From Primorskyibacter aestuariivivens (GTDB lineage Bacteria > Pseudomonadota > Alphaproteobacteria > Rhodobacterales > Rhodobacteraceae), in contig NZ_JAQIOZ010000003.1 in the NCBI RefSeq assembly GCF_028023675.1, forward strand, positions 1 through 64,000: 64,000 nucleotides of DNA. Direction: 5' to 3'. Position numbers and translations under genes: made by a program. Below the pieces are notes generated by a model, which was not told the DNA's origin, searched no databases, and saw only the letters and a program-made list of their open reading frames with translations. Numbering within the stretch: position 1 is the first letter of the stretch; every line of letters begins with the position of its first letter. This document shows positions 1 to 64,000 of the stretch, piece by piece.

Positions 1-80
1 GCGAGCGAAGCTTGCGATCGCTGTATTGCAGCTCTGACGGCGTACGTGGTCGTGGCGCTCCCGTGACGAACTTGTCCCAT
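1..80 (-). CDS. IS481-family transposase, N-terminal fragment cut by the window edge
   Basis: Only the first 26 codons lie in the window, starting at the ATG at position 80 and running off the left edge. The translation begins MGQVRHGSATTTYAVRAAIQ, which I recognise as the usual N-terminus of IS481-family transposases in Roseobacter-group bacteria; it leads into an HTH and then an rve/DDE integrase core outside the window. A full-length enzyme would catalyse cut-and-paste transposition. Whether this copy is intact cannot be seen here. Confidence 0.72.
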   Translation of the reverse strand, partial: MGQVRHGSATTTYAVRAAIQRSQASL

Positions 81-113
81 AATGCTTCCTTCAATTCCTG
101 AGAAAAAATCACA
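1..113 (-). mobile_element. Terminal part of an IS481-family insertion sequence
   Basis: The transposase start at position 80 is preceded on the minus strand by a short A/T-rich leader, and TGTGATTTTTTCTC begins at position 113. IS481 ends commonly begin with TGT, so position 113 is a plausible outer boundary. This is inferred: the other end and the target duplication are not visible. The element abuts the 3' end of the alcohol dehydrogenase gene, about 36 bp from its stop codon. Confidence 0.5.
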
Positions 114-149
114 CCATCAAACCGTGGGATCAAACACCTAGTCGCTCTG

Positions 150-1295
150 TCATGTTGCGTTATCCATCAACTTGGACAGCGTGTCCGGGCCAAGCGGCAC
201 CGGATTTGCCTTCATCGACGACGAGGCCGCAGCGGCTTCGGCGGCCGTGCTACGCTGCTCCGGGGAGATGCCAAGCGCATCGAGCCCCGACAGACCGTTT
301 TCACGGGACCACGCGGCCAGCCTGCTAAAAGCCTCATCCTTTGCGCCGCCCAGAGCTTCGGCGATCCAGTGCCGGATCTCGGCAATGCGGGCCTGTGTCC
401 GGGGATCGGTGGCATGGCGGGCATTGACTTCAAGCGCATGCGGCAGAAGCGCGCCGCAAATCGCACCATGCGGGGCAGAGGAAAGCCCCCCGAGCGGACC
501 GGCAAGGCCGTGCACCACGCCCAACCCCGCATTGGCGAGCGCCAGCCCGCCACAAAGACTGACCCAGGCGATCTCCTCGCGCGCCGCCGTGTCTTCGCCC
601 TTCATCAGGCGGCACAGCGCGACCAGCCCGCGCGGGATGGCATCGCGGCAGAGCGCATCGGTCATCGGGTTGGCCCGGGTGCAGAGATAGGGTTCGATCA
701 CCTGTGTGACCGCGTCCAGCCCCGAGGCCAGCGTCACAGAGCGCGGGCAATTGTCGGTCAGCGCGGGATCGACCAGCGCGAGCCGCGGCAGCATGCGGGG
801 GTCGCGCAGCGACACCTTGCGCTGATGCTCGGGCACGGCGATCACCGCGTTGCGGGTCACTTCGGCACCGGTCCCGGCGGTTGTGGGCAAAGCGACAAAG
901 GGCAGGGGTGCGGTCTCAAGCGGCAGGCCTGCCCCCACGACCTCCAGATGATCGAGCATCGGGCGCGTACCGGAGGCCAGCGCGGCGATGGCCTTGCCCG
1001 CGTCAATGGCCGCACCACCGCCAAGCGCTGTGACCACGTCCGCGCCATGGCGGCGCGCCGCGTCAATCCCGGCCTGGACCATGTCCATATCTGGCTCGCC
1101 CGCTACCGCAAATCGGGCCACATCGCATCCGTTTTGAACCAGCGCCTCGGCAAGCCAGTCGGACCGGGCGGCATTTGCGCCATGGACAAGCAGCACGCGG
1201 GATCCAAAGGCGGCGATCCGGCCCACCGCAACGGAAGCCGTCCCCCGGCCAAAACAGATCTCGGTTGCGGTCATGAAGGAAAAAACAGGCAGCAT
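150..1295 (-). CDS. Iron-containing alcohol dehydrogenase family protein
   Basis: A 381-residue group III (Fe-dependent) alcohol dehydrogenase/maleylacetate reductase-type protein, expected to be cytosolic and NAD(P)-dependent. The nucleotide-binding GGGAAIDAGKA motif is at residues 92-102, followed by LPTTAGTGAE near 137-145. The metal site shows D194, H262 and H276, but the position normally holding the first His (four residues after the Asp) is Gln198. Some subfamilies have this change, so metal preference and substrate are uncertain. The start at 1295 lies 4 bp after the stop of the upstream small gene, which suggests coupling; ATG at 1274 is an alternative start. The gene ends next to an insertion sequence. 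Confidence 0.88.
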   Translation of the reverse strand: MLPVFSFMTATEICFGRGTASVAVGRIAAFGSRVLLVHGANAARSDWLAEALVQNGCDVARFAVAGEPDMDMVQAGIDAARRHGADVVTALGGGAAIDAGKAIAALASGTRPMLDHLEVVGAGLPLETAPLPFVALPTTAGTGAEVTRNAVIAVPEHQRKVSLRDPRMLPRLALVDPALTDNCPRSVTLASGLDAVTQVIEPYLCTRANPMTDALCRDAIPRGLVALCRLMKGEDTAAREEIAWVSLCGGLALANAGLGVVHGLAGPLGGLSSAPHGAICGALLPHALEVNARHATDPRTQARIAEIRHWIAEALGGAKDEAFSRLAAWSRENGLSGLDALGISPEQRSTAAEAAAASSSMKANPVPLGPDTLSKLMDNAT

Positions 1296-1299
1296 CGTT

Positions 1300-1608
1300 T
1301 CAGACTTTCAAATCGTTTGCACCGGTGTCGATATGCGGTGCCCAGAAGACCACGGAGTCCGCGATCTGGCCGATCAATTCGCGATCTTTGAAGCTCAGTT
1401 CAAGCCAAATCTTGTTGTTCACGCCACTGGCTTCGGCAAAGGCTTTGAGCAGAAGGTCTTGCCGAACCCGGTCCTGGGCTTTGAACGTGGTGGAGTTGGT
1501 CGTCTCGGTCGTGATAGGTGAGGATCGCGAAGGCGAGCCGAGGCAGCGCCAGCCCAGATCACCCATGATGTCCGCGAAACTGTTGGATAAATCGACACAG
1601 TGACGCAT
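1300..1608 (-). CDS. Hypothetical protein (102 aa)
   Basis: Not recognised. The frame runs immediately upstream of the alcohol dehydrogenase with only 4 bp between them, so it may be the first gene of that transcript. The C-terminal half (DLLLKAFAEASGVNNKIWLE and onward) has the amino-acid balance of a real folded protein rather than a GC-rich shadow frame. No signal peptide or membrane segment is seen. The frame stays open up to a GTG at 1695, but that longer version would run through the terminator hairpin of the preceding tlpA-like gene, so the ATG at 1608 is preferred. No good ribosome-binding site is visible. Confidence 0.4.
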   Translation of the reverse strand: MRHCVDLSNSFADIMGDLGWRCLGSPSRSSPITTETTNSTTFKAQDRVRQDLLLKAFAEASGVNNKIWLELSFKDRELIGQIADSVVFWAPHIDTGANDLKV

Positions 1609-1639
1609 TGCATCGGCACCGGTGGTCGTCCAGGCCTTG

Positions 1640-1677
1640 CGGAAAGAAACAGCCCCGGCGTCCGAGGCTGGGGCTGT
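1640..1677 (-). terminator. Rho-independent terminator of the TlpA-like gene
   Basis: On the minus strand ACAGCCCC pairs with GGGGCTGT (arms 1670-1677 and 1649-1656) and is followed directly by TTTCTTTCC. It lies 15 bp after the tlpA-like stop codon. Confidence 0.75.
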
Positions 1678-1691
1678 GAAAGTAACGTGTC

Positions 1692-2249
1692 TCACATGCC
1701 GTGAGCGATCAGCGCTTTCACGATGGCCTTGGCGCTGTCACTGGCCCAGTTGGCGTCACCCTGCAGCCGGGCGATCTCGCGCCCGTCGCGGCCAAGGACC
1801 ATTGTCGTGGGCAGGCCGAGCACGCCCATTTCGCGGGCCAGCGCCTGTTGCGGGTCACGGTAGAGCGGCAGGTTATCAACCCCGATGGAATCAAAGAACC
1901 GCGTCATGGCAGGGGGCGCATTGCGGCCCGTGGCCACGGTGACCACGGCAAAATCCTCGCCGCCGAACTCGTTCTGCAACTCGGAGAGCATCGGCATTTC
2001 CTTGCGGCACGGCGCACACCAGGTGGCCCAGAAATTCAGCAGCACGATTTGCCCGCGATAGGCGTCGAGCGCGATGGGCTCTTCGTCGAAAGTGAGGAAC
2101 TCCGCCACCGGCGCCGCGGCAGGATCGGCAAAGAATTCAAGCTTGGACATATCGCCCGCCCGCAGGTTTTCGATCGCGGACCAGTCGGCGGCATTTGCGC
2201 TTGCCGCCAGCCCCGTATAGAGAACGGCGCAAACCAGCACCCGTTTCAT
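1692..2249 (-). CDS. tlpA: TlpA-family thiol:disulfide interchange protein (thioredoxin-like)
   Basis: A 185-residue secreted thioredoxin-fold protein. The ATG at 2249 gives a clean signal peptide ([20 protein letters not shown]). The redox motif WCAPC sits in [17 protein letters not shown] around residues 70-84, typical of the TlpA/ResA/DsbE group, and the cis-Pro segment [10 protein letters not shown] follows near 150. TlpA-type proteins reduce periplasmic thiols, for example during cytochrome c or cytochrome oxidase maturation; which partner applies is not shown. It is divergent from argH with only 19 bp between the start codons, so the two promoters must overlap or lie within the neighbouring gene. 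The frame extends further upstream, but that part is antisense to argH. Confidence 0.88.
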
Positions 2250-2268
2250 TTCGCGCAAGGTGGCATGC

Positions 2269-3660
2269 ATGTCAGACAAATCCTCTAACCAGATGTGGGG
2301 CGGTCGTTTCGCCGCCGGACCCGATGCAATCATGGAGGCAATTAACGCCTCGATCGGGTTCGACAAGCGCATGGCTGCCCAGGATATCGCAGGCTCGCGC
2401 GCCCATGCTGCCATGCTGGCCGCGCAAGGTATCATCGACGCTAAAGATGCCGAGGCGATGAGGGAAGGGCTTCTCACGATCTTGTCAGAGATTGAAGGCG
2501 GCAAATTCCAGTTCTCCACCGCGCTGGAAGACATCCATATGAATGTCGAGGCGCGCCTGAAAGAGGTGATCGGCGAGCCCGCAGGGCGTCTGCATACCGG
2601 GCGGTCCCGCAATGATCAGGTGGCCACGGATTTCAAGCTTTGGGTGCGCGATCAGTTGGACGCGGTGGATGCCGGTCTGAGTGCCCTCATGCGCGCACTT
2701 GTGGATCAGGCCGAGGCCGGGGCCGATTGGGTCATGCCCGGGTTCACCCATCTCCAAGTGGCGCAGCCGGTGACCTGGGGCCATCACATGATGGCCTATG
2801 TGGAAATGTTCGCCCGCGACCGGTCGCGTATCCGCGACGCGCGGACCCGGATGAATGAATGTCCCCTGGGCGCGGCGGCGCTGGCGGGCACATCCTTTCC
2901 GATAGACCGGGAGATGACGGCAAAAGCGTTGGGCTTTGACCGGCCTGCGGCCAATTCGCTGGACGCCGTGTCGGACCGCGATTTCGCGCTGGAATTCCTG
3001 TCTGCCGCCTCGATCTGTGCCATGCACCTGAGCCGTATGGCCGAAGAGCTGGTGATCTGGTCCTCGGCGCAGTTCCGTTTTGTCACGCTCAGCGATAGGT
3101 TCTCCACCGGCTCCTCGATCATGCCGCAAAAGAAGAACCCCGATGCCGCCGAGCTTATCCGCGCCAAGATCGGGCGGATTTTCGGGGCCAATGTGGCGCT
3201 GATGACGGTGATGAAAGGGCTGCCCTTGGCCTATTCCAAGGACATGCAGGAAGACAAGGAACAGGTCTTTGACGCCGCCGACAACCTGATGCTGGCGCTG
3301 GCCGCGATGGAAGGCATGGTCAAGGACATGTCGGCCAATCGCGAGAGCCTTGAAGCGGCGGCAGCGACTGGTTTTTCCACGGCCACCGATCTGGCCGACT
3401 GGCTGGTGCGGGTTTTGGGCATGCCGTTCCGCGACGCGCACCATGTCACCGGGTCGCTGGTGGCCATGGCCGAGGCAAAAGCCTGTGACCTGCCGGATCT
3501 GAGCCTTGACGACATGCAATCCGTGCACTCTGATATCACCCGGGACGTGTTCGACGTACTGGGCGTGCATAATTCGGTGGCTTCGCGCCTGTCCTATGGC
3601 GGCACCGCGCCCGAACGGGTCCGCGAACAGGTGGCGCGCTGGAAGGAGGCGCTGGCATGA
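2269..3660 (+). CDS. argH: Argininosuccinate lyase
   Basis: A 463-residue enzyme of the fumarase/aspartase superfamily that splits argininosuccinate into arginine and fumarate, the last step of arginine synthesis. The family signature [11 protein letters not shown] is at residues 281-291 with the catalytic Ser283, and the N-terminal MWGGRF motif is present. ATG 2269 is preferred over the GTG at 2260 because AAGG lies 8 bases upstream. The stop codon overlaps the start of a small lipoprotein gene (ATGA), giving an argH-lptM-like-DUF2834 operon. This order, close to lysA, recurs in alphaproteobacteria. Confidence 0.97.
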
Positions 3661-3812
3661 AGGTTCTGACGATCTTTGCGGCATTGGCCGCTCTAGCAGG
3701 ATGTGGCGTGGACGGCGCGCCGACCCGGCCAGAGAAGAAGCAATCCACGCCCATCGGCGTGAGCATCACCGGCAAGGCGGAAATCGGTGTCGTGGGGCGG
3801 TCGATCCGTTGA
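3657..3812 (+). CDS. Small lipoprotein, LptM (YifL)-like
   Basis: A 51-residue protein with a lipoprotein signal ([17 protein letters not shown]), lipobox LAGC at residues 13-16 and predicted acylated Cys16. The motif [10 protein letters not shown] resembles the CGxxGPLxxP start of mature E. coli LptM/YifL, which helps LptD oxidative maturation and whose gene also lies next to lysine-biosynthesis genes. Start overlaps the argH stop (ATGA) and its own stop overlaps the next start (TGATG), so translation is probably coupled. Assignment to LptM is by motif and context only. Confidence 0.75.
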
Positions 3813-4129
3813 TGTCGCCATTGCGCTGGATCTATCTGGCCCTAGCGATCTGGGGTGCGGTGCATCCCATGGCCTATTTCGTGACCTGGTTTCGCGAAAA
3901 CGGCTTTGACCTGATGGGGATGGTGGACGCGTGGCACGTCAATGCTGCGACATCGGGGCTGGTCTGGGACCTGACGATTGCCGCTGTTGCTCTCACGGTT
4001 TGGGTCATTGCCGAGGTGGCGGTGCGCCGCAATTGGGAGGCACTCTGGGCGATACCGGCGACTTTTTGCATCGGTTTGTCCTGTGGGCTTCCGCTCTATC
4101 TCTTCCTGCGGACGCGCCCGGTGACCTGA
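3812..4129 (+). CDS. DUF2834 family membrane protein
   Basis: A 105-residue inner-membrane protein with three predicted hydrophobic segments (about residues 5-27, 47-70 and 78-98). It matches the DUF2834 pattern of short proteins with an aromatic-rich first helix followed by a loop and two more helices. No catalytic residues are evident and the function is unknown. The start overlaps the lipoprotein stop (TGATG), so it belongs to the argH operon. Confidence 0.75.
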   Translation: MSPLRWIYLALAIWGAVHPMAYFVTWFRENGFDLMGMVDAWHVNAATSGLVWDLTIAAVALTVWVIAEVAVRRNWEALWAIPATFCIGLSCGLPLYLFLRTRPVT

Positions 4130-4294
4130 GGCCCCGATTTCCGGACCGGATTTCGGGACTGGTGGGTTAATTCAATTGTCGTCAAATGCGCATCAAAGCG
4201 TGACGGGTCACAAGTATTGTTTCTTTCCGTCCAAATGCGGCCACAATTGCCGCGCATCTTCCGGCCAAGACCAGTCTCAGACCCGGAGGATCCA

Positions 4295-5503
4295 ATGTCC
4301 ACAGCCACCGTCAGCGCTGACAAATCCTTGCTATCGGGCCCCGCACCGAAGAAAGCCCCCGATGCGCCCAAGCTGGTGCGCGTGGCGCGCGAACATGGCG
4401 TGAACCCGATCACGCAATTTACGCAGGTGCTTCAGGGGCGGCGCAAGGTCAACGGTCTGAAATTGTCGGATTACTACGATTTCGAACTGTATCGTTTTGC
4501 CGACCGGACCAAGCGCATGGAATTCGTCGGTGTTCAGGGCAGTCGGCACCTCAACGGGAGCCTGTCCCCCGAGGGCGTTCGGCAGCATTGCGATTTCCTC
4601 AATGACAAGGTCATGCTGAGCGAGTTCCTGAACGGGCTTGGCCTGCGTTCGACGGAAACCCAGGCGGTGGTGGACAACCGCCGCCTGTTCGGGGATCTGC
4701 CCGTTTTGCGCAGCCTTGAGGATATCCGCACCTTTCTGACCCGCGACGCGCGCTTCCCGCTCTTTGCCAAACCTGCGGTCGGCTCACTCAGCGTCGGCTC
4801 CGCGCGTATCGAAGCTGTAGAGGAGGGCGGCAAGACATTGCGTTTCGGAAATGGCGAAACCGTTGCTCTTGATGAGTTCGCGCAGGAAATTCTGAACGAT
4901 CACGCCAGGCGCGGCTTCCTGTTCCAGACCGCCGTTGCGCAACATCCCAAGCTGACCGAAATGACCGGCTCTGCGCTGGGCACGATCCGGGTTGTGACCG
5001 TCCCGGAAGAGGCGGATCGCCCGCGCGTTCTGTATGTACTGTGGAAAATCCCGTCGCCGCGCGCCATGTCCGACAATTTCTGGCAGGAGGGCTCGATGCT
5101 GGCACAGATCGAGCTTGAGACCGGCCGCATCGTGAAATGCCGTCTCGGCACCGGGCTGGACACCCAGCATATCGAGATGCACCCCGCAACCGGGCTGCCC
5201 ATCGTGGGCGAAACCATTCCCTATTGGGACGAATTGAAGGCGCTGGCCGAAAAGGCCCATGCGCTGTTCCCGAACTCGGGCGTTCTGGGCTGGGATATCG
5301 GCATGTCCGAGGATGGGCCGGTCATCGTGGAATGCAACAATTCGCCGTTTCACACGCTCTATCAGCTTGCCACCGGCGAGGGCGTTCTGAACCCGCGTTT
5401 CACGCCGGTCTTTGACAAGATCGCCGCGCGGCAGGCCGACCGGCTCAAGGCCGCGAAGAAGGCGGAGAAGCAAAAGCGCAAGCGGATCAAACGCGGCGGT
5501 TGA
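4295..5503 (+). CDS. ATP-grasp protein, sugar-transfer-associated type
   Basis: A 402-residue protein similar to the sugar-transfer-associated ATP-grasp family (PF14397). Visible landmarks are the Lys-bearing strand LFAKPAVGSLSVGS, the central segment GTIRVVTV, and the metal-binding end GWDIGMSEDGPVIVECNNSP with paired acidic and Asn residues as in ATP-grasp ligases. The C-terminus is a basic tail (KKAEKQKRKRIKRGG). Such proteins occur near exopolysaccharide genes but their reaction is not established. GGAGGA at 4285-4290 supports the ATG at 4295. It is transcribed alone, after a 165-bp gap and before a hairpin-rich repeat. No glycosyltransferase neighbour is present. Confidence 0.75.
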   Translation: MSTATVSADKSLLSGPAPKKAPDAPKLVRVAREHGVNPITQFTQVLQGRRKVNGLKLSDYYDFELYRFADRTKRMEFVGVQGSRHLNGSLSPEGVRQHCDFLNDKVMLSEFLNGLGLRSTETQAVVDNRRLFGDLPVLRSLEDIRTFLTRDARFPLFAKPAVGSLSVGSARIEAVEEGGKTLRFGNGETVALDEFAQEILNDHARRGFLFQTAVAQHPKLTEMTGSALGTIRVVTVPEEADRPRVLYVLWKIPSPRAMSDNFWQEGSMLAQIELETGRIVKCRLGTGLDTQHIEMHPATGLPIVGETIPYWDELKALAEKAHALFPNSGVLGWDIGMSEDGPVIVECNNSPFHTLYQLATGEGVLNPRFTPVFDKIAARQADRLKAAKKAEKQKRKRIKRGG

Positions 5504-5510
5504 TTGCATC

Positions 5511-5582
5511 GGGGATTGGGGGCTCTGCCCCCGTCCTCGCGGGTGCGAGGACTCCCCCGAGGTATTTTTGAACAGAAGAAGA
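5511..5582 (+). repeat. GC-hairpin intergenic repeat, copy 1
   Basis: The element has two strong stems in a row, GGGGGC/GCCCCC and CCTCGC/GCGAGG, then the tail CCCCCGAGGTATTTTTGAAC and AGAAGAAGA. The same layout and tail occur at 15007-15070, where the second stem has a different but still pairing sequence. It lies just downstream of the ATP-grasp gene and could also work as its terminator. Confidence 0.7.
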
Positions 5583-5655
5583 TCAGGGACCCCGTCCCTG
5601 TTTGCGGTATGCGCAAGCCCATTGCGCAGGCCCGCGTTTTTGCTATGACGCGGCC

Positions 5656-6921
5656 ATGGATCATTTCATGTATCGCGACGGCGCGCTTCACGCCGAGGAT
5701 GTCCCTGTTTCCGAGATTGCGGCCAGCGTAGGCGCGCCGTTCTATCTCTATTCCACGGCCACGCTTGTGCGGCATTTCCAGCTGTTTGATCAGGCGCTCG
5801 ATGGCCTGCCGCATCTGGTCTGCTACGCGATGAAAGCCGCCAGCAATCAGGCGATCCTCAAGACGCTGGCCGCTGCGGGCGCGGGCATGGACGTGGTGTC
5901 GGGCGGGGAATATGCGCGCGCGGTGGCGGCGGGTGTGCCGGGCGAGCGCATCGTGTTTTCCGGTGTTGGCAAGACCCATGAAGAGATCCGCGCCAGCCTG
6001 ATTGGTGGGATTCGTCAGTTCAATGTGGAAAGCGAGCCGGAAATGGCCGTGATCTCCGAGGTGGCCACATCGCTGGGGCTGGAGGCGCCGATCACCATCC
6101 GGGTCAATCCGGATGTGGATGCCAAAACCCATGCCAAGATTGCCACCGGCAAATCCGAGAACAAGTTCGGCATTCCGATCTCTCGCGCGCGTGAAGTGTA
6201 TGCCCATGCCGCCGACCTTCCGGGTATCAAGGTGGTGGGCATCGACGTGCATATAGGCAGCCAGCTGACCGAGCTGGAGCCGTTCCGGCTGGCCTATCTC
6301 AAGGTGGCGGAACTCACCGAGGCGCTGCGTGCGGATGGGCACGAGATTACGCGGCTTGATCTGGGCGGGGGCTTGGGCATTCCCTATACCCGCTCGAACG
6401 AGGCACCGCCGTTGCCCACCGATTACGGCAACCTGATCAAGGAGACCGTCGGCCATCTGGGCTGTGAGGTCGAGATCGAGCCGGGCAGGCTTATTGCCGG
6501 GAATGCGGGTATTCTGGTCAGCCGGGTGATCTATGTGAAGCAGGGCGAGGACCGGCAGTTCCTGATCCTCGATGCGGCAATGAACGATCTGATCCGCCCG
6601 GCCATGTATGACGCGCATCACGATATCGTGCCTGTGATCGAGCCGGAACCGGGCCTGGACCAGGTGCCTTATGACATTGTCGGACCGGTCTGTGAAAGCG
6701 GCGATACCTTTGCCAAGGGGCGCATGATGCCGGTCCTCAAAGCGGGCGATCTGGTGGCCTTTCGCTCTGCCGGGGCCTATGGCGCGGTCATGTCCAGCGA
6801 ATACAACACCCGCCCGCTGATCCCCGAGGTGATGGTGCACAATGATAAATTTGCTGTCATCCGACCCCGTCCCACCTTTGACGAAATCATAAATCGCGAT
6901 ACCATCCCTGAATGGCTGTAG
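5656..6921 (+). CDS. lysA: Diaminopimelate decarboxylase
   Basis: A 421-residue fold-type III PLP enzyme that decarboxylates meso-diaminopimelate to L-lysine. The PLP lysine is K60 in CYAMKAASN, the phosphate-binding GGGLGIPY starts at 237, and CESGDTFAKGR around Cys346 is the C-terminal active-site motif of LysA (rather than ornithine decarboxylase, compare the gene at 35254). Start ATG 5656 gives the usual N-terminus MDHFMYRDG. It stands between the repeat at 5511 and the DUF4175 gene, whose expected start is about 40 bp downstream. Confidence 0.97.
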   Translation: MDHFMYRDGALHAEDVPVSEIAASVGAPFYLYSTATLVRHFQLFDQALDGLPHLVCYAMKAASNQAILKTLAAAGAGMDVVSGGEYARAVAAGVPGERIVFSGVGKTHEEIRASLIGGIRQFNVESEPEMAVISEVATSLGLEAPITIRVNPDVDAKTHAKIATGKSENKFGIPISRAREVYAHAADLPGIKVVGIDVHIGSQLTELEPFRLAYLKVAELTEALRADGHEITRLDLGGGLGIPYTRSNEAPPLPTDYGNLIKETVGHLGCEVEIEPGRLIAGNAGILVSRVIYVKQGEDRQFLILDAAMNDLIRPAMYDAHHDIVPVIEPEPGLDQVPYDIVGPVCESGDTFAKGRMMPVLKAGDLVAFRSAGAYGAVMSSEYNTRPLIPEVMVHNDKFAVIRPRPTFDEIINRDTIPEWL

Positions 6922-6961
6922 GGCTATGGTGCCTTGCCGCCTGTCATGACGGAGCGGTGCC

Positions 6962-9532
6962 ATCACCCAATCACGCTATCAGCAAAGCCTGCGCCGGATA
7001 CGTTTTCCGCTTGTTCTGACCCATCTGGGCCTCTGGGCGGAGCGCATCACGCGTGCCTTCTGGCCCCTGTGGTCGGTGCTGTTCGTGGCTTTGGCTCTGC
7101 TGATGCTGGGTGTGCAGGATTCGCTGCCCGTGGAAGCCGTCTGGATTATCGGAGTGGGTCTGGGCCTTGCGGCGGCTACTGCGCTGGTTCTGGGCATACG
7201 GTGGTTTCGGGTGCCCGGTCGTCAGGATGCGCTGGACCGGTTGGATGCAAACCTTTCGGGGCGTCCGTTGCAGACGCTCCGCGATACGCAGGCCATTGGC
7301 GGCGGTGATGCCGCGTCGCGCGCCGTGTGGGAGGCGCATCAGGCCCGCATGGCCGAGCGCGCGGCCGCCGCAAAAGCCGTTTCGCCGGACCTTCGCGTGT
7401 CGAAACGCGATCCTTACGCGCTGCGCTACGTGGCTGTTCTGGCCTTGTCGGTTGCGCTGATTTTCGGGTCTTTCCTGCGCGTCGGTTCGGTGGCCGAGAT
7501 GACACCGGGCGGCGCGGCGCTGGCGGATGGGCCGGTTTGGGAGGGGTGGGTCGAGCCACCCGCCTATACGGGCCTGCCGTCGCTGTATCTCGCGGATCAG
7601 CCGGAGGGCGTGCTTGAAATAGCCGAAGGCAGCCGCATTACACTGCGGCTGTATGGACAAGTGGGGGCGCTGACCGTGGCCGAGAGCATCTCTGGCCGTA
7701 CCGAAGATGTGCCGAGTGCCGCGGATGCATCGCAGAGCTTCGATGCCGTGCGGGCGGGTAAATTGTCCATCGAGGGGCCGGGCGGGCGCAGCTGGGACAT
7801 CGCGCTGATCGCGGATAGCAATCCGACGGTGCAGGCGACTGACGACATCACGGCCGCCGCTTTTGGCGAAATGAGCCTGCCGTTCGAGGCCAGGGACGAT
7901 TACGGCATTCGCGAAGGCGAGGCGATCATCTCGCTGGACATGGAGGCGCTGGACCGGCGCTACGGGCTGGCCCGCGACCCCGAACCCCGCGATGAAATCC
8001 GCATTCCGCTGCCAATGCCGGTGGCGGGCAATCGTGCGGCGTTCAACGAAACACTGATCGAGGATTTCTCGGAACACCCCTGGGCCAACCTGCCCGTGAA
8101 AATCGAGTTGACCGTAAGCGACGATCCGGGTCAGCAAAGCGCGCCCGCAGCGGTGAACGTGCCCCTGCCGGGACGCCGGTTCTTTGATCCGCTGGCGGCA
8201 GCGGTGATCGAACAGCGTCAGGCGCTGCTCTGGACGCGGGAAAACGCGCCCGACGTGATCATGGTTCTGCGCGCCGTGGTGCACCGCCCCGACGACGTGT
8301 TCCGCTCGGCGACCACCTATCTGCGCATGCGCACGATCCAGCGGCGGCTGGAGCTCTTTACCAAACATGGCCTGACCGAAGATCAGCGCGACGAGATTGC
8401 CGAGGCGATGTGGAACCTTGCCGTGCTGCTCGAAGACGGCGATCTGAACGATGCGCGCGAACGGCTGAAGCGGGCGCAGGAGCGTTTGTCGGAAGCGATG
8501 AAGAACGGGGCCAGCGATCAGGAAATCGCTGAGCTGATGCAGGAGCTGCGTCAGGCGACCGAGGATTACATGCGCCAGCTTGCGCAGGAACAGCGCCGCA
8601 ATGGCGAGCAGAATCAGGAGATGGCCCAGAACCCCGAGAACATGATGGAAATGACGCAGGACGACCTGCAGGCCATGATGGACCGGATTCAGGAGCTGAT
8701 GGAACAGGGCCGCATGGCCGAGGCTGAACAGGCCTTGCGCGAATTGCAGGAACTGATGGAAAACATGCAGGTCACGCAGGGCCAGCAGGGTCAGGGCCAG
8801 CAAAGCCCCGGTGAGCAGGCCATGGAAGGGCTGGCCGAGACGCTGCGCGAACAGCAAGGCCTGTCCGATCAGGCATTCCGCGATCTGCAGGAACAGTTCA
8901 ACCCGAGCGCCAATCAGGGCCAGAGCCAAGGCAACGAGGGCCGCAATGGCGGTGAGGGCCGCGGCCAGAGCCACGAGGGCCAGCAAGGCGAAGGCCAGGG
9001 GCAGGGCGACGGCGAAGGCCAGCAGGGCCAACAAGGTCAGCGTGGCGAGCTTGCCGACCGGCAAGAGGCGCTGCGCCGCGAGGTCGAACGCCAGCGCGGA
9101 GCCATGCCGGGACAGGGGACCGAAGCCGGTCGCCGGGCACAGGAAGCGCTGCGTGACGCGGAGCGCGCCATGGATGGGGCCGAAGAGGCGCTGCGCGGCA
9201 ACGACCTGCCCGAAGCGATTGATCGTCAGTCCGAGGCAATGGAAGCGCTGCGCGAAGGCATGCGCAACCTTGGTGAGGCGCTGGCCGAAGAGCAGCGCCA
9301 GCAAGGCGGGCAGGGTGACACCGCAGGGGCCCAAAGCCCCGACCAGCGCGACCCGCTGGGACGCGAGGCGGGCAATACCGGCACGATCAGTTCCAATGAA
9401 AACCTGCTGCAAGGCGAAGATGTCTATCGCCGTGCGCGGGAATTGCTGGACGAAATCCGCCGCCGTTCGGGTGACGGTGATCGTCCGGAGATCGAGCGCA
9501 ACTATCTGGAACGTCTGCTGGACCGGTTTTGA
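6962..9532 (+). CDS. DUF4175 (TIGR02302) membrane protein with Gln/Gly-rich region; start codon unresolved
   Basis: A large alphaproteobacterial DUF4175 protein of about 856 residues with two N-terminal membrane helices, another near residue 160, a long envelope-facing part and a helical, Gln/Gly-rich low-complexity segment (about residues 590-690: repeated GQQGQGQ, GEGQGQGDGEGQQ). The conserved N-terminal stretch RIRFPLVLTHLGLWAERITR is in frame from 6962, yet there is no ATG, GTG or TTG between the in-frame stop at 6947 and GTG 7076. GGAG at 6951-6954 sits 7 bases before ATC 6962, so I place the start there provisionally. Otherwise the gene starts late at 7076 or carries a one-base frameshift from ATG 6946. 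Function unknown. Confidence 0.8.
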   Translation: MTQSRYQQSLRRIRFPLVLTHLGLWAERITRAFWPLWSVLFVALALLMLGVQDSLPVEAVWIIGVGLGLAAATALVLGIRWFRVPGRQDALDRLDANLSGRPLQTLRDTQAIGGGDAASRAVWEAHQARMAERAAAAKAVSPDLRVSKRDPYALRYVAVLALSVALIFGSFLRVGSVAEMTPGGAALADGPVWEGWVEPPAYTGLPSLYLADQPEGVLEIAEGSRITLRLYGQVGALTVAESISGRTEDVPSAADASQSFDAVRAGKLSIEGPGGRSWDIALIADSNPTVQATDDITAAAFGEMSLPFEARDDYGIREGEAIISLDMEALDRRYGLARDPEPRDEIRIPLPMPVAGNRAAFNETLIEDFSEHPWANLPVKIELTVSDDPGQQSAPAAVNVPLPGRRFFDPLAAAVIEQRQALLWTRENAPDVIMVLRAVVHRPDDVFRSATTYLRMRTIQRRLELFTKHGLTEDQRDEIAEAMWNLAVLLEDGDLNDARERLKRAQERLSEAMKNGASDQEIAELMQELRQATEDYMRQLAQEQRRNGEQNQEMAQNPENMMEMTQDDLQAMMDRIQELMEQGRMAEAEQALRELQELMENMQVTQGQQGQGQQSPGEQAMEGLAETLREQQGLSDQAFRDLQEQFNPSANQGQSQGNEGRNGGEGRGQSHEGQQGEGQGQGDGEGQQGQQGQRGELADRQEALRREVERQRGAMPGQGTEAGRRAQEALRDAERAMDGAEEALRGNDLPEAIDRQSEAMEALREGMRNLGEALAEEQRQQGGQGDTAGAQSPDQRDPLGREAGNTGTISSNENLLQGEDVYRRARELLDEIRRRSGDGDRPEIERNYLERLLDRF

Positions 9533-9573
9533 TCAAGGTGAAGCGGCGCGCATGGCTGCGCACCCGAACACTG

Positions 9574-10449
9574 TCAGTTGCTGCCCGGGGCGTCAGCCGG
9601 GGTCGCGGCCTCTGACGACATGCTGTCCAACCATTGCAGCCCTTGCAGAACCTTGGCGTCCAGCCACGCGCGACCATCATCCACCAGCGCAACATAGCTT
9701 TCCAACGGCCCCGCCGCCTGTGGCACCATTTCGGCAATCCTGTCGGCGTAGAGATAGACAGCAACGGCCAGCACGGCGAGCAGGATCACCCATGTGAACC
9801 CACGCCGGAACCCGCCCCTGGCGCGGTGCATATCCTGGCTGTCGTCGATTGCCCCTTGGGTCTCTGCCGCGCGCGGCTCGGAACTGGAGCGCAGGGTCGA
9901 GTTGATCTCTTCGATGTCGGGCAGCATGTCGCGGCGGGTGTTGCCCGCCGCAGCCGCAGCGGCCGAGACGGCGGCGGACCCAAACCCGTCATCACCATCA
10001 TCAACGGACGTGCCGCGCATCCGGGCCATCCGTTCCCGCGCCTGCTGTGCCCGCTTCTCAGCTTCTTCGCTTGGCCCGCCGTCATCCAGACCTAGGTCCG
10101 GCTGCGTTTCGAGCGACCCGCTTTCGGCGGCGCGGGCGCGCGCCTCGTGCTCGGCCTCCTCGCGCAGAACATTGGCAATCTCGGGATCGAGCTGTCGCCG
10201 TTGCCGGCGTTCTGCCGGTGTCTCGGGGGCCGGTTCGGCTGCGACCGGAGCCACAGCTTCGCGGGCCGGGCTCACATCCTCCGGCGCGCCGTAAAGCGCG
10301 CTGTCCTCTTCTGCATCGTCCTGCGCGCTGGCAGGCTGCTGAAACCAGGTGTTGCCGCAATTGGAACATTGCACATCCCGACCGTCCTCGGGAATCACAT
10401 CATCCGGAACTTCGTATTGTGCTTCACAATTTGGGCAGATCAGCCGCAT
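9574..10449 (-). CDS. Zinc-ribbon (MJ0042-type) single-pass membrane protein
   Basis: A 291-residue protein with an N-terminal zinc ribbon (CPNC at residues 5-8 and CSNC at 28-31, in MRLICPNCEAQYEVP), a long Ala/Glu-rich charged linker, one predicted membrane helix near residues 210-232 (FTWVILLAVLAVAVYLYA) and a short C-terminal segment. This MJ0042-type domain in front of a TM helix is common in Rhodobacteraceae; no function is established. It is convergent with the DUF4175 gene and divergent from ftsE, with 173 bp between the start codons. Confidence 0.85.
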   Translation of the reverse strand: MRLICPNCEAQYEVPDDVIPEDGRDVQCSNCGNTWFQQPASAQDDAEEDSALYGAPEDVSPAREAVAPVAAEPAPETPAERRQRRQLDPEIANVLREEAEHEARARAAESGSLETQPDLGLDDGGPSEEAEKRAQQARERMARMRGTSVDDGDDGFGSAAVSAAAAAAGNTRRDMLPDIEEINSTLRSSSEPRAAETQGAIDDSQDMHRARGGFRRGFTWVILLAVLAVAVYLYADRIAEMVPQAAGPLESYVALVDDGRAWLDAKVLQGLQWLDSMSSEAATPADAPGSN

Positions 10450-10622
10450 TCATCCCACCTTTGTTTGCCCGTGCCTCAACCCTCGGGGGCATGGTTGCAT
10501 CATAGGCAGACTGTCGGCAAGGAAAAGCGCAATGAACTCAAGGCCGCATTGAAACCTTCCCCGGCCTCGTGCAAAACGTATCGACAACGCATAACCCGTG
10601 ATAATTCAGAGTTGGGGCGCCG

Positions 10623-11300
10623 GTGATCGAGCTTGAAAACGTGGCCTATTCCTACGGCGGTGGGGAATTGCTGACCGATATGTCCCTGCGCCTGCCGCCC
10701 GGGTCGTTTCACTTCCTGACCGGCCCCTCCGGCGCGGGTAAGACAACCTTTCTCAAGCTGTGCTACGGCGCACTGGTGCCCACAGCCGGGCATCTGAGGA
10801 TGTTCGACAAGGATGTGCGCGAGATTGACCGGGACGGCATCGCCATGGCCCGCCGCCGCATTGGTGTGGTGCATCAGGATTGCCAGTTCCTTGATCACCT
10901 GCCGGTGGCCGAAAACATCGCGCTGCCGCTGGCCGTGTCCGGTCAGGACAAGCTGGAGGCACAGGCCGATCTCAAGGAGCTTCTGAACTGGGTGGGGCTG
11001 TCGTCACGCGCCAATGCCTATCCGCCTGAACTTTCGGGGGGCGAACGGCAACGCGCGGCGCTGGCGCGGGCGCTGATCCTGTCGCCGGATGTGGTGCTGG
11101 CCGATGAGCCCACGGGCAATGTCGATTGGGACATGTCCCAGAGACTTTTGCGGCTGTTGGTCGAGTTGAACAAGATGGGCAAGACCATCATGATCGCCAC
11201 CCATGACCTGAGCCTGATCCGCGCGGCCAAGCCACATGTGCAGGCCCGCGTGCTGCGTATTTCGAACAGGCGGCTGCAATTGGCGGGGGCGGACCTGTGA
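10623..11300 (+). CDS. ftsE: Cell division ATP-binding protein FtsE
   Basis: A 225-residue ABC ATPase that pairs with FtsX to activate septal peptidoglycan hydrolases. Walker A GPSGAGKT is at 34-41, the signature LSGGERQ near 137-143 and Walker B VVLADEP at 157-163, with the H-loop in ATHD. The start is GTG 10623. The stop overlaps the ftsX start (GTGA), so the two are translationally coupled in an ftsE-ftsX-plsC-PPOX operon. Confidence 0.96.
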   Translation: MIELENVAYSYGGGELLTDMSLRLPPGSFHFLTGPSGAGKTTFLKLCYGALVPTAGHLRMFDKDVREIDRDGIAMARRRIGVVHQDCQFLDHLPVAENIALPLAVSGQDKLEAQADLKELLNWVGLSSRANAYPPELSGGERQRAALARALILSPDVVLADEPTGNVDWDMSQRLLRLLVELNKMGKTIMIATHDLSLIRAAKPHVQARVLRISNRRLQLAGADL

Positions 11301-12202
11301 AGGACTACCTGGCCGCGTTTCTTGATCTGTTTGGCGGCGATTCACAGGCCGACCGCGTCGTGCCGCCCACCGGCTTTACCGCGCGGCTGACCCTGTTCAC
11401 GGCGGGCGCAATGGCGTTTCTCGCGGTATTTGCACTGGCCCTGTCGCTGGCGTCGGGGCGGTTGGCCTCGAACTGGCGGGACGCGCTGGCCGGGTCCGCG
11501 ACGCTGCGGATTTCGGCCCCGGCCGAGCAAATGGCGGCCCAGACCGAGCGTGCGCTCAGGATCCTGTCCGAAACCCCCGGCGTGGCCGAGGCGCGCGCGC
11601 TGTCCCCCGAAGAGCAACGCGCGCTTCTGGAGCCATGGTTCGGGCCGGACCTGCCGGTGGAAAGCCTGCCGGTGCCGCAATTGATCGAAGTGCGTGAAAG
11701 CGGGCAGGGCTATGATGGTGACGGGCTGCGGCTGCGGCTGCAGGCGGAGTTGCCGGGCGCGGTGCTGGACGATCACACACGCTGGCGCAGGCCGCTGGTG
11801 CAGGCGGCGGGGCGGCTCAAGATCCTGGGTTGGGCGGCGATCCTGCTGATCTTTGGGGCCATGGGCGCGATGATCACGCTGGCCGCCAATGCAGCGCTGG
11901 CCGCCAATGCGCAGGTCATTCAAGTGTTACGTTTGATCGGGGCGACCGATGCCTACATCGCCGGGGCTTTTGTCCGGCGCTTCACACTGCGCGCTCTTGC
12001 TGGGGCGGCGCTTGGCATGGTGGTGGGGCTTTTGGCCATCCTGTTCCTGCCATCCGCCTCGGCCGAGGCAAGCATCCTGACGGGGCTGGGCTTTCAGGGC
12101 CTGCACTGGTTCTGGCCGCTTCTGGTACCGCCGCTTGCCGGTCTGGTGGCGTTTTTCGCGACGCGCTGGGCGGCGATGCGGGTTTTGGGAGGATTGCGTT
12201 GA
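11297..12202 (+). CDS. ftsX: Cell division protein FtsX
   Basis: A 301-residue polytopic membrane protein with the FtsX layout: a cytoplasmic N-terminus, TM1 near 35-55, a periplasmic domain of about 110 residues, then three C-terminal helices (about 170-195, 220-250 and 265-290). It transmits FtsE ATP hydrolysis to periplasmic amidase activation. The GTG start overlaps the ftsE stop, and the stop overlaps the plsC start (TGATG). The sequence is divergent, as usual for alphaproteobacterial FtsX; identification rests on topology and the FtsE partner. Confidence 0.92.
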   Translation: MKDYLAAFLDLFGGDSQADRVVPPTGFTARLTLFTAGAMAFLAVFALALSLASGRLASNWRDALAGSATLRISAPAEQMAAQTERALRILSETPGVAEARALSPEEQRALLEPWFGPDLPVESLPVPQLIEVRESGQGYDGDGLRLRLQAELPGAVLDDHTRWRRPLVQAAGRLKILGWAAILLIFGAMGAMITLAANAALAANAQVIQVLRLIGATDAYIAGAFVRRFTLRALAGAALGMVVGLLAILFLPSASAEASILTGLGFQGLHWFWPLLVPPLAGLVAFFATRWAAMRVLGGLR

Positions 12203-12933
12203 TGCAGCATCTGCGCTCACTGGTGTTCAACGTCCAGATGTACCTTGCCATGGTGGTCCTTGGCGTTGTGTATTTCCCCTATGCGGTCGCAACGCGAAAC
12301 GGCGCCCTCAAGGCCTGCAAGACCTATTGTCGTTGGGTGATCTGGACCGCCGGATGGATGGTCGGCATCCGCTGCGAGGTGCGCGGCACGCCGCCCACAG
12401 ACGAGCTGATGATCGCCGCGAAACACCAGTCGTTCCTCGACATCATCATGATCTTCAACGCCATTCCCAATGGCAAATTCATCATGAAGCGGGAACTGCT
12501 CTGGGCGCCGATCCTTGGGCTTTATGCCAAACGCATCGGCTGTGTTCCCGTGGCGCGCGGCAAACGCGGCGCGGCGATCAAGAAGATGGTGGCGGATGTG
12601 GCCGCAGGGCACGCCAATCCGGGGCAGTTGGTCATCTATTCGCAGGGCACGCGCGTGCCCCCCGGAAAATACCTGCCTTACAAGGTCGGCACCCATGTGC
12701 TCTATGCCCAGTTTGGCCACGAATGCGTCCCGGTGGCGACCAATGTTGGCGTGCTCTGGCCCAAGCGCGGTATCCTGCGCAAGCCCGGGGTGGCGGTGGT
12801 CGAATTCCTTGAACCAATCGAACCGGGGCTGGACCGTGTGACCTTCATGACCCGGCTTGAGACCGTGGTCGAAGCCAAATCCAACGAGTTGATGCGCGAG
12901 GCCGGGTTTGACGCGGACACTCACAACGCTTGA
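12202..12933 (+). CDS. plsC: 1-acyl-sn-glycerol-3-phosphate acyltransferase (PlsC)
   Basis: A 243-residue membrane-associated acyltransferase that converts lysophosphatidate to phosphatidate in phospholipid synthesis. The catalytic HX4D motif is HQSFLD at 75-80; the substrate-binding motif usually written FPEGTR appears as YSQGTR at 146-151. An N-terminal hydrophobic segment (about 10-30) anchors it to the membrane. It is the third gene of the ftsE operon, with its start overlapping the ftsX stop, which places division and phospholipid synthesis in one transcript. Confidence 0.94.
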   Translation: MQHLRSLVFNVQMYLAMVVLGVVYFPYAVATRNGALKACKTYCRWVIWTAGWMVGIRCEVRGTPPTDELMIAAKHQSFLDIIMIFNAIPNGKFIMKRELLWAPILGLYAKRIGCVPVARGKRGAAIKKMVADVAAGHANPGQLVIYSQGTRVPPGKYLPYKVGTHVLYAQFGHECVPVATNVGVLWPKRGILRKPGVAVVEFLEPIEPGLDRVTFMTRLETVVEAKSNELMREAGFDADTHNA

Positions 12934-13513
12934 AGGCCTGCATGCATTGTATGGCGAACCGGTCCCTGCTGCCCTGCGCAAAGTGGTGCCACAGCTGACG
13001 CCCAGCTACCGCGCCTGGATCGAAGGATCGCGGTTCTGCGTGATCTCGACCGTTGGCCCCAACGGCACCGATGGCAGCCCGCGCGGCGATGATGGCCCGG
13101 TGGTGCGCGTGGCAGATGAAAAGACGCTCATGATGCCCGACTGGCGCGGCAATAACCGGCTCGACACGTTGCGCAATATCATCCGCGATCCGCGCGTGGC
13201 GTTGTTGTTCCTGATCCCCGGTTCGAAGACCACGGTGCGCGTGAATGGCCGTGCGTTTCTGACCGATGAACCCGAGGTGCTGCAAAGCTTTGAGCAGCGC
13301 GGCAAGCACCCCGCCACGGTGATCGTGATCGAGATCGACGAGGTCTATATCCAATGCGCCAAGGCGTTGATGCGCTCGGGGCTTTGGGGGCGGGACGATG
13401 CGGAGACCGTGCCGACGGTGGGCGAGATTCTGGCCGAGGTCACCAATGGCGAGGTCGGCTGCGGCGACTATGACGCCACCTACGAGGAAAAAGCCCAGCC
13501 GCGTTTGTGGTAG
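12908..13513 (+). CDS. Pyridoxamine 5'-phosphate oxidase-family FMN-binding protein
   Basis: A 201-residue split-barrel protein of the PPOX-like flavin-binding group (the family annotated as MSMEG_1024/DR2398-like). Characteristic stretches are SRFCVISTVGPNGTDGSPRG, the basic segment MPDWRGNNRLDTLRNI and NPRVALLFLIPG-like DPRVALLFLIPG. Substrate is unknown; it is not PdxH itself. The best start is TTG 12908, which overlaps the plsC 3' end by 26 bp. It is the last gene of the operon and is followed by a bidirectional terminator. Confidence 0.85.
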   Translation: MTRTLTTLEGLHALYGEPVPAALRKVVPQLTPSYRAWIEGSRFCVISTVGPNGTDGSPRGDDGPVVRVADEKTLMMPDWRGNNRLDTLRNIIRDPRVALLFLIPGSKTTVRVNGRAFLTDEPEVLQSFEQRGKHPATVIVIEIDEVYIQCAKALMRSGLWGRDDAETVPTVGEILAEVTNGEVGCGDYDATYEEKAQPRLW

Positions 13514-13538
13514 AGCGCCCATCGCTGCCGGGAAAAGC

Positions 13539-13565
13539 AAAGGGCGGCTACCAGGGCCGCCCTTT
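13539..13565. terminator. Bidirectional terminator between the PPOX gene and lpd
   Basis: AAAGGGCGGC (13539-13548) pairs perfectly with GCCGCCCTTT (13556-13565) across a 7-nt loop. The A/T ends on both sides let it serve the convergent genes on both strands. Confidence 0.8.
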
Positions 13566-13586
13566 GTCATTCAAATGTTCCGTCGA

Positions 13587-14981
13587 TCACATGTGGATCG
13601 GGCCGTCACCGCAGGCCAGCGCGGCCTCGCGCACGGCTTCGGAGAAGGTCGGGTGCGCGTGGCAGGTCAGCGCCAGATCTTCAGCAGAGGCACCGAATTC
13701 CATCGCCACGCAAACCTCGTGGATCAGGTCACCCGCCGCCGGGCCGATGATGTGGCAGCCCAGAATACGGTCGGTGTCTTTATCCGCCAGCAGTTTGACG
13801 AACCCGTCGCCCTGGAACACGGCCTTGGCGCGGCCATTGCCCATGAAAGAGAATTTGCCAACCTTGTAGTTGACGCCCGCCTCTTTCAGCTCCTGCTCGG
13901 TCTTGCCGACGCTGGCCACTTCGGGGGCAGTGTAGATCACGCCGGGGATCACGTCATAGTTCACATGACCATGCTTGCCCGCGATGACCTCGGCGGCGGC
14001 CATGCCTTCATCCTCGGCCTTGTGGGCCAGCATCGGGCCGTCGATGGCGTCGCCGATGGCAAAGATGCCGGGCACATTGGTGCGCCACTGATTGTCGGTC
14101 TTGATCTGGCCGCGCTCGGACATTTCCACGCCCAGAGCCTCAAGCCCCAGCCCGCCGGTAAAGGGACGGCGGCCGGTGGCGCACAGCACCACATCGGCGT
14201 CGAGGGTCTCTTCGCTGTCGTCCTTGCGCAGCTTATAGGTCACCTTGGCCTTGGTCTTGGTGGCATCGACCTTGGACACTGCCGCGCCCATGACGAATTT
14301 CATGCCCTGCTTTTCGAGCAGTTTTTTGAACTGCTTCTGAACCTCGCCGTCCATACCGGGGGTGATGGCGTCGAGGAATTCGATCACGGTGACTTCGGCA
14401 CCCAGACGGGCATAGACCGAGCCCATTTCCAGCCCGATCACACCCGCTCCGATCACGATCATCTTTTTCGGCACCTTGCCCAGTTCCAGCGCGCCGGTTG
14501 AGGTCACGACAACCTTTTCATCCACGGTGACATCTGCGCCGGGAACCGGCGACGCCTCAGAGCCGGAGGCGATGATGATGTTCTTTGCTTCATGGACGTC
14601 GTCGCCCACTTTGACCTTGCCCGCTTCGGGGATCGAGCCCCAGCCCTTGAGCCAGTCGATCTTGTTCTTCTTGAACAGGAACTCGATGCCCTTGGTGTTT
14701 TGGCCGATCACATCGTCCTTGTAGGACAGCATCTGTTTCCAGTCGACGGAGGGGGATTTGCCCTTGAGACCCATCTTGGCAAAGTTGTGCTCGGCCTCGT
14801 GCAGCTGGTGCGAGGCGTGCAGCAGCGCCTTGGAGGGGATGCAGCCCACGTTGAGACAGGTCCCGCCAAGGGTTTCGCGCCCCTCGACACAGGCGGTCTT
14901 GAGCCCCAGTTGCGCGCAGCGGATGGCGGCCACATAGCCGCCGGGGCCTGCACCGATGACGATCACATCATAGCTTGCCAT
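13587..14981 (-). CDS. lpdA: Dihydrolipoyl dehydrogenase (E3)
   Basis: A 464-residue FAD/NAD-dependent disulfide oxidoreductase that reoxidises the lipoyl groups of 2-oxo acid dehydrogenase complexes. The FAD motif [10 protein letters not shown] starts at 10, the redox disulfide is C42/C47 in [13 protein letters not shown], a second Rossmann motif is [12 protein letters not shown], and the dimer-interface catalytic His is in HAHPTFSEA at the C-terminus. ATG 14981 is preceded by AAAGGA. It closes the sucCD-odhAB cluster, so it most likely serves 2-oxoglutarate dehydrogenase. A hairpin repeat lies between its start and the upstream MAPEG gene. Confidence 0.97.
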
Positions 14982-15006
14982 TTGATTGGTCCTTTCGTTG
15001 GATCGG

Positions 15007-15070
15007 GTGGGGGCGCTGCCCCCGTCGCCCTTGGGGCGACTCCCCCGAGGTATTTGTGAACAGAAGAAGA
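15007..15070 (+). repeat. GC-hairpin intergenic repeat, copy 2
   Basis: Second copy of the element at 5511-5582: first stem GGGGGC/GCCCCC, second stem GTCGCCC/GGGCGAC, then CTCCCCCGAGGTATTTGTGA followed by ACAGAAGAAGA. The second stem differs from copy 1 (CCTCGC/GCGAGG) but still pairs. It lies between two minus-strand genes (lpd and the MAPEG gene), in the orientation opposite to them. Confidence 0.7.
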
Positions 15071-15116
15071 GGCTGGACGGCACAATGTCCAGAGCGAAGA
15101 TATCCGGTCTGACAGG

Positions 15117-15506
15117 TCATAGGAGCGCCGCCAGCAGCATTATGGTGGTGGCGAGGAAGCCCACCGCCCAGATCGCGGAGCGCCACGGCGTCCAGCCGAA
15201 GAGATAGGCGGGGAAGTAAAGGATGCGGGCGATCAGGTAGAGCATCGCGCAGGCGGCGGTGACGCCGCTGGCCTGATCGGCATAGGTCACGACAAAAACC
15301 GCGATGGAGAAGAGGATCAGCCCCTCGAAATGGTTGTTCATCGCCCGCTGCGCGCGGCCCGCAAACCCGGTGAGCTGACGTGGTTCGTCACGCGGGGAGG
15401 CGGCGTATTTGGTGCCGACCTGTTTTTGCGCGCTGATGGAATAGATCCCAAACTGGATCACTTGCAAAAGCGCTGCGAGGGTGAGGGCGGTCAGTTCGGG
15501 GGTCAT
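15117..15506 (-). CDS. MAPEG family membrane protein
   Basis: A 129-residue integral membrane protein with four hydrophobic segments (about 5-25, 57-78, 82-102 and 107-128), matching the MAPEG superfamily (membrane-associated eicosanoid/glutathione metabolism proteins). The basic stretch RAQRAMNNHFEGLILF is the usual conserved loop and helix. Bacterial members are mostly uncharacterised; some bind glutathione. It is inserted, together with the next small gene, between odhB and lpd. Confidence 0.85.
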   Translation of the reverse strand: MTPELTALTLAALLQVIQFGIYSISAQKQVGTKYAASPRDEPRQLTGFAGRAQRAMNNHFEGLILFSIAVFVVTYADQASGVTAACAMLYLIARILYFPAYLFGWTPWRSAIWAVGFLATTIMLLAALL

Positions 15507-15546
15507 GTGCCTCGATCCGGGGGTGGCGAGGGGCGGTGTGCCCGCC

Positions 15547-15816
15547 TCAGGCCGGTGTTAGGAGTTTGACGGTGATATGGGCCACGCCGTCTCTTTCGCG
15601 ATGCATGGCCAGTTCTTCCGAGTCGAAAAAGGCGCGGGCCTTTTCCAGATCGGTGATGGCAAAGAGCGCAACAGCGTGGTTTTCCCGGTCGGGATCACGC
15701 CAGACGTTCATGTCGACGATGCCGGCGGCTTTACGCGCGCCGACATCTTCGTGAAACACCTTGAACCAAGCATCAAAATCCGCGACGTCGGCCTGCCAGA
15801 GAGCGTGGGTTGCCAT
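15547..15816 (-). CDS. Small ferredoxin-fold (ABM-like) conserved hypothetical protein
   Basis: An 89-residue protein beginning MATHALWQADVADFDAWFKV. The alternation of strands with the segment FAITDLEKARAFFDSEELAM is typical of dimeric alpha/beta-barrel (antibiotic-biosynthesis-monooxygenase/DUF1330-like) proteins. No catalytic role can be assigned. It starts 3 bp after the odhB stop, so it is almost certainly co-transcribed with the 2-oxoglutarate dehydrogenase genes. Confidence 0.65.
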   Translation of the reverse strand: MATHALWQADVADFDAWFKVFHEDVGARKAAGIVDMNVWRDPDRENHAVALFAITDLEKARAFFDSEELAMHRERDGVAHITVKLLTPA

Positions 15817-15819
15817 GGA

Positions 15820-17316
15820 TCACAGATCCATCAGCAACCGGCGGGGATCTTCCAGCGCTTCCTTGACGCGCACGAGGAAGGTCACGGCGCCTTTGCCATC
15901 GACGATGCGGTGATCATAGGACAGGGCCAGATACATCATCGGGCGGATCTTGATTTCGCCATTGATGACCATCGGGCGGTCCTGGATCTTGTGCATGCCG
16001 AGGATGCCCGACTGCGGGGGGTTCAGGATCGGCGAGGACATCAGCGAGCCGTATACACCACCATTGGAGATGGTGAAGGTGCCGCCCTGCATTTCCGCCA
16101 TGGACAGTTTGCCATCCCGCGCGCGGCGGCCTTTTTCGGCAATCGCGCCTTCGATCTCGGCAAAGGACATCTTGTCCGCGTCACGGATGACCGGAACGAC
16201 GAGGCCCTGGGGCGTGCCAGCGGCGATGCCCATATGCACGAAGTTCTTGTAGACGATATCCGTCCCGTCGATCTCGGCATTCACCTCGGGCACTTCTTTC
16301 AGCGCGTGGCAGCAGGCCTTGGTGAAGAAGGACATGAAGCCCAGGCGGACGCCGTGTTTCTTCTCGAACAGGTCCTTGTACTGCTTCCGCAGCGCCATGC
16401 ATTCGGTCATGTCCACCTCGTTATAGGTGGTCAGGATCGCGGCGGTGTTCTGCGCATCCTTGAGACGCTTGGCAATGGTCTGGCGCAGGCGGGTCATTTT
16501 CACCCGCTCTTCGCGCGCCGCATCATCGGCAGGCACCGGCGCGCGGGGCGCAGCGGCGGCAGGCGCGGGGGCAGTGGCGGCGGCGACGGCCTTGGCCACA
16601 TCGGCCTTGGTCGCGCGGCCATCACGGCCGGTGCCGGTTACGGCGTCACGCGAGATGCCTGCTTCGGCCATCGCTTTCTCGGCGGCGGGGCCGTCCTTGA
16701 CACCACCGGCTGCCGGGGCTGCGGCGGGGGCAGGGGCGGCTTCGGCTGCGGGCGCAGAAGCGGCACCAGCGGAGCCACCAATGACGGCCAGCTTGGCAGA
16801 GGCATCCACGGTGGTGCCTTCGGGGGCCACGATCTCGGACAGGACACCAGCGGCGGGTGCGGGCACTTCGACCGAGACCTTATCGGTTTCCAGTTCGCAG
16901 AGCATCTCGTCCTGCGCGACCGTGTCGCCGACCTTTTTGAACCAGGTCGAAACAGTTGCTTCGGTCACAGATTCACCCAGCGTGGGGACCATGACGTCCA
17001 CGCTGTCACCGCCGCCCGATGCGGCAGGTGCGGCTGCGGGGGCCTCGGATTTGGCAGGCGCAGAGGCAGCCGCTTCGCCACCTTCGGCGATATTGGCCAA
17101 GAGCGCATCAACGCCCACGGTTTCGCCTTCTTGCGCAACGATATCTGCCAGCGTGCCAGCGGCGGGCGAGGGCACCTCGACCGTCACTTTGTCGGTTTCC
17201 AGCTCGCAGAGCATCTCGTCCACGGCAACGCTGTCGCCGGGTTTCTTGAACCAGGTGGCCACTGTGGCCTCGGTCACGGATTCGCCGAGGGTGGGTACAC
17301 GTACTTCGGTTGCCAT
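15820..17316 (-). CDS. odhB: 2-oxoglutarate dehydrogenase E2, dihydrolipoyl succinyltransferase
   Basis: A 498-residue E2 core subunit that transfers the succinyl group from lipoyl to CoA. Two tandem lipoyl domains are visible, with lipoyl lysines K43 and K146 in near-identical ETDKVTVEV and ETDKVSVEV, joined by Ala/Pro-rich linkers. A peripheral-subunit-binding domain follows near 215-250 ([20 protein letters not shown]), then the catalytic domain with HRIVDG near the C-terminus. E. coli SucB has a single lipoyl domain. It lies 3 bp after odhA in the sucCD-odhAB operon. Confidence 0.96.
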
Positions 17317-17319
17317 GTC

Positions 17320-20289
17320 TTACTTTCCTTCGATGGTCAGCGCCTGATCGACCAGCGCTTCTTGTTGTGCTTTGTGCTGCGAGGCCAGGCCCGTGGCGGG
17401 CGAGGCGCTGGCGGCGCGACCGGCATAGACCGGGCGGTTATGCTTGGCTTTGATGCGGTTCAGGACCCATTCCAGGTTGGGTTCCATAAAGGTCCAGGCA
17501 CCCTGGTTCTTGGGCTCTTCCTGACACCAGACCATTTCGGCATTCTTGAAGCGTTCCAGTTCCTTGACCGCGGAGATTGCCGGGAAGGGGTAGAACTGTT
17601 CGAAACGCAGGATATAGACATCGTCGATGCCACGTGCGTCGCGCTCTTCCAGCAGGTCGTAATAGACCTTGCCCGAACACATCACCACGCGCTTGATCTT
17701 GTCATCGGCGACCAGCTTGGTGTCGGAATGACCCTTTTCGGCATCGTCCCAAAGCACCCGGTGGAAGCTCGACCCGGTGGTGAAATCATCCTTGTCCGAG
17801 ATCGCCAGCTTGTGACGCAGCAGCGATTTCGGCGTCATCAGGATGAGCGGTTTGCGGAAGGTCCGGTGCAGCTGGCGGCGCAGGATGTGGAAATAGTTCG
17901 CGGGCGTCGTGCAGTTCGCCACGATCCAGTTGTCCTGACCGCACATCTGCAGGAAGCGTTCCAGACGCGCCGAGGAGTGTTCCGGTCCCTGTCCTTCAAA
18001 CCCGTGCGGCAGAAGCACGGTCAGACCGGACATGCGCAGCCATTTGCTTTCGCCCGAGCTGATGAACTGGTCGAACATGATCTGCGCGCCATTGGCAAAG
18101 TCACCGAACTGCGCCTCCCAGAGCGTCAGGGCATTGGGTTCGGCCATGGAGTAGCCGTATTCGAAGCCCAGCACCGCGTATTCCGAAAGGGCCGAGTCGA
18201 TCACTTCATAGCGGGCCTGACCGTTGCGGATATGGTTGAGCGGGTAGTAGCGCTCTTCGGTTTCCTGGTTCACGATGCCCGAATGACGCTGGGAGAAGGT
18301 GCCGCGCGTGCTGTCCTGACCGGCCAGACGCACCTTGTAGCCCTCGGTCAGAAGCGAGCCAAAGGCCAGCGCCTCGGCCGTGGCCCAGTCAAAGCCTTCG
18401 CCGGTCTCAAACATCTTCTGCTTGCTTTCGAGCAGACGACCGATGGTCTTGTGCACCGGGTAACCTTCGGGCAGGCGGGTCAATGCCTTGCCCACTTCTT
18501 CTAGGGTTTCATCCTTGATCCAGGTCTCGCCGCGTTGGTAATCCTCGTCCTGACGGTCAAGGTGGGACCACTTGCCGTCCAGCCAGTCGGCCTTGTTCGG
18601 CTTGTAGTTCTTGCCCGCTTCGAACTCTTCGTTGAGGAAGGCCTGGAACCCGGCTTTCATGTCCTCGATCTCGCCCTCGGGGATGAGACCATCCTTGACC
18701 AGACGCTCGGTATAGAGCGACAGGGTGGTTTTGTGGCCCTTGATCTTCTTGTACATGAGCGGATTGGTGAACATGGGCTCGTCGCCCTCGTTGTGACCAA
18801 ACCGGCGGTAGCAGAAGATGTCGATGACCACGTCCTTGCCGAATTTCTGACGGAACTCGGTCGCCACCTTGGCGGCGTGCACCACGGCCTCGGGGTCGTC
18901 ACCATTGACATGGAAGATCGGCGCTTCCACCACCAGAGCGTTGTCGGTGGGATAGGGCGAGGAGCGCGAGAAATGCGGCGCGGTGGTGAAACCGATCTGG
19001 TTGTTCACCACGATATGGATCGTGCCGCCGGTCTTGTGACCGCGCAGGCCCGACAGGGCAAAACATTCCGCCACGACGCCCTGACCTGCAAAGGCCGCGT
19101 CACCGTGCAGAAGGATCGGAATGACGCTCTTGTGCTCGGGATCGTTCAACTGGTCCTGCTTGGCGCGGGCCTTGCCCAGAACCACCGGGTTCACCGCCTC
19201 AAGGTGCGAGGGGTTGGCGGTCAGCGACAGGTGCACCTTGTTGCCGTCAAACTCGCGGTCGGAGGAGGCGCCAAGGTGGTATTTCACGTCGCCGGAACCG
19301 TCCACATCCTCGGGTTTGAAGGAGCCGCCCTGGAATTCGTTGAAGATCGCGCGGTAGGGCTTGGCCATCACATTGGCCAGCACCGACAGACGCCCACGGT
19401 GGGGCATACCGATCACGATCTCTTTCACGCCCAGCGCGCCGCCGCGCTTGATGATCTGTTCCATCGCGGGGATGAGGCTTTCGCCGCCGTCGAGACCGAA
19501 ACGTTTGGTCCCCATGTACTTGACATGCAGGAATTTCTCGAAACCCTCGGCTTCGACCATCTTGTTGAGGATGGCTTTCCGGCCTTCACGGGTAAAGCTG
19601 ATTTCCTTGCCGTAGCCTTCGATCCGCTCTTTGAGCCAGGCCGATTGCTCGGGGTCGGAAATGTGCATGTATTGCAGCGCAAAGGTGCCGCAATAGGTCC
19701 GCTTCACGATATCGACAATCTGGCGCATCGAGGCGATCTGCAGCCCCAGCACGTTGTCGATAAAGATCGGGCGATCCATGTCGGCTTCGGTAAAGCCGTA
19801 GGTTTTCGGGTCCAGCTCGGGATGCGGTGTCTCTTCGCGCAGACCCAGAGGATCGAGGTCGGCGGCAAGGTGACCCCGGATCCGGTAAGCCCGGATCAGC
19901 ATGAGCGCGCGGATCGAATCCAGCACGGCGCGCTGGATCTGGTCATCGGTCAGTTCAATGCCTGCGGATTTCGCCTTGTCGGCGATCTTCTGGCCCGCGG
20001 CCCTGGCCTCTTTCGGGGCCGGCTCTGCGGGCCATTCACCGGTCAACGCGCCCGTCAGATCGTCATTGGGCTGCGGCGGCCAGTCGGCGCGCAGCCAGCT
20101 TGGGCCCTCTGCCTCTTTCTTGACGTCCAGTTCGGCATCGCCAAGCGCGCCGAAAAACTCCTGCCACGCCTGATCCACCGCGTTCGGGTCATTGGCATAG
20201 CGGGCATACATCTGTTCGAGATATTCCGCATTCGCGCCCTGCATGAAGCTGGAGGCGTGAAACAGGTCGTTGGGCGATTGATCCGTCAT
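17320..20289 (-). CDS. odhA: 2-oxoglutarate dehydrogenase E1 component
   Basis: A 989-residue thiamine-diphosphate enzyme that decarboxylates 2-oxoglutarate, the entry step of the OGDH complex. The N-terminal LEQMYARYANDPNAVDQAWQ segment is the family's E2-binding arm; HGDAAFAGQGVVAE and the ThDP-binding GDDPEAVVHAAKVA...VVNNQIGFTT region are present, as is the C-terminal transketolase-like half (LWEAQFGDFANGAQIMFDQF). Length matches the family. It lies between sucD and odhB; hairpins between sucD and odhA may tune their relative expression. Confidence 0.97.
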   Translation of the reverse strand: MTDQSPNDLFHASSFMQGANAEYLEQMYARYANDPNAVDQAWQEFFGALGDAELDVKKEAEGPSWLRADWPPQPNDDLTGALTGEWPAEPAPKEARAAGQKIADKAKSAGIELTDDQIQRAVLDSIRALMLIRAYRIRGHLAADLDPLGLREETPHPELDPKTYGFTEADMDRPIFIDNVLGLQIASMRQIVDIVKRTYCGTFALQYMHISDPEQSAWLKERIEGYGKEISFTREGRKAILNKMVEAEGFEKFLHVKYMGTKRFGLDGGESLIPAMEQIIKRGGALGVKEIVIGMPHRGRLSVLANVMAKPYRAIFNEFQGGSFKPEDVDGSGDVKYHLGASSDREFDGNKVHLSLTANPSHLEAVNPVVLGKARAKQDQLNDPEHKSVIPILLHGDAAFAGQGVVAECFALSGLRGHKTGGTIHIVVNNQIGFTTAPHFSRSSPYPTDNALVVEAPIFHVNGDDPEAVVHAAKVATEFRQKFGKDVVIDIFCYRRFGHNEGDEPMFTNPLMYKKIKGHKTTLSLYTERLVKDGLIPEGEIEDMKAGFQAFLNEEFEAGKNYKPNKADWLDGKWSHLDRQDEDYQRGETWIKDETLEEVGKALTRLPEGYPVHKTIGRLLESKQKMFETGEGFDWATAEALAFGSLLTEGYKVRLAGQDSTRGTFSQRHSGIVNQETEERYYPLNHIRNGQARYEVIDSALSEYAVLGFEYGYSMAEPNALTLWEAQFGDFANGAQIMFDQFISSGESKWLRMSGLTVLLPHGFEGQGPEHSSARLERFLQMCGQDNWIVANCTTPANYFHILRRQLHRTFRKPLILMTPKSLLRHKLAISDKDDFTTGSSFHRVLWDDAEKGHSDTKLVADDKIKRVVMCSGKVYYDLLEERDARGIDDVYILRFEQFYPFPAISAVKELERFKNAEMVWCQEEPKNQGAWTFMEPNLEWVLNRIKAKHNRPVYAGRAASASPATGLASQHKAQQEALVDQALTIEGK

Positions 20290-20328
20290 ATTGTTTTCCT
20301 CTCGACCGATCTTGGAAGCAGCAAGAAA

Positions 20329-20391
20329 GCGGGCCTTGGCTCTGGCCCGCCGTCATGGTGCTTCGGGAAGGGCCGGTTGCGGCCCTTCCCG
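20329..20391 (-). terminator. Two hairpins between sucD and odhA
   Basis: GCGGGCC/GGCCCGC (20329-20350) and a 12-bp stem CGGGAAGGGCCG/CGGCCCTTCCCG (20364-20391, GTTG loop) lie in tandem between sucD and odhA. Neither is followed by a clear U-tract on the minus strand, so attenuation, mRNA processing or stabilisation is more likely than full termination. Confidence 0.5.
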
Positions 20392-20408
20392 GGAATGACG
20401 CGGGCGGC

Positions 20409-21296
20409 TTAGCCCTTGTCGATCGCTTCCTTGACGGCTTCGCCCAGCGTCGCGGGGCTGTCGGCCACCACGATGCCAGCGGAACGCATGGCTTCGATCT
20501 TGTCTTCTGCGCCGCCTTTGCCACCGGCAACGATGGCACCGGCATGGCCCATGCGGCGGCCCGGAGGCGCCGTGCGACCGGCGATGAACCCGGCGGTGGG
20601 CTTCCAGCGGCCCTTTTTCTTCTCGGAGGCCAGGAATTCTGCGGCTTCTTCTTCCGCGGAACCCCCGATCTCACCGATCATGATGATCGACTGGGTCTCG
20701 TCATCGGCCAGGAACATTTCCAAAACGTCGATATGCTCGGTGCCCTTGATCGGGTCGCCGCCGATACCCACGGCTGAAGATTGGCCAAGGCCCATATCGG
20801 TGGTCTGTTTGACCGCCTCATAGGTGAGCGTGCCCGAGCGCGAAACCACGCCGCAGGAGCCGCGCTTGTGGATGTGGCCGGGCATGATGCCGATCTTGCA
20901 GGCGTCGGGCGTGATGATGCCGGGGCAGTTCGGGCCGATCAGACGCGATTTCGAGGTTTCCAGCGCACGCTTGACCTTCATCATGTCCAGCACCGGGATG
21001 CCCTCGGTGATGCAGACAATCAGTTCCATTTCGGCGTCGATGGCTTCGAGGATCGAATCCGCAGCAAAGGGCGGCGGCACGTAGATGACAGAGGCGTTGG
21101 CCTCGGTCACGTGCTTGGCTTCGTGCACCGAATTGAAAATCGGCAGGTCAAGATGGGTCTGACCACCTTTGCCGGGGGTCACACCGCCGACCATCTTGGT
21201 GCCATAGGCGATGGCCTGTTCAGAGTGGAATGTGCCCTGCGAGCCGGTGAGGCCCTGACAGATCACCTTGGTATTTTCGTCTACGAGGACTGCCAT
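20409..21296 (-). CDS. sucD: Succinyl-CoA synthetase (ADP/GDP-forming) subunit alpha
   Basis: A 295-residue subunit that carries the phosphohistidine intermediate, converting succinyl-CoA to succinate with nucleotide triphosphate formation. CoA-binding [15 protein letters not shown] is at the N-terminus, [10 protein letters not shown] in the middle and the active-site His is H251 in [12 protein letters not shown]. It lies downstream of sucC, separated by an 85-bp gap filled with paired intergenic palindromes. Confidence 0.97.
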
Positions 21297-21320
21297 TTTC
21301 GGCTACTCCTTTGAAATCTT

Positions 21321-21381
21321 TCGTAGGGTGGGCATTTCTGCCCACCGTCGCGCATTGGTGGGCAAATTGCCCACCCTACGA
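21321..21381. repeat. GTAGGGTGGGCA palindromic repeat pair (sucC-sucD gap)
   Basis: Two palindromic units (GGTGGGCA...TGCCCACC at 21327-21346 and GGTGGGCAA...TTGCCCACC at 21357-21375) are placed head to head, so the ends TCGTAGGGTGGGCA and TGCCCACCCTACGA also form a larger inverted repeat. Single units of the same family occur at 60015 and 62829, and a GTAGGGTGCGCA variant at 28979. Confidence 0.75.
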
Positions 21382-22575
21382 TCAGCCCTTAACCGCTTTC
21401 ACGATCTTCTGGGCGCCATCCTTGAGGTCATCGGCGGCGATCACGTCAACGTCGGAGTTGTTGATGATCTCTTTGCCTTTTTCCACGTTGGTGCCTTCAA
21501 GACGCACAACCAGCGGAACCTGCAGGCCCACCTCTTTCACCGCGGCGATCACGCCCTCGGCGATGACGTCACAGCGCATGATGCCGCCAAAGATGTTGAC
21601 CAGGATGCCTTTGACGTTGGGGTCAGAGGTGATGATCTTGAACGCTTCGGTCACCTTCTCCTTGGTCGCGCCGCCGCCTACGTCGAGGAAGTTGGCAGGC
21701 TCGGCACCGTAGAGCTTGATGATGTCCATGGTCGCCATGGCAAGGCCCGCGCCGTTCACCATACAGCCGATCTCACCGTCCAGAGCGATGTAGTTCAGGT
21801 CGTACTTGGACGCCTCAAGCTCTTTGGGGTCTTCTTCGGTGGTGTCGCGCAGTTCGGCAATATCCGGGTGGCGGTAAACCGCGTTGCCGTCAAAGCCGAC
21901 CTTGGCGTCGAGAACCTTGAGCGACCCGGCATCGGTGATGATCAGCGGGTTGATCTCAAGCATCTCCATGTCTTTTTCGATGAAGGCTTGGTAGAGCAGA
22001 CCCATCAGCGCCACGCATTCCTTGACCTGCTTGCCTTCAAGGCCCAGCGAGAACGCGATGCGGCGACCGTGGAAGGGCTGGTAGCCCGTGGCCGGATCAA
22101 CCGAGAAGGACAGGATCTTTTCAGGAGTGGCTGCGGCCACCTCTTCAATGTCCATGCCGCCTTCGGTCGAGCAGACAAAGGAAACGCGGCTGGTCTGGCG
22201 GTCCACCAGAAGCGCGAGATAGAGTTCGCGCTCAATGCCCGAACCGTCTTCGATATAGATGCGGTTGACCTGTTTGCCCGCCGGGCCGGTCTGGTGGGTC
22301 ACAAGGGTGCGGCCCAGCATCTTCTTGGCTTCCTCAGCCGCTTCTTCCACCGACTTGGCGAGGCGCACGCCACCGGCTTCACCGGCACTGGCTTCCTTGA
22401 AGGAGCCTTTGCCGCGACCACCCGCGTGGATCTGAGCCTTGACCACCCACAGGGGGCCGTCCATTTCACCGGCTTTGGTTTTGGCTTCTTCCGCTTTCAG
22501 AACGACGCGTCCATCCGATACCGGTGCGCCGTAGCTGCGAAGCAGAGCCTTCGCCTGATACTCATGAATGTTCAT
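21382..22575 (-). CDS. sucC: Succinyl-CoA synthetase subunit beta
   Basis: A 397-residue ATP-grasp subunit that binds nucleotide and CoA and works with SucD in the TCA cycle. The start is [20 protein letters not shown] as in the family; the ATP-grasp Lys/Arg region [14 protein letters not shown] and the Mg-binding [12 protein letters not shown] are clear, and the C-terminal CoA-ligase part includes [14 protein letters not shown]. First gene of the sucCD-odhAB operon. About 110-145 bp upstream of its start are two 21-bp-spaced TGTGATCACA palindromes, the likely operator. Confidence 0.97.
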
Positions 22576-22683
22576 GGATCATCTGTCCCGTCTTGCTACA
22601 ATTGCCACAGCCTTAAGGGATTAAAGTACAGCATCTAAACGCCATTTTGACGCAGCACGGTTGTTAGCGTGCAAAAAGCGACA

Positions 22684-22718
22684 TTTGTGATCACACGTTT
22701 AAATCGTGTGATCACAAA
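22684..22718. promoter_or_regulatory. Paired TGTGATCACA palindromes upstream of sucC (candidate TCA operator)
   Basis: TTTGTGATCACACG (22684-22697) and its exact reverse complement CGTGTGATCACAAA (22705-22718) flank TTTAAAT. Each arm holds the 10-bp self-palindrome TGTGATCACA (22686-22695 and 22707-22716), with starts exactly 21 bp apart, two helical turns. It lies between the divergent sucC and glycosyltransferase genes. The same arrangement recurs upstream of sdhC. TNTGATNA-type palindromes are typical of GntR regulators; AkgR is the known GntR-family activator of TCA genes in R. sphaeroides, but this binding is inferred. Confidence 0.75.
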
Positions 22719-22795
22719 AATACGCGCTAATGCGCCTTGGCAGAGAATCAGCCGACGATTACGGTTGCCGCGAGCCTTTCGCAAAAGGAGTTTTC

Positions 22796-23809
22796 ATGTC
22801 CGCCACCTGGGGCATCGTGATGACGGTGCGTGAACCAGCGCAACTGGTTCTGGCCAATGTGGCCTGGCACCTTGGGACCGGTGCGTCGGAAATCCATGTC
22901 TATCTTGATGACCCTCGTGACCCGATTAAGCCGCAACTCGATGCGCTTGGGCCGGTGCGTGTGACATGTTGCGATGCCGCGCATTGGCGCGACGCTGCGC
23001 AATCCCAACAGCGCCCCGCGTCGATCAATCGCCGACAGGGGCGCAATGCTGTCCACGCTATGGTGCGCGCGAACACCGATTGGTTGATCCATCTGGACGC
23101 CGATGAGTTTCTGTTTCAGGAGCGACCGCTCGCCAATGAACTGGCCGTCGCGCGCGAACTGGACTGCGAGGTCCATTTCCCGGTGCACGAGCGCTTCTTT
23201 TGCCGCGATGTACCGGTGCATTCCATCTTTGACGGGCTGTTTCGCACCACCACCAAAGGGTTGAACCGCCGCACCGACGGGCGCAGCAATGATGCGGTCA
23301 TTTTCGGCGCGCACCTGCCTGTGCTCAATAACGGGGTGCTGGCCCATTCCGCAGGAAAATGCGCCGCCCCCACCGACAGCGATTTCCGTCTCGGGCTGCA
23401 CTGGTCCTACCGGGGAAAGGGGCGCGACCGGGCGCAACGCTACCGCTCGACCTCGACCCGGTTGCTGCATTTCGACGGGCTGACTCGGCTGCACTGGCTG
23501 GGCAAGCTCATGCGCTACCGCGACACGCCTGCGGAAGACCTGAAATTTCCGCCGCACAGGCTGGCTCAGATCGGGATTTTTCAGGACATCGCTGATGATC
23601 CCGAAGCCTTGGCCGAATTTCACCGGGAGTTTCGTGAGCTCGAGCCGGACGCAATCGAGCGGCTGCGTGACTTCGGTCTGCTCTATGAAACGCCGTTCGA
23701 TCCCGTGCCGATGCTCCGGGAGGTCCTTGGCGATGTGCCGGATCTGAGCTCTGAAAGCTTTGATCGCGACGTGCGGCGCGCAAATCCTGGCCTTTTGAAC
23801 GGCCTCTGA
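22796..23809 (+). CDS. Glycosyltransferase family 2-like protein
   Basis: A 337-residue protein of the GT2/GT-A-like group without membrane segments. It begins MSATWGIVMTVREPAQLVLA, and the acidic motif WLIHLDADEFLF (residues near 99-110) corresponds to the DXD metal/nucleotide-sugar site; the C-terminal half is Arg-rich. Acceptor and sugar are unknown, probably a surface polysaccharide. AAAAGGAG at 22783-22790 supports the ATG at 22796. It is divergent from sucC and shares the intergenic region with the paired TGTGATCACA sites, and it ends in a bidirectional terminator facing mdh. Confidence 0.78.
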   Translation: MSATWGIVMTVREPAQLVLANVAWHLGTGASEIHVYLDDPRDPIKPQLDALGPVRVTCCDAAHWRDAAQSQQRPASINRRQGRNAVHAMVRANTDWLIHLDADEFLFQERPLANELAVARELDCEVHFPVHERFFCRDVPVHSIFDGLFRTTTKGLNRRTDGRSNDAVIFGAHLPVLNNGVLAHSAGKCAAPTDSDFRLGLHWSYRGKGRDRAQRYRSTSTRLLHFDGLTRLHWLGKLMRYRDTPAEDLKFPPHRLAQIGIFQDIADDPEALAEFHREFRELEPDAIERLRDFGLLYETPFDPVPMLREVLGDVPDLSSESFDRDVRRANPGLLNGL

Positions 23810-23816
23810 AACGAAA

Positions 23817-23842
23817 AAGGGCGCCCCGGTCGGAGCGCCCTT
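23817..23842. terminator. Bidirectional terminator between the glycosyltransferase gene and mdh
   Basis: AAGGGCGC (23817-23824) pairs with GCGCCCTT (23835-23842), with A-rich DNA on the left and TATTAATT on the right. It separates two convergent genes. Confidence 0.75.
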
Positions 23843-23862
23843 ATTAATTCTGGCGGGATCGC

Positions 23863-24969
<1,107 letters not shown>

Positions 24970-24982
24970 TTAAAGGGTCACC

Positions 24983-25738
24983 ATGTTGGAATTCACCCCC
25001 GGATTTTTCGCCATTGCAGTGCCTGCAGTGATCTTTGCCGGGATTTCCAAGGCCGGTTTCGGGTCCGGCGCGGCCTTTGCCAGCGCGTCGATTCTGGCGA
25101 TCGTGCTGCCGCCGGGCATCGCGCTGGGCATCATGCTGCCGCTTCTGATGCTGGTCGACGTGGCCTCGCTCCGCCCCTATTGGCGGCGATGGTCCTGGCC
25201 CGAGGCGCGGGTCTTACTGACCGGTGCCGTTCCGGGTGTGGCGCTGGGCGCCTTGTTCTACCGCTGGGCCGATGACGATGCGATCCGGCTGTTGATCGGC
25301 GCGGTATCACTTGGGTTTGTTGCCTGGCAGCTCTCGGTCAAACGCGGTTGGGTCCGGCTTGGTGCGCGTCCCTTGCCATTGTCCGGGGGGTATCCGGCCG
25401 GGATCGTGGCCGGGTTCACCAGCTTTGTCAGCCACGCGGGCGGCCCGCCATCAGCGGTCTTTCTGCTCGGTCGCAGGCTGGACAAAACCACCTATCAGGC
25501 AACGACCGTTCTGGTTTTCTGGGCAATCAATATCGCGAAATTCCTGCCCTACAGCTTCATGGGCATTTTCACGGCGCAGACCCTGCTTGCCGATCTGTTT
25601 CTGGCCCCCGCCGCGCTCATTGGTGCATGGTTGGGTGTGCGCGCGCATTTCCTGATTTCGGAACGGGCGTTCTTTGCGCTGACTTACACGCTCCTGACCT
25701 GCACCGGAGCCAAGCTGATCTGGGACGCGCTAGTCTAG
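24983..25738 (+). CDS. Sulfite exporter TauE/SafE family protein
   Basis: A 251-residue inner-membrane protein with seven to eight predicted hydrophobic segments, the TauE/SafE (DUF81) layout of two homologous halves. Conserved Gly/Pro-rich pieces are FAGISKAGFGSG near residue 18 and GFTSFVSHAGGPPSAVFLL near 138. Members export sulfite, sulfoacetate or other organic anions; the substrate here is unknown. The last 4 bases overlap the end of the convergent secreted-protein gene, so no terminator separates them. Confidence 0.88.
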   Translation: MLEFTPGFFAIAVPAVIFAGISKAGFGSGAAFASASILAIVLPPGIALGIMLPLLMLVDVASLRPYWRRWSWPEARVLLTGAVPGVALGALFYRWADDDAIRLLIGAVSLGFVAWQLSVKRGWVRLGARPLPLSGGYPAGIVAGFTSFVSHAGGPPSAVFLLGRRLDKTTYQATTVLVFWAINIAKFLPYSFMGIFTAQTLLADLFLAPAALIGAWLGVRAHFLISERAFFALTYTLLTCTGAKLIWDALV

Positions 25739-26052
25739 GCGTCCTTGTCATTGGCGGGCAAAGCCTCGGCCAGGGTTTCAAACGCCTGACCACTGGCCAT
25801 CAGGCAGGTGACCCCGTCGGGCATGGTTGCTGTGATGGTCCAACTTCCGGTCTCACGACTGGCGAAAACCTCGACCACCACGTTGTTGCCACCAAGCCCG
25901 ATGGATTGACGGGTTTCGCCATAGCTTTGGGCCAGACGGTCAAGCATGACATCGCGTGTTGCGCAATGATTGCGGCCCTGTGCCGGGAGCTGGGTTGCAG
26001 CAAGGATAAGCGTCGACGCCGCCATGGCCAGTGTGAAATCATTCAGTTTCAT
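25735..26052 (-). CDS. Hypothetical secreted protein (105 aa)
   Basis: Not assigned to a named family. The ATG at 26052 opens with a signal peptide (MKLNDFTLAMAASTLILAAT, cleavage likely after LPAQG). The mature part has two cysteines (C30 and C82) that could form a disulfide, and a beta-rich pattern (NNVVVEVFASRETGSWTITA). It is probably periplasmic. It converges on the TauE-like gene with a 4-bp overlap; a 268-bp region upstream leads to mcl2. Confidence 0.65.
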   Translation of the reverse strand: MKLNDFTLAMAASTLILAATQLPAQGRNHCATRDVMLDRLAQSYGETRQSIGLGGNNVVVEVFASRETGSWTITATMPDGVTCLMASGQAFETLAEALPANDKDA

Positions 26053-26320
26053 CTCGTCACCTTTTGGTTCCCTTGCCAGGTGGCGCGGCTTTGCCGACCT
26101 GTGGCAAGCTGTTATCGCATGGGCCGGACCCGTCCCGCCATTCTGGCAAAAGGGCATGCGGCCATGGGGAAAAGCCTGCCGCAAAATGGTTAAATCCCGG
26201 CTTAATCCACCGGGCGGTGCGATTTGACGATAAATTTGCTGCACTGCGGCACCTCACCCCTTGAACAATTCGGCAAAAAATGCCCCTTATGCGCGCAACA
26301 TTGTTTCAAGGAGACTCGTC

Positions 26321-27178
26321 ATGGACATGCGCGCCCGCCCTTATCGTTCGGTTCTTTATATTCCCGGCTCCAAGCCCCGCGCATTGGACAAGGCCCGGAC
26401 CCTGCCGATTGATGCCATCATCTTTGACCTCGAAGACGCCGTCTCGATCGAGGAAAAGGTGAACGCGCGCGACACGCTCACCGCTGCTCTGGCCGAGGGC
26501 GGTTATGGCGCGCGCATGAAGATCGTGCGCATCAACTCGCTCGATACCGAATGGGGCCGCGCCGATGCAGAGGCGGTCACCAAGATGGACTGCGACGCGG
26601 TTCTCCTGCCCAAGGTGGGCTCTGCCGCGGATATTGATGCGCTGGCCGAGATCACCGGCGATCTGCCGATCTGGGCGATGATGGAGACGCCCGCGGGTAT
26701 GCTGCATGCCGAGGAGATTGCCGCGCATCCCAAACTGGCGGGCTTTGTCATGGGCACCAATGACCTCGCCAAGGAACTGCAATGCCGCTTCCGTGCCGAC
26801 CGTTTGCCGATGCTGACCGCGCTGTCGCTCTGCCTGCTCGCGGCCAAAGCCCATGGGGTTGTCATCGTGGACGGCGTCTATAACGCGTTCAAGGATGACG
26901 AGGGCCTGCGCGCCGAATGTGAGCAGGGCCGTGACATGGGTATGGACGGCAAGACGCTGATCCACCCCGCGCAGGTGGCCATCGCCAACGAAGCCTTTGC
27001 CCCGTCTGAGGCCGAGATCGAGCTGGCCCAGCGCCAGATCGCCGCCTTTGAAGAGGCCGAGGCCGGCGGGCAGGGGGTTGCCGTGGTCGATGGCAAGATC
27101 GTCGAAAACCTGCACGTTGCCACGGCACGTGAAATACTGGCAAAAGCGGAGGCAATCAAAGCCATCGCAGCGGAGTAA
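26321..27178 (+). CDS. mcl2: CoA-ester lyase/thioesterase, Mcl2-type (3S)-malyl-CoA thioesterase
   Basis: A 285-residue HpcH/HpaI-CitE-like TIM-barrel protein. Features are YRSVLYIPGSKPRALDKA, the metal-binding IIFDLEDAV, VLLPKVGSAADI, MMETPAGML and GKTLIHPAQ. Length and context (two genes before mch) match Mcl2 of R. sphaeroides, which hydrolyses (3S)-malyl-CoA to malate and CoA in the ethylmalonyl-CoA pathway; malyl-CoA lyase Mcl1 is a longer, different paralog. ATG 26321 has AAGGAGA just upstream, so the longer frame from TTG 26261 is rejected. A citrate-lyase-beta-like activity cannot be excluded by sequence alone. Confidence 0.85.
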   Translation: MDMRARPYRSVLYIPGSKPRALDKARTLPIDAIIFDLEDAVSIEEKVNARDTLTAALAEGGYGARMKIVRINSLDTEWGRADAEAVTKMDCDAVLLPKVGSAADIDALAEITGDLPIWAMMETPAGMLHAEEIAAHPKLAGFVMGTNDLAKELQCRFRADRLPMLTALSLCLLAAKAHGVVIVDGVYNAFKDDEGLRAECEQGRDMGMDGKTLIHPAQVAIANEAFAPSEAEIELAQRQIAAFEEAEAGGQGVAVVDGKIVENLHVATAREILAKAEAIKAIAAE

Positions 27179-27183
27179 ACCCC

Positions 27184-27732
27184 ATGACCCTTCTTGTCCT
27201 CGGCGTCGCCCTTTGGGCACTTGCGCATTATTTCAAACGTCTCATGCCAGAACGGCGTGCGGCGATGGGCGACGCGGGCAAGGGGGCGGTCGCTGCAGCG
27301 ATTGCCGTTTCGGTGGTCCTGATGATCTTTGGCTACCGCATGGCACCGTTCATCGACCTTTGGTACCCGCCCAGTTTCATGTTGCATATCAACAACCTGT
27401 TGGTGTTGATTGCGCTTTACATGATGAGCCCCGCGCCCAAGAAAGGCCGGTTGCTGGCCGGTATGCGCCATCCGATGCTGATCGGATTCAAGCTTTGGGC
27501 CGTGGCGCATTTGCTGGTGAATGGCGATCTGGCGTCAATCATCCTGTTTGGCGGGCTGTTGGCATGGGCAGTTTCAGAGATCATTATCATCAACCGCGCT
27601 GAACCCGACTGGACCCCGCGCACGCCCGGCCCAATTGCCAAGGACGCGATGTTCTTTGTCGCGTCCATCGTGCTGCTTGCCATCATTGGCTGGATTCACG
27701 GCTACCTCGGCCCTTGGCCCTTCCCCGGATAA
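27184..27732 (+). CDS. NnrU family membrane protein
   Basis: A 182-residue polytopic protein with five to six hydrophobic segments. The conserved NnrU pieces are WALAHYFKRLMPERR at the N-terminus and MRHPMLIGFKLWAVAHLLVNGD in the middle, where His residues on helix faces recall a haem- or quinone-related membrane protein. NnrU was named from a nitric oxide respiration locus, but related NnrU-domain proteins occur widely without denitrification; no denitrification gene is nearby. It follows mcl2 by 5 bp and precedes the DUF1737 gene by 4 bp, so it sits inside the mcl2-mch operon. Confidence 0.87.
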   Translation: MTLLVLGVALWALAHYFKRLMPERRAAMGDAGKGAVAAAIAVSVVLMIFGYRMAPFIDLWYPPSFMLHINNLLVLIALYMMSPAPKKGRLLAGMRHPMLIGFKLWAVAHLLVNGDLASIILFGGLLAWAVSEIIIINRAEPDWTPRTPGPIAKDAMFFVASIVLLAIIGWIHGYLGPWPFPG

Positions 27733-27736
27733 GCTC

Positions 27737-27940
27737 ATGAAACTCTATCGTTTTCTGTCGGCCGACGACACGTCGGAATTTTGCCACAAGGTCACCGCCG
27801 CGCTCAACAAGGGTTGGGCGCTGCATGGCTCGCCGACCTACGCCTTTGATGCCGCCAATGGTGTCATGCGCTGCGGACAGGCCGTGACCAAAGACGTGGA
27901 TGGCGACTACACCCCCGATCTCAAACTTGGAGACCAGTAA
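27737..27940 (+). CDS. DUF1737 domain protein
   Basis: A 67-residue protein (MKLYRFLSADDTSEFCHKVT...) of the DUF1737 type, with the characteristic ALNKGWALHGSPTYAFD core. These are small cytosolic proteins of unknown function, often beside mch in Rhodobacteraceae. Its stop overlaps the mch start (TAATG), implying coupled translation. Confidence 0.8.
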   Translation: MKLYRFLSADDTSEFCHKVTAALNKGWALHGSPTYAFDAANGVMRCGQAVTKDVDGDYTPDLKLGDQ

Positions 27941-28971
27941 TGGCCAAAACCAATCCCGGCCGTTTCTTCGAGGACTACCGCCTTGGAGAAACCATCCAGC
28001 ACGCCGTGCCGCGCACCGTTTCCGGTGGCGAGCGTGCGCTGTATCACGCGCTTTATCCCGCGCGCCACGCGCTTTATTCCTCCGATGAATTCGCGCGAGC
28101 GTCCGGCCTGCCTGCCGCGCCTATCGACGATCTGGCTGCGTTCCACGTGGTCTTTGGCAAGACGGTGCCCGACATCTCGCTCAACGCCGTGGCGAACCTT
28201 GGCTATGCAGAAGGCAACTGGCGTCTGCCGGTCTATCCCGGGGATACGCTGCGCTCGGAGTCGGAAGTCATTGGCCTGAAACAGAACTCCAACGGCAAAT
28301 CCGGCGTTGTCTATGTCCGCACCCGCGGTCTGAACCAGCGTGACGAGGTGGTGATGGACTACGTGCGCTGGGTCATGGTGCGCAAATCCAACCTTGATGC
28401 GCCCGCACCCGAGACGGTGATACCCGAACTGCAAAAGGTCATCCCGGCCTCTGATCTGGTGATCCCTGAGGGGCTGGATTTCTCCGACTACGACTTCACG
28501 CTCGCCGGAGAGCCGCATCGCTGGGGCGACTACGCCGTGGGCGAAACCATCGACCATGTGGATGGTGTGACGATTGAAGAGGCCGAGCATATGCTCGCCA
28601 CCCGGCTCTGGCAGAACACCGCCAAGGTGCATTTCGACGTCACCTTCCGCCCCGATGGTCAGCGGTTGATCTATGGCGGTCACATCATCTCCATGGCCCG
28701 CGCGCTCAGCTTTAACGGGCTGGCCAATGCGCAGATGATCGTGGGGCTGAACGGCGGCGCGCATGCCAACCCGTGCTATTCCGGTCTGACCGTCAAAGCG
28801 TGGTCGGAAGTGCTGGACAAGGCGGAAACCTCTGCCCCCGGCGTTGGTGCGATCCGACTGCGTCTTGTGGCGACCAGCGGCGGTGACGCGTTCACGCTCA
28901 AGGGCGAGGACGGCAAATACCTGCCCCATGTGCTGCTGGATCTGGATTACTGGGCGCTGATGCCGGTGTGA
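27940..28971 (+). CDS. mch: Mesaconyl-CoA hydratase
   Basis: A 343-residue double-MaoC-domain enzyme that hydrates mesaconyl-(C1)-CoA to beta-methylmalyl-CoA in the ethylmalonyl-CoA pathway. The N-terminal GRFFEDYRLGETIQHAVPRT and the second hot-dog domain around residues 180-320 (RWGDYAVGETIDHVDGVTIE) fit the family; length equals that of R. sphaeroides Mch. It is the last gene of mcl2-nnrU-DUF1737-mch and lies directly upstream of the sdh promoter region. Confidence 0.93.
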   Translation: MAKTNPGRFFEDYRLGETIQHAVPRTVSGGERALYHALYPARHALYSSDEFARASGLPAAPIDDLAAFHVVFGKTVPDISLNAVANLGYAEGNWRLPVYPGDTLRSESEVIGLKQNSNGKSGVVYVRTRGLNQRDEVVMDYVRWVMVRKSNLDAPAPETVIPELQKVIPASDLVIPEGLDFSDYDFTLAGEPHRWGDYAVGETIDHVDGVTIEEAEHMLATRLWQNTAKVHFDVTFRPDGQRLIYGGHIISMARALSFNGLANAQMIVGLNGGAHANPCYSGLTVKAWSEVLDKAETSAPGVGAIRLRLVATSGGDAFTLKGEDGKYLPHVLLDLDYWALMPV

Positions 28972-28978
28972 TGGGGGC

Positions 28979-29036
28979 GGTGCGCAAAGACCGCGCACCC
29001 TAAGCCCGCCAGTAGGGTGCGCAATCGTTGCGCACC
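28979..29036. repeat. GTAGGGTGCGCA palindromic repeat pair
   Basis: GGTGCGC...GCGCACC (28979-28999) and GTAGGGTGCGCAA...TTGCGCACC (29013-29036) form two head-to-head units, the first ending in CCTA and the second starting TAGGG. It is a variant of the GTAGGGTGGGCA family seen at 21321, 60015 and 62829, and sits just after the mch stop. Confidence 0.65.
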
Positions 29037-29046
29037 TTCCCTAAAA

Positions 29047-29060
29047 TTTGTGATCACAAA
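29047..29060. promoter_or_regulatory. Single TTTGTGATCACAAA palindrome, distal sdh site
   Basis: A perfect 14-bp palindrome with the same TGTGATCACA core as the sucC sites. It is centred 111 bp upstream of the left member of the paired site at 29157, a distance compatible with looping between bound regulators. Confidence 0.65.
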
Positions 29061-29156
29061 CGGCCTCTACGTGACCGCTAACGGTTTTCTTGGGCTTTCT
29101 TCGCTGTTGTCTCAGTGATTCCCGAAATGCCACTTCGATGTGCGAGCCAATTGAGG

Positions 29157-29193
29157 TTTTGTGATCACTGCCTCCGATTAAGTGATCACAAAT
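29157..29193. promoter_or_regulatory. Paired GTGATCAC palindromes upstream of sdhC (candidate TCA operator)
   Basis: TTTGTGATCACT (29158-29169) and its exact reverse complement AGTGATCACAAA (29181-29192) flank an 11-nt spacer. The two palindromic cores (29160-29169 and 29181-29190) start exactly 21 bp apart, as at sucC, although the spacer sequence is unrelated. It ends about 115 bp before the sdhC start. The likely ligand is a GntR-type TCA regulator (inference). Confidence 0.75.
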
Positions 29194-29305
29194 CCCTGAA
29201 ATTATCCCGGTTGCGCCAAAAAACCGCGCCCATGCGGCGCTGCGGCGCGTGACAGACACGTAAAAATCACTATCACGGGAGCCAAGCGAACCGAAAGGAA
29301 CAGCC

Positions 29306-29689
29306 ATGGCTGATGTGAATCGCGGCAACCGGCCGCTCTCTCCGCACTTGCAGATCTACCGTCCCCAACTGAACTCCATCACCTCGATCCTGACCCGGAT
29401 CACCGGCAACGCGCTCTTGCTTGGCTGCCTGCTGATCGTGTGGTGGTTCCTGGCGGCGGCCACCTCGCCGGAATATTTCGCCTTTGCGGATTGGCTGCTG
29501 ACCAGCTTTATCGGTGACCTGATCATGCTCGGCTCGCTCTGGGCGCTGTGGTATCACTTGCTCGCCGGTGTCCGCCACCTGATCTGGGACAATGCGATTG
29601 GTCTCGATCTTGCCAGCGCGGACAAGCTGAGCTGGGCCGTGATCGGTGGCTCGCTGTTCCTCACCCTGTTCACCGTTGCCATCGTCTGA
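29306..29689 (+). CDS. sdhC: Succinate dehydrogenase cytochrome b556 subunit
   Basis: A 127-residue membrane anchor with three helices (about 28-50, 62-85 and 105-127). The SdhC signatures RPLSPHLQIYRPQLNSITSI and HLLAGVRHLIWD are present, the latter containing the haem-ligand His region. It helps bind haem b and ubiquinone in complex II. AAAGGAAC precedes the ATG. First gene of the sdh operon, downstream of the paired palindromes. Confidence 0.96.
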   Translation: MADVNRGNRPLSPHLQIYRPQLNSITSILTRITGNALLLGCLLIVWWFLAAATSPEYFAFADWLLTSFIGDLIMLGSLWALWYHLLAGVRHLIWDNAIGLDLASADKLSWAVIGGSLFLTLFTVAIV

Positions 29690-29699
29690 GGAGGCCATC

Positions 29700-30071
29700 A
29701 TGCGTTATCTGACTGACCGCAAACGCGCCACCGGCATGGGCTCTGCCAAGACCGGCACCGCGCATTTCTGGGCGATGAAAGTGTCCTCCGTGGCGCTTCT
29801 GGTGCTCATCCCGCTGTTCATCTTCAATTTCGGCCCGATGCTGGGCCAGCCGCATGACGTGGTGCTGGAGCATTTCGGCCGCCCCTATCCGGCGATCCTT
29901 GCGGCGCTGACCATTGTCGTGACCTTCATGCACTTCAAGGACGGTGTGCAGGTCCTGATCGAGGACTATGTGCACGGGCTGATGGGGAAAATCCTGATCA
30001 TCGCGATGATCTGTCTGTCTTACGCCGCGATGGTGACTGGCTTGTTTGCCATCGCCAAGATCGCGCTTTGA
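29700..30071 (+). CDS. sdhD: Succinate dehydrogenase hydrophobic membrane anchor subunit
   Basis: A 123-residue protein with three hydrophobic segments (about 27-47, 60-80 and 97-120). [20 protein letters not shown] and [16 protein letters not shown] match SdhD, with a histidine in the haem-ligand region. The ATG at 29700 has GAGGAGG directly upstream. It lies between sdhC and sdhA. Confidence 0.95.
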
Positions 30072-30087
30072 AATACCGGAGCTGACA

Positions 30088-31890
30088 ATGGCTGAATATA
30101 CCTACGAAAACCATGATTATGACGTCGTGGTTGTGGGCGCCGGCGGGGCCGGTCTGCGCGCAACGCTTGGCATGGCGGAACAGGGGCTGCGCACCGCGTG
30201 TGTGACCAAGGTCTTCCCGACCCGCTCCCACACCGTTGCGGCCCAGGGCGGCATCGCCGCGTCGCTGTCGAACATGGGCCCCGACCACTGGCAGTGGCAC
30301 ATGTATGACACGGTGAAGGGCTCCGACTGGCTCGGTGATACCGACGCCATGGAATACCTCGCCCGCGAAGCGCCCAAGGCGGTTTACGAGCTTGAGCATT
30401 ACGGCGTGCCGTTCTCGCGCACCGAAGAGGGCAAGATTTACCAGCGCCCCTTTGGCGGCCACACCACCGAATTTGGCGAAGGCCCCGCCGTGCAGCGGAC
30501 CTGTGCCGCTGCCGACCGGACCGGTCACGCCATCCTGCACACGCTCTATGGCCAGTCGCTGAAGAACAACGCGGAATTCTACATCGAATATTTCGCCATC
30601 GACCTGCTGATGGAAGACGGCGAGTGCAAGGGCGTGATTTGCTGGAAGCTGGATGACGGCACCATGCATGTGTTCAATGCCAAGATGGTCGTGCTGGCCA
30701 CTGGCGGCTACGGACGCGCCTATTTCTCGGCCACCTCGGCCCATACCTGCACCGGTGACGGTGGCGGCATGGTGGCCCGTGCCGGCCTGCCCATGCAGGA
30801 CATGGAGTTTGTGCAGTTCCACCCCACCGGCATCTATGGCTCCGGCTGTCTCATCACCGAGGGCGCGCGCGGCGAAGGTGGCTACCTCACCAATTCCGAG
30901 GGTGAGCGCTTCATGGAGCGGTATGCGCCCCAGTATAAAGACCTCGCGCCCCGCGACTATGTCTCGCGCTCCATGACCATGGAAATCCGCGAAGGCCGTG
31001 GTGTGGGCGAAGAGGGGGATCACATCCACCTGAACCTGTCGCACCTGCCTGCCGAGGCTCTGGCCGAACGCCTGCCCGGTATCTCGGAAAGCGCCAAGAT
31101 CTTTGCCGGCGTCGACGTCACCAAGGAACCGATCCCGGTCATCCCCACCGTGCACTACAACATGGGCGGTATCCCGACGAACTACTGGGGTGAGGTACTG
31201 AACCCGACCCAGGATGATCCGCATGCCATCGTGCCCGGCCTGATGGCCGTGGGCGAGGCGGGCTGTGCCTCGGTGCATGGTGCCAACCGCCTTGGGTCCA
31301 ACTCGCTCATTGACCTCGTGGTCTTTGGTCGCGCCGCCGCCATCCGCGCGGGCAAGGTTGTGGACCGCGACGCCGCCGTGCCGACAGCTCCGAAAGCAGA
31401 GATCGACAAGGCGCTGGACCGCTTTGATGGGCTGCGTCACGCCAAGGGTGCCATCCCCACCGCCGATCTGCGGCTGGAGATGCAGAAAACCATGCAGGCC
31501 GATGCCGCCGTGTTCCGCACCGCCAAGACCATGGCCGAAGGCGTCGAGAAAATGACCGCCATCGCCGCCAAACTTGACGATCTGAAAGTGACCGATACCT
31601 CCCTTGTGTGGAACTCGGATCTGATGGAAACGCTGGAACTCACCAACCTGATGCCCAACGCGCTGGCCACCATCGTGGGCGCCGAGGCGCGCAAGGAAAG
31701 CCGCGGCGCGCATGCGCACGAGGATTTCTCCGAGCGTGACGACGAGAACTGGCGCGTCCACACGATCAGCCGCATCGACGGCAACAAGGTGGAGCTTGAG
31801 TATCGCCCCGTCGTGGTCGATCCGCTGTCGACCGAGGCTGAAGGCGGTATCGAGTTGAAGCGTATCGCACCCAAGGCCCGGACGTTCTGA
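30088..31890 (+). CDS. sdhA: Succinate dehydrogenase flavoprotein subunit
   Basis: A 600-residue flavoprotein that oxidises succinate to fumarate. The FAD-binding [14 protein letters not shown] starts near 16, and the covalent FAD His is H48 in [11 protein letters not shown]. The catalytic region ([21 protein letters not shown]) and the C-terminal [23 protein letters not shown] are intact. ATG 30088 gives the expected N-terminus. Unusually, the next gene is not sdhB: its stop overlaps the start of a pyruvyl transferase gene (TGATG). Confidence 0.97.
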
Positions 31891-32798
31891 TGCAACAAGC
31901 GGCCCAAACCCCACGGGACGCTGTTTCGGAGACGACCTCCGCAGCGGCGGCCCGGGTCGAGGTTAAGCCGGGCGTTTTCGCCCGGCGTCGGTCGGTTTGG
32001 GCGCGCCCAATGCAGCGCTTTGGCCTGTCGGGGGACCGGGGCATGCGCTGGGGGTGGTCGAAAACCGTGAATTTCGGCGATTGGGTGGGGCCGTATCTCT
32101 ATGCCTGCCGGACCGGCAACGCACCGGTCTATTGCAACACGATACGCGGCGGACGGGCCCCGGTGATCTTCGCGGCGGGCAGCATCCTGCACAAGATTTC
32201 GCACCCCGATCAGGCTGTCGTCTGGGGCACCGGCATCATGTCGCGTGACGCGCGCTTTGCCCGTCCGCGTGACATCCGCGCTGTGCGGGGGCCGCTGACG
32301 CGCGAGCGCTGTCTGGAGCTGGGCTATGACTGCCCGGAGGTCTATGGTGACCCGGCCATCATCCTGCCGGATTACATCGCACCCGTGCCTTTCGTGCCGG
32401 GGCGTGTCGGGCTTGTTCCGCATCTGAGCCACAGGGAAGAAGCAGACAGGCTGTTCGGACACCATGATGACGTGATGATCATTGATGTCGGACGTTCGGT
32501 CGAAGAGGTGGTGCTGGATATCATGTCCTGCGAGTTTCTGGTGTCCAGCTCGCTCCACGGGGTGATTATTGCGCACGCTTATGATCGGCCCTGTGCACCC
32601 GTCGCATTCTCAACCGCGCTACTGGGTGATGGCACAAAGTTCGACGACTATTACCTGTCTGCAGGCAACACATGCCCCCGGTTTGAGCGGATGCGAGGCT
32701 CAGAGACCTGCGAACAGCTTTCACAAATGGCTCAATCTACTCCAATCCCGCATCTCGAACCGCTCCGGCAGGGTTTGCGCCAAACTTGTCCCTTTTGA
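31890..32798 (+). CDS. Polysaccharide pyruvyl transferase family protein, inside the sdh operon
   Basis: A 302-residue protein of the polysaccharide pyruvyl transferase family (PF04230, CsaB/WcaK-like), which moves pyruvate from phosphoenolpyruvate onto sugars of surface polysaccharides. Matching pieces are NFGDWVGPYL (near 60), VWGTGIMSR, the RGPLTRERC segment, YGDPAIILP, and SSSLHGVIIAHAY near 225 with the conserved His. Its ATG overlaps the sdhA stop (TGATG), so it is translated from the sdh transcript. Its GC and codon use look similar to the neighbours. No other capsule genes adjoin except the sulfotransferase-like gene that follows. Confidence 0.85.
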   Translation: MQQAAQTPRDAVSETTSAAAARVEVKPGVFARRRSVWARPMQRFGLSGDRGMRWGWSKTVNFGDWVGPYLYACRTGNAPVYCNTIRGGRAPVIFAAGSILHKISHPDQAVVWGTGIMSRDARFARPRDIRAVRGPLTRERCLELGYDCPEVYGDPAIILPDYIAPVPFVPGRVGLVPHLSHREEADRLFGHHDDVMIIDVGRSVEEVVLDIMSCEFLVSSSLHGVIIAHAYDRPCAPVAFSTALLGDGTKFDDYYLSAGNTCPRFERMRGSETCEQLSQMAQSTPIPHLEPLRQGLRQTCPF

Positions 32799-32970
32799 TG
32801 AAACGACACGACGAATATAAAAGCGCCAGCGGCGAAACAGGCGGCACCCTGAGTGCCCATGTCCATGGTGCGCGCGACCGGCTGGAAGGCACTCCCATGG
32901 AACAATGTATGCGCCCGGTGACGCCCGGAAACGGGCGGAGGCGCATCGAGCCCGGAACGAGGGCCTGCTG

Positions 32971-33822
32971 ATGATGCGTTCTTCCAAGCCTCACATGTCA
33001 AAGCGGGTCATCCTGCACGTCGGCTTGCCAAAGACGGGCACGACAGCATTTCAGGAGTCGCTTGAGTTAAACCGGGACCAGATTCCCGCCCAGATTATCT
33101 CGTTCTCGACCAAGGCCGAGGTGGGCATGGCGTTCTGTAAACGTGTACGCGATATCGTGCGTCACGGGTCCAATCGCTGGCGGTTGTGGCAACTGGATCG
33201 CGCAGCGCGGGGCATCCGTGCCTGGGTGGACCGCCAACCGCATGACGTGGTTCTGGTGACCGAAGAAAACCTTTTGGGCTGGCGTGTGCGTGACATGTAC
33301 CGAATGTCCTTTGAGAACGGTCCGAGACAAGCGATGGAAGCTCTGGTTCGCGCCCTTGACGGGTATGAACTTCACTGGGTGCTGTATCGCCGCGATGCCA
33401 AGGCGCATATGCGCTCTGCCTACCGCTACTTCGTCAAGCTGCGCGGCGTTTCGGATGGGTGCGAGGAATGGTCCCGTCGGATCGGAACGCCCGAGGTGCT
33501 GGATCAGCTTGTCGAGGATACGGCCCGCGCTTTTGGAGATGCCGGGCATGTCTTTGACATGGAAGCGGAAAAGGCTACCGCGCATGCTTGGGGCGCACCA
33601 ATCCTGAGACTTGCCGGGATGAGCGAAGACAAGATCAATGCGCTGACGCCCGCGCCGCGAACCAATATCGGCCTTCCGGGTGACTTGCTGGATTATGTGC
33701 GTGACATTAATGCCATCGGCCTGAACAAAGCAGAGCGCCTTAAGGCGGTTGATGTGGTTTTGCGCCTGCACGCAGATCTCAGCGGCGGGACTCCGCGAGA
33801 AGCATATGGGCGGGTGAAATGA
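32971..33822 (+). CDS. Sulfotransferase-like protein, inside the sdh operon
   Basis: A 283-residue protein with the sulfotransferase P-loop-like motif LHVGLPKTGTTAFQESL (near residues 14-30), which binds the 5'-phosphosulfate of PAPS. The second PAPS (3'-phosphate) region is probably LYRRDAKAHMRSAYRYF, with Arg and Ser. Such bacterial proteins often sulfate polysaccharides, but this could be another P-loop sugar-modifying enzyme. ATG 32971 has a GAGGG upstream; ATG 32995 is an alternative. It follows the pyruvyl transferase gene after 172 bp and its stop overlaps a 50-codon frame (ATGA) upstream of sdhB. Confidence 0.72.
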   Translation: MMRSSKPHMSKRVILHVGLPKTGTTAFQESLELNRDQIPAQIISFSTKAEVGMAFCKRVRDIVRHGSNRWRLWQLDRAARGIRAWVDRQPHDVVLVTEENLLGWRVRDMYRMSFENGPRQAMEALVRALDGYELHWVLYRRDAKAHMRSAYRYFVKLRGVSDGCEEWSRRIGTPEVLDQLVEDTARAFGDAGHVFDMEAEKATAHAWGAPILRLAGMSEDKINALTPAPRTNIGLPGDLLDYVRDINAIGLNKAERLKAVDVVLRLHADLSGGTPREAYGRVK

Positions 33823-33971
33823 CAATGACCCGGACACAGAACGCACGGGGATTTGTCCCCAAGAGGGCAGCGGCGCATGCCGCCCTTGTAACCGAAATCC
33901 TTGTTGTTGGTTCGACCGCTGTCAAAGCGCCGGATCCGCAGCACAACGAGACAGCCGCAAGCGCGAGGTAA
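33819..33971 (+). CDS. Possible small protein (50 aa) before sdhB
   Basis: A 50-codon frame from ATG 33819, overlapping the sulfotransferase-like stop (ATGA), to TAA 33971, only 4 bp before the sdhB start. The product ([20 protein letters not shown]...) is basic, soluble-looking and not recognised. The perfect abutting at both ends argues for translation, at least as a coupling frame that carries ribosomes to sdhB; the amino-acid sequence itself gives no support. Confidence 0.35.
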
Positions 33972-33975
33972 ACCC

Positions 33976-34755
33976 ATGGTACAACTGACGCTCCCCAAGA
34001 ATTCCCGCATCACGACGGGCAAGACATGGCCCAAGCCCGAGGGCGCGACCAATGTCCGCAAGTTCCAGATCTATCGCTGGAACCCCGATGATGGCAAAAA
34101 CCCCCAGGTCGATACCTATTTCCTCGACATGGACAAATGCGGGCCGATGGTTCTCGACGCGCTGATCAAGATCAAGAACGAGATTGATCCGACGCTGACC
34201 TTCCGCCGCTCCTGCCGAGAAGGCATCTGTGGCTCCTGCGCGATGAATATCGACGGGATCAACACGCTGGCCTGTATCTACGGCCTCGACGAGATCAAGG
34301 GTGACGTGAAAATCTATCCGCTGCCGCACATGCCGGTGGTCAAAGACCTGATCCCCGATCTGACCCATTTCTATGCCCAGCATGCCTCGATCATGCCGTG
34401 GCTGGAAACCAAGACCAATCGCCCAGCGAAAGAGTGGAAGCAGTCCATCGAGGACCGCAAGAAGCTGGACGGGCTTTATGAATGCGTGATGTGCGCGTCC
34501 TGTTCGACCTCCTGTCCCAGCTATTGGTGGAATGGCGATCGGTACCTTGGACCGGCAGCGCTCCTCCACGCCTATCGCTGGATCATCGACAGCCGCGATG
34601 AGGCCACGGGTGAGCGTCTGGACGATCTGGAAGATCCGTTCAAGCTGTATCGCTGCCACACGATCATGAACTGCGCCAAGACCTGCCCCAAAGGGCTAAA
34701 CCCGGCGCTGGCGATTGCCGAGATCAAGAAGTTGATGGTGGAACGCACCGTCTGA
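33976..34755 (+). CDS. sdhB: Succinate dehydrogenase iron-sulfur subunit
   Basis: A 259-residue subunit carrying three Fe-S clusters between SdhA FAD and ubiquinone. The [2Fe-2S] ligands are in [16 protein letters not shown] plus the later Cys in TLAC, and the [4Fe-4S]/[3Fe-4S] ligands in [12 protein letters not shown] and [15 protein letters not shown]. It is separated from sdhA by about 2.1 kb holding the pyruvyl transferase, the sulfotransferase-like gene and a 50-codon frame, all on the same strand, and it is followed by a terminator. Confidence 0.97.
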
Positions 34756-34776
34756 CTTGAGCGAAATGACTGTTCC

Positions 34777-34803
34777 GGCCCGCCCCTGAAACAAGGGCGG
34801 GCC
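34777..34803 (+). terminator. Terminator after sdhB
   Basis: GGCCCGCCC (34777-34785) pairs with GGGCGGGCC (34795-34803), and GATTGCGTTTT follows. It ends the sdh operon 22 bp after the sdhB stop. Confidence 0.7.
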
Positions 34804-34841
34804 GATTGCGTTTTGGAAGGGGCAGGGGAAAGGACGGACCC

Positions 34842-35033
34842 ATGATCATCATCGCAGGCCTGATCATCGCCTTCATCCTGCTGATCCTGTTTTCCCGCCC
34901 CGATTTGCGCCATTGCCGCTGGCGGCGGGGGCGGGAAGAGGGCGCATTGGTCTGGCGCTGTGCTTTTTGTGGCGCAAAGGTCACGGATGGCAGCGCGACG
35001 CCGCCAAAAGTATGCTTTAAAAACAAAGCATAA
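34842..35033 (+). CDS. Small membrane protein with CxxC zinc-ribbon-like tail (63 aa)
   Basis: A 63-residue protein with one N-terminal hydrophobic helix (MIIIAGLIIAFILLILF), then a basic segment (RHCRWRRGREEG) and a Cys-bearing tail (WRCAFCGAKVTDGSATPPKV, then C58) resembling half of a zinc ribbon. Similar short proteins occur in Rhodobacteraceae; function unknown. GGAAAGGACGG precedes ATG 34842. The last codons coincide with a hairpin (TATGCTTT/AAAGCATA, 35011-35032). Confidence 0.7.
   Translation: MIIIAGLIIAFILLILFSRPDLRHCRWRRGREEGALVWRCAFCGAKVTDGSATPPKVCFKNKA
35011..35032. other. TATGCTTT/AAAGCATA inverted repeat at the end of the 63-aa gene
   Basis: TATGCTTT and its reverse complement AAAGCATA flank AAAAAC. 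Part of the stem is coding (KVCFKNKA then TAA). It could be a weak terminator or an operator for the following decarboxylase leader. Confidence 0.4.
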
Positions 35034-35039
35034 GGCGGA

Positions 35040-35253
35040 GCTTTTCAGTTTTTTTGGCAGTTGCGAAAATCTCTGCTTGATCGAATCCACAAACCGCTCC
35101 ATATGCGCGTTTACAGACGCCAACGCACGCGCCTCTGGCGAGGTGGGCAATTCAAAACCCACGCGGTTACGTAGCGACGGTAACGTCTCCCTTGGAACTG
35201 AGCGGTCTCACGCCGGGAAACCGGACATGGCCGGGTCTGACTGGAGATGACCT
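35040..35253 (+). ncRNA. speF-type structured leader of ornithine decarboxylase
   Basis: The roughly 215-nt leader before the decarboxylase has two stems capped by GNRA tetraloops: GACG-GTAA-CGTC (35176-35187) and CCGG-GAAA-CCGG (35213-35224), followed by GGCCGGG and the ribosome-binding site GGAG. In alphaproteobacteria, decarboxylases of this family are preceded by the speF RNA motif (RF00518); gene identity, position and length fit. I could not run a covariance model, so membership is inferred. An Arg-rich reading frame lies in the 5' part. Confidence 0.55.
35103..35174 (+). CDS. Arg-rich upstream leader peptide (candidate uORF)
   Basis: ATG 35103 opens a 23-codon frame (MRVYRRQRTRLWRGGQFKTH, then AVT and TAG) with 7 Arg and 1 Lys; the stop is just before the first GNRA-capped stem. 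The same frame is open back to TTG 35061, giving a 37-residue version with more basic residues. No strong ribosome-binding site is seen. In E. coli the leader peptide SpeFL senses ornithine and controls speF. A similar role here is inference from position and composition, not homology. Confidence 0.4.
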   Translation: MRVYRRQRTRLWRGGQFKTHAVT

Positions 35254-36423
35254 ATGAACGCATTCGTAACCGGGCTTTCGGCCTGTGAATCCTCTGTATT
35301 TTCGCGTACTGAGGATTACATCCGCACCCATCATTTTGATCGCCCGACGCTGGTCATCGACACCCAGGCCGTGGCGCGCCAATACGCTGCACTGGCGCAA
35401 GGACTGGGCCGCGCTCAGATCCATTACGCGGTCAAGGCCAACCCGGCCCCCGAAATCCTGCGCACCCTGCACGGGCTGGGCGCACATTTCGATGCGGCCT
35501 CGCGGGTCGAGCTGCAAATGTGCCTCGATGCGGGCGCGCGCCCCGATCAGTTGTCCTTTGGCAATACGATCAAACGCGCCTCTGACATTGCCTGGGCGCA
35601 TGAAACGGGCATTGACCTCTTTGCCGTGGACGCCGAGGAAGAGATCGAAAAGATCGCGCAAAACGCCCCCGGCGCGCGCGTCTACCTGCGTATCATCGTG
35701 GACGCGACCGAGGCCGAATGGCCGCTGACCCGGAAATTCGGCTCGGGCCGTGACAAGGCGCTGGCGCTGATCGAAATGGCGAAAGAGTTCGGCCTGAACC
35801 CGGTTGGCCTGTCTTTCCATGTGGGCTCGCAAACCCGTCGCGCCGCCATGTGGGCGCCGATCCTGGATCAGGTCGCTGCCGTCTGGCACGCCGCGCGCGA
35901 TGCCGGTCACGATCTGACGCTCCTTAATATCGGCGGTGGTTTTCCGGCCTTCTACGGTCGCGAGATCGACGCACCAGCGCTTTACGCACAAGAGGTGATG
36001 AAGCTGGTCCAGCAGCGTTTCGGCGACGTGCCGCATATCATGGCAGAGCCGGGTCGCGGGCTGGTGGCCGAGGCGGGCATGATCGCGTCCGAGGTGCTTC
36101 TGGTGTCCAAGAAATCCGACAATGACCTGCACCGCTGGGTCTATCTCGACATCGGTCGCTTCTCCGGTCTGGCCGAGACCGAGGGCGAGGCGATCCGTTA
36201 TCAGTTCGTCACGGATCGGGATATGGAGCAAACCGGTCCCTGCATTCTCGCCGGACCGTCCTGCGACAGCGCCGATGTGCTTTATGAAAAGCAACCGGTG
36301 CAATTGCCGCTGGGGCTGCGCGCGGGCGACCGGGTCATGATCCGGGCCTGCGGTGCCTATACTTCGACCTATGCGAGTGTGGGCTTCAATGGCTTTCCGC
36401 CTCTGGATGTGGTGGCCATCTGA
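35254..36423 (+). CDS. Ornithine decarboxylase (group IV, eukaryotic-type fold III)
   Basis: A 389-residue PLP enzyme that makes putrescine from ornithine (some members also accept lysine). The PLP lysine is K61 in HYAVKANP, the glycine-rich loop is NIGGGFPAFY, and the active-site Cys337 is in GPSCDSADVLYE. That motif, with CDSAD rather than the CESGD of LysA, marks the ornithine/lysine decarboxylase branch. ATG 35254 follows GGAG at 7 bases. It stands alone behind the speF-type leader and ends in a strong terminator. Confidence 0.93.
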   Translation: MNAFVTGLSACESSVFSRTEDYIRTHHFDRPTLVIDTQAVARQYAALAQGLGRAQIHYAVKANPAPEILRTLHGLGAHFDAASRVELQMCLDAGARPDQLSFGNTIKRASDIAWAHETGIDLFAVDAEEEIEKIAQNAPGARVYLRIIVDATEAEWPLTRKFGSGRDKALALIEMAKEFGLNPVGLSFHVGSQTRRAAMWAPILDQVAAVWHAARDAGHDLTLLNIGGGFPAFYGREIDAPALYAQEVMKLVQQRFGDVPHIMAEPGRGLVAEAGMIASEVLLVSKKSDNDLHRWVYLDIGRFSGLAETEGEAIRYQFVTDRDMEQTGPCILAGPSCDSADVLYEKQPVQLPLGLRAGDRVMIRACGAYTSTYASVGFNGFPPLDVVAI

Positions 36424-36468
36424 ATACTGGCACCGCACGCGTGCGGCGCGCGCGGTGAAGGGAGGGGC

Positions 36469-36504
36469 AAGGGGCGTGCCGGCGCGGCACGCCCCTTGTT
36501 TTTT
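36469..36504 (+). terminator. Strong terminator after ornithine decarboxylase
   Basis: AAGGGGCGTGCC (36469-36480) pairs with GGCACGCCCCTT (36486-36497) across a 5-nt loop, followed by GTTTTTT. Confidence 0.9.
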
Positions 36505-36549
36505 GCGTCAAGCTGCCGTTTTGTCATGGCAAAAAAGCGGGAGATCGCA

Positions 36550-37404
36550 ATGAACAAGGCACCAAAGGACGCAGAAGCGCGCCGCGCGATTGCACCTGTG
36601 ATCGTGTATCCGAATGACACCTTGCCCAAACCCGACCTTTCCATGATGCGCGCAGCCCGGGCCAGCGCCACAAAGGTGGACGAGGTGATCGTTCCGCCCC
36701 GCGAGGGCGGATGCTTTCGTGCCGATGCCGGGCAGTTCTTTCGCATCACGAGCGTGGAGGGCCCGCAGGTGGGCGACCTGAACCTCTGGTACGCGCATGA
36801 CCTCAATGAGCGCTTCTTTTCCGGCAAGACCCGTGCGCTGCATGGGACGCATGTGAGCTCCGGGGATCGGCTTTGGTCCTCATTGCCCTATCTGCGCGCC
36901 ATGGCCACCATCGTCGAGGACACCCTGGACTGGTATGGGATGGATGCGTTCGGCGGCTCCGTACATGATGTGATCGGGACGCGCTGCGATCCTTATACGG
37001 GCTATCTGTTGTCCGGCGTGCAGTATCATCACTGCTGCCATTCCAACCTGACCCGCGCACTGGCCGAAGAAACCGGATTGCCGCTCCATGCCTGCGAATT
37101 TCACGTGCATGACGTTCTGAATGTCTTCATGTGCACCGGGTTTACCCGCGACACCGGGCAATATTTCATGAAGGCCAGCCCGGTCCGCCCCGGTGACTAC
37201 ATCGAGTTCTTCGCTGATATCGACCTTTTAGGCGCGCTCAGCGCCTGTCCCGGCGGTGATTGCTCTGCCACCCATACCAGTGACGCAGCGGCCTGTTACC
37301 CGCTCAAGGTTGAGATCTTTGAGCCGGACCGCGCGCTGCTCAGGGATTGGTCGCCGTCCCCGGCAAATGGCTATGATCGGACCCACGGCACCAGAGACGC
37401 GTAG
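36550..37404 (+). CDS. DUF1989 (urea carboxylase-associated family) protein
   Basis: A 284-residue protein of the DUF1989/urea-carboxylase-associated group (cytosolic, cupin-like). Conserved parts are PPREGGCFRADAGQFFRITS near 50, GDLNLWYAHD, LGALSACPGGDCSATH-like LLGALSACPGGDCS near 231 and the histidine-rich YHHCCHSNL; His and Cys clusters suggest a metal. Family members occur with urea carboxylase or aminomethyl-transferase-like genes, and none of those is adjacent. GGGAGA before ATG 36550 decides the start. Convergent with the SHMT-like gene, separated by 5 bp. Confidence 0.8.
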   Translation: MNKAPKDAEARRAIAPVIVYPNDTLPKPDLSMMRAARASATKVDEVIVPPREGGCFRADAGQFFRITSVEGPQVGDLNLWYAHDLNERFFSGKTRALHGTHVSSGDRLWSSLPYLRAMATIVEDTLDWYGMDAFGGSVHDVIGTRCDPYTGYLLSGVQYHHCCHSNLTRALAEETGLPLHACEFHVHDVLNVFMCTGFTRDTGQYFMKASPVRPGDYIEFFADIDLLGALSACPGGDCSATHTSDAAACYPLKVEIFEPDRALLRDWSPSPANGYDRTHGTRDA

Positions 37405-37409
37405 CGTGT

Positions 37410-38747
37410 TCAACCTGCATGGATGAAGTGCAATTTGTCGAAACTCGCGCGCCACGCGGCGACCTCGGGAGCCAGCGTGTCGGGTGCATTGGCGCGCAGC
37501 GCCGCCACGATCAGCCGTGCCAGCTCTGGTGCATGCTCCGCCGTCATGCCCCAGCGCACCAATTCCGGCGTGCCGATGCGCAGCCCGTTCATGTCTCCCT
37601 CGACCGGCTCAGTGGGCAATCCGATCCCGCAGGCCAGAAAGCCCGCTTTGCGCAGTTTTTTCGACGCCGCCTGTCCGCCCCCGAACGCGGTAGCCTCAAG
37701 CGCGAACTGGTGGGACTGCGTTGCGCCCTGTGCGGTTTTGAACACCGGCAGGCCCGCCTCCTGACAGGCTTTGGCCAGCGCCTTCGACATCTCCACCATG
37801 GCTTCGGCATAGGCCGTGCCATGATCGCGCCAATCCAGCAACGACACCGCGAGCGCTGCGGATTTGGCGGCATCGAAATTGGCGGTCATCCCGGGGAAGG
37901 CAATTTGCTCCAGCCGCTGGGCCAATGCGGCGTCCCGGGTCACGATCAACCCGCTGGGCGGTCCGCCGAGGCTTTTATAAGTGCTCATCGTCATCAGATG
38001 CGCGCCCTCATCCAGCGGGTTCGGCCACGCCCGCCCGGCGATGATCCCGCATTGATGCGCCGCATCAAACAACACGCTGGCCCCGAACCGGTCGGCGATC
38101 TGCCGTATTCCGGCCACCGGATGCGGGCTCAGGTTCAGGCTGCCGCCGATGGTGATCAGGCGCGGCTCAACAGCCTCTGCCAGATCGGCAAGCGCATTCA
38201 GATCAACCGTGTAGCCGTCCTCGTCCACCGGGGCCTCAAAGATCTGCAGGCCGTAGAGACCGGCCGCCCCGGCTTCGTGATGGGTGACATGCCCACCCAC
38301 CACTGCCGGCGGGACAATCACCGCATCGCCGGGTTTGCAGGTCGCCATGAAGCCGTAAAGATTGGCAATCGCGCCCGACGGCACGCGAATCTCTGCATGG
38401 GTGGCATCAAAGATTTCGCAGGCCAGTTCCGCCGCGATCACTTCGATCTCTTCGATAGCCTCAAGCCCCATTTCGTATTTGTCACCTGGATAGCCAAGCG
38501 AGGGCCGCGTGCCGATGCCGCTGGCCAACAGCGCCTCGGCGCGCGGGTTCATCACGTTGGTGGCGGGGTTGAGGTTGAAGCATTCGCGTTCATGGATGCG
38601 CCGGTTCATCGCCGCCAGCGTTTCGACGCGGGACGAGACCTCTGCGCTGTCATTGCGCGCGGTCTGACGGGCGATCTGGTCGATCAATGACCGGCTGGTT
38701 TCCGGCAGCCAGTCACGGGACGCCAGCTTGGCGGTTTCATCACTCAT
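37410..38747 (-). CDS. Serine hydroxymethyltransferase-like PLP enzyme
   Basis: A 445-residue fold-type I PLP enzyme of the SHMT family. SRPSLGYPGDKYEMG-like RPSLGYPGDKYEMG near 82 corresponds to the N-terminal SHMT glycine/substrate region, VLFDAAHQCGIIAG holds the PLP Asp/His pair, and the Schiff-base lysine is in MSTYKSLGGPPSGL (true GlyA has TTTHKTLRGPRGG). It is therefore a paralog rather than housekeeping GlyA. Folate-dependent aldol chemistry on another amino acid is likely but unproven. It follows deoD by 18 bp on the same strand and is convergent with the DUF1989 gene. Confidence 0.75.
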   Translation of the reverse strand: MSDETAKLASRDWLPETSRSLIDQIARQTARNDSAEVSSRVETLAAMNRRIHERECFNLNPATNVMNPRAEALLASGIGTRPSLGYPGDKYEMGLEAIEEIEVIAAELACEIFDATHAEIRVPSGAIANLYGFMATCKPGDAVIVPPAVVGGHVTHHEAGAAGLYGLQIFEAPVDEDGYTVDLNALADLAEAVEPRLITIGGSLNLSPHPVAGIRQIADRFGASVLFDAAHQCGIIAGRAWPNPLDEGAHLMTMSTYKSLGGPPSGLIVTRDAALAQRLEQIAFPGMTANFDAAKSAALAVSLLDWRDHGTAYAEAMVEMSKALAKACQEAGLPVFKTAQGATQSHQFALEATAFGGGQAASKKLRKAGFLACGIGLPTEPVEGDMNGLRIGTPELVRWGMTAEHAPELARLIVAALRANAPDTLAPEVAAWRASFDKLHFIHAG

Positions 38748-38765
38748 CTCGGGTGTCTCCGGGGG

Positions 38766-39473
38766 TTAGCTTTCAAAGGCCGCTTCGAGCGCGATCTCGA
38801 CCATGTCGCCGAAACTCGTTTCCCGTTGATCGCTTGGCAACGCCTCACCGGTCAGCAGGTGATCGGAGACCGTGAGAACGGCAAGGGCGCGGGCCCCGTG
38901 GCGGGCGGCAAGGATGTAGAGCTCGGCGGCTTCCATCTCGACACCGAGAATACCGTGCCGTGTCATCTGGTCATTCAGATCGGGGCGTTCGTCATAGAAC
39001 ACATCGGAGGAATAGATGCCGCCCACGTGGGTGGCCACATCGCGCGACCCGGCCGCATCCGCGGCACGGCGCAAAAGCGGATAATCGGCGCAAGGCGCGA
39101 AGTTCAATTCGCGAAAGATACCGCGCGAGGGCGTGGAAAGCGTCGTGGCGGTCATGGCAAGGATGATGTCGCGGACTTTGACATGTTCCTGCATGGCACC
39201 GCAGGACCCGATGCGGATCAGGGTCTTGGCACCGAAATCGCGGATCAGTTCATTGGCATAAATTGACAGTGACGGCATGCCCATACCCGACCCCTGGATG
39301 CTTACCCGGTTGCCACGCCAGGTCCCGGTAAAGCCCAGCATGCCGCGCACGGAATTGACCTGCACAACGTCGTCCAGAAAGGTTTCGGCGGCCCATTTCG
39401 CCCGGTAGGGATCGCCGGGCATCAGCACGGTTTCGGCGATTTCTCCGGGTGCGGCTCCGATATGGATGGACAT
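38766..39473 (-). CDS. deoD: Purine nucleoside phosphorylase DeoD-type
   Basis: A 235-residue hexameric phosphorylase that splits purine nucleosides with phosphate. The family landmarks are [14 protein letters not shown], the phosphate-binding RIGSCGAM and [10 protein letters not shown]. The acidic pocket residue is in [11 protein letters not shown], where D binds the base. It leads a two-gene transcript with the SHMT-like gene and is divergent from the GGDEF-EAL gene. Confidence 0.94.
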
Positions 39474-39628
39474 GTCATGTTCCTCGCTTCAACTCAGACC
39501 GTGACATTCGCACCGGCTACGGCCAATCGCAAGACATCACGGAATCCGTCGCTTAAGGGGATTGCGAGGAGGCATTTTATCCTTAAGGTTGAGTTTCACC
39601 CATTGCTTTCCGAAAGGACCGCGTTCTT

Positions 39629-41092
39629 GTGACGTCCTTCAATACGGCACTTGTACTCTTGACGTTGGTCGGTCTGGGCTGCGCGGCTGCAGCTTTGTAT
39701 TTTGCCATCCGTGCGGACAGGCTGAAATCGCAATTGCTGGACCTGCGGGATCGTCTGGCCACGACCAGCCGCGAAAACAAGCGCCTGATGCATATGGTGG
39801 AGTATGACGACCTGACCTCGGCGCGGTCACGTCGCTACATGCGCGAACTTTTCGCGAGCAAGCCGCAGGACGGCAAGAACGCGATGATCTTCATGGATCT
39901 CGACAATTTCAAAAGCGTCAATGACGGGTTCGGCCATCGCGCCGGGGACACGCTCTTGCGGGCGATTGCGGATGGGTTGCGCAAGGCCTGCAAGGAAGGC
40001 GAGGTGCTCTTCCGGCTGGGCGGCGACGAATTCTGCGTTTTTCTGGAGAACACGTCGGTGCCCGAGGCGGTCGAGCGTGCCAAAGCCTTTGTGGCGATTG
40101 TCTCGGATTGCAGGATCGACATTGACGGTGTTCAGGTGCGCCGCACAGCCAGCGCGGGCGTCGCGCGCATTGACAAGGGGCAGGATCTTGTCGGTGCTTT
40201 GTACTACGCCGATGAGGCGTTGTATGCTGCCAAGCAATCGGGGGGCAACGCGCTTCGGGTGACCGAAGGTGAAACGCTCCGTTCCATGATCGCCCGCCGC
40301 ACAAGCCCCCGGCCCGAAGATATGGCCGAAGCGATCCGCCGCGAAGAGGTCACCTATTTCGTGCAGCCGATCTTTGACACCCGCATCGGCAAGGCGGTGG
40401 GCGTCGAAGCTTTGATCCGCTGGGTGCGCAGCGATGGCCGGGTGCTGCTTCCGGAAAAGTTCCTGGATGCCATGATCGGAAATCAGGCGCGCCAGATCAT
40501 TCCGTCGGTCCGCGCCACATCCAATATTTCGACACAGTTTGCCGGGCTGGGCGACCGGTTCTACTGCGCGTTCAATATTTCGTCGCGGTTTCTGGAAGCC
40601 TCCGCGCTGGAGGGCAGCGATTTGATCGATGATCTGATTGGCGATCTCGATCCCGCCCGCACCGTTCTGGAACTGGTGGAAAACGCCGCGATCCAGAATA
40701 TTGAAAAGACCCGGTATCTCCTAGATCTTTTGCGGGAACGCGGCGTGCGCGTGGCGCTGGATGATTTCGGGACCGGCATGTCCAACCTGCATTGGTTAAG
40801 CTCGCTCAATGTCGACATGGTCAAGATCGACAAGAGCTTTGTGCGGGGGCTTGGCGAAACCGGTAAGGACACAAGCATCCTGCGCGCCTTGCACAGCATG
40901 TCTCAAAGCATGGGCTTTGACGTCATTGCCGAAGGTGTGGAAACAGAGGCCTCGCTGGAAGTTCTGCAAGAGATCGGCATTTACACGGCGCAAGGCTACC
41001 TGCTTGGGCGGCCCGAACGACCGGATTTCTGGCACGCGCGCCTTTCACAAGGCATGGACGGCATCAGCAGCCCGATGCGCCGACCCGCCTGA
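39629..41092 (+). CDS. GGDEF-EAL cyclic-di-GMP protein with N-terminal membrane helix
   Basis: A 487-residue protein: one membrane helix at about 8-27, a short linker, GGDEF domain (about 55-215) and EAL domain (about 235-475). GGDEF at 131-135 is intact, but the product-inhibition I-site is degenerate (KEGE where RxxD is expected). EAL is intact at 260-262, and the metal/catalytic Asn (FNIS), Glu (LELVEN), DDFGTG (378-383), VKIDKSF and AEGVET residues all remain. Both diguanylate cyclase and phosphodiesterase activity are possible. GTG start with AAAGGA upstream. No sensor domain is visible. Confidence 0.93.
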   Translation: MTSFNTALVLLTLVGLGCAAAALYFAIRADRLKSQLLDLRDRLATTSRENKRLMHMVEYDDLTSARSRRYMRELFASKPQDGKNAMIFMDLDNFKSVNDGFGHRAGDTLLRAIADGLRKACKEGEVLFRLGGDEFCVFLENTSVPEAVERAKAFVAIVSDCRIDIDGVQVRRTASAGVARIDKGQDLVGALYYADEALYAAKQSGGNALRVTEGETLRSMIARRTSPRPEDMAEAIRREEVTYFVQPIFDTRIGKAVGVEALIRWVRSDGRVLLPEKFLDAMIGNQARQIIPSVRATSNISTQFAGLGDRFYCAFNISSRFLEASALEGSDLIDDLIGDLDPARTVLELVENAAIQNIEKTRYLLDLLRERGVRVALDDFGTGMSNLHWLSSLNVDMVKIDKSFVRGLGETGKDTSILRALHSMSQSMGFDVIAEGVETEASLEVLQEIGIYTAQGYLLGRPERPDFWHARLSQGMDGISSPMRRPA

Positions 41093-41182
41093 TCTGTCAA
41101 CCTGCCAAAATCCGACGCCATGCCGGGATGGGGCGCGCCCTGCATTCCTGAACGCAGAGCGCGTGTTGCGTGGCTGGTGGCC

Positions 41183-43150
41183 TTATTCCGCAGCGACCGA
41201 TTGCGGATCGACCAGCGTCACGATGTCAGTCATGATCGTGTTCAGTTCGAAATCCTTAGGCGTATAGACCCGGGCGACGCCCATGGCGTGCAGGCGCTTG
41301 GCATCGTCATCGGGGATGATACCGCCCACGATCACCGGTACATTCCCGAGCCCGGCCGCGCGCATCCGCTCCATCAGGTCCTCGACCAGCGGGATATGTG
41401 ATCCTGACAGGATCGACAGACCCACCACATGCGCCTCTTCCTCCAGCGCGCCGCGCACAATTTCCTCGGGCGTCAGGCGGATGCCCTCATAGGAGATGTC
41501 CATGCCGCAATCCCGCGCGCGGAAGGCGATCTGTTCGGCGCCGTTGGAATGGCCGTCGAGGCCCGGTTTGCCAACAAGGAATTTCAACCGGCGGCCCAAA
41601 CGGTCGCTGACCGCGTTCACCGCATCGCGGATATTGTCCAGCCCTTCGGTCTTGTTCGACACCGAGGCCGAAACGCCCGTAGGACCACGATATTCGCCAT
41701 AGGCCTTGCGCATCTCCGCCGCCCATTCGCCGGTGGTCACGCCCACGCGTGCCGCGGCAATCGACGGCTCCATCACGTTGCGGCCGTCTTTGGCAGCTGC
41801 GCGCAGATCGGCCAGCGCGGCGTCTACCGCATCCTGATCCCGTTCGGCGCGCCACACGTTCAGCCGTTCAACCTGCTCCTGCTCTACCGCCGGGTCCACC
41901 ACCATGATGCCGCCATCTTCGGTCATCAGCGGCGAGGGTTCGGTCTCGACCCATTTGTTCACGCCCACAACGATGGTCTCGTTGCGCTCGATCCGGTTCA
42001 GCCGTTCGGCGTTGGAATCGACCAGGCGGCCTTTCATGTATTCGATCGACTTCACCGCGCCGCCCATGGAATCGAGATTGGCCAGCTCGGCGCGCGCGCC
42101 CTCCTTCAACTCCTCTACCTTGCGGTCAACAGCGGGGTTTTCGTCAAACAGATCGTCGAATTCCAAGAGGTCCGTCTCATAGGCCAGGATTTGCTGCATG
42201 CGCATGGACCATTGCTGATCCCAGGGGCGGGGCAGGCCCAGAGCCTCGTTCCACGCCGGAAGCTGCACCGCACGCGCGCGGGCTTTCTTGGACAGTGTCA
42301 CCGCCAGCATCTCGATGAGAATACGGTAGACGTTGTTTTCTGGTTGCTGCTCGGTCAGGCCGAGCGAGTTCACCTGCACCCCATAACGGAAGCGGCGCAT
42401 CTTGGGATTGTCGATGCCATAGCGCTTTTCACAGATCTCATCCCAGAGATCGACAAAGGCGCGCATCTTGCACATCTCGGTCACAAAGCGGATGCCCGCA
42501 TTCACAAAGAAGGAGATACGGCCAACAACGGTCGGGAAATCCTCGGCCGGGATGCGCGGCTTCAACTCATCCAGCACCGCCGTCGCCGTGGCAAGTGCAA
42601 AGGCCAGTTCCTGCTCCGGCGTCGCACCGGCCTCTTGCAGGTGGTAGGAACAGACATTCATCGGGTTCCATTTGGGGATGTTGGTGTAGCAATATTCGGC
42701 CACATCCGCGATCATCTTGAGGCTGGGCTTGGGCGGGCAGATATAGGTGCCGCGCGACAGGTATTCCTTGATCAGGTCGTTCTGCACCGTGCCCTGCAGC
42801 TTGGAGACATCCGCACCCTGTTCCTCGGCCACAGCGATATAGAGCGCCAGCAGCCAGGGGGCGGTGGCGTTAATGGTCATGGAGGTGTTCATGTCCTCCA
42901 GCGGGATCTGATCAAACAGCGCGCGCATATCGCCCAGATGGCAGATCGGCACGCCCACCTTGCCCACTTCGCCGCGCGCGAGCACGTGGTCGCTGTCATA
43001 GCCGGTTTGGGTGGGCAGGTCGAAAGCCACAGAAAGGCCGGTCTGACCCTTGGCGAGATTCGAGCGATACAGTGCGTTCGAGGCCTTGGCCGTCGAATGG
43101 CCGGCATAGGTTCGGATCAGCCAGGGGCGGTCTTTCTGGGTCTCGGTCAT
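41183..43150 (-). CDS. ecm: Ethylmalonyl-CoA mutase (coenzyme B12-dependent)
   Basis: A 655-residue B12 mutase converting (2R)-ethylmalonyl-CoA to methylsuccinyl-CoA. The TIM-barrel part runs through WLIRTYAGHSTAKASNALYR and FDLPTQTGYDSDHVLARGEV; the C-terminal B12 domain has the DxHxxG motif at GLDGHSNGAEQ with the cobalt-ligand His534. It is a single-chain mutase with the ecm-type N-terminus rather than methylmalonyl-CoA mutase. ATG 43150 begins at MTETQKDRP. Divergent from the PlsB-like gene; a CGTTTGCA/TGCAAACG dyad lies about 110 bp upstream. Confidence 0.93.
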   Translation of the reverse strand: MTETQKDRPWLIRTYAGHSTAKASNALYRSNLAKGQTGLSVAFDLPTQTGYDSDHVLARGEVGKVGVPICHLGDMRALFDQIPLEDMNTSMTINATAPWLLALYIAVAEEQGADVSKLQGTVQNDLIKEYLSRGTYICPPKPSLKMIADVAEYCYTNIPKWNPMNVCSYHLQEAGATPEQELAFALATATAVLDELKPRIPAEDFPTVVGRISFFVNAGIRFVTEMCKMRAFVDLWDEICEKRYGIDNPKMRRFRYGVQVNSLGLTEQQPENNVYRILIEMLAVTLSKKARARAVQLPAWNEALGLPRPWDQQWSMRMQQILAYETDLLEFDDLFDENPAVDRKVEELKEGARAELANLDSMGGAVKSIEYMKGRLVDSNAERLNRIERNETIVVGVNKWVETEPSPLMTEDGGIMVVDPAVEQEQVERLNVWRAERDQDAVDAALADLRAAAKDGRNVMEPSIAAARVGVTTGEWAAEMRKAYGEYRGPTGVSASVSNKTEGLDNIRDAVNAVSDRLGRRLKFLVGKPGLDGHSNGAEQIAFRARDCGMDISYEGIRLTPEEIVRGALEEEAHVVGLSILSGSHIPLVEDLMERMRAAGLGNVPVIVGGIIPDDDAKRLHAMGVARVYTPKDFELNTIMTDIVTLVDPQSVAAE

Positions 43151-43259
43151 CTGTGTCTCTCGATTCGAGTGGCGTAATTTTGTTTCGTCCGTTGCTGCAT
43201 ACGCGAAAGAATATGGCGCTGTCAATTCGCTGCATCGCGGCAACTGAGCCATGTTTACG

Positions 43260-43281
43260 CGTTTGCAGCAAAATGCAAACG
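43260..43281. promoter_or_regulatory. CGTTTGCA/TGCAAACG dyad upstream of ecm (candidate ScfR-type site)
   Basis: CGTTTGCA (43260-43267) and TGCAAACG (43274-43281) are perfect inverted repeats with a 6-nt spacer, in the divergent ecm/PlsB-like gap. TTTGCAA-type sites are bound by the ScfR/PccR/RamB family of acyl-CoA-responsive regulators. The identification is inference from the motif and the acyl-CoA pathway context. Confidence 0.55.
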
Positions 43282-43288
43282 TGACGGA

Positions 43289-44662
43289 ATGACAGAGCGT
43301 ATCGAAATCCCGATCTGGCTGTTTGTGCTGATCCTGGCCTTTGCAGCGGTGACCTTTGCTTCGCATTTTCTGTTTCCGTCTGTGCGCTGGTTCCTGCGTC
43401 GCAGGATGGAACGGGTGGTGGCGCGGCTGAACACCCGGCTGGCCCGCCCGATCCAGCCGTTCAAGCTCGCCCGGCGCACGGACATGATCCAGCGGCTGGT
43501 CTATGACCCGGCGGTGACCGAAGCGATTGTCGATCATGCCCGCGAGCATGGGCTGCGTGAAGATGTGGCCTTTGAGCAGGCCAAGCGTTACGCGCGCGAG
43601 ATCGTGCCATCCTTTTCCGCCACAGCCTATTTCGGTTTTGCTATCCGCGCCGCGCGCTTGCTGGCGCGATTCCTCTATCACGTGCGGTTGGGGCGCTACG
43701 ACAAAGAGACGCTCGACAATGTCGACCCTGACGCCACGCTGATTTTTGTCATCAACCACCGCAGCAACATGGATTACGTGCTGGTCACCTATCTCGCGGC
43801 AAGTCAGTCGGCGCTGTCCTATGCGGTGGGCGAATGGGCGCGGGTCTGGCCGCTCAGCCGTTTGATCCGCGCCATGGGGGCCTATTTTATCCGGCGCAAG
43901 GATGCCGGGCCGCTCTATCGGCGGGTGCTGGCGCGCTACGTGGCCATGGCGACCCAGGGCGGCGTGGCGCAGGCGATGTTTCCCGAGGGCGGGCTGAGCC
44001 TTGACGGGGCATTGGCACCGCCGCGCATGGGGTTGCTGAAATATATCACCGATGGTTGGCAGCCGGATGGCCGGGACGTGGTCTTTGTCCCCGTGGCGCT
44101 GAACTACGACCGTGTGCTGGAAGACCGGGTGCTTCTGGATGCACATCGCTCTGGCACGCGGCGTTTCCGAGCGCGCATCGGCGAAGCGCTGCGGTTTGGC
44201 CTGAGCTATCTTCTGCGCAGAGCGACCGGGAGGGTGCAGAAATTCGGCTATGCGGCTGTCAGCTTCGGCACCCCCCTCTCGCTCAACGCCCATGTCGCTG
44301 CCCATGGCGCAGACCCGGAGCCGCTTGCACTCGAACTGATGGAGCGGATTGGCGCGGTCGTGCCGGTTCTGCCGGTGCCGCTTTTGTCGCTTGTGTTGCG
44401 CGATGGGGTGGCGCGGGACCGCGACGCGCTGCGGGAGGCGGTTGATGCGGAGCTTGGGTGCCTGGCGCTTCCCCCCGAACATGCCGTGCATTGCGCCCCG
44501 GACGAAGTGGTGGCCGCCGGGCTTGATGTCCTGTTGCGGCGCTCATTGGTGCAGGAAACGCCCGAGGGGCAAATCCGCGTCGATCCGGCGCATATCGACG
44601 TGCTGGCCTACTACGCAAACTCGATTTCACACTTGGAACGCCGGAATTCTGCGACTGCATAG
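43289..44662 (+). CDS. Glycerol-3-phosphate/1-acyl-glycerol-3-phosphate acyltransferase (PlsB-like)
   Basis: A 457-residue membrane-bound acyltransferase of the PlsB/PlsC superfamily. One N-terminal helix (about 8-28) precedes the catalytic HX4D motif HRSNMD near 156 and the FPEGG block (AMFPEGGLSLDG) near 232. Its length is between PlsC (about 245) and E. coli PlsB (over 800), as in alphaproteobacterial PlsB-like proteins. It is divergent from ecm and upstream of ccr, separated from ccr by 135 bp that include several palindromes. Confidence 0.82.
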   Translation: MTERIEIPIWLFVLILAFAAVTFASHFLFPSVRWFLRRRMERVVARLNTRLARPIQPFKLARRTDMIQRLVYDPAVTEAIVDHAREHGLREDVAFEQAKRYAREIVPSFSATAYFGFAIRAARLLARFLYHVRLGRYDKETLDNVDPDATLIFVINHRSNMDYVLVTYLAASQSALSYAVGEWARVWPLSRLIRAMGAYFIRRKDAGPLYRRVLARYVAMATQGGVAQAMFPEGGLSLDGALAPPRMGLLKYITDGWQPDGRDVVFVPVALNYDRVLEDRVLLDAHRSGTRRFRARIGEALRFGLSYLLRRATGRVQKFGYAAVSFGTPLSLNAHVAAHGADPEPLALELMERIGAVVPVLPVPLLSLVLRDGVARDRDALREAVDAELGCLALPPEHAVHCAPDEVVAAGLDVLLRRSLVQETPEGQIRVDPAHIDVLAYYANSISHLERRNSATA

Positions 44663-44706
44663 GGATTTCTGCGGTCGCTCGGTCATAAAATTACAAAAAC
44701 CACTCA

Positions 44707-44750
44707 AACATTGTTGCAATGTTGCGTGACCCCCGATATTTCAGGGTCAC
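44707..44750. promoter_or_regulatory. Two palindromes upstream of ccr (TTGCAA-type and GTGACCC dyads)
   Basis: AACATTG-TTG-CAATGTT (44707-44723, with TTGCAA in its core) is followed by the dyad GTGACCC (44726-44732)/GGGTCAC (44744-44750). Both lie 48-91 bp before the ccr start. The TTGCAA core resembles the ecm-upstream dyad at 43260. Confidence 0.55.
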
Positions 44751-44797
44751 AGCCCGCGATTCTGCGTTGCGGCACAGATTTAAACAAGGAGGCCCAA

Positions 44798-46090
44798 ATG
44801 GCTCTGGACACCAATGGCGGCATCGCTGCCTACGACGCGCCCGAAAAGGACCTGTATGAAATGGGCGAAATGCCCCCGCTGGGTTATGTCCCCAAGCAAA
44901 TGTATGCTTGGGCGATCCGCCGCGAACGCCACGGCGAGCCGGACACGGCGATGCAGCTGGAAGTGGTCGATGTGCCGACACTGGACAGCCACGAGGTGCT
45001 GGTGCTGGTGATGGCGGCTGGCGTGAATTACAACGGTGTGTGGGCCGCGCTGGGCAAGCCGATCTCGCCCTTTGATGGCCATGGCCAGCCCTTCCACATC
45101 GCAGGCTCCGATGCATCCGGCATCGTCTGGGCCGTGGGTGACAAGGTCACACGCTGGAAAGTCGGTGACGAAGTGGTGATCCACTGCAACCAGGACGATG
45201 GCGACGACGAAGAATGCAACGGCGGCGACCCGATGTATTCGCCCAGCCAGCGGATCTGGGGCTATGAAACCCCTGATGGCTCCTTTGCCCAGTTCACCAA
45301 TGTGCAGGCCCAGCAACTTATGCCGCGCCCCAAGCACCTGACCTGGGAAGAGGCGGCATGCTACACGCTGACGCTGGCCACCGCCTACCGGATGTTGTTC
45401 GGCCACGAGCCGCATGATCTCAAGCCCGGCCAGAACGTGCTGGTCTGGGGTGCCTCGGGCGGTCTTGGCTCCTACGCGATCCAGTTGATCAACACTGCGG
45501 GTGCCAATGCGATCGGCGTGATCTCGGACGAAAGCAAGCGTGATTTCGTGATGGGTCTGGGCGCCAAGGGCGTTCTGAACCGCAACGATTTCAACTGCTG
45601 GGGTCAGCTGCCCACGGTGAACACCCCGGAATATGCCGAGTGGTTCAAGGAAGCGCGCAAATTCGGCAAGGCGATCTGGGACATCACCGGCAAGGGCAAC
45701 AATGTCGACATGGTGTTCGAACACCCGGGCGAGGCCACGTTCCCCGTTTCCACATTTGTGGTGAAAAAAGGCGGCATGGTCGTGATCTGCGCGGGCACCA
45801 CCGGTTTCAACCTGACCTTTGACGTGCGTTACATGTGGATGCACCAGAAGCGTCTGCAGGGCTCGCACTTTGCCCATCTGAAACAGGCGTCTGCCGCGAA
45901 CAAGCTGATGCTGGAGCGTCGCCTTGATCCCTGCATGTCCGAAGTCTTTGAATGGAATGACCTGCCGGCCGCCCACATGAAGATGCTGCGCAACGAGCAC
46001 AAGCCGGGCAACATGTCCGTGCTGGTGCAGGCACCCAAGACCGGGCTGCGCACATTTGAAGACGCGCTGGAGGCTGGCCCCAAAGGTTAA
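44798..46090 (+). CDS. ccrA: Crotonyl-CoA carboxylase/reductase
   Basis: A 430-residue NADPH-dependent MDR-type enzyme that reductively carboxylates crotonyl-CoA to ethylmalonyl-CoA, the key step of the ethylmalonyl-CoA pathway. Its N-terminal MALDTNGGIAAYDAPEKDLY is characteristic, as are WGASGGLGSYAIQLINTAGA (NADP-binding) and the CO2-binding region with E/N/F residues around FEHPGE and FGKAIWD. Length matches the family. AAGGAGG at 44785-44791 supports ATG 44798. Terminator follows. Confidence 0.97.
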   Translation: MALDTNGGIAAYDAPEKDLYEMGEMPPLGYVPKQMYAWAIRRERHGEPDTAMQLEVVDVPTLDSHEVLVLVMAAGVNYNGVWAALGKPISPFDGHGQPFHIAGSDASGIVWAVGDKVTRWKVGDEVVIHCNQDDGDDEECNGGDPMYSPSQRIWGYETPDGSFAQFTNVQAQQLMPRPKHLTWEEAACYTLTLATAYRMLFGHEPHDLKPGQNVLVWGASGGLGSYAIQLINTAGANAIGVISDESKRDFVMGLGAKGVLNRNDFNCWGQLPTVNTPEYAEWFKEARKFGKAIWDITGKGNNVDMVFEHPGEATFPVSTFVVKKGGMVVICAGTTGFNLTFDVRYMWMHQKRLQGSHFAHLKQASAANKLMLERRLDPCMSEVFEWNDLPAAHMKMLRNEHKPGNMSVLVQAPKTGLRTFEDALEAGPKG

Positions 46091-46113
46091 GCTGAATTCA
46101 AGCAGAACTGAAA

Positions 46114-46157
46114 CGCCCGCGAATCGGAAATCGGTTCGCGGGCGCTTTGCGTTTTGC
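46114..46157 (+). terminator. Terminator after ccrA
   Basis: CGCCCGCGAA (46114-46123) pairs with TTCGCGGGCG (46135-46144) over an 11-nt loop, followed by CTTTGCGTTTTGC. Confidence 0.8.
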
Positions 46158-46166
46158 AGGCGCAAA

Positions 46167-46195
46167 CTGTGATTTCAAAAGCTTGGAGATCACAG
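46167..46195. promoter_or_regulatory. CTGTGAT/ATCACAG dyad upstream of the luxR operon
   Basis: CTGTGAT (46167-46173) and ATCACAG (46189-46195) are inverted across 15 nt centred on AAGCTT. It lies about 100 bp before the 71-aa gene. It is weaker than, and unlike, the paired TCA palindromes and could bind a CRP-type or LuxR-type regulator. Confidence 0.35.
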
Positions 46196-46297
46196 CCTCA
46201 CCGTTTTTGGGGAGTTGGAATGCGTGAATATTTTAGAAACCCGGCGCATGCTATGCTTGTGTTAATCTTTCGTTAACCACTGAAATTGAGAGTTAAC

Positions 46298-46513
46298 ATG
46301 CAACACGACTGGATACTGGACGTACTGGCAGACCTCAAAAGCTTTGCAATGACCAATGGATTGCCAGCCCTCGCCGAGCAGCTGGAGGACAGTCGCATGG
46401 TCGCCATGGCCGAGGTCGCCTCCAAGGAAGAAGGGACAGGGGTTGGGCTTCGCGGCACGGACGCCTCAACTGGAGGAAATACTTTCGCAGCTGGAGCAAT
46501 CCGACGCGCTTGA
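46298..46513 (+). CDS. Small protein (71 aa) upstream of luxR
   Basis: A 71-residue protein beginning MQHDWILDVLADLKSFAMTN. The N-terminal half forms a plausible amphipathic helical bundle (ILDVLADLKSFA, LPALAEQLEDSRMVAMAEV); the tail is Gly/Thr-rich. Its composition looks like a real protein. I have the impression that similar short frames precede luxR genes in Rhodobacteraceae, which I cannot verify. No known domain. Its last 71 bp overlap the LuxR start. Confidence 0.6.
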   Translation: MQHDWILDVLADLKSFAMTNGLPALAEQLEDSRMVAMAEVASKEEGTGVGLRGTDASTGGNTFAAGAIRRA

Positions 46514-47171
46514 AGAATTGCAGGATGTGATCGAGAAGCTGCGTGACTGCTTCGGTGTCGATCACATGGTCTATCACTGGGTCAGCAGCACGGGGGAGCA
46601 GTACGGCTGCGGCACCTATTCTCCGGAATGGGTGCAGCGCTACCTTGATCAGGGATATCTGCGGATTGATCCGGTTGTTCTGGGATGTTTTCAACGGTTC
46701 CACCCGGTGGACTGGAAGCGGTTGGACTGGTCGTCGCGCGCGGCACGTGCCTTTCAGAAAGAGGCGCTGGACTACGGCGTCGGAAATCAGGGCTTGTCGA
46801 TCCCGATCCGGGGACCGAACGGTCAATTCGCACTTTATACACTCAGCCACAATTGCAGTGATCGCGAATGGGCCGAATTTACCGAACGCCACCGTCGCGA
46901 ACTGATCCTCGTGGCGCATTACTTCAATCAAAAGGCGCTGGAGTTCGAACCGGGCCGCGTGCCCGAACAAGGCCAGGCGCTGTCGCCGCGCGAAGTCGAG
47001 GCAATGACTTTGATTGCAGTGGGTTACAACCGGGCGCAGGCGGCAGAAAGCCTGTCGATCTCGGAGCATACATTGCGCGTCTATATCGAAAGCGCGCGGT
47101 TCAAACTTGGCGCGATGAACACCACGCACGCGGTTGCAAAGGCGCTGAGCCGGGGCCTGATCGTGGTGTAG
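46443..47171 (+). CDS. luxR: LuxR-family quorum-sensing regulator
   Basis: A 242-residue regulator with an N-terminal autoinducer-binding domain (about 10-160, with conserved-looking WVSSTGEQYGCGTYSPEWVQ) and a C-terminal LuxR HTH domain (about 178-242: LSPREVEAMTLIAVGYNRAQ and then SISEHTLRVYIESARFKLGA). Expected to bind an acyl-homoserine lactone and activate target promoters, including luxI. The start is a TTG at 46443 because upstream in-frame codons overlap the 71-aa gene; it is the weakest part of the call. An 85-bp gap separates it from luxI. Confidence 0.9.
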   Translation: MGFAARTPQLEEILSQLEQSDALEELQDVIEKLRDCFGVDHMVYHWVSSTGEQYGCGTYSPEWVQRYLDQGYLRIDPVVLGCFQRFHPVDWKRLDWSSRAARAFQKEALDYGVGNQGLSIPIRGPNGQFALYTLSHNCSDREWAEFTERHRRELILVAHYFNQKALEFEPGRVPEQGQALSPREVEAMTLIAVGYNRAQAAESLSISEHTLRVYIESARFKLGAMNTTHAVAKALSRGLIVV

Positions 47172-47256
47172 TCCTTATCGGCCCGCGCGCGTCTCTCGCC
47201 CGGCATTAACCGGAATTGATCACGCTGTTTCCCGTAAATCACGGGGAGACAGCCAC

Positions 47257-47889
47257 ATGATCCGATACCTCTACGCCGACCAGCTTGCCCAGGAACCCGG
47301 TCTTGCCCACGCCATGTTCCGCGACCGGGCCGATCAGTTCCACACGCGCCTTGGGTGGGAGGTGCAGGTGGACGAAAACGGCGAGGAACGCGACGCATAT
47401 GATGGCCTGAGCCCGCTCTACGTGATCTGGCAGAATGCCGATGGCGGCCATGGCGGTTCCATGCGGTTTCTGCCCACCGTGGGCCGCACCATGGTCAATG
47501 ATCATTTCTCGCACCTGACCGATGGTGTCCTGATCCAAAGCCCCGTGATCTGGGAATGCACGCGCTTCTGCCTGTCGCGCGGGGCCTCGGCAAAGGTCTC
47601 GGCGGCGCTTATGCTGGCGGGGGGCGAGATCATGCAGAATTTCGGCGTCCGGCATTTCGTTGGCGTGTTCGATGCCCGCATGGTGCGCATCTATCGTCGC
47701 ATTGGTGCCTCGCCCGAGGTGCTGGGCAGCGATGGCGCGGGGCGGGCCAAAATCAGCGTGGGCCTGTGGGCGTTTACGCCCGAGGCTCAGGCACGCGTGG
47801 CCGAAGCCGCGGGCATTTCCGCCGCGCAGTCACGCCAATGGTTCAACCAGTCTTTCGATAGCGCAAATCAGCTTGCCGCAAGCGCCTGA
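47257..47889 (+). CDS. luxI: Acyl-homoserine-lactone synthase (LuxI family)
   Basis: A 210-residue autoinducer synthase that joins S-adenosylmethionine and acyl-ACP. The conserved N-terminal catalytic Arg is in MFRDRADQFHTRLGWEVQ, followed by acidic DAYDGLSPLY and GSMRFLPT, and the later WECTRFCLSR includes Glu and Arg of the active site. Acyl chain length cannot be read. It lies directly downstream of luxR and upstream of a helicase gene. Confidence 0.94.
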   Translation: MIRYLYADQLAQEPGLAHAMFRDRADQFHTRLGWEVQVDENGEERDAYDGLSPLYVIWQNADGGHGGSMRFLPTVGRTMVNDHFSHLTDGVLIQSPVIWECTRFCLSRGASAKVSAALMLAGGEIMQNFGVRHFVGVFDARMVRIYRRIGASPEVLGSDGAGRAKISVGLWAFTPEAQARVAEAAGISAAQSRQWFNQSFDSANQLAASA

Positions 47890-47930
47890 TCTTGCTGGCA
47901 CTTGCGCGGGCCGGGGGGTAGGGTCCGCGC

Positions 47931-49457
47931 ATGACATTGCCCGCGCTGACATTTTCCGAAGACCAGGCCGAAGCCTTTGACCGCGTTGCCGAGGCGTTGC
48001 GCGAAGTGGGCGTTGATATCGAAGATGGCGCGCTCCTGCCCCCGCGCGAGGGGCGTTCGGGCGTGATGGCCATTACCGGCAAGGCCGGGTCGGGCAAGAC
48101 GCTTCTCCTCGCAGAGCTCTACAAGGCGCTCAAGGAGGCGGGCGTTGATGTGGTGTCGGGCGATTGGGAAGGGCGCAGGCGCAAGGACCGCCGCACGCTG
48201 GCCATTCTTGCCCCCACCAACAAGGCCGCCAGCGTGTTGCGGATGCGCGGCGTGCCTGCCACCACCATTCACCGCATTCTTTATACGCCGGTCTATGATC
48301 CGGAATACGAACGCATCGCGGAATGGCTGGCGGGCAATGGTGAACGCCCCGAAATCGAGGCGCTGACAGATGCGGCGCTGGACCGGGCCTATGCGTTCTA
48401 CCAGTCCAACAACTCCATTCCCGGTGCGCTGGCCGCCGCCGGTCTGCGCGGCTCGGATTTCATCACCGGCTGGAAACGCCGCGAGGAGCCGCTCGATATC
48501 GGTTTTGTGGACGAGGCCTCGATGCTCGATGACCGGCAATACGAAGACCTGCGCGAAATCTTCCCAACGCTTCTGATGTTCGGCGATCCGGCACAGCTTG
48601 CCCCGGTGAACCAGTCCGGCACCATGGTGTTCGACAAGCTGGCCGAGAAACAGGTCATGTATCTGCACCGCATCCACCGGCAAGAGGCGGACAACCCGAT
48701 CCTTGATCTCGCCCATGCGCTGGCCGATCCGACGCTGGAATTTCACGATTTCGAACAGATGGTTGAGGAAAAGTCACGTCAGGACGACCGCGTCGTCTGG
48801 GGCCAGCGGGTCGAGGTGGACCTGATGGCGCGCTCTCCCGTCCTTGTCTGGCGCAATGCCACGCGCATCCGGCTGATCAACGCCTTTCGCGCCGTGCATG
48901 ACGCGCCTGATGACCGGCTCCTGGAGGGCGAGCCGCTGATCTGCGACGGGATTGAACTGCCGCTCAAGCACCGCAAGAAACGGCTGGACCTTGAGGCGCG
49001 GGGCCTGATCAAGGGCGCGCAAGTCATCTATCTCGGCGAGGGACGCAAACCGGGCTTTTCCCGCCTGCATGTGATGGGGGCCGAGGACCCGCGCGTTTCC
49101 GCCGCTTCCATCGTGAAGATTGAAAAACCGGATGAGGAAGAGCCGTTCATCCCCTTTGCCGCGCGCATGGGGGCGACGTTTCTGCATGGCGCGGCGGTCA
49201 CGATCCACAAGGCACAGGGCAGCCAATGGGACGATGTACAGGTCTTCGCTCCCGATCTCTTTGTTGCCGCGCGCATGGGGCGGGTCGAAGCCGGGCAACC
49301 GCTCTGGAAACGGCTGGCCTATGTGGCGATCACCCGCGCGCAGGAGAGGTTGATCTGGGTGGTGCGCAACCGTCTGTCCCGGCCCAGCCACGCGCTGCGG
49401 GTGGATGACCTTGCCGTGCCGCAACAGCCGCTGACGCTTGAGATGCAGGACGAGTGA
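47931..49457 (+). CDS. RecD/UvrD-like ATP-dependent DNA helicase
   Basis: A 508-residue superfamily 1 helicase. Walker A GKAGSGKT (50-57), motif Ib-like PTNKAASVLRM, Walker B GFVDEASM, motif III FGDPAQLAPV, motif V HKAQGSQWDDV and motif VI VAITRAQERL are all visible. It is the RecD-type stand-alone helicase commonly annotated as an ATP-dependent exonuclease in Rhodobacteraceae; nuclease residues are not evident. It may share a transcript with luxI (41-bp gap). Confidence 0.88.
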   Translation: MTLPALTFSEDQAEAFDRVAEALREVGVDIEDGALLPPREGRSGVMAITGKAGSGKTLLLAELYKALKEAGVDVVSGDWEGRRRKDRRTLAILAPTNKAASVLRMRGVPATTIHRILYTPVYDPEYERIAEWLAGNGERPEIEALTDAALDRAYAFYQSNNSIPGALAAAGLRGSDFITGWKRREEPLDIGFVDEASMLDDRQYEDLREIFPTLLMFGDPAQLAPVNQSGTMVFDKLAEKQVMYLHRIHRQEADNPILDLAHALADPTLEFHDFEQMVEEKSRQDDRVVWGQRVEVDLMARSPVLVWRNATRIRLINAFRAVHDAPDDRLLEGEPLICDGIELPLKHRKKRLDLEARGLIKGAQVIYLGEGRKPGFSRLHVMGAEDPRVSAASIVKIEKPDEEEPFIPFAARMGATFLHGAAVTIHKAQGSQWDDVQVFAPDLFVAARMGRVEAGQPLWKRLAYVAITRAQERLIWVVRNRLSRPSHALRVDDLAVPQQPLTLEMQDE

Positions 49458-49595
49458 AACCAACGGGGTGACGGCGTTTTCCGACCCGGACACGCGGGTG
49501 AATGTCGCTTTCACATCCTGTCAGGTCGGGCAGGTTTTGCGCGCCTGTCCCGCGCGCGGCTATTGCTTGGAAAACACTCAGCGGAGTCGCGTCTC

Positions 49596-52094
49596 ATGAA
49601 GACCCATGTCAAAGCTCTTGTCGTCGGCGGTGGTGCCGTCGGTGCCTCAATCGCCTATCACCTGGCCCGCGCGGGCTGGGAGGATGTCATGCTGCTCGAA
49701 CGGGATGAGCTGACCTCCGGCTCCACCTGGCACGCGGCGGGGCTGCTGCCGCTCTTCAATATGAGCTATGCCACCAGCCATATCCATGACTATTCGGTCA
49801 AGTTCTACAAGACACTGGAAGAAGAGACCGGGCTGAACGCGGGCTTTTCCGTGGTGGGCAATCTGCGCATGGCGCAGACCCAGGCGCGCATGGATGAATA
49901 CATGCTCTACGCCACCACCGCCGAGACCGTGGGCGTGCCCTATGAATGGCTGAGCGCGGATGAGATCAAGCAGCGCTGGCCGCTGGTCAATTGCGAGGAC
50001 CTTGTCGGCGCGATCTATCACCCGACCGATGGCTACATTAACCCCGCTGACGTGACCATGGCGATGGCCAAGGGCGCGCGTCAGCGTGGCGTCGTGATCG
50101 AACGCAAATGGCAGGTTGATGGCTATGAATGGACCGGGTCGGAATGGCGTGTGACGCTCACCAAGATGGTCGAAAAGGGCGGCAACCTTGTGCCGTCCGA
50201 GGAGCAGACCGTCGTGACCGCCGAACATGTGGTCACCGCCACTGGCAACCACGCGCAGCGCACCGCGAAACTGCTGGGCATCAAGATGCCCGCCATTCCG
50301 GTCGAGCACCAGTTCATCGTGACCGAACCTGACCCGGCGCTGGTCGAATACCGCAAAACCCATGGCGAACATCCCGTTCTGCGCGATGCGGATGCCAAAT
50401 GGTATGTGCGCGAAGAGCGTGGCGGCTGGATCCTTGGCCCGTACGAGCGCAACGCGCCCGCACGCTTTGAATATGGCGTGCCCGACAGCTTCCGGGCAGA
50501 CCTCTTCCCGCTCGATCTGGAGCGGATCGAAGAGGAATACATGTCAATGATCCACCGCATTCCGTCCTCGGAAACCGTGGGTCTCAAGGACGATTTCAAC
50601 GGCCCGATCTGTTACACGCCCGATGGTAACCCGCTGGTGGGCCCCGCGCCGGGGCTGCGCAACATGTGGCTGGCCGAGGGTTTCTCCTTCGGGATCACCG
50701 CTGCGGGCGGCACCGGCTATTACCTTGCCCAGATGATGGTCGAGGGCGAGGCCGAAATCGACATGGCGAGCCTTGATCCCAAGCGCTACGGCTCGTGGAT
50801 GACCACGGAATATGCCGCGCGCAAGAACGAAGAGGCTTATGAGCACGTCTACATCCTGCACCACCCGGATGAAGAGCGTGAAGCCTGCCGCCCGCTGCGC
50901 ACCGCACCCGCCTATGACCGGCAAAAGGCCCGCGGCGCGCAATTTGGCTGCGTGAACGGGTTCGAGCGCCCCAACTACTTTGGCCCGCTTGATGCCCCTG
51001 AGAGTTTTGACCATGACAGCCGCTCGTTCCGCCGTGGCGCATGGTGGGACTATACCAAGGCCGAGGCCGAAGCCGTCCGCAACGGCGTGGGCCTGATCGA
51101 CGCCACCGCCTTTACCAAGCACATGGTCAAAGGCCCCGGTGCGACGCAGTTCCTCGACTGGTTCACCTGTAACAAGCTGCCCAAAGTCGGGCGCATCAAC
51201 CTGACCTATGCGCTGACGGCGGCGGGCACGACCCGCACCGAATACACCATCGTGCGTCTGGCCGAAGACGAATATTACCTCGTCTCCGCCGGGGCCTGGA
51301 CCGATTACGACGGTGATTTTCTGCGCAAGGCGGCCGAGGATAAAGCCCCCGAATTCGGCTATATCGAGATCCAGAACGTCACCACCCAATGGGGCGTCTT
51401 TGCCATCGCCGGGCCGAAATCCCGCGATGTGCTGGCCGAGGTGATCAAGGATGCCGAACCGGACACCGCCCTGTCGAACAAGCGGTTCCCCTGGTTGTCG
51501 GCACGCCAGATCGAGCTGGGCATGTGCCCGGTCAACGCGATCCGCGTGGCCTATACCGGCGAGCTGGGCTGGGAGCTGCACCATCCGATCGAGATGCAGA
51601 ACTACCTCTTCGACCTGCTGGAGAAAGCGGGCGAGAAACACGGCATGAAGCTGGTCGGCGCGCGTGCGCAGAACTGGCTGCGTCAGGAAAAGAGCTACCG
51701 CGCCTTTGGCAACGAGCTGGGCCGTGACGCGACCCCGCTTGAAGCCGACCTGCAGCGTTTTGTGGATCTGTCCAAAGAGTTCCATGGCAAGGACGCGATG
51801 GAGAAAATCGGCGTACGCTCGAAATGTTGCACCGTTCTGATCGACGGTCCGGCGGACGCGGATCCCTGGGGACACGAGGCGCTCTATCTCGATGGTGAGA
51901 AGGTCGGGCGTCTGACCTCGGGCGGCTATTCCGTAGCTTTCGGCAAGAGCATCGGCATGGGCTATGTCAAACCCGAGCTGGCCGTGGAAGGCACCAAGCT
52001 CAAGGTCAAGATGCTTGATCAGCTTTGGGATGCGGAAGTCACCTGTGACAGCCCCTATGATCCCAAGAACGAAACCATCCGCAAGGACGGTTGA
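49596..52094 (+). CDS. FAD-dependent dimethylglycine/sarcosine dehydrogenase-like protein
   Basis: An 832-residue two-part flavoprotein: an N-terminal DAO-type oxidase (VVGGGAVGASIAYHL near 9) and a C-terminal GCV_T/T-protein folate-binding half. H46 in TSGSTWHAAG aligns with the His that covalently binds FAD in mammalian dimethylglycine dehydrogenase. It would demethylate an N-methyl amino acid, passing C1 units to tetrahydrofolate, in the periphery of glycine-betaine or sarcosine catabolism; the substrate is unproven. No oxidase partner subunits are adjacent. Confidence 0.85.
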   Translation: MKTHVKALVVGGGAVGASIAYHLARAGWEDVMLLERDELTSGSTWHAAGLLPLFNMSYATSHIHDYSVKFYKTLEEETGLNAGFSVVGNLRMAQTQARMDEYMLYATTAETVGVPYEWLSADEIKQRWPLVNCEDLVGAIYHPTDGYINPADVTMAMAKGARQRGVVIERKWQVDGYEWTGSEWRVTLTKMVEKGGNLVPSEEQTVVTAEHVVTATGNHAQRTAKLLGIKMPAIPVEHQFIVTEPDPALVEYRKTHGEHPVLRDADAKWYVREERGGWILGPYERNAPARFEYGVPDSFRADLFPLDLERIEEEYMSMIHRIPSSETVGLKDDFNGPICYTPDGNPLVGPAPGLRNMWLAEGFSFGITAAGGTGYYLAQMMVEGEAEIDMASLDPKRYGSWMTTEYAARKNEEAYEHVYILHHPDEEREACRPLRTAPAYDRQKARGAQFGCVNGFERPNYFGPLDAPESFDHDSRSFRRGAWWDYTKAEAEAVRNGVGLIDATAFTKHMVKGPGATQFLDWFTCNKLPKVGRINLTYALTAAGTTRTEYTIVRLAEDEYYLVSAGAWTDYDGDFLRKAAEDKAPEFGYIEIQNVTTQWGVFAIAGPKSRDVLAEVIKDAEPDTALSNKRFPWLSARQIELGMCPVNAIRVAYTGELGWELHHPIEMQNYLFDLLEKAGEKHGMKLVGARAQNWLRQEKSYRAFGNELGRDATPLEADLQRFVDLSKEFHGKDAMEKIGVRSKCCTVLIDGPADADPWGHEALYLDGEKVGRLTSGGYSVAFGKSIGMGYVKPELAVEGTKLKVKMLDQLWDAEVTCDSPYDPKNETIRKDG

Positions 52095-52161
52095 TCGGAG
52101 CGCTTGCGCGGCGTGTGTCATGCCGCGCAAACCCATCCTCAGGACAGGCCCGGATATGTTG

Positions 52162-52194
52162 AACGCCCCGCTTATGCGGGGCGTTTCGCTTTTT
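52162..52194 (+). terminator. Terminator after the DMGDH-like gene
   Basis: AACGCCCCGC (52162-52171) and GCGGGGCGTT (52176-52185) form a perfect stem with a TTAT loop, followed by TCGCTTTTT. Confidence 0.88.
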
Positions 52195-52217
52195 GCTCAA
52201 AGGCATGCGCCCTTCGA

Positions 52218-52679
52218 TCAGTTCCGCCCGCGCCCGAAATCGTCCGTAGTCACGACGCCATCGCCATTCCGGTCCATGTTCGCAAACCAAGCGGGCACGG
52301 CCTCCATGAATTCCGCGCGCGTCACCTGACCGTCTCCGTCCGCATCGGTCACGTTGCGCATCATGCCATTGGCCGGGTTGTTCCGCCCGCGCCCATGACC
52401 CATGCCGTTTTCTTTCATGTCATTGGCGCGGGCCTCATCAAAAAGATCGTGCTCCTCACTGTCCAGCACGCCGTTTTCATCGGCATCGAATGTAAAAAAG
52501 ACATCCCCGCGTCTCGCGGTCGCTTCTTCCAGCGTGACCTGCCCGTCTTCGTTCACATCCCAGTTCTCGATGAAATGCGCGCCGGGATTTCCCTGACCGT
52601 TGCCCTGTCCCTGACCATGGCTTGACGCCAGAACCGGGGTTGCGGCAAGGGCGAGCAGAAATGCGAGTGTGCGGGTCAT
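52218..52679 (-). CDS. Secreted EF-hand calcium-binding protein
   Basis: A 153-residue secreted protein: signal peptide MTRTLAFLLALAATPVLASS, a Gly/Gln-rich linker (GQGQGNGQGNPG), then four EF-hand-like loops: DVNEDGQVTLEE, DADENGVLDSEE, DADGDGQVTRAE and DRNGDGVVTTDD. It would be periplasmic or extracellular calcium-binding; partner unknown. The start ATG 52679 gives the signal peptide directly; ATG 52691 is an alternative. Confidence 0.85.
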   Translation of the reverse strand: MTRTLAFLLALAATPVLASSHGQGQGNGQGNPGAHFIENWDVNEDGQVTLEEATARRGDVFFTFDADENGVLDSEEHDLFDEARANDMKENGMGHGRGRNNPANGMMRNVTDADGDGQVTRAEFMEAVPAWFANMDRNGDGVVTTDDFGRGRN

Positions 52680-52764
52680 TGATCTATCCATATTCCAGTG
52701 TTGATACATCTCTTAAACGGAATATGAAGAACCCTCCGTCGTGCCAGAATGTCGCAGGCGGACA

Positions 52765-53106
52765 TCATTTTCCTTTGGTCAATTGGTCAAAGCATTCCAA
52801 CGCCTTGGCGGAATACATGACCGCCGGACCGCCGCCCATCTGGACACACATCGCCAGCACTTCGGCAACTTCCTCACGAGTGGCACCAGCATTGATGAGC
52901 GCTTGGGTGTGAAACATGATGCAGGGTTCGCAGCGGATCGCCACGGCTATCCCAAGCGCCACGAATTCCTTGGCTTTGAGGTCCAGCGCGCCGTCGGTCT
53001 TGACCGCTTTGCCCAACTCGCCAAAGGCTTTCGTAGCGTCAGGGATGGCTTTGTTCAGGGCACGCAATTGTCCGCGCGTATCCGCCAGTTTTTCCGTCCA
53101 GTCCAT
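52765..53106 (-). CDS. Carboxymuconolactone decarboxylase family protein
   Basis: A 113-residue all-helical AhpD/CMD-like protein with the redox pair in RCEPCIMFHTQAL and an upstream Glu in KAKEFVALGIAVAI, the usual peroxidase-like CxxC arrangement. It may act in peroxide or thiol reactions; not a true CMD by context. ATG 53106 follows AAGGAG. Confidence 0.87.
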   Translation of the reverse strand: MDWTEKLADTRGQLRALNKAIPDATKAFGELGKAVKTDGALDLKAKEFVALGIAVAIRCEPCIMFHTQALINAGATREEVAEVLAMCVQMGGGPAVMYSAKALECFDQLTKGK

Positions 53107-53195
53107 AGGGGGCTCCTTCGCATATGTTGTCACATGCGAGAAATCATATCTGACGGGATGGAACCTTGATCTCGATCAGTCGGGCCCGGTGGACA

Positions 53196-53525
53196 TCACC
53201 CGGCGTTTTGCACGCGCTCGACATAGGCGCGCAGCTCTTCGGCCTCGTGACGGGCATCTCGCAGCCCGTCCATGGCCGCAGACAGTTCGGCTTCGGTCTG
53301 GGCCAGCTGGTTGGTCAGTTCAGCCTCGCGCTGCTGGAGGTAGGTGATCGCCTGATCGCGGGTCTCTTCGGCCTCGTGCAGCTCCTGGCTCATGCGCTCC
53401 AGTTCGCCCACATCGGATTTCGACACCCGGGTGAAGCGGTGCAGAAGCCAGTTTGCGAACCAGCCAAGGCAAAAGGCAACAAACAGAATGATTGCTGTCG
53501 CAATGACAAATTCAGTTCTGTTCAT
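53196..53525 (-). CDS. Membrane-anchored coiled-coil protein (109 aa)
   Basis: A 109-residue protein: one N-terminal membrane helix (FVIATAIILFVAFCLGWFAN, about 6-25) followed by a long predicted coiled coil (about 38-105, Glu/Leu-rich heptads). No family is recognised. Its start overlaps the 3' end of the OmpA-like gene by 14 bp, so they are probably translated together; it may support that cell-wall-binding protein. Confidence 0.72.
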   Translation of the reverse strand: MNRTEFVIATAIILFVAFCLGWFANWLLHRFTRVSKSDVGELERMSQELHEAEETRDQAITYLQQREAELTNQLAQTEAELSAAMDGLRDARHEAEELRAYVERVQNAG

Positions 53526-55419
53526 CCTCGCTGCCCTCCGACTGTGCCGCGCCGTCTTCTTTCACGGATTGCTCGGAGCTTTCAAGCGTTGTTTGCGTCT
53601 CTTCCACAGGTTCCGGAGGGATCAGGCGGAATTCGATCCGGCGGTTTTGCTCGCGGCCTTCTTCGGTTCCGTTGTCCGCGATGGGCTGTGTTTCACCATA
53701 TCCCACCGCTCGGTAAGAGGCGGTCAGCACCCGGCGATTGCGCAATTCGGTCAGGATCGCCTCGGCGCGGGCCTGGCTCAATTGCTGGTTCATGCTCTCA
53801 CGGCCCTGGCTGTCGGTATGCCCACCGATTTCAAGCGGAATCTCCGGACAGGATTTCAGCACTTCGGCAATGTCATCCATGATGCCACGGCCTTCGCTGT
53901 CCAGCGTATCCGATCCGGGTTCAAAATTCAGCTTCCGCGTGCCAAGAACCGTCTGGATCCGCACAAGGCATTCTTCGGGTGTGGGCAGCGCGGCTGTCGG
54001 GTCGAGCTGTTCCTTATAGGTCACATCGATCGAGAACTGCGCCCCATCGCCCAGCTTTTCGGACAAAAGACGGGCAATTTCCGACCGGGCGGCCTTGAAA
54101 CCCGTATCGCCGGAAATGCGCATGTCATCCTTGGTTACGGTCACTGCGCCGTTGGACAGGTTCCCAAGCGCCTCGATCCCGGCAAGCACCCGCACCGACC
54201 ACGACGCCGGCAGCGTATCGTCCACCCGCGCCGTCATCCGCACCGCCGCGCTGGCAAAAGCCGCCTTGGCATAGCTTTCCGCGGTCTGGCGGGCGATCTC
54301 GCTTGCGACGCGGCCGCGCAGCTGTACCTGGCCTTCGGGGCTGAGGGTTGCGACGAATTCTGCCGGGCCTTCATCGCTTTCATCGGGCGTTTCGGGCAGC
54401 ACAGCGGTGAGGTCGAACACCTCGGGCAGGCTGTTTTCCAGCTCGCCCACAACCGTGTCGAACACGCCCTGTTCCGTGCCTTCCAGCGCGATCAGGGAGA
54501 TATCGGCATCCGACATTGTCACCGTGCCGCCCCCCAATGTGGTCAGCGCCCTGATGGATTTCTCTGCCGCTTCGACCCAGCGCGTGCTGGGCACGCCCAG
54601 CCCGATTGTACAGACCGTCTGACCTTCCAGACCGGCGGCGCGGGCGGCGCGCAGGATGCGGTCGCGCGTCTCTTCGCTGTCAGCCGAACAGGCGTCGAAA
54701 CGCGCGGTGCCGTTCTCAACGACAAAGCGCAGGGTAAAGGGCGTGATCACCGGACGCGGTGCCGAGATGGACAGCGCCACGCGCAGGTCGTCGGGCTTGG
54801 CACGCGCCAGCGCGCTTTCGGTTGCGGTCTTTTCCTTGGCGCTGTCTGTCATGGCGGTCACTTCCACCAGATCCGCAGAGACCGAGATTTTCGAACGCGG
54901 CAGGCGGCGCAACGCATCGGTGGCAAAATCAATTGCCTCCTCCCAGCCGTCAGGAGCGGGGTAGGATGCGGTTTCCATCAGGTCCGAGACTTGATCTTCG
55001 CCAACCACGGTTTGCATCGCTTCGACAAGCTGCTCATGAGCGTCGCCGTCGGGGGTCAGGCCGATCAGCGACACACCGGAATCGTTGCGCAAAATCTCGA
55101 TAGAGAATTTCGGCGGGGCCAGTTGCTGGGTTTCGGCCACGTCCATCTGGTCGATCAGTCGCGCGGCATCCACCACCTGACCGGCATTGGACAGCGCGCG
55201 GAAGCGGTCAGCCTCGTTCGGGGCGGTGCCGATGACAAAGACCTGAAGGCCCGTCGCATCGACCGAGGCCCAGTCCAGCCCGGCGGTCTGGAATTGTTCG
55301 GTCACAGCGTCTACCGAGGCATCTTCGACCAGTGAAACGGACAGCGTCGCTGCCACAACCGACGCCACGCCCGCAAAGGCAAAACTCGCGATGGGCAGAG
55401 CATAGTTCGAAAGGCGCAT
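53512..55419 (-). CDS. OmpA-family peptidoglycan-binding protein with N-terminal anchor
   Basis: A 635-residue envelope protein: hydrophobic N-terminal segment (about 8-27), several BON-like repeats in the middle, and a C-terminal OmpA domain (about 500-605) with the peptidoglycan motif GHTDSQGRESMNQQLSQARA and the Arg-rich QNRRIEFRL. The tail is acidic. It lacks the outer-membrane barrel of OmpA; inner-membrane or periplasmic anchoring to the cell wall is likely. Its end overlaps the coiled-coil gene. Confidence 0.85.
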   Translation of the reverse strand: MRLSNYALPIASFAFAGVASVVAATLSVSLVEDASVDAVTEQFQTAGLDWASVDATGLQVFVIGTAPNEADRFRALSNAGQVVDAARLIDQMDVAETQQLAPPKFSIEILRNDSGVSLIGLTPDGDAHEQLVEAMQTVVGEDQVSDLMETASYPAPDGWEEAIDFATDALRRLPRSKISVSADLVEVTAMTDSAKEKTATESALARAKPDDLRVALSISAPRPVITPFTLRFVVENGTARFDACSADSEETRDRILRAARAAGLEGQTVCTIGLGVPSTRWVEAAEKSIRALTTLGGGTVTMSDADISLIALEGTEQGVFDTVVGELENSLPEVFDLTAVLPETPDESDEGPAEFVATLSPEGQVQLRGRVASEIARQTAESYAKAAFASAAVRMTARVDDTLPASWSVRVLAGIEALGNLSNGAVTVTKDDMRISGDTGFKAARSEIARLLSEKLGDGAQFSIDVTYKEQLDPTAALPTPEECLVRIQTVLGTRKLNFEPGSDTLDSEGRGIMDDIAEVLKSCPEIPLEIGGHTDSQGRESMNQQLSQARAEAILTELRNRRVLTASYRAVGYGETQPIADNGTEEGREQNRRIEFRLIPPEPVEETQTTLESSEQSVKEDGAAQSEGSEDEQN

Positions 55420-55480
55420 TCAAAGGCCCCGGATTGTTATTGTGCCGTGAAGAGATACGTCGCCCGGGCGCGGGGTTCAA

Positions 55481-56446
55481 TCACACGAGCATGGCAACGG
55501 CGAAAAACAGCACAGGGAGCAGCCCGGCATTGCGGTTGGAGCGGAACAGCATGAGCAGCCGGTCCATGTTCTCCATGTCGAACATGCGCATCTGCCACGC
55601 CATGTGCCATCCCATCGCCCAGGGCCCGCCAAGCGCGATGACCAGCGCAAGGATATCGCCACGCGGCACGGCGGCGATCACGGCCAGACCGATCAGCACA
55701 ACCGTTCCCACCAGAAACCGGCGCAGCCATTTCGGCGTGTCCCGGTCAAACAGCCGCGCGGTGGATTTCACCCCGATCAGCGCGTCGTCTTCCTTGTCCT
55801 GATGGGCATAGATCGTGTCATAGAACAGCGTCCAGCTGATCCCGGCCACATAAAGCAGCACCGCGGGCCATTGCAGCGCGCCGCTATGCGCCGTCCAGGC
55901 CAGCAAAGCGCCCCAGTTGAAGGCCAGCCCGAGGAAGATCTGCGGCCACCAAGTGAAGCGCTTGGCAAAGGGATAGACCGCCACCGGCAAAAGAGACAGG
56001 ATTCCCAGCGCGATCGCGGCCCAATTGAATGTGAGCAAAATGCCAAAGGCAATGAGCGCCTGCGCGCACATCCACGCCACTGCACCTTTGTCGGTGACCT
56101 GACCCGAGGGGATGGGGCGCGACGCGGTGCGCGCGACCGAGCCGTCAATATGCCGGTCGGTGATGTCGTTCCAGGTACAACCCGCCCCACGCATCAGGAA
56201 GGCACCGAACCCACATCCTGCAAATATCCACAGATCGTGCCAGGATGCTTGTCCATCTGCAACAATGGCTAGCAGTAATCCCCACCAGCAGGGCAGGAGA
56301 AGCAGCCATGTCCCGATGGGTCGGTCGGCGCGGGACAGCCGCAGATATGGACGCGCCGCGGGGGGCGCATATCGGTCAACCCAATTGCCCTTTACGGCGT
56401 CGGAAACTTGTCCTTCGGCCTCTGGCGTCTGGCGCGGCTCTGACAT
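55481..56446 (-). CDS. ubiA: 4-hydroxybenzoate octaprenyltransferase
   Basis: A 321-residue polytopic prenyltransferase that attaches the isoprenoid chain to 4-hydroxybenzoate in ubiquinone synthesis. The first aspartate motif NDITDRHID is at 93-101 and the second is in DTIYAHQDKEDD; at least eight hydrophobic segments are seen. Its start codon is 12 bp from the divergent rsmE start. Confidence 0.95.
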   Translation of the reverse strand: MSEPRQTPEAEGQVSDAVKGNWVDRYAPPAARPYLRLSRADRPIGTWLLLLPCWWGLLLAIVADGQASWHDLWIFAGCGFGAFLMRGAGCTWNDITDRHIDGSVARTASRPIPSGQVTDKGAVAWMCAQALIAFGILLTFNWAAIALGILSLLPVAVYPFAKRFTWWPQIFLGLAFNWGALLAWTAHSGALQWPAVLLYVAGISWTLFYDTIYAHQDKEDDALIGVKSTARLFDRDTPKWLRRFLVGTVVLIGLAVIAAVPRGDILALVIALGGPWAMGWHMAWQMRMFDMENMDRLLMLFRSNRNAGLLPVLFFAVAMLV

Positions 56447-56458
56447 AACACTATCCCC

Positions 56459-57193
56459 ATGAGTGGCACGATCAGGCTGTATGTAGAGCAAGGTTTGGGG
56501 GAGGGGCAAACGCTTCCTCTCGAACGCGCGCAGGCACATTACCTCTTCGGGGTGATGCGGCTTGGCGTGGGGGCGGAGCTTTTGCTGTTTAACGGCCAGG
56601 ACGGCGAATGGCGTGCCGAGGTCATCGAGGCCGGCAAGCGCGGCGGTGTGCTGGCTTGCGTGGCGCGGAGCAGGCCACAGGACATGCCGCCCGATCTCTG
56701 GCTGCTCTTTGCGCCGGTGAAAAAGGCCCGCACCGATTTCATCGTGGAAAAGGCCGTGGAACTGGGGGCGCGGCGCATCCTGCCGGTGCAGACCCGGTTC
56801 ACCAATTCCGAACGGATCCGCCCCGACAAACAGCGCGCGCATGCCATCGAGGCCGCCGAACAATGCGGCGCGACCTATGTGCCCGAGGTGGCGGAGTTGC
56901 AGAAACTCGACCGGCTTCTGGATGGCTGGGACGCTGATCGGGTGCTGTGGTTCTGCGACGAAAAAGCCGATCTGAAAAACTTCATGACAAATGCCGTCAC
57001 CGATCCTGAGCGGGGCGCTCCGGCGGCCATCCTCATCGGTCCCGAGGGCGGATTTTCCGACGAAGAGCGCGCGCGGCTGCACGCGCTGCCCTTTTCCCGG
57101 ACCCTGTCGCTTGGCCCTCGTATCCTGCGCGCCGAAACCGCTGTCGTGGCGGCGCTGACGCTTTGGCAGGCCAGCCACGGAGACTGGTCATGA
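56459..57193 (+). CDS. rsmE: 16S rRNA (uracil(1498)-N3)-methyltransferase
   Basis: A 244-residue SPOUT methyltransferase. C-terminal knot motifs ILIGPEGGFSDEE and LSLGPRILRAETA are diagnostic. It methylates U1498 of 16S rRNA. Its stop overlaps the start of the GNAT gene (ATGA), starting an rsmE-GNAT-DUF operon upstream of gshA. Confidence 0.95.
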   Translation: MSGTIRLYVEQGLGEGQTLPLERAQAHYLFGVMRLGVGAELLLFNGQDGEWRAEVIEAGKRGGVLACVARSRPQDMPPDLWLLFAPVKKARTDFIVEKAVELGARRILPVQTRFTNSERIRPDKQRAHAIEAAEQCGATYVPEVAELQKLDRLLDGWDADRVLWFCDEKADLKNFMTNAVTDPERGAPAAILIGPEGGFSDEERARLHALPFSRTLSLGPRILRAETAVVAALTLWQASHGDWS

Positions 57194-58047
57194 TCCGCAA
57201 GGCCACACATGACGATATCCCCGCGCTGGTCGGATTTCTCGAACGCCATATCGAAACCTCGATGTTCCTCTTGGGCAATCTGGAGGCGCATGGGTTGGAC
57301 AATACCGACCACCCCCACGGCACCGCCTATTTCCTGCGCGAAACCGGGGACGGGATCACGGGTGTTTTCGGTGCCACCAATGGCGGCTATCTGACCTGCC
57401 AGCTTCCCGGCATCGGCAAGACCGAGGCACAGACCTATGCCCATCTTCTCAAGGGCTACACGCTGCGCGGCATGACCGGCGAGGATGCGCAGGTTTCTAC
57501 CATTCTGGACGCCCTGCCGCTGCCAACTGACCCCTGGCATATCAATCTTACACAGCCGCTTTATGCGCTGGACCTTGCGGAGATGGGCCAGACAGACGAC
57601 ACGATCCGCAAACCCGACGCCGCGGATCGCGCCGTGCTGGAGACCTGGCTGGATCACTATCTGCGCGACACCGGCGTGATGCCCGAGGCGGGGATCGTGG
57701 ATGAGATTGCCGTGCGTGCTGCGGCGGCGGTGCAAAGCCGCACAATGCGCCTGTTGCTGGACGAGGCAGGTACACCGATTGCCATGAGTGATCTGAATGC
57801 CCGCGCGGGGCAGGCGGTGCAGATCGGCGGCGTGTTTGTGCCGCGTGACCGACGCGGGCAGGGGCTGGGCGGACGCGTGGTGGCGGCGCAACTGGCGGAA
57901 TTGACGGGGCAGGGGATCGCCCGGGCCATCCTGTTTGCGGCTTCATCGGATGCGGCGAAAGCCTATGAAAAGATCGGGTTCAGGCGCATCGGCGACTACC
58001 GCATTGCCATGCTCAAAGCCCCCACAACGCTGAGTGATCCGACATGA
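57190..58047 (+). CDS. GNAT family N-acetyltransferase
   Basis: A 285-residue protein with a degenerate N-terminal GNAT-like half and a C-terminal GNAT domain, whose acetyl-CoA loop is VPRDRRGQGLGGRVVAAQ (near 218). The substrate is unknown. It overlaps both neighbours by 4 bp (ATGA), so it is translationally coupled between rsmE and the next membrane protein. Confidence 0.85.
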   Translation: MIRKATHDDIPALVGFLERHIETSMFLLGNLEAHGLDNTDHPHGTAYFLRETGDGITGVFGATNGGYLTCQLPGIGKTEAQTYAHLLKGYTLRGMTGEDAQVSTILDALPLPTDPWHINLTQPLYALDLAEMGQTDDTIRKPDAADRAVLETWLDHYLRDTGVMPEAGIVDEIAVRAAAAVQSRTMRLLLDEAGTPIAMSDLNARAGQAVQIGGVFVPRDRRGQGLGGRVVAAQLAELTGQGIARAILFAASSDAAKAYEKIGFRRIGDYRIAMLKAPTTLSDPT

Positions 58048-58565
58048 GTTTCATCCGACCCGAGGCGCGCGCCACGCTCTGGCGCTGGCGCGAAGTGCTG
58101 GCCGGGGTGGCGCTGACCCCGGTGGGCGCGTGGTGGAGCTTTGGCGTGACCGGTTGGCTGGGCAATGCGGTGGGCTTTGCCGTATTGGGCATTGCGATGC
58201 TCTTGCTGATGCTGGGCATTCAGCGCGCCCGCTTTCGCGAGGACAGCGATGGCCCCGGCGTCGTGCAGGTGGTTGAGGGGCGCGTGGCCTATTTCGGCCC
58301 ACTGACGGGCGGCGCGGTGGATATGGCCGAGATCACGCGGCTGAGCCTGGATGTCCGCAACCGGCCGGCCACATGGGTGCTGGTCCAGCCCGGGGTCGAG
58401 CCCCTGCACATCCCCGTTACAGCCAAGGGCGCAGAGGCACTTTTCGACGCCTTTGCCGCGCTGCCGGGGCTGCGTATGGAATACATGCTGCGGGAACTGA
58501 ATGACGCGACCGCGCGCGAAACCGTGATCTGGCAGAAGGGCCAAACCGCGCCCGCCCTGCATTGA
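58044..58565 (+). CDS. Hypothetical inner-membrane protein (173 aa)
   Basis: A 173-residue protein with two hydrophobic segments (about 18-36 and 40-60) and a C-terminal soluble part of about 110 residues. No family is recognised. It is coupled to the GNAT gene by ATGA and lies 68 bp before gshA. Confidence 0.75.
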   Translation: MSFIRPEARATLWRWREVLAGVALTPVGAWWSFGVTGWLGNAVGFAVLGIAMLLLMLGIQRARFREDSDGPGVVQVVEGRVAYFGPLTGGAVDMAEITRLSLDVRNRPATWVLVQPGVEPLHIPVTAKGAEALFDAFAALPGLRMEYMLRELNDATARETVIWQKGQTAPALH

Positions 58566-58633
58566 CACCCGCGACGTTTCCGCCCATCCCTGAGCCTGAC
58601 ACGCGACACCAAGACCAAGATCGGAGCAGCCCC

Positions 58634-60004
58634 ATGTCCATCCCCCAGTCCGGCGGCGCGCCGATTGAACGGTATGAGCAACTGGCCGAATACCTCGCCG
58701 ATGGCTGCAAGCCCAAGGACGATTGGCGCATCGGCACCGAGCACGAGAAATTCGGCTATTGCAAGGACACGCTGAAACCGCTGCCCTATGACGGCGACCG
58801 CTCGATCCGCGCGGTGCTTGAGGGGCTGCGCGACCGCTATGGCTGGGCCGAAGTGCTGGAAGGCGGCAAGATCATCGGGCTGGAAAAGGACGGTGCCAAT
58901 GTATCGCTTGAGCCGGGCGGCGCGCTGGAGCTTTCGGGTGCTCCGTTGGAGACCATTCACCAGACCTGTGACGAGGTGAACGCGCATCTGCGCGAGGTCA
59001 AGGACATCTCGGACGAGATCGGCGTGGGGTTCATCGGGTTGGGCGCGGCGCCGATCTGGCACCATGAAGAGATGCCGCTCATGCCCAAGGGGCGCTATAA
59101 GCTGATGGACGCCTATATGACCAAGGTCGGCACCATGGGCACGGCGATGATGCGGCGCACCTGCACGGTGCAGGTCAATCTCGATTTCGGGTCCGAGGCC
59201 GACATGGTCCAGAAACTGCGCGTCGCCTTGGCGTTGCAGCCGGTGGCCACGGCGCTTTTCGCCAATTCGCCGTTTTTCGAGGGCAAGCCCAACAATCACA
59301 AAAGCTGGCGGTCTTATATCTGGCGGCATCTGGATGATGACCGCACCGGCATGTTGCCGTTTGTGTTCGAAGACGGGTTCGGCTTTGAGCGGTGGGTCGA
59401 ATACGCGCTCGATGTGCCGATGTATTTCGTTTATCGCGACGGCAAATATATCGACGCGCTGGGCATGTCGTTCCGCGATTTCCTCAAGGGTGAATTGCCC
59501 GCGCTGCCGGGAGAAAAGCCGCTGATCAGCGATTGGGCCGATCACCTGACCACTGCCTTTCCCGAGGCACGGATCAAGAAATTCATCGAAATGCGCGGCG
59601 CAGATGGCGGCCCGTGGCGCAGGCTCTGTGCGCTGCCCGCGATCTGGGTGGGTCTGTGTTACGATCAGGGGGCGCTGGACGCAGCCTGGGATCTGGTCAA
59701 GGGCTGGGACGCCGAAACGCGCGAAGCTCTGCGCGTGGCCGCGTCCGAGTCCGGGCTGCAGGCGCAGGTGAACGGCATCAACATGCATGATCTCGCGCGC
59801 GAGGTTGTGGCCATCGCCAAGGAAGGTCTGCGCTCGCGTGCCCGCCCGGGTCTGGGCGGCATGGTGCCGGATGAACGGCATTTCCTGCATGCGCTGGAAG
59901 AAAGCATCGAGACCGGCAAAGTGCCCGCGGATGAATTGCTGGACGCCTATCACGGCGAATGGAATGGCGATCTGAGCCGGATCTACGCGGCGCATTCCTA
60001 CTGA
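58634..60004 (+). CDS. gshA: Glutamate-cysteine ligase (plant-type)
   Basis: A 456-residue GCS2-type gamma-glutamylcysteine synthetase, the first enzyme of glutathione synthesis. The N-terminal RIGTEHEKFGY (metal-binding Glu), LEPGGALELSGAPL and RRTCTVQVNLDFG are the conserved blocks, as in alphaproteobacterial and plant enzymes. ATG 58634 with GGAG upstream. Convergent with ltaE. Confidence 0.95.
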   Translation: MSIPQSGGAPIERYEQLAEYLADGCKPKDDWRIGTEHEKFGYCKDTLKPLPYDGDRSIRAVLEGLRDRYGWAEVLEGGKIIGLEKDGANVSLEPGGALELSGAPLETIHQTCDEVNAHLREVKDISDEIGVGFIGLGAAPIWHHEEMPLMPKGRYKLMDAYMTKVGTMGTAMMRRTCTVQVNLDFGSEADMVQKLRVALALQPVATALFANSPFFEGKPNNHKSWRSYIWRHLDDDRTGMLPFVFEDGFGFERWVEYALDVPMYFVYRDGKYIDALGMSFRDFLKGELPALPGEKPLISDWADHLTTAFPEARIKKFIEMRGADGGPWRRLCALPAIWVGLCYDQGALDAAWDLVKGWDAETREALRVAASESGLQAQVNGINMHDLAREVVAIAKEGLRSRARPGLGGMVPDERHFLHALEESIETGKVPADELLDAYHGEWNGDLSRIYAAHSY

Positions 60005-60014
60005 GACTGCTGAA

Positions 60015-60039
60015 GGTGGGCAGGATTGCCCACCCTACG
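60015..60039. repeat. GTAGGGTGGGCA-type palindromic unit (gshA-ltaE)
   Basis: GGTGGGCA...TTGCCCACCCTACGG-type single unit (GGTGGGCAGGATTGCCCACC and CTACG). Its CTA supplies the TAG stop codon of ltaE (60035-60037, minus strand), so the repeat overlaps the end of that gene. Confidence 0.65.
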
Positions 60040-61075
60040 GTGTGATCAGCTCCACGAACCGGTCGATCATCTCGCGGGGCAGGGACCAGTCACAGACCAG
60101 ACGGCAGGACAGGCAGTCCCCGTCCGGCCCGTCCACCGAGCCATGCAACTCGTAGCGCGCGCCCGCCGCGCGGGCCCGGCGATGAGCTTCGCGGGGCAGG
60201 GTCACAAACAGCATATTGGCTTGCGGCTCGAACAGGAACTCCGCCACGCCCGAGCTGCGCAACCCCTTGGCCAGATGCGCGGCATTTGCGTTCGAGGCCC
60301 GCGCAAGGTCCTGCCAGAGATCATCGGTCAGGTAAGCGACCATCTGGGCAGACAGGTAGCGGTACTTGGACATCAGATGCGCGCCACGCTTGCGCCGCAG
60401 CACGAACTCCCGCGCCTTGGCCGGGTCAAAGACCACAATCGCCTCGACGCCCATCAGCCCGTTCTTGGTGCCGCCAAAACTCACCACGTCCACGCCCGCT
60501 TTCCAGCTCATCTCGGCGGGCGAACAACCCAGAGCGACGGCCGCATTGGCAAAGCGCGCACCGTCCAGATGCACGGGGCAGCCATGCGCGCGGGCGACCT
60601 TGCTCAGCGTGGCGATCTCGTCGAGGGAGTAGAGCGTGCCGCGTTCGGTGACCTGCGTGATCGACACCGGCCCGGCCTGTGCCATGTGGTGATCGCCGGT
60701 GTCATACATGGCAATCGCGGCTTCCAACGCTTCGGGCGTCATCTTGGGGCCTTCGCCCACATGGGTCAGCTTGGCCCCGCCCATGTAAAACTCGGGCGCG
60801 TTGCATTCATCCACCACGATATGCGCCATTGGGGTACAGAACACCGTGTCCCAGGGATGGGTGAACCCGGCCAAAGCCAGCACATTGGCCGCTGTGCCCA
60901 GCGTGACAAGGAATACCTCGGCCTCCGGTGCCTCGAACAGATCGCGCAGCCGTGCCGTGGCCTGATCGGTCAGCGGGTCGTTGCCATAAGGCGCGGCGTA
61001 ACCGGTATTCGCATCCATCAGCGCCTGCATCACCTTGGGATGCACAGGACCCGCATTGTCCGACATGAACTCCAT
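60035..61075 (-). CDS. ltaE: Low-specificity L-threonine aldolase
   Basis: A 346-residue PLP enzyme that cleaves L-threonine or allo-threonine to glycine and acetaldehyde. Motifs: MEFMSDNAGPVHPKV, VHLDGARFANAAV (PLP Asp), and the Schiff-base Lys in SFGGTKNG. Its start overlaps the ycgN-like stop by one base (TAATG). The stop codon lies within a repeat, so the last residues may derive from it. Confidence 0.93.
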   Translation of the reverse strand: MEFMSDNAGPVHPKVMQALMDANTGYAAPYGNDPLTDQATARLRDLFEAPEAEVFLVTLGTAANVLALAGFTHPWDTVFCTPMAHIVVDECNAPEFYMGGAKLTHVGEGPKMTPEALEAAIAMYDTGDHHMAQAGPVSITQVTERGTLYSLDEIATLSKVARAHGCPVHLDGARFANAAVALGCSPAEMSWKAGVDVVSFGGTKNGLMGVEAIVVFDPAKAREFVLRRKRGAHLMSKYRYLSAQMVAYLTDDLWQDLARASNANAAHLAKGLRSSGVAEFLFEPQANMLFVTLPREAHRRARAAGARYELHGSVDGPDGDCLSCRLVCDWSLPREMIDRFVELITP

Positions 61076-61545
61076 TACATCGGCTCCTCGATGATGTGAT
61101 CTTCCCAATCGTCCTCATGCACCTCGAACTCGGGCACGGTCCGGCTTTGCATGGAGATCCCGGCCTCGTGCACCGTCTCCGGCGTGCCGGAAATCAGCGG
61201 ATGCCAGTCATAAAGCGGCCTGCCGTCCCACAAAAGCTTGTAGGCGCAGGTCTCGGGCAGCCAATAGGCGTGCTGCTCGATGGTGTCCGGGGTCAGCTGG
61301 ATACATTCCGGCACGAATTGGTGGCGGATCTCATACTGCGCGCAGCGGCATGTCATGTCGTCAAACAGCCGACAGGCCACGCGGGTCAACGCGACCTCGC
61401 CGGTCTCTTCATCTTCCAGCTTGTTCAGACAGCATTTGCCACAGCCATCACAAAGCGCCTCCCATTCCCTTGGCGACAGCTTGGTCAGCGGCTTGTGTTC
61501 CCAGAAACGCGCGGCCAGCCCGGAGCGGTTGATGGGGTCACTCAT
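61075..61545 (-). CDS. YcgN-family cysteine-cluster protein (UPF0260)
   Basis: A 156-residue protein with a Cys cluster (CDGCGKCC near 32-39, then C58, C65 and C67) typical of the YcgN/YkgJ zinc- or iron-binding family of unknown function. Its start overlaps the ribF stop (ATGA) and its stop overlaps ltaE, giving a tightly packed ribF-ycgN-ltaE operon. Confidence 0.88.
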   Translation of the reverse strand: MSDPINRSGLAARFWEHKPLTKLSPREWEALCDGCGKCCLNKLEDEETGEVALTRVACRLFDDMTCRCAQYEIRHQFVPECIQLTPDTIEQHAYWLPETCAYKLLWDGRPLYDWHPLISGTPETVHEAGISMQSRTVPEFEVHEDDWEDHIIEEPM

Positions 61546-62468
61546 AGCGTGCTCAGGATCTCGCGGGCGCGGGCGCAATCCGCATCCATCTGGGCGATGA
61601 AAGCGTCGAGCCCGTCAAAGGTCTGTTCCGGGCGCAGATACGCCACAAGCCCGACCGACAGGGTCGCGCCATAGAGATCACCGGAGAAGTCGAACAGGAA
61701 GGTCTCTAAATTCGGCACCGCGCCGCCGAATTGCGGCCGCACTCCCAGTGAGGCCGCGCCATGGTAGCTGCCCTTGAACGGACCGTCCTGCACATCGACC
61801 AGCACCGCGTAGACGCCAAAGGCAGGCAGGTGCAGACCAGACAGCGCCATGTTCGCCGTGGGATAGCCCAGAGTGCGCCCGCGCTGTTCGCCGCCCACCA
61901 CCGGCCCTGCGATGCGGTGCCAGTGACCCAGCATGTCGCGCGCATCCTCCGGGCGGCCGTCAGACAGGGCGGCGCGGATCGCGGTCGATGACACCTGTTC
62001 GCCGCCGGTCTGGATCAGCTCGGCCACGGTCACGTCAAATCCCATTTCGGTGCCAAAGCGTTTGAGGTCCGCGGCATTGCCCGCGCGCCCCTTGCCGAAA
62101 CAGAAATCCGCGCCCACCACCACATGGGCAAGCCCCAGCCCGTCGCGGATCACCCGGGCGGCGAATTCCTCGGGGGTCAGCCCGGCAAGCGCGTGGTTGA
62201 AATTCAGTTCGTACAGCTTTTCCACGCCCAGCTTTTCCAACCGCGAGGCGCGTGCCTCGGACGACATCAGCCGAAAGGGCGGGGCATCCGGCGCAAAAAC
62301 CTCGCGCGGATGTGGCTCAAAGGTCAGGATGCCCAGGGGCGCATCGTCACGCCGCGCAAGGTCGATCACCGCCACATGGCCGCGATGTACGCCATCGAAA
62401 TTGCCGATGGCGACGCTGGCACCGCGATCCTGCGGCTCGACATATTGGTAATCGCGGATGATGCGCAT
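61542..62468 (-). CDS. ribF: Bifunctional riboflavin kinase/FAD synthetase
   Basis: A 308-residue enzyme making FMN and FAD. The N-terminal adenylyltransferase motif GNFDGVHRGH is at 22-31, and the C-terminal riboflavin kinase motif GRTLGYPTANM near 200. ATG 62468 gives MRIIRDYQYVEPQDRGASVA, the family N-terminus. Confidence 0.96.
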   Translation of the reverse strand: MRIIRDYQYVEPQDRGASVAIGNFDGVHRGHVAVIDLARRDDAPLGILTFEPHPREVFAPDAPPFRLMSSEARASRLEKLGVEKLYELNFNHALAGLTPEEFAARVIRDGLGLAHVVVGADFCFGKGRAGNAADLKRFGTEMGFDVTVAELIQTGGEQVSSTAIRAALSDGRPEDARDMLGHWHRIAGPVVGGEQRGRTLGYPTANMALSGLHLPAFGVYAVLVDVQDGPFKGSYHGAASLGVRPQFGGAVPNLETFLFDFSGDLYGATLSVGLVAYLRPEQTFDGLDAFIAQMDADCARAREILSTL

Positions 62469-62570
62469 GGGCGTTTGGGTATCCCCGCCGCGTGCCGCTG
62501 GCAAGGGGGGATGCGCCCGGTTTTACGCGGGATGGCCCGCCGCGCCAATGGCGGACGGGCCAAGTCCCGG

Positions 62571-62753
62571 TCAGCTCTGGCGTGGGCCGCGCATTTCCGA
62601 GATGGCAGAGCGGATCTTGCTCCAATCCCTGGCTTCGTCATGCTTGCCAGCTTCTTCGCAGGCGCGCATTTTCTGCGCCGCTTCAAGCTCGGCCTTGCCG
62701 CCATGTGCGCTTAAAAGCGCGCGTGCATATTGAGTGGTCTGGATGGCGTCCAT
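62571..62753 (-). CDS. Conserved small protein (60 aa)
   Basis: A 60-residue helical, charged protein (MDAIQTTQYARALLSAHGGK, then AELEAAQKMRACEEAGKHDE) with a clear GGGAGG ribosome-binding site. Seen widely in Rhodobacteraceae as a short hypothetical; no function assigned. Confidence 0.7.
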   Translation of the reverse strand: MDAIQTTQYARALLSAHGGKAELEAAQKMRACEEAGKHDEARDWSKIRSAISEMRGPRQS

Positions 62754-62828
62754 CGGTGTCCTCCCTTGGTCGGTTGATCCAGTGGAGGGCCACCATATCA
62801 CAACCGCCGCGGGATTTCACCCTGTTGC

Positions 62829-62853
62829 CGTAGGGTGGGCAGTTCTGCCCACC
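62829..62853. repeat. GTAGGGTGGGCA-type palindromic unit
   Basis: CGTAGGGTGGGCA (62829-62841) faces TGCCCACC (62846-62853). Same family as 21321, 28979 and 60015; it lies just downstream of the maoC stop. Confidence 0.65.
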
Positions 62854-62859
62854 AAAGCG

Positions 62860-63303
62860 TCAGTCGAACTTGCGCGAAGGCGCCAAAACCTTGGCCTCGC
62901 CGATCAGCACTTTCTTGCCATCCACCGAGCAATGGCAGTCCAGCGTCACGCGGCGCTTGCCGTGGTCGATATCGACTACCTTGACCTCGGCATAGACCAT
63001 GTCGCCGGGGCGCACGGGGGCGAGGAATTTCAGCGTCTGGCCCATATAGACCGTGCCATGCCCGGGAAGCTGTTCGCCGATCACCGCCGAAATCAGACCG
63101 GCGGTCAGCATGCCGTGGGCGATGCGGCCCTCAAAGATCGTGTCCTGGGCATAGTCGTCATCCAGATGCACCGGGTTCCGGTCCGTGGAAACTTGCGCGA
63201 ACATCTCGATATCCTGATCTGTCACCTGTTTGCGCAGGTGGCGCGTCATGCCCATCTCGATATCTTCGATACAGATGGAGCCTCGGGGCAGATTATCGAA
63301 CAT
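62860..63303 (-). CDS. MaoC family dehydratase
   Basis: A 147-residue single hot-dog-fold protein (MFDNLPRGSICIEDIEMGMT start) with the catalytic Asp/His of the hydratase 2 motif in DRNPVHLDDDYA and the FEGRIAHGM segment. It likely hydrates an enoyl-CoA; substrate unknown. Distinct from the two-domain Mch at 27940. ATG 63303 follows GGAGG. Confidence 0.9.
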   Translation of the reverse strand: MFDNLPRGSICIEDIEMGMTRHLRKQVTDQDIEMFAQVSTDRNPVHLDDDYAQDTIFEGRIAHGMLTAGLISAVIGEQLPGHGTVYMGQTLKFLAPVRPGDMVYAEVKVVDIDHGKRRVTLDCHCSVDGKKVLIGEAKVLAPSRKFD

Positions 63304-63327
63304 GGGGGCCTCCATCTGGTCGCCTCT

Positions 63328-63375
63328 AAGTAATAAAACGCTGGCCAAGGGGCCTCATGAGCAACTTTATTACTT
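63328..63375. promoter_or_regulatory. AAGTAATAAA/TTTATTACTT inverted repeat upstream of the maoC gene
   Basis: AAGTAATAAA (63328-63337) and its exact reverse complement TTTATTACTT (63366-63375) flank 28 nt. The A/T-rich 10-bp arms are conspicuous in this GC-rich DNA; it lies in the 5' region of the maoC gene and after the HAD gene. Confidence 0.5.
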
Positions 63376-63404
63376 TGCGGGCGCAGAAAATCAACCCCTT
63401 TGTT

Positions 63405-64000
63405 TCAGCGCAGAAAGCCGATCGTAAAGCTCGGATTGATCATTTCCTTTTGAATATAGGCGTTTAGCGCGTCCGGGTCGGGTTGGTGCGACGTTTTGGT
63501 CTCGGCGGCGGCCAGCCCTCCCGAGATGAAAAGGGAATCGATATCTTCGCCCATCGCCCCATCAATGTCGGTATGTGCCCCGTCTCCGATGGCCAGAATG
63601 CCCGCCGGGGGAACATCGCGGCCAAGCTCGGCCAGACGGCGGCGGGCAAGGTCATAGATCGGCGGATGCGGTTTGCCGAAATAGAGGCTTTCGCCGCCCA
63701 TCTCCGTGTAAAGCTGTGCCACAGCCCCGGCGCACCATTCCCGGTTCTCGCCGCGATCGACCACGATATCGGGGTTGGCACAGAGCAGTTTCATGCCCTT
63801 TTGCTTGGCATAGAGCAGTTGCGGGCGCAGCTCTGTAGGGTCTGCAAGCGGGTCGAACGGCCCCGTGCACACGATCCCCTCGGCATCTTCAAGGTCTACC
63901 CGGCTGATCTCTACCGGGTTTTCGATAAGATGCAGTGGCTCGAAAAATGTGGTGTCGAACGCAGTGCCGATGAAATAGACCTTGGAGCCCACGACGCCGT
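63405..64000 (-). CDS. HAD-IIA (TIGR01459-type) hydrolase, N-terminus beyond the window
   Basis: The C-terminal 198 or so residues of a class IIA HAD phosphatase, open through the right edge. LLCANPDIVVDRG, the cap region and GKPHPPIYDLA plus GDGAHTDIDGAMGED (the HAD motif IV Asp pair) are visible. TIGR01459 proteins of this length class are near 290 residues, so the catalytic N-terminal Asp lies outside. Substrate unknown. Confidence 0.85.
   Translation of the reverse strand, partial: GVVGSKVYFIGTAFDTTFFEPLHLIENPVEISRVDLEDAEGIVCTGPFDPLADPTELRPQLLYAKQKGMKLLCANPDIVVDRGENREWCAGAVAQLYTEMGGESLYFGKPHPPIYDLARRRLAELGRDVPPAGILAIGDGAHTDIDGAMGEDIDSLFISGGLAAAETKTSHQPDPDALNAYIQKEMINPSFTIGFLR

Follow-up and report, generated by a model that had tools for sequence, protein, structure and literature searches.

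What is the role of two short palindromes that stand at a set distance from one another upstream of sdhC, and which protein do they bind? The locus was analysed within a window of 64,000 nucleotides of Primorskyibacter aestuariivivens DNA. The initial annotation had described two inverted 12-mers upstream of sdhC, with their cores 21 bp apart in the same layout as at sucC, and had suggested a GntR regulator as their partner. The description turned out to be correct for both promoters: the sdhC cores start at 29161 and 29182, and the sucC cores at 22687 and 22708 have the same 21-bp spacing (Table 1). The interval given previously, 29157-29193, takes in one extra base on each side of the pair, which spans 29158-29192, and the sdhC start codon (29306) is located about 115 bp downstream of the proximal site. 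No known RNA family was found in 22500-29800 at the Rfam gathering thresholds. Hairpin-like GGGTG...CACCC sequences are present between sucD and sucC (21320-21390) and following a gene that ends at 28971 (28985-29040), and they resemble repeated intergenic elements.

Table 1. Positions of the sdhC and sucC promoter features and of the candidate regulator gene (window coordinates unless preceded by C6)
Feature	Position	Strand	Details
Third, perfectly symmetric site TTTGTGATCACAAA	29047-29060		111 bp upstream of the pair
Distal AkgR-type site TTTGTGATCACT	29158-29169		Core GTGATCAC at 29161-29168; core nearly unchanged among the 93 sdhC promoters aligned at a spacing of 21 bp
Spacer GCCTCCGATTA, 11 nt	29170-29180		Length conserved, sequence not
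Proximal AkgR-type site AGTGATCACAAA	29181-29192		Core at 29182-29189, spaced 21 bp from that of the distal site
A/T tract AAATTAT	29199-29205	+	Just downstream of the pair
A/T tract AAAAAA	29218-29223	+	About two helical turns past the first tract
Putative -35, GTGACA	29249-29254	+	89 bp from the pair start; position conserved in relatives
Putative -10, TATCAC	29271-29276	+	Spacing 16; identical hexamers in congener G100
sdhC, first gene of the target operon sdhCDAB	29306-29689	+	Pfam Sdh_cyt; sdhA and sdhB downstream
Second pair of AkgR-type sites, before sucC	22685-22717		Cores at 22687 and 22708
sucC, at the start of the second target operon, suc	21382-22575	-	Translation; sucD downstream by NCBIfam
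GntR-FCD regulator gene, AkgR orthologue candidate	C6:93886-94530		GntR and FCD domains

The 64-kb window holds six exact copies of the core palindrome GTGATCAC, from which, by our own estimate, chance would yield about 0.0006 pairs spaced exactly 21 bp apart. In a pattern search of the 4.29-Mb genome, the method behind all genome-wide statistics given here, the exact arrangement GTGATCAC-N13-GTGATCAC was found at the sdhC and sucC pairs only.

Conservation was analysed in 150 genomes of Rhodobacteraceae, nearly all of them from different genera. The pattern TGTGATCAC-N13-GTGATCACA, with no more than one mismatch, was present in 125 of the 150, mostly in two copies each, and its reversed version gave no matches in the same genomes. 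The reversed pattern contains CTAG, which is expected to be a rare word, making this a lenient control, and we relied instead on a scan with free spacing and on gene-anchored counts. When the spacer was allowed to vary from 1 to 31, 134 of the 150 genomes gave a match; among the 75 pairs listed, the spacing was 21 bp in 64, 20 bp in 4 and some other value in 7. For the gene-anchored set, sdhC was located by protein search in 120 genomes, and the DNA upstream of it was taken from these and from the window. In the genomes that encode the GntR-FCD regulator described below, the best pair at sdhC had a spacing of 21 bp in 89 cases, with 10 more at 20 bp and a single one at 19 bp. A strict rule, which allowed no more than three mismatches and a spacing of either 20 or 21 bp, held at sdhC for 99 of the 107 regulator-bearing genomes, and 8 fell outside it. 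At sucC all 93 pairs fit (86 at 21 bp and 7 at 20 bp). The two spacings coexist, even inside one genome, and as both occur, the rule is best stated as two helical turns.

The initial annotation had named a spacing that is not conserved in relatives as the observation that would count against its claim of functional selection. The spacing is conserved at both promoters, and the claim survives. In the aligned promoters the cores are almost invariant and the outer TTT/AAA flanks of the sites are well kept, whereas the spacer is degenerate. The spacer had also been called unconserved, and this needs some qualification: the sdhC and sucC spacers are indeed unrelated and diverge in relatives, but towards the middle they are biased to A/T, most strongly at sucC. 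Two similar copies only 6.5 kb apart in the window might suggest a mobile or copied repeat, or chance. However, their spacers and flanking DNA are unrelated and diverge in relatives while the cores stay almost invariant, which argues for selection rather than copying, and the pairs occupy the same positions before the same two genes in about a hundred genera. Together with the empty reversed-pattern control, this leaves a repeat or chance with virtually no probability; such an origin is refuted by the conservation found. Kept at 20-21 bp across some hundred related genera, the pair is a genuine regulatory switch, and one of a known kind. Outside the family the pair was found in 5 of about 380 alphaproteobacterial genomes, and in none of the three of these that were inspected did it stand before sdh or suc.

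The window contains no GntR gene. At 46356-47889 of the window a LuxR-type regulator gene adjoins an autoinducer synthase gene. The candidate for the regulator of the pair is encoded elsewhere in the genome (Table 1). Its product contains both a GntR winged helix and an FCD domain, which places it in the FadR-type (FCD) subfamily of the GntR family, and among solved structures McbR (PDB 4p9f) is the closest to it in sequence. A perfect copy of the palindrome, TTGTGATCACAA, is located at C6:93867, just ahead of this gene (locus L006: site 1501-1512, ATG 1520). Orthologues of the regulator scored at least 199 bits and paralogues below 178 bits, so that the two groups are clearly separated. The regulator is absent from 16 of the 150 genomes. 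Any pair is missing in 13 of these 16, as against 3 of the 134 regulator-bearing genomes (Fisher p=1.6e-13). The three genomes that retain pairs without a detected orthologue (G019, G097 and G115) are all fragmented assemblies, and G097 is 77% complete.

We take RSP_0981 of Rhodobacter (Cereibacter) sphaeroides to be AkgR, a name reportedly given to it by Imam and co-workers in mBio in 2015. RSP_0981, a GntR protein, was predicted to control sucCD, sdh and sucAB in R. sphaeroides (Imam et al., PMC4344238, PLoS Comput Biol e1004103), and AkgR, an activator of TCA-cycle genes, has binding sites that contain GTGATCAC (Price et al. 2019, PMC6365646). The regulator encoded at C6 is very probably the orthologue of this protein. 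The link to RSP_0981 was drawn through a Cereibacter-like genome (G051), in which the orthologue is located about 4.7 kb from sdhC, matching the placement of RSP_0981 relative to RSP_0974-0976, and is 96% identical to a record from Cereibacter ovatus, its nearest named match. The present genome has the components of an AkgR regulon: an operator with GTGATCAC, sdh and suc as targets, and an encoded orthologue. It shares with R. sphaeroides an orthologous GntR regulator that is reported to be an activator there, the targets sdh, sucCD and sucAB, and the core motif. In contrast to R. sphaeroides, however, this is a roseobacter-type genome, in which the regulator gene is next to ygjP and accA and not beside sdh.

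The half-site TGTGA is similar to that of Crp, and a Crp/Fnr-type protein (TGTGA...TCACA) could in principle bind the palindromes, with the GntR link being coincidental. However, the halves of Crp sites are six bases apart, whereas here no bases separate them. Both the co-occurrence of pair and regulator and the site at the GntR gene favour a GntR protein, and the core itself has been published for AkgR (PMC6365646). We find the Crp/Fnr explanation very improbable. The same three lines of evidence support the GntR guess of the initial annotation, although the gene itself lies outside the window.

The regulator, the core motif and the targets were thus already known. For the two-turn pair and the promoter layout we found no description in the literature, the original AkgR paper lying outside that comparison. 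With the same proviso on that paper, what is added here is the fixed two-turn pair, the phased A/T tracts, the fixed -35, an optional third site and a branch-specific site at the regulator gene.

The DNA between the pair and the -35 element is itself patterned. In both promoters A/T-rich columns recur at about 40, 51, 61 and 71 bp, counted from where the pair starts, with a period of 9.5-10.5 bp, and such phasing was reached by none of 500 shifted controls. Columns 39-42 of the alignment are A/T in 76-94% of sequences at sdhC and in 89-99% at sucC. The A/T profiles of the two promoters are in register, with r=0.66 at lag 0 and a negative value when shifted by half a turn. No A/T phasing was found in 12 genomes that have neither regulator nor pair, where the position of the -35 is uncertain, and the tracts could be conserved partly by descent. 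The -35 elements were called by consensus and the transcription starts inferred from them. On this basis, the best -35 is located at 88 or 89 bp from the pair in 58 of 93 sdhC promoters, typically as GTGACA followed after 16 bp by a TA-rich -10. At sucC it is found at 77 or 78 bp in 36 of 87 promoters, a less sharp distribution than that of sdhC. The two distances differ by 11 bp, or one helical turn.

These observations are best accommodated if the pair is a double operator of the AkgR orthologue, with dimers on the same face of the DNA activating sdhCDAB and sucCD(AB) in a class I-like manner through the alpha-CTD, and we regard this as highly probable. Each GTGATCAC palindrome would take one AkgR dimer. 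The two dimers would then share one face of the DNA, separated by two helical turns and some 90-120 bp ahead of the inferred start of transcription, and would hold the alpha-CTDs of RNA polymerase in the phased A/T minor grooves that lead towards the -35. As a result, sdhCDAB and sucCD(AB) would rise together. As in class I promoters, an activator site stands in a fixed helical register upstream of the -35, the latter being consensus-based. The likeness to Crp class I promoters thus consists of an upstream activator in helical register with the -35 and A/T grooves for the alpha-CTD in between. Here, however, the protein belongs to an unrelated family, the palindrome is unspaced, and the sites are paired and lie about 100 bp upstream. 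Whether the whole family follows one grammar at sdhC and sucC, with a pair of AkgR dimers at 20-21 bp, A/T grooves about every 10 bp and a -35 shifted by one turn between the promoters, is close to an even question, to which we lean slightly towards no.

The initial annotation did not include the third site upstream of the pair, nor the perfect copy at the regulator gene. An extra upstream site is present in 18 of about 100 relatives, and in 13 of the 18 its distance from the pair is 56-57 or 97-117 bp, which hints at a constraint from helical phase or looping. The pair might therefore be an AkgR operator that acts by bending or looping the DNA, with the third site as a partner and the A-tracts as curved DNA, and not by direct contact with the alpha-CTD; A/T tracts every 10 bp or so also give curvature. 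However, most genomes are without a third site, and yet the pair and the tracts persist in them. Furthermore, the tracts are near the grooves that the alpha-CTD usually occupies relative to the transcription start (about -42 to -84 of the inferred start). Action by bending or looping appears rather unlikely to us.

Most FCD-type GntR proteins are repressors, and AkgR or another regulator could hold sdh and suc expression low until a signal is received. The site at the start of the regulator's own gene fits repression there. The sdhC pair, however, is a long way upstream of the inferred -35, where a simple repressor would be badly placed, and AkgR was described as an activator (PMC6365646). We consider repression of the two operons quite unlikely. 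To return to activation by AkgR, its own gene would be under a different kind of control. Of the 30 nearest orthologues, 29 have the palindrome no more than 65 bp upstream of the regulator start, and it is mostly absent in the Cereibacter/Gemmobacter/Tabrizicola branch, another difference from the R. sphaeroides system. In the roseobacter-type branch, to which this genome belongs, AkgR bound at its own start codon would probably limit its own synthesis.

Related regulators offer two points of comparison. One alphaproteobacterium from outside the Rhodobacteraceae carries a different GntR-FCD gene (30% identical) next to a TonB receptor gene. This gene, too, has a 21-bp pair at its start (L306 991-1021), and paired sites may be usual throughout this GntR branch. 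PS417_07240, the AkgR-like regulator of the deoxyribose cluster of Pseudomonas simiae, is 32% identical and has GTGATCAC upstream of its own gene (PMC6365646); there, in contrast to the present case, one palindrome was described and the pathway is another.

Single AkgR-type sites are found at other genes. Two are located about 400 and 520 bp upstream of the acetyl-CoA synthetase gene acs in this genome (L330 979-988 and 1103-1112, with acs from about 1501), and two congeners have similar ones. As 29 other acs loci have no site in a comparable upstream position, acs was rejected as a family-wide AkgR target and is at most a target at the level of the genus. The remaining single sites of this genome (C3:326487, C10, C12 and C30) may be due to chance. 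In one relative (G005) a perfect AkgR-type site is present upstream of atpH/atpA of the F1 ATPase (L315 1502).

The Rhodobacteraceae are a dominant marine group. In most of them, one regulator would couple succinate dehydrogenase with the succinyl-CoA/2-oxoglutarate dehydrogenase operon by means of one rigid promoter layout. The branches of the family differ in their wiring, as marked by the site ahead of the regulator gene. Such rigid spacing lends itself to simple predictions, in the form of 5-bp versus 10-bp shifts, about how a GntR protein can activate from some 100 bp upstream. If the family-wide grammar is true, it would represent long-range class I-like activation by paired dimers of GntR proteins, a family known mostly for repression.
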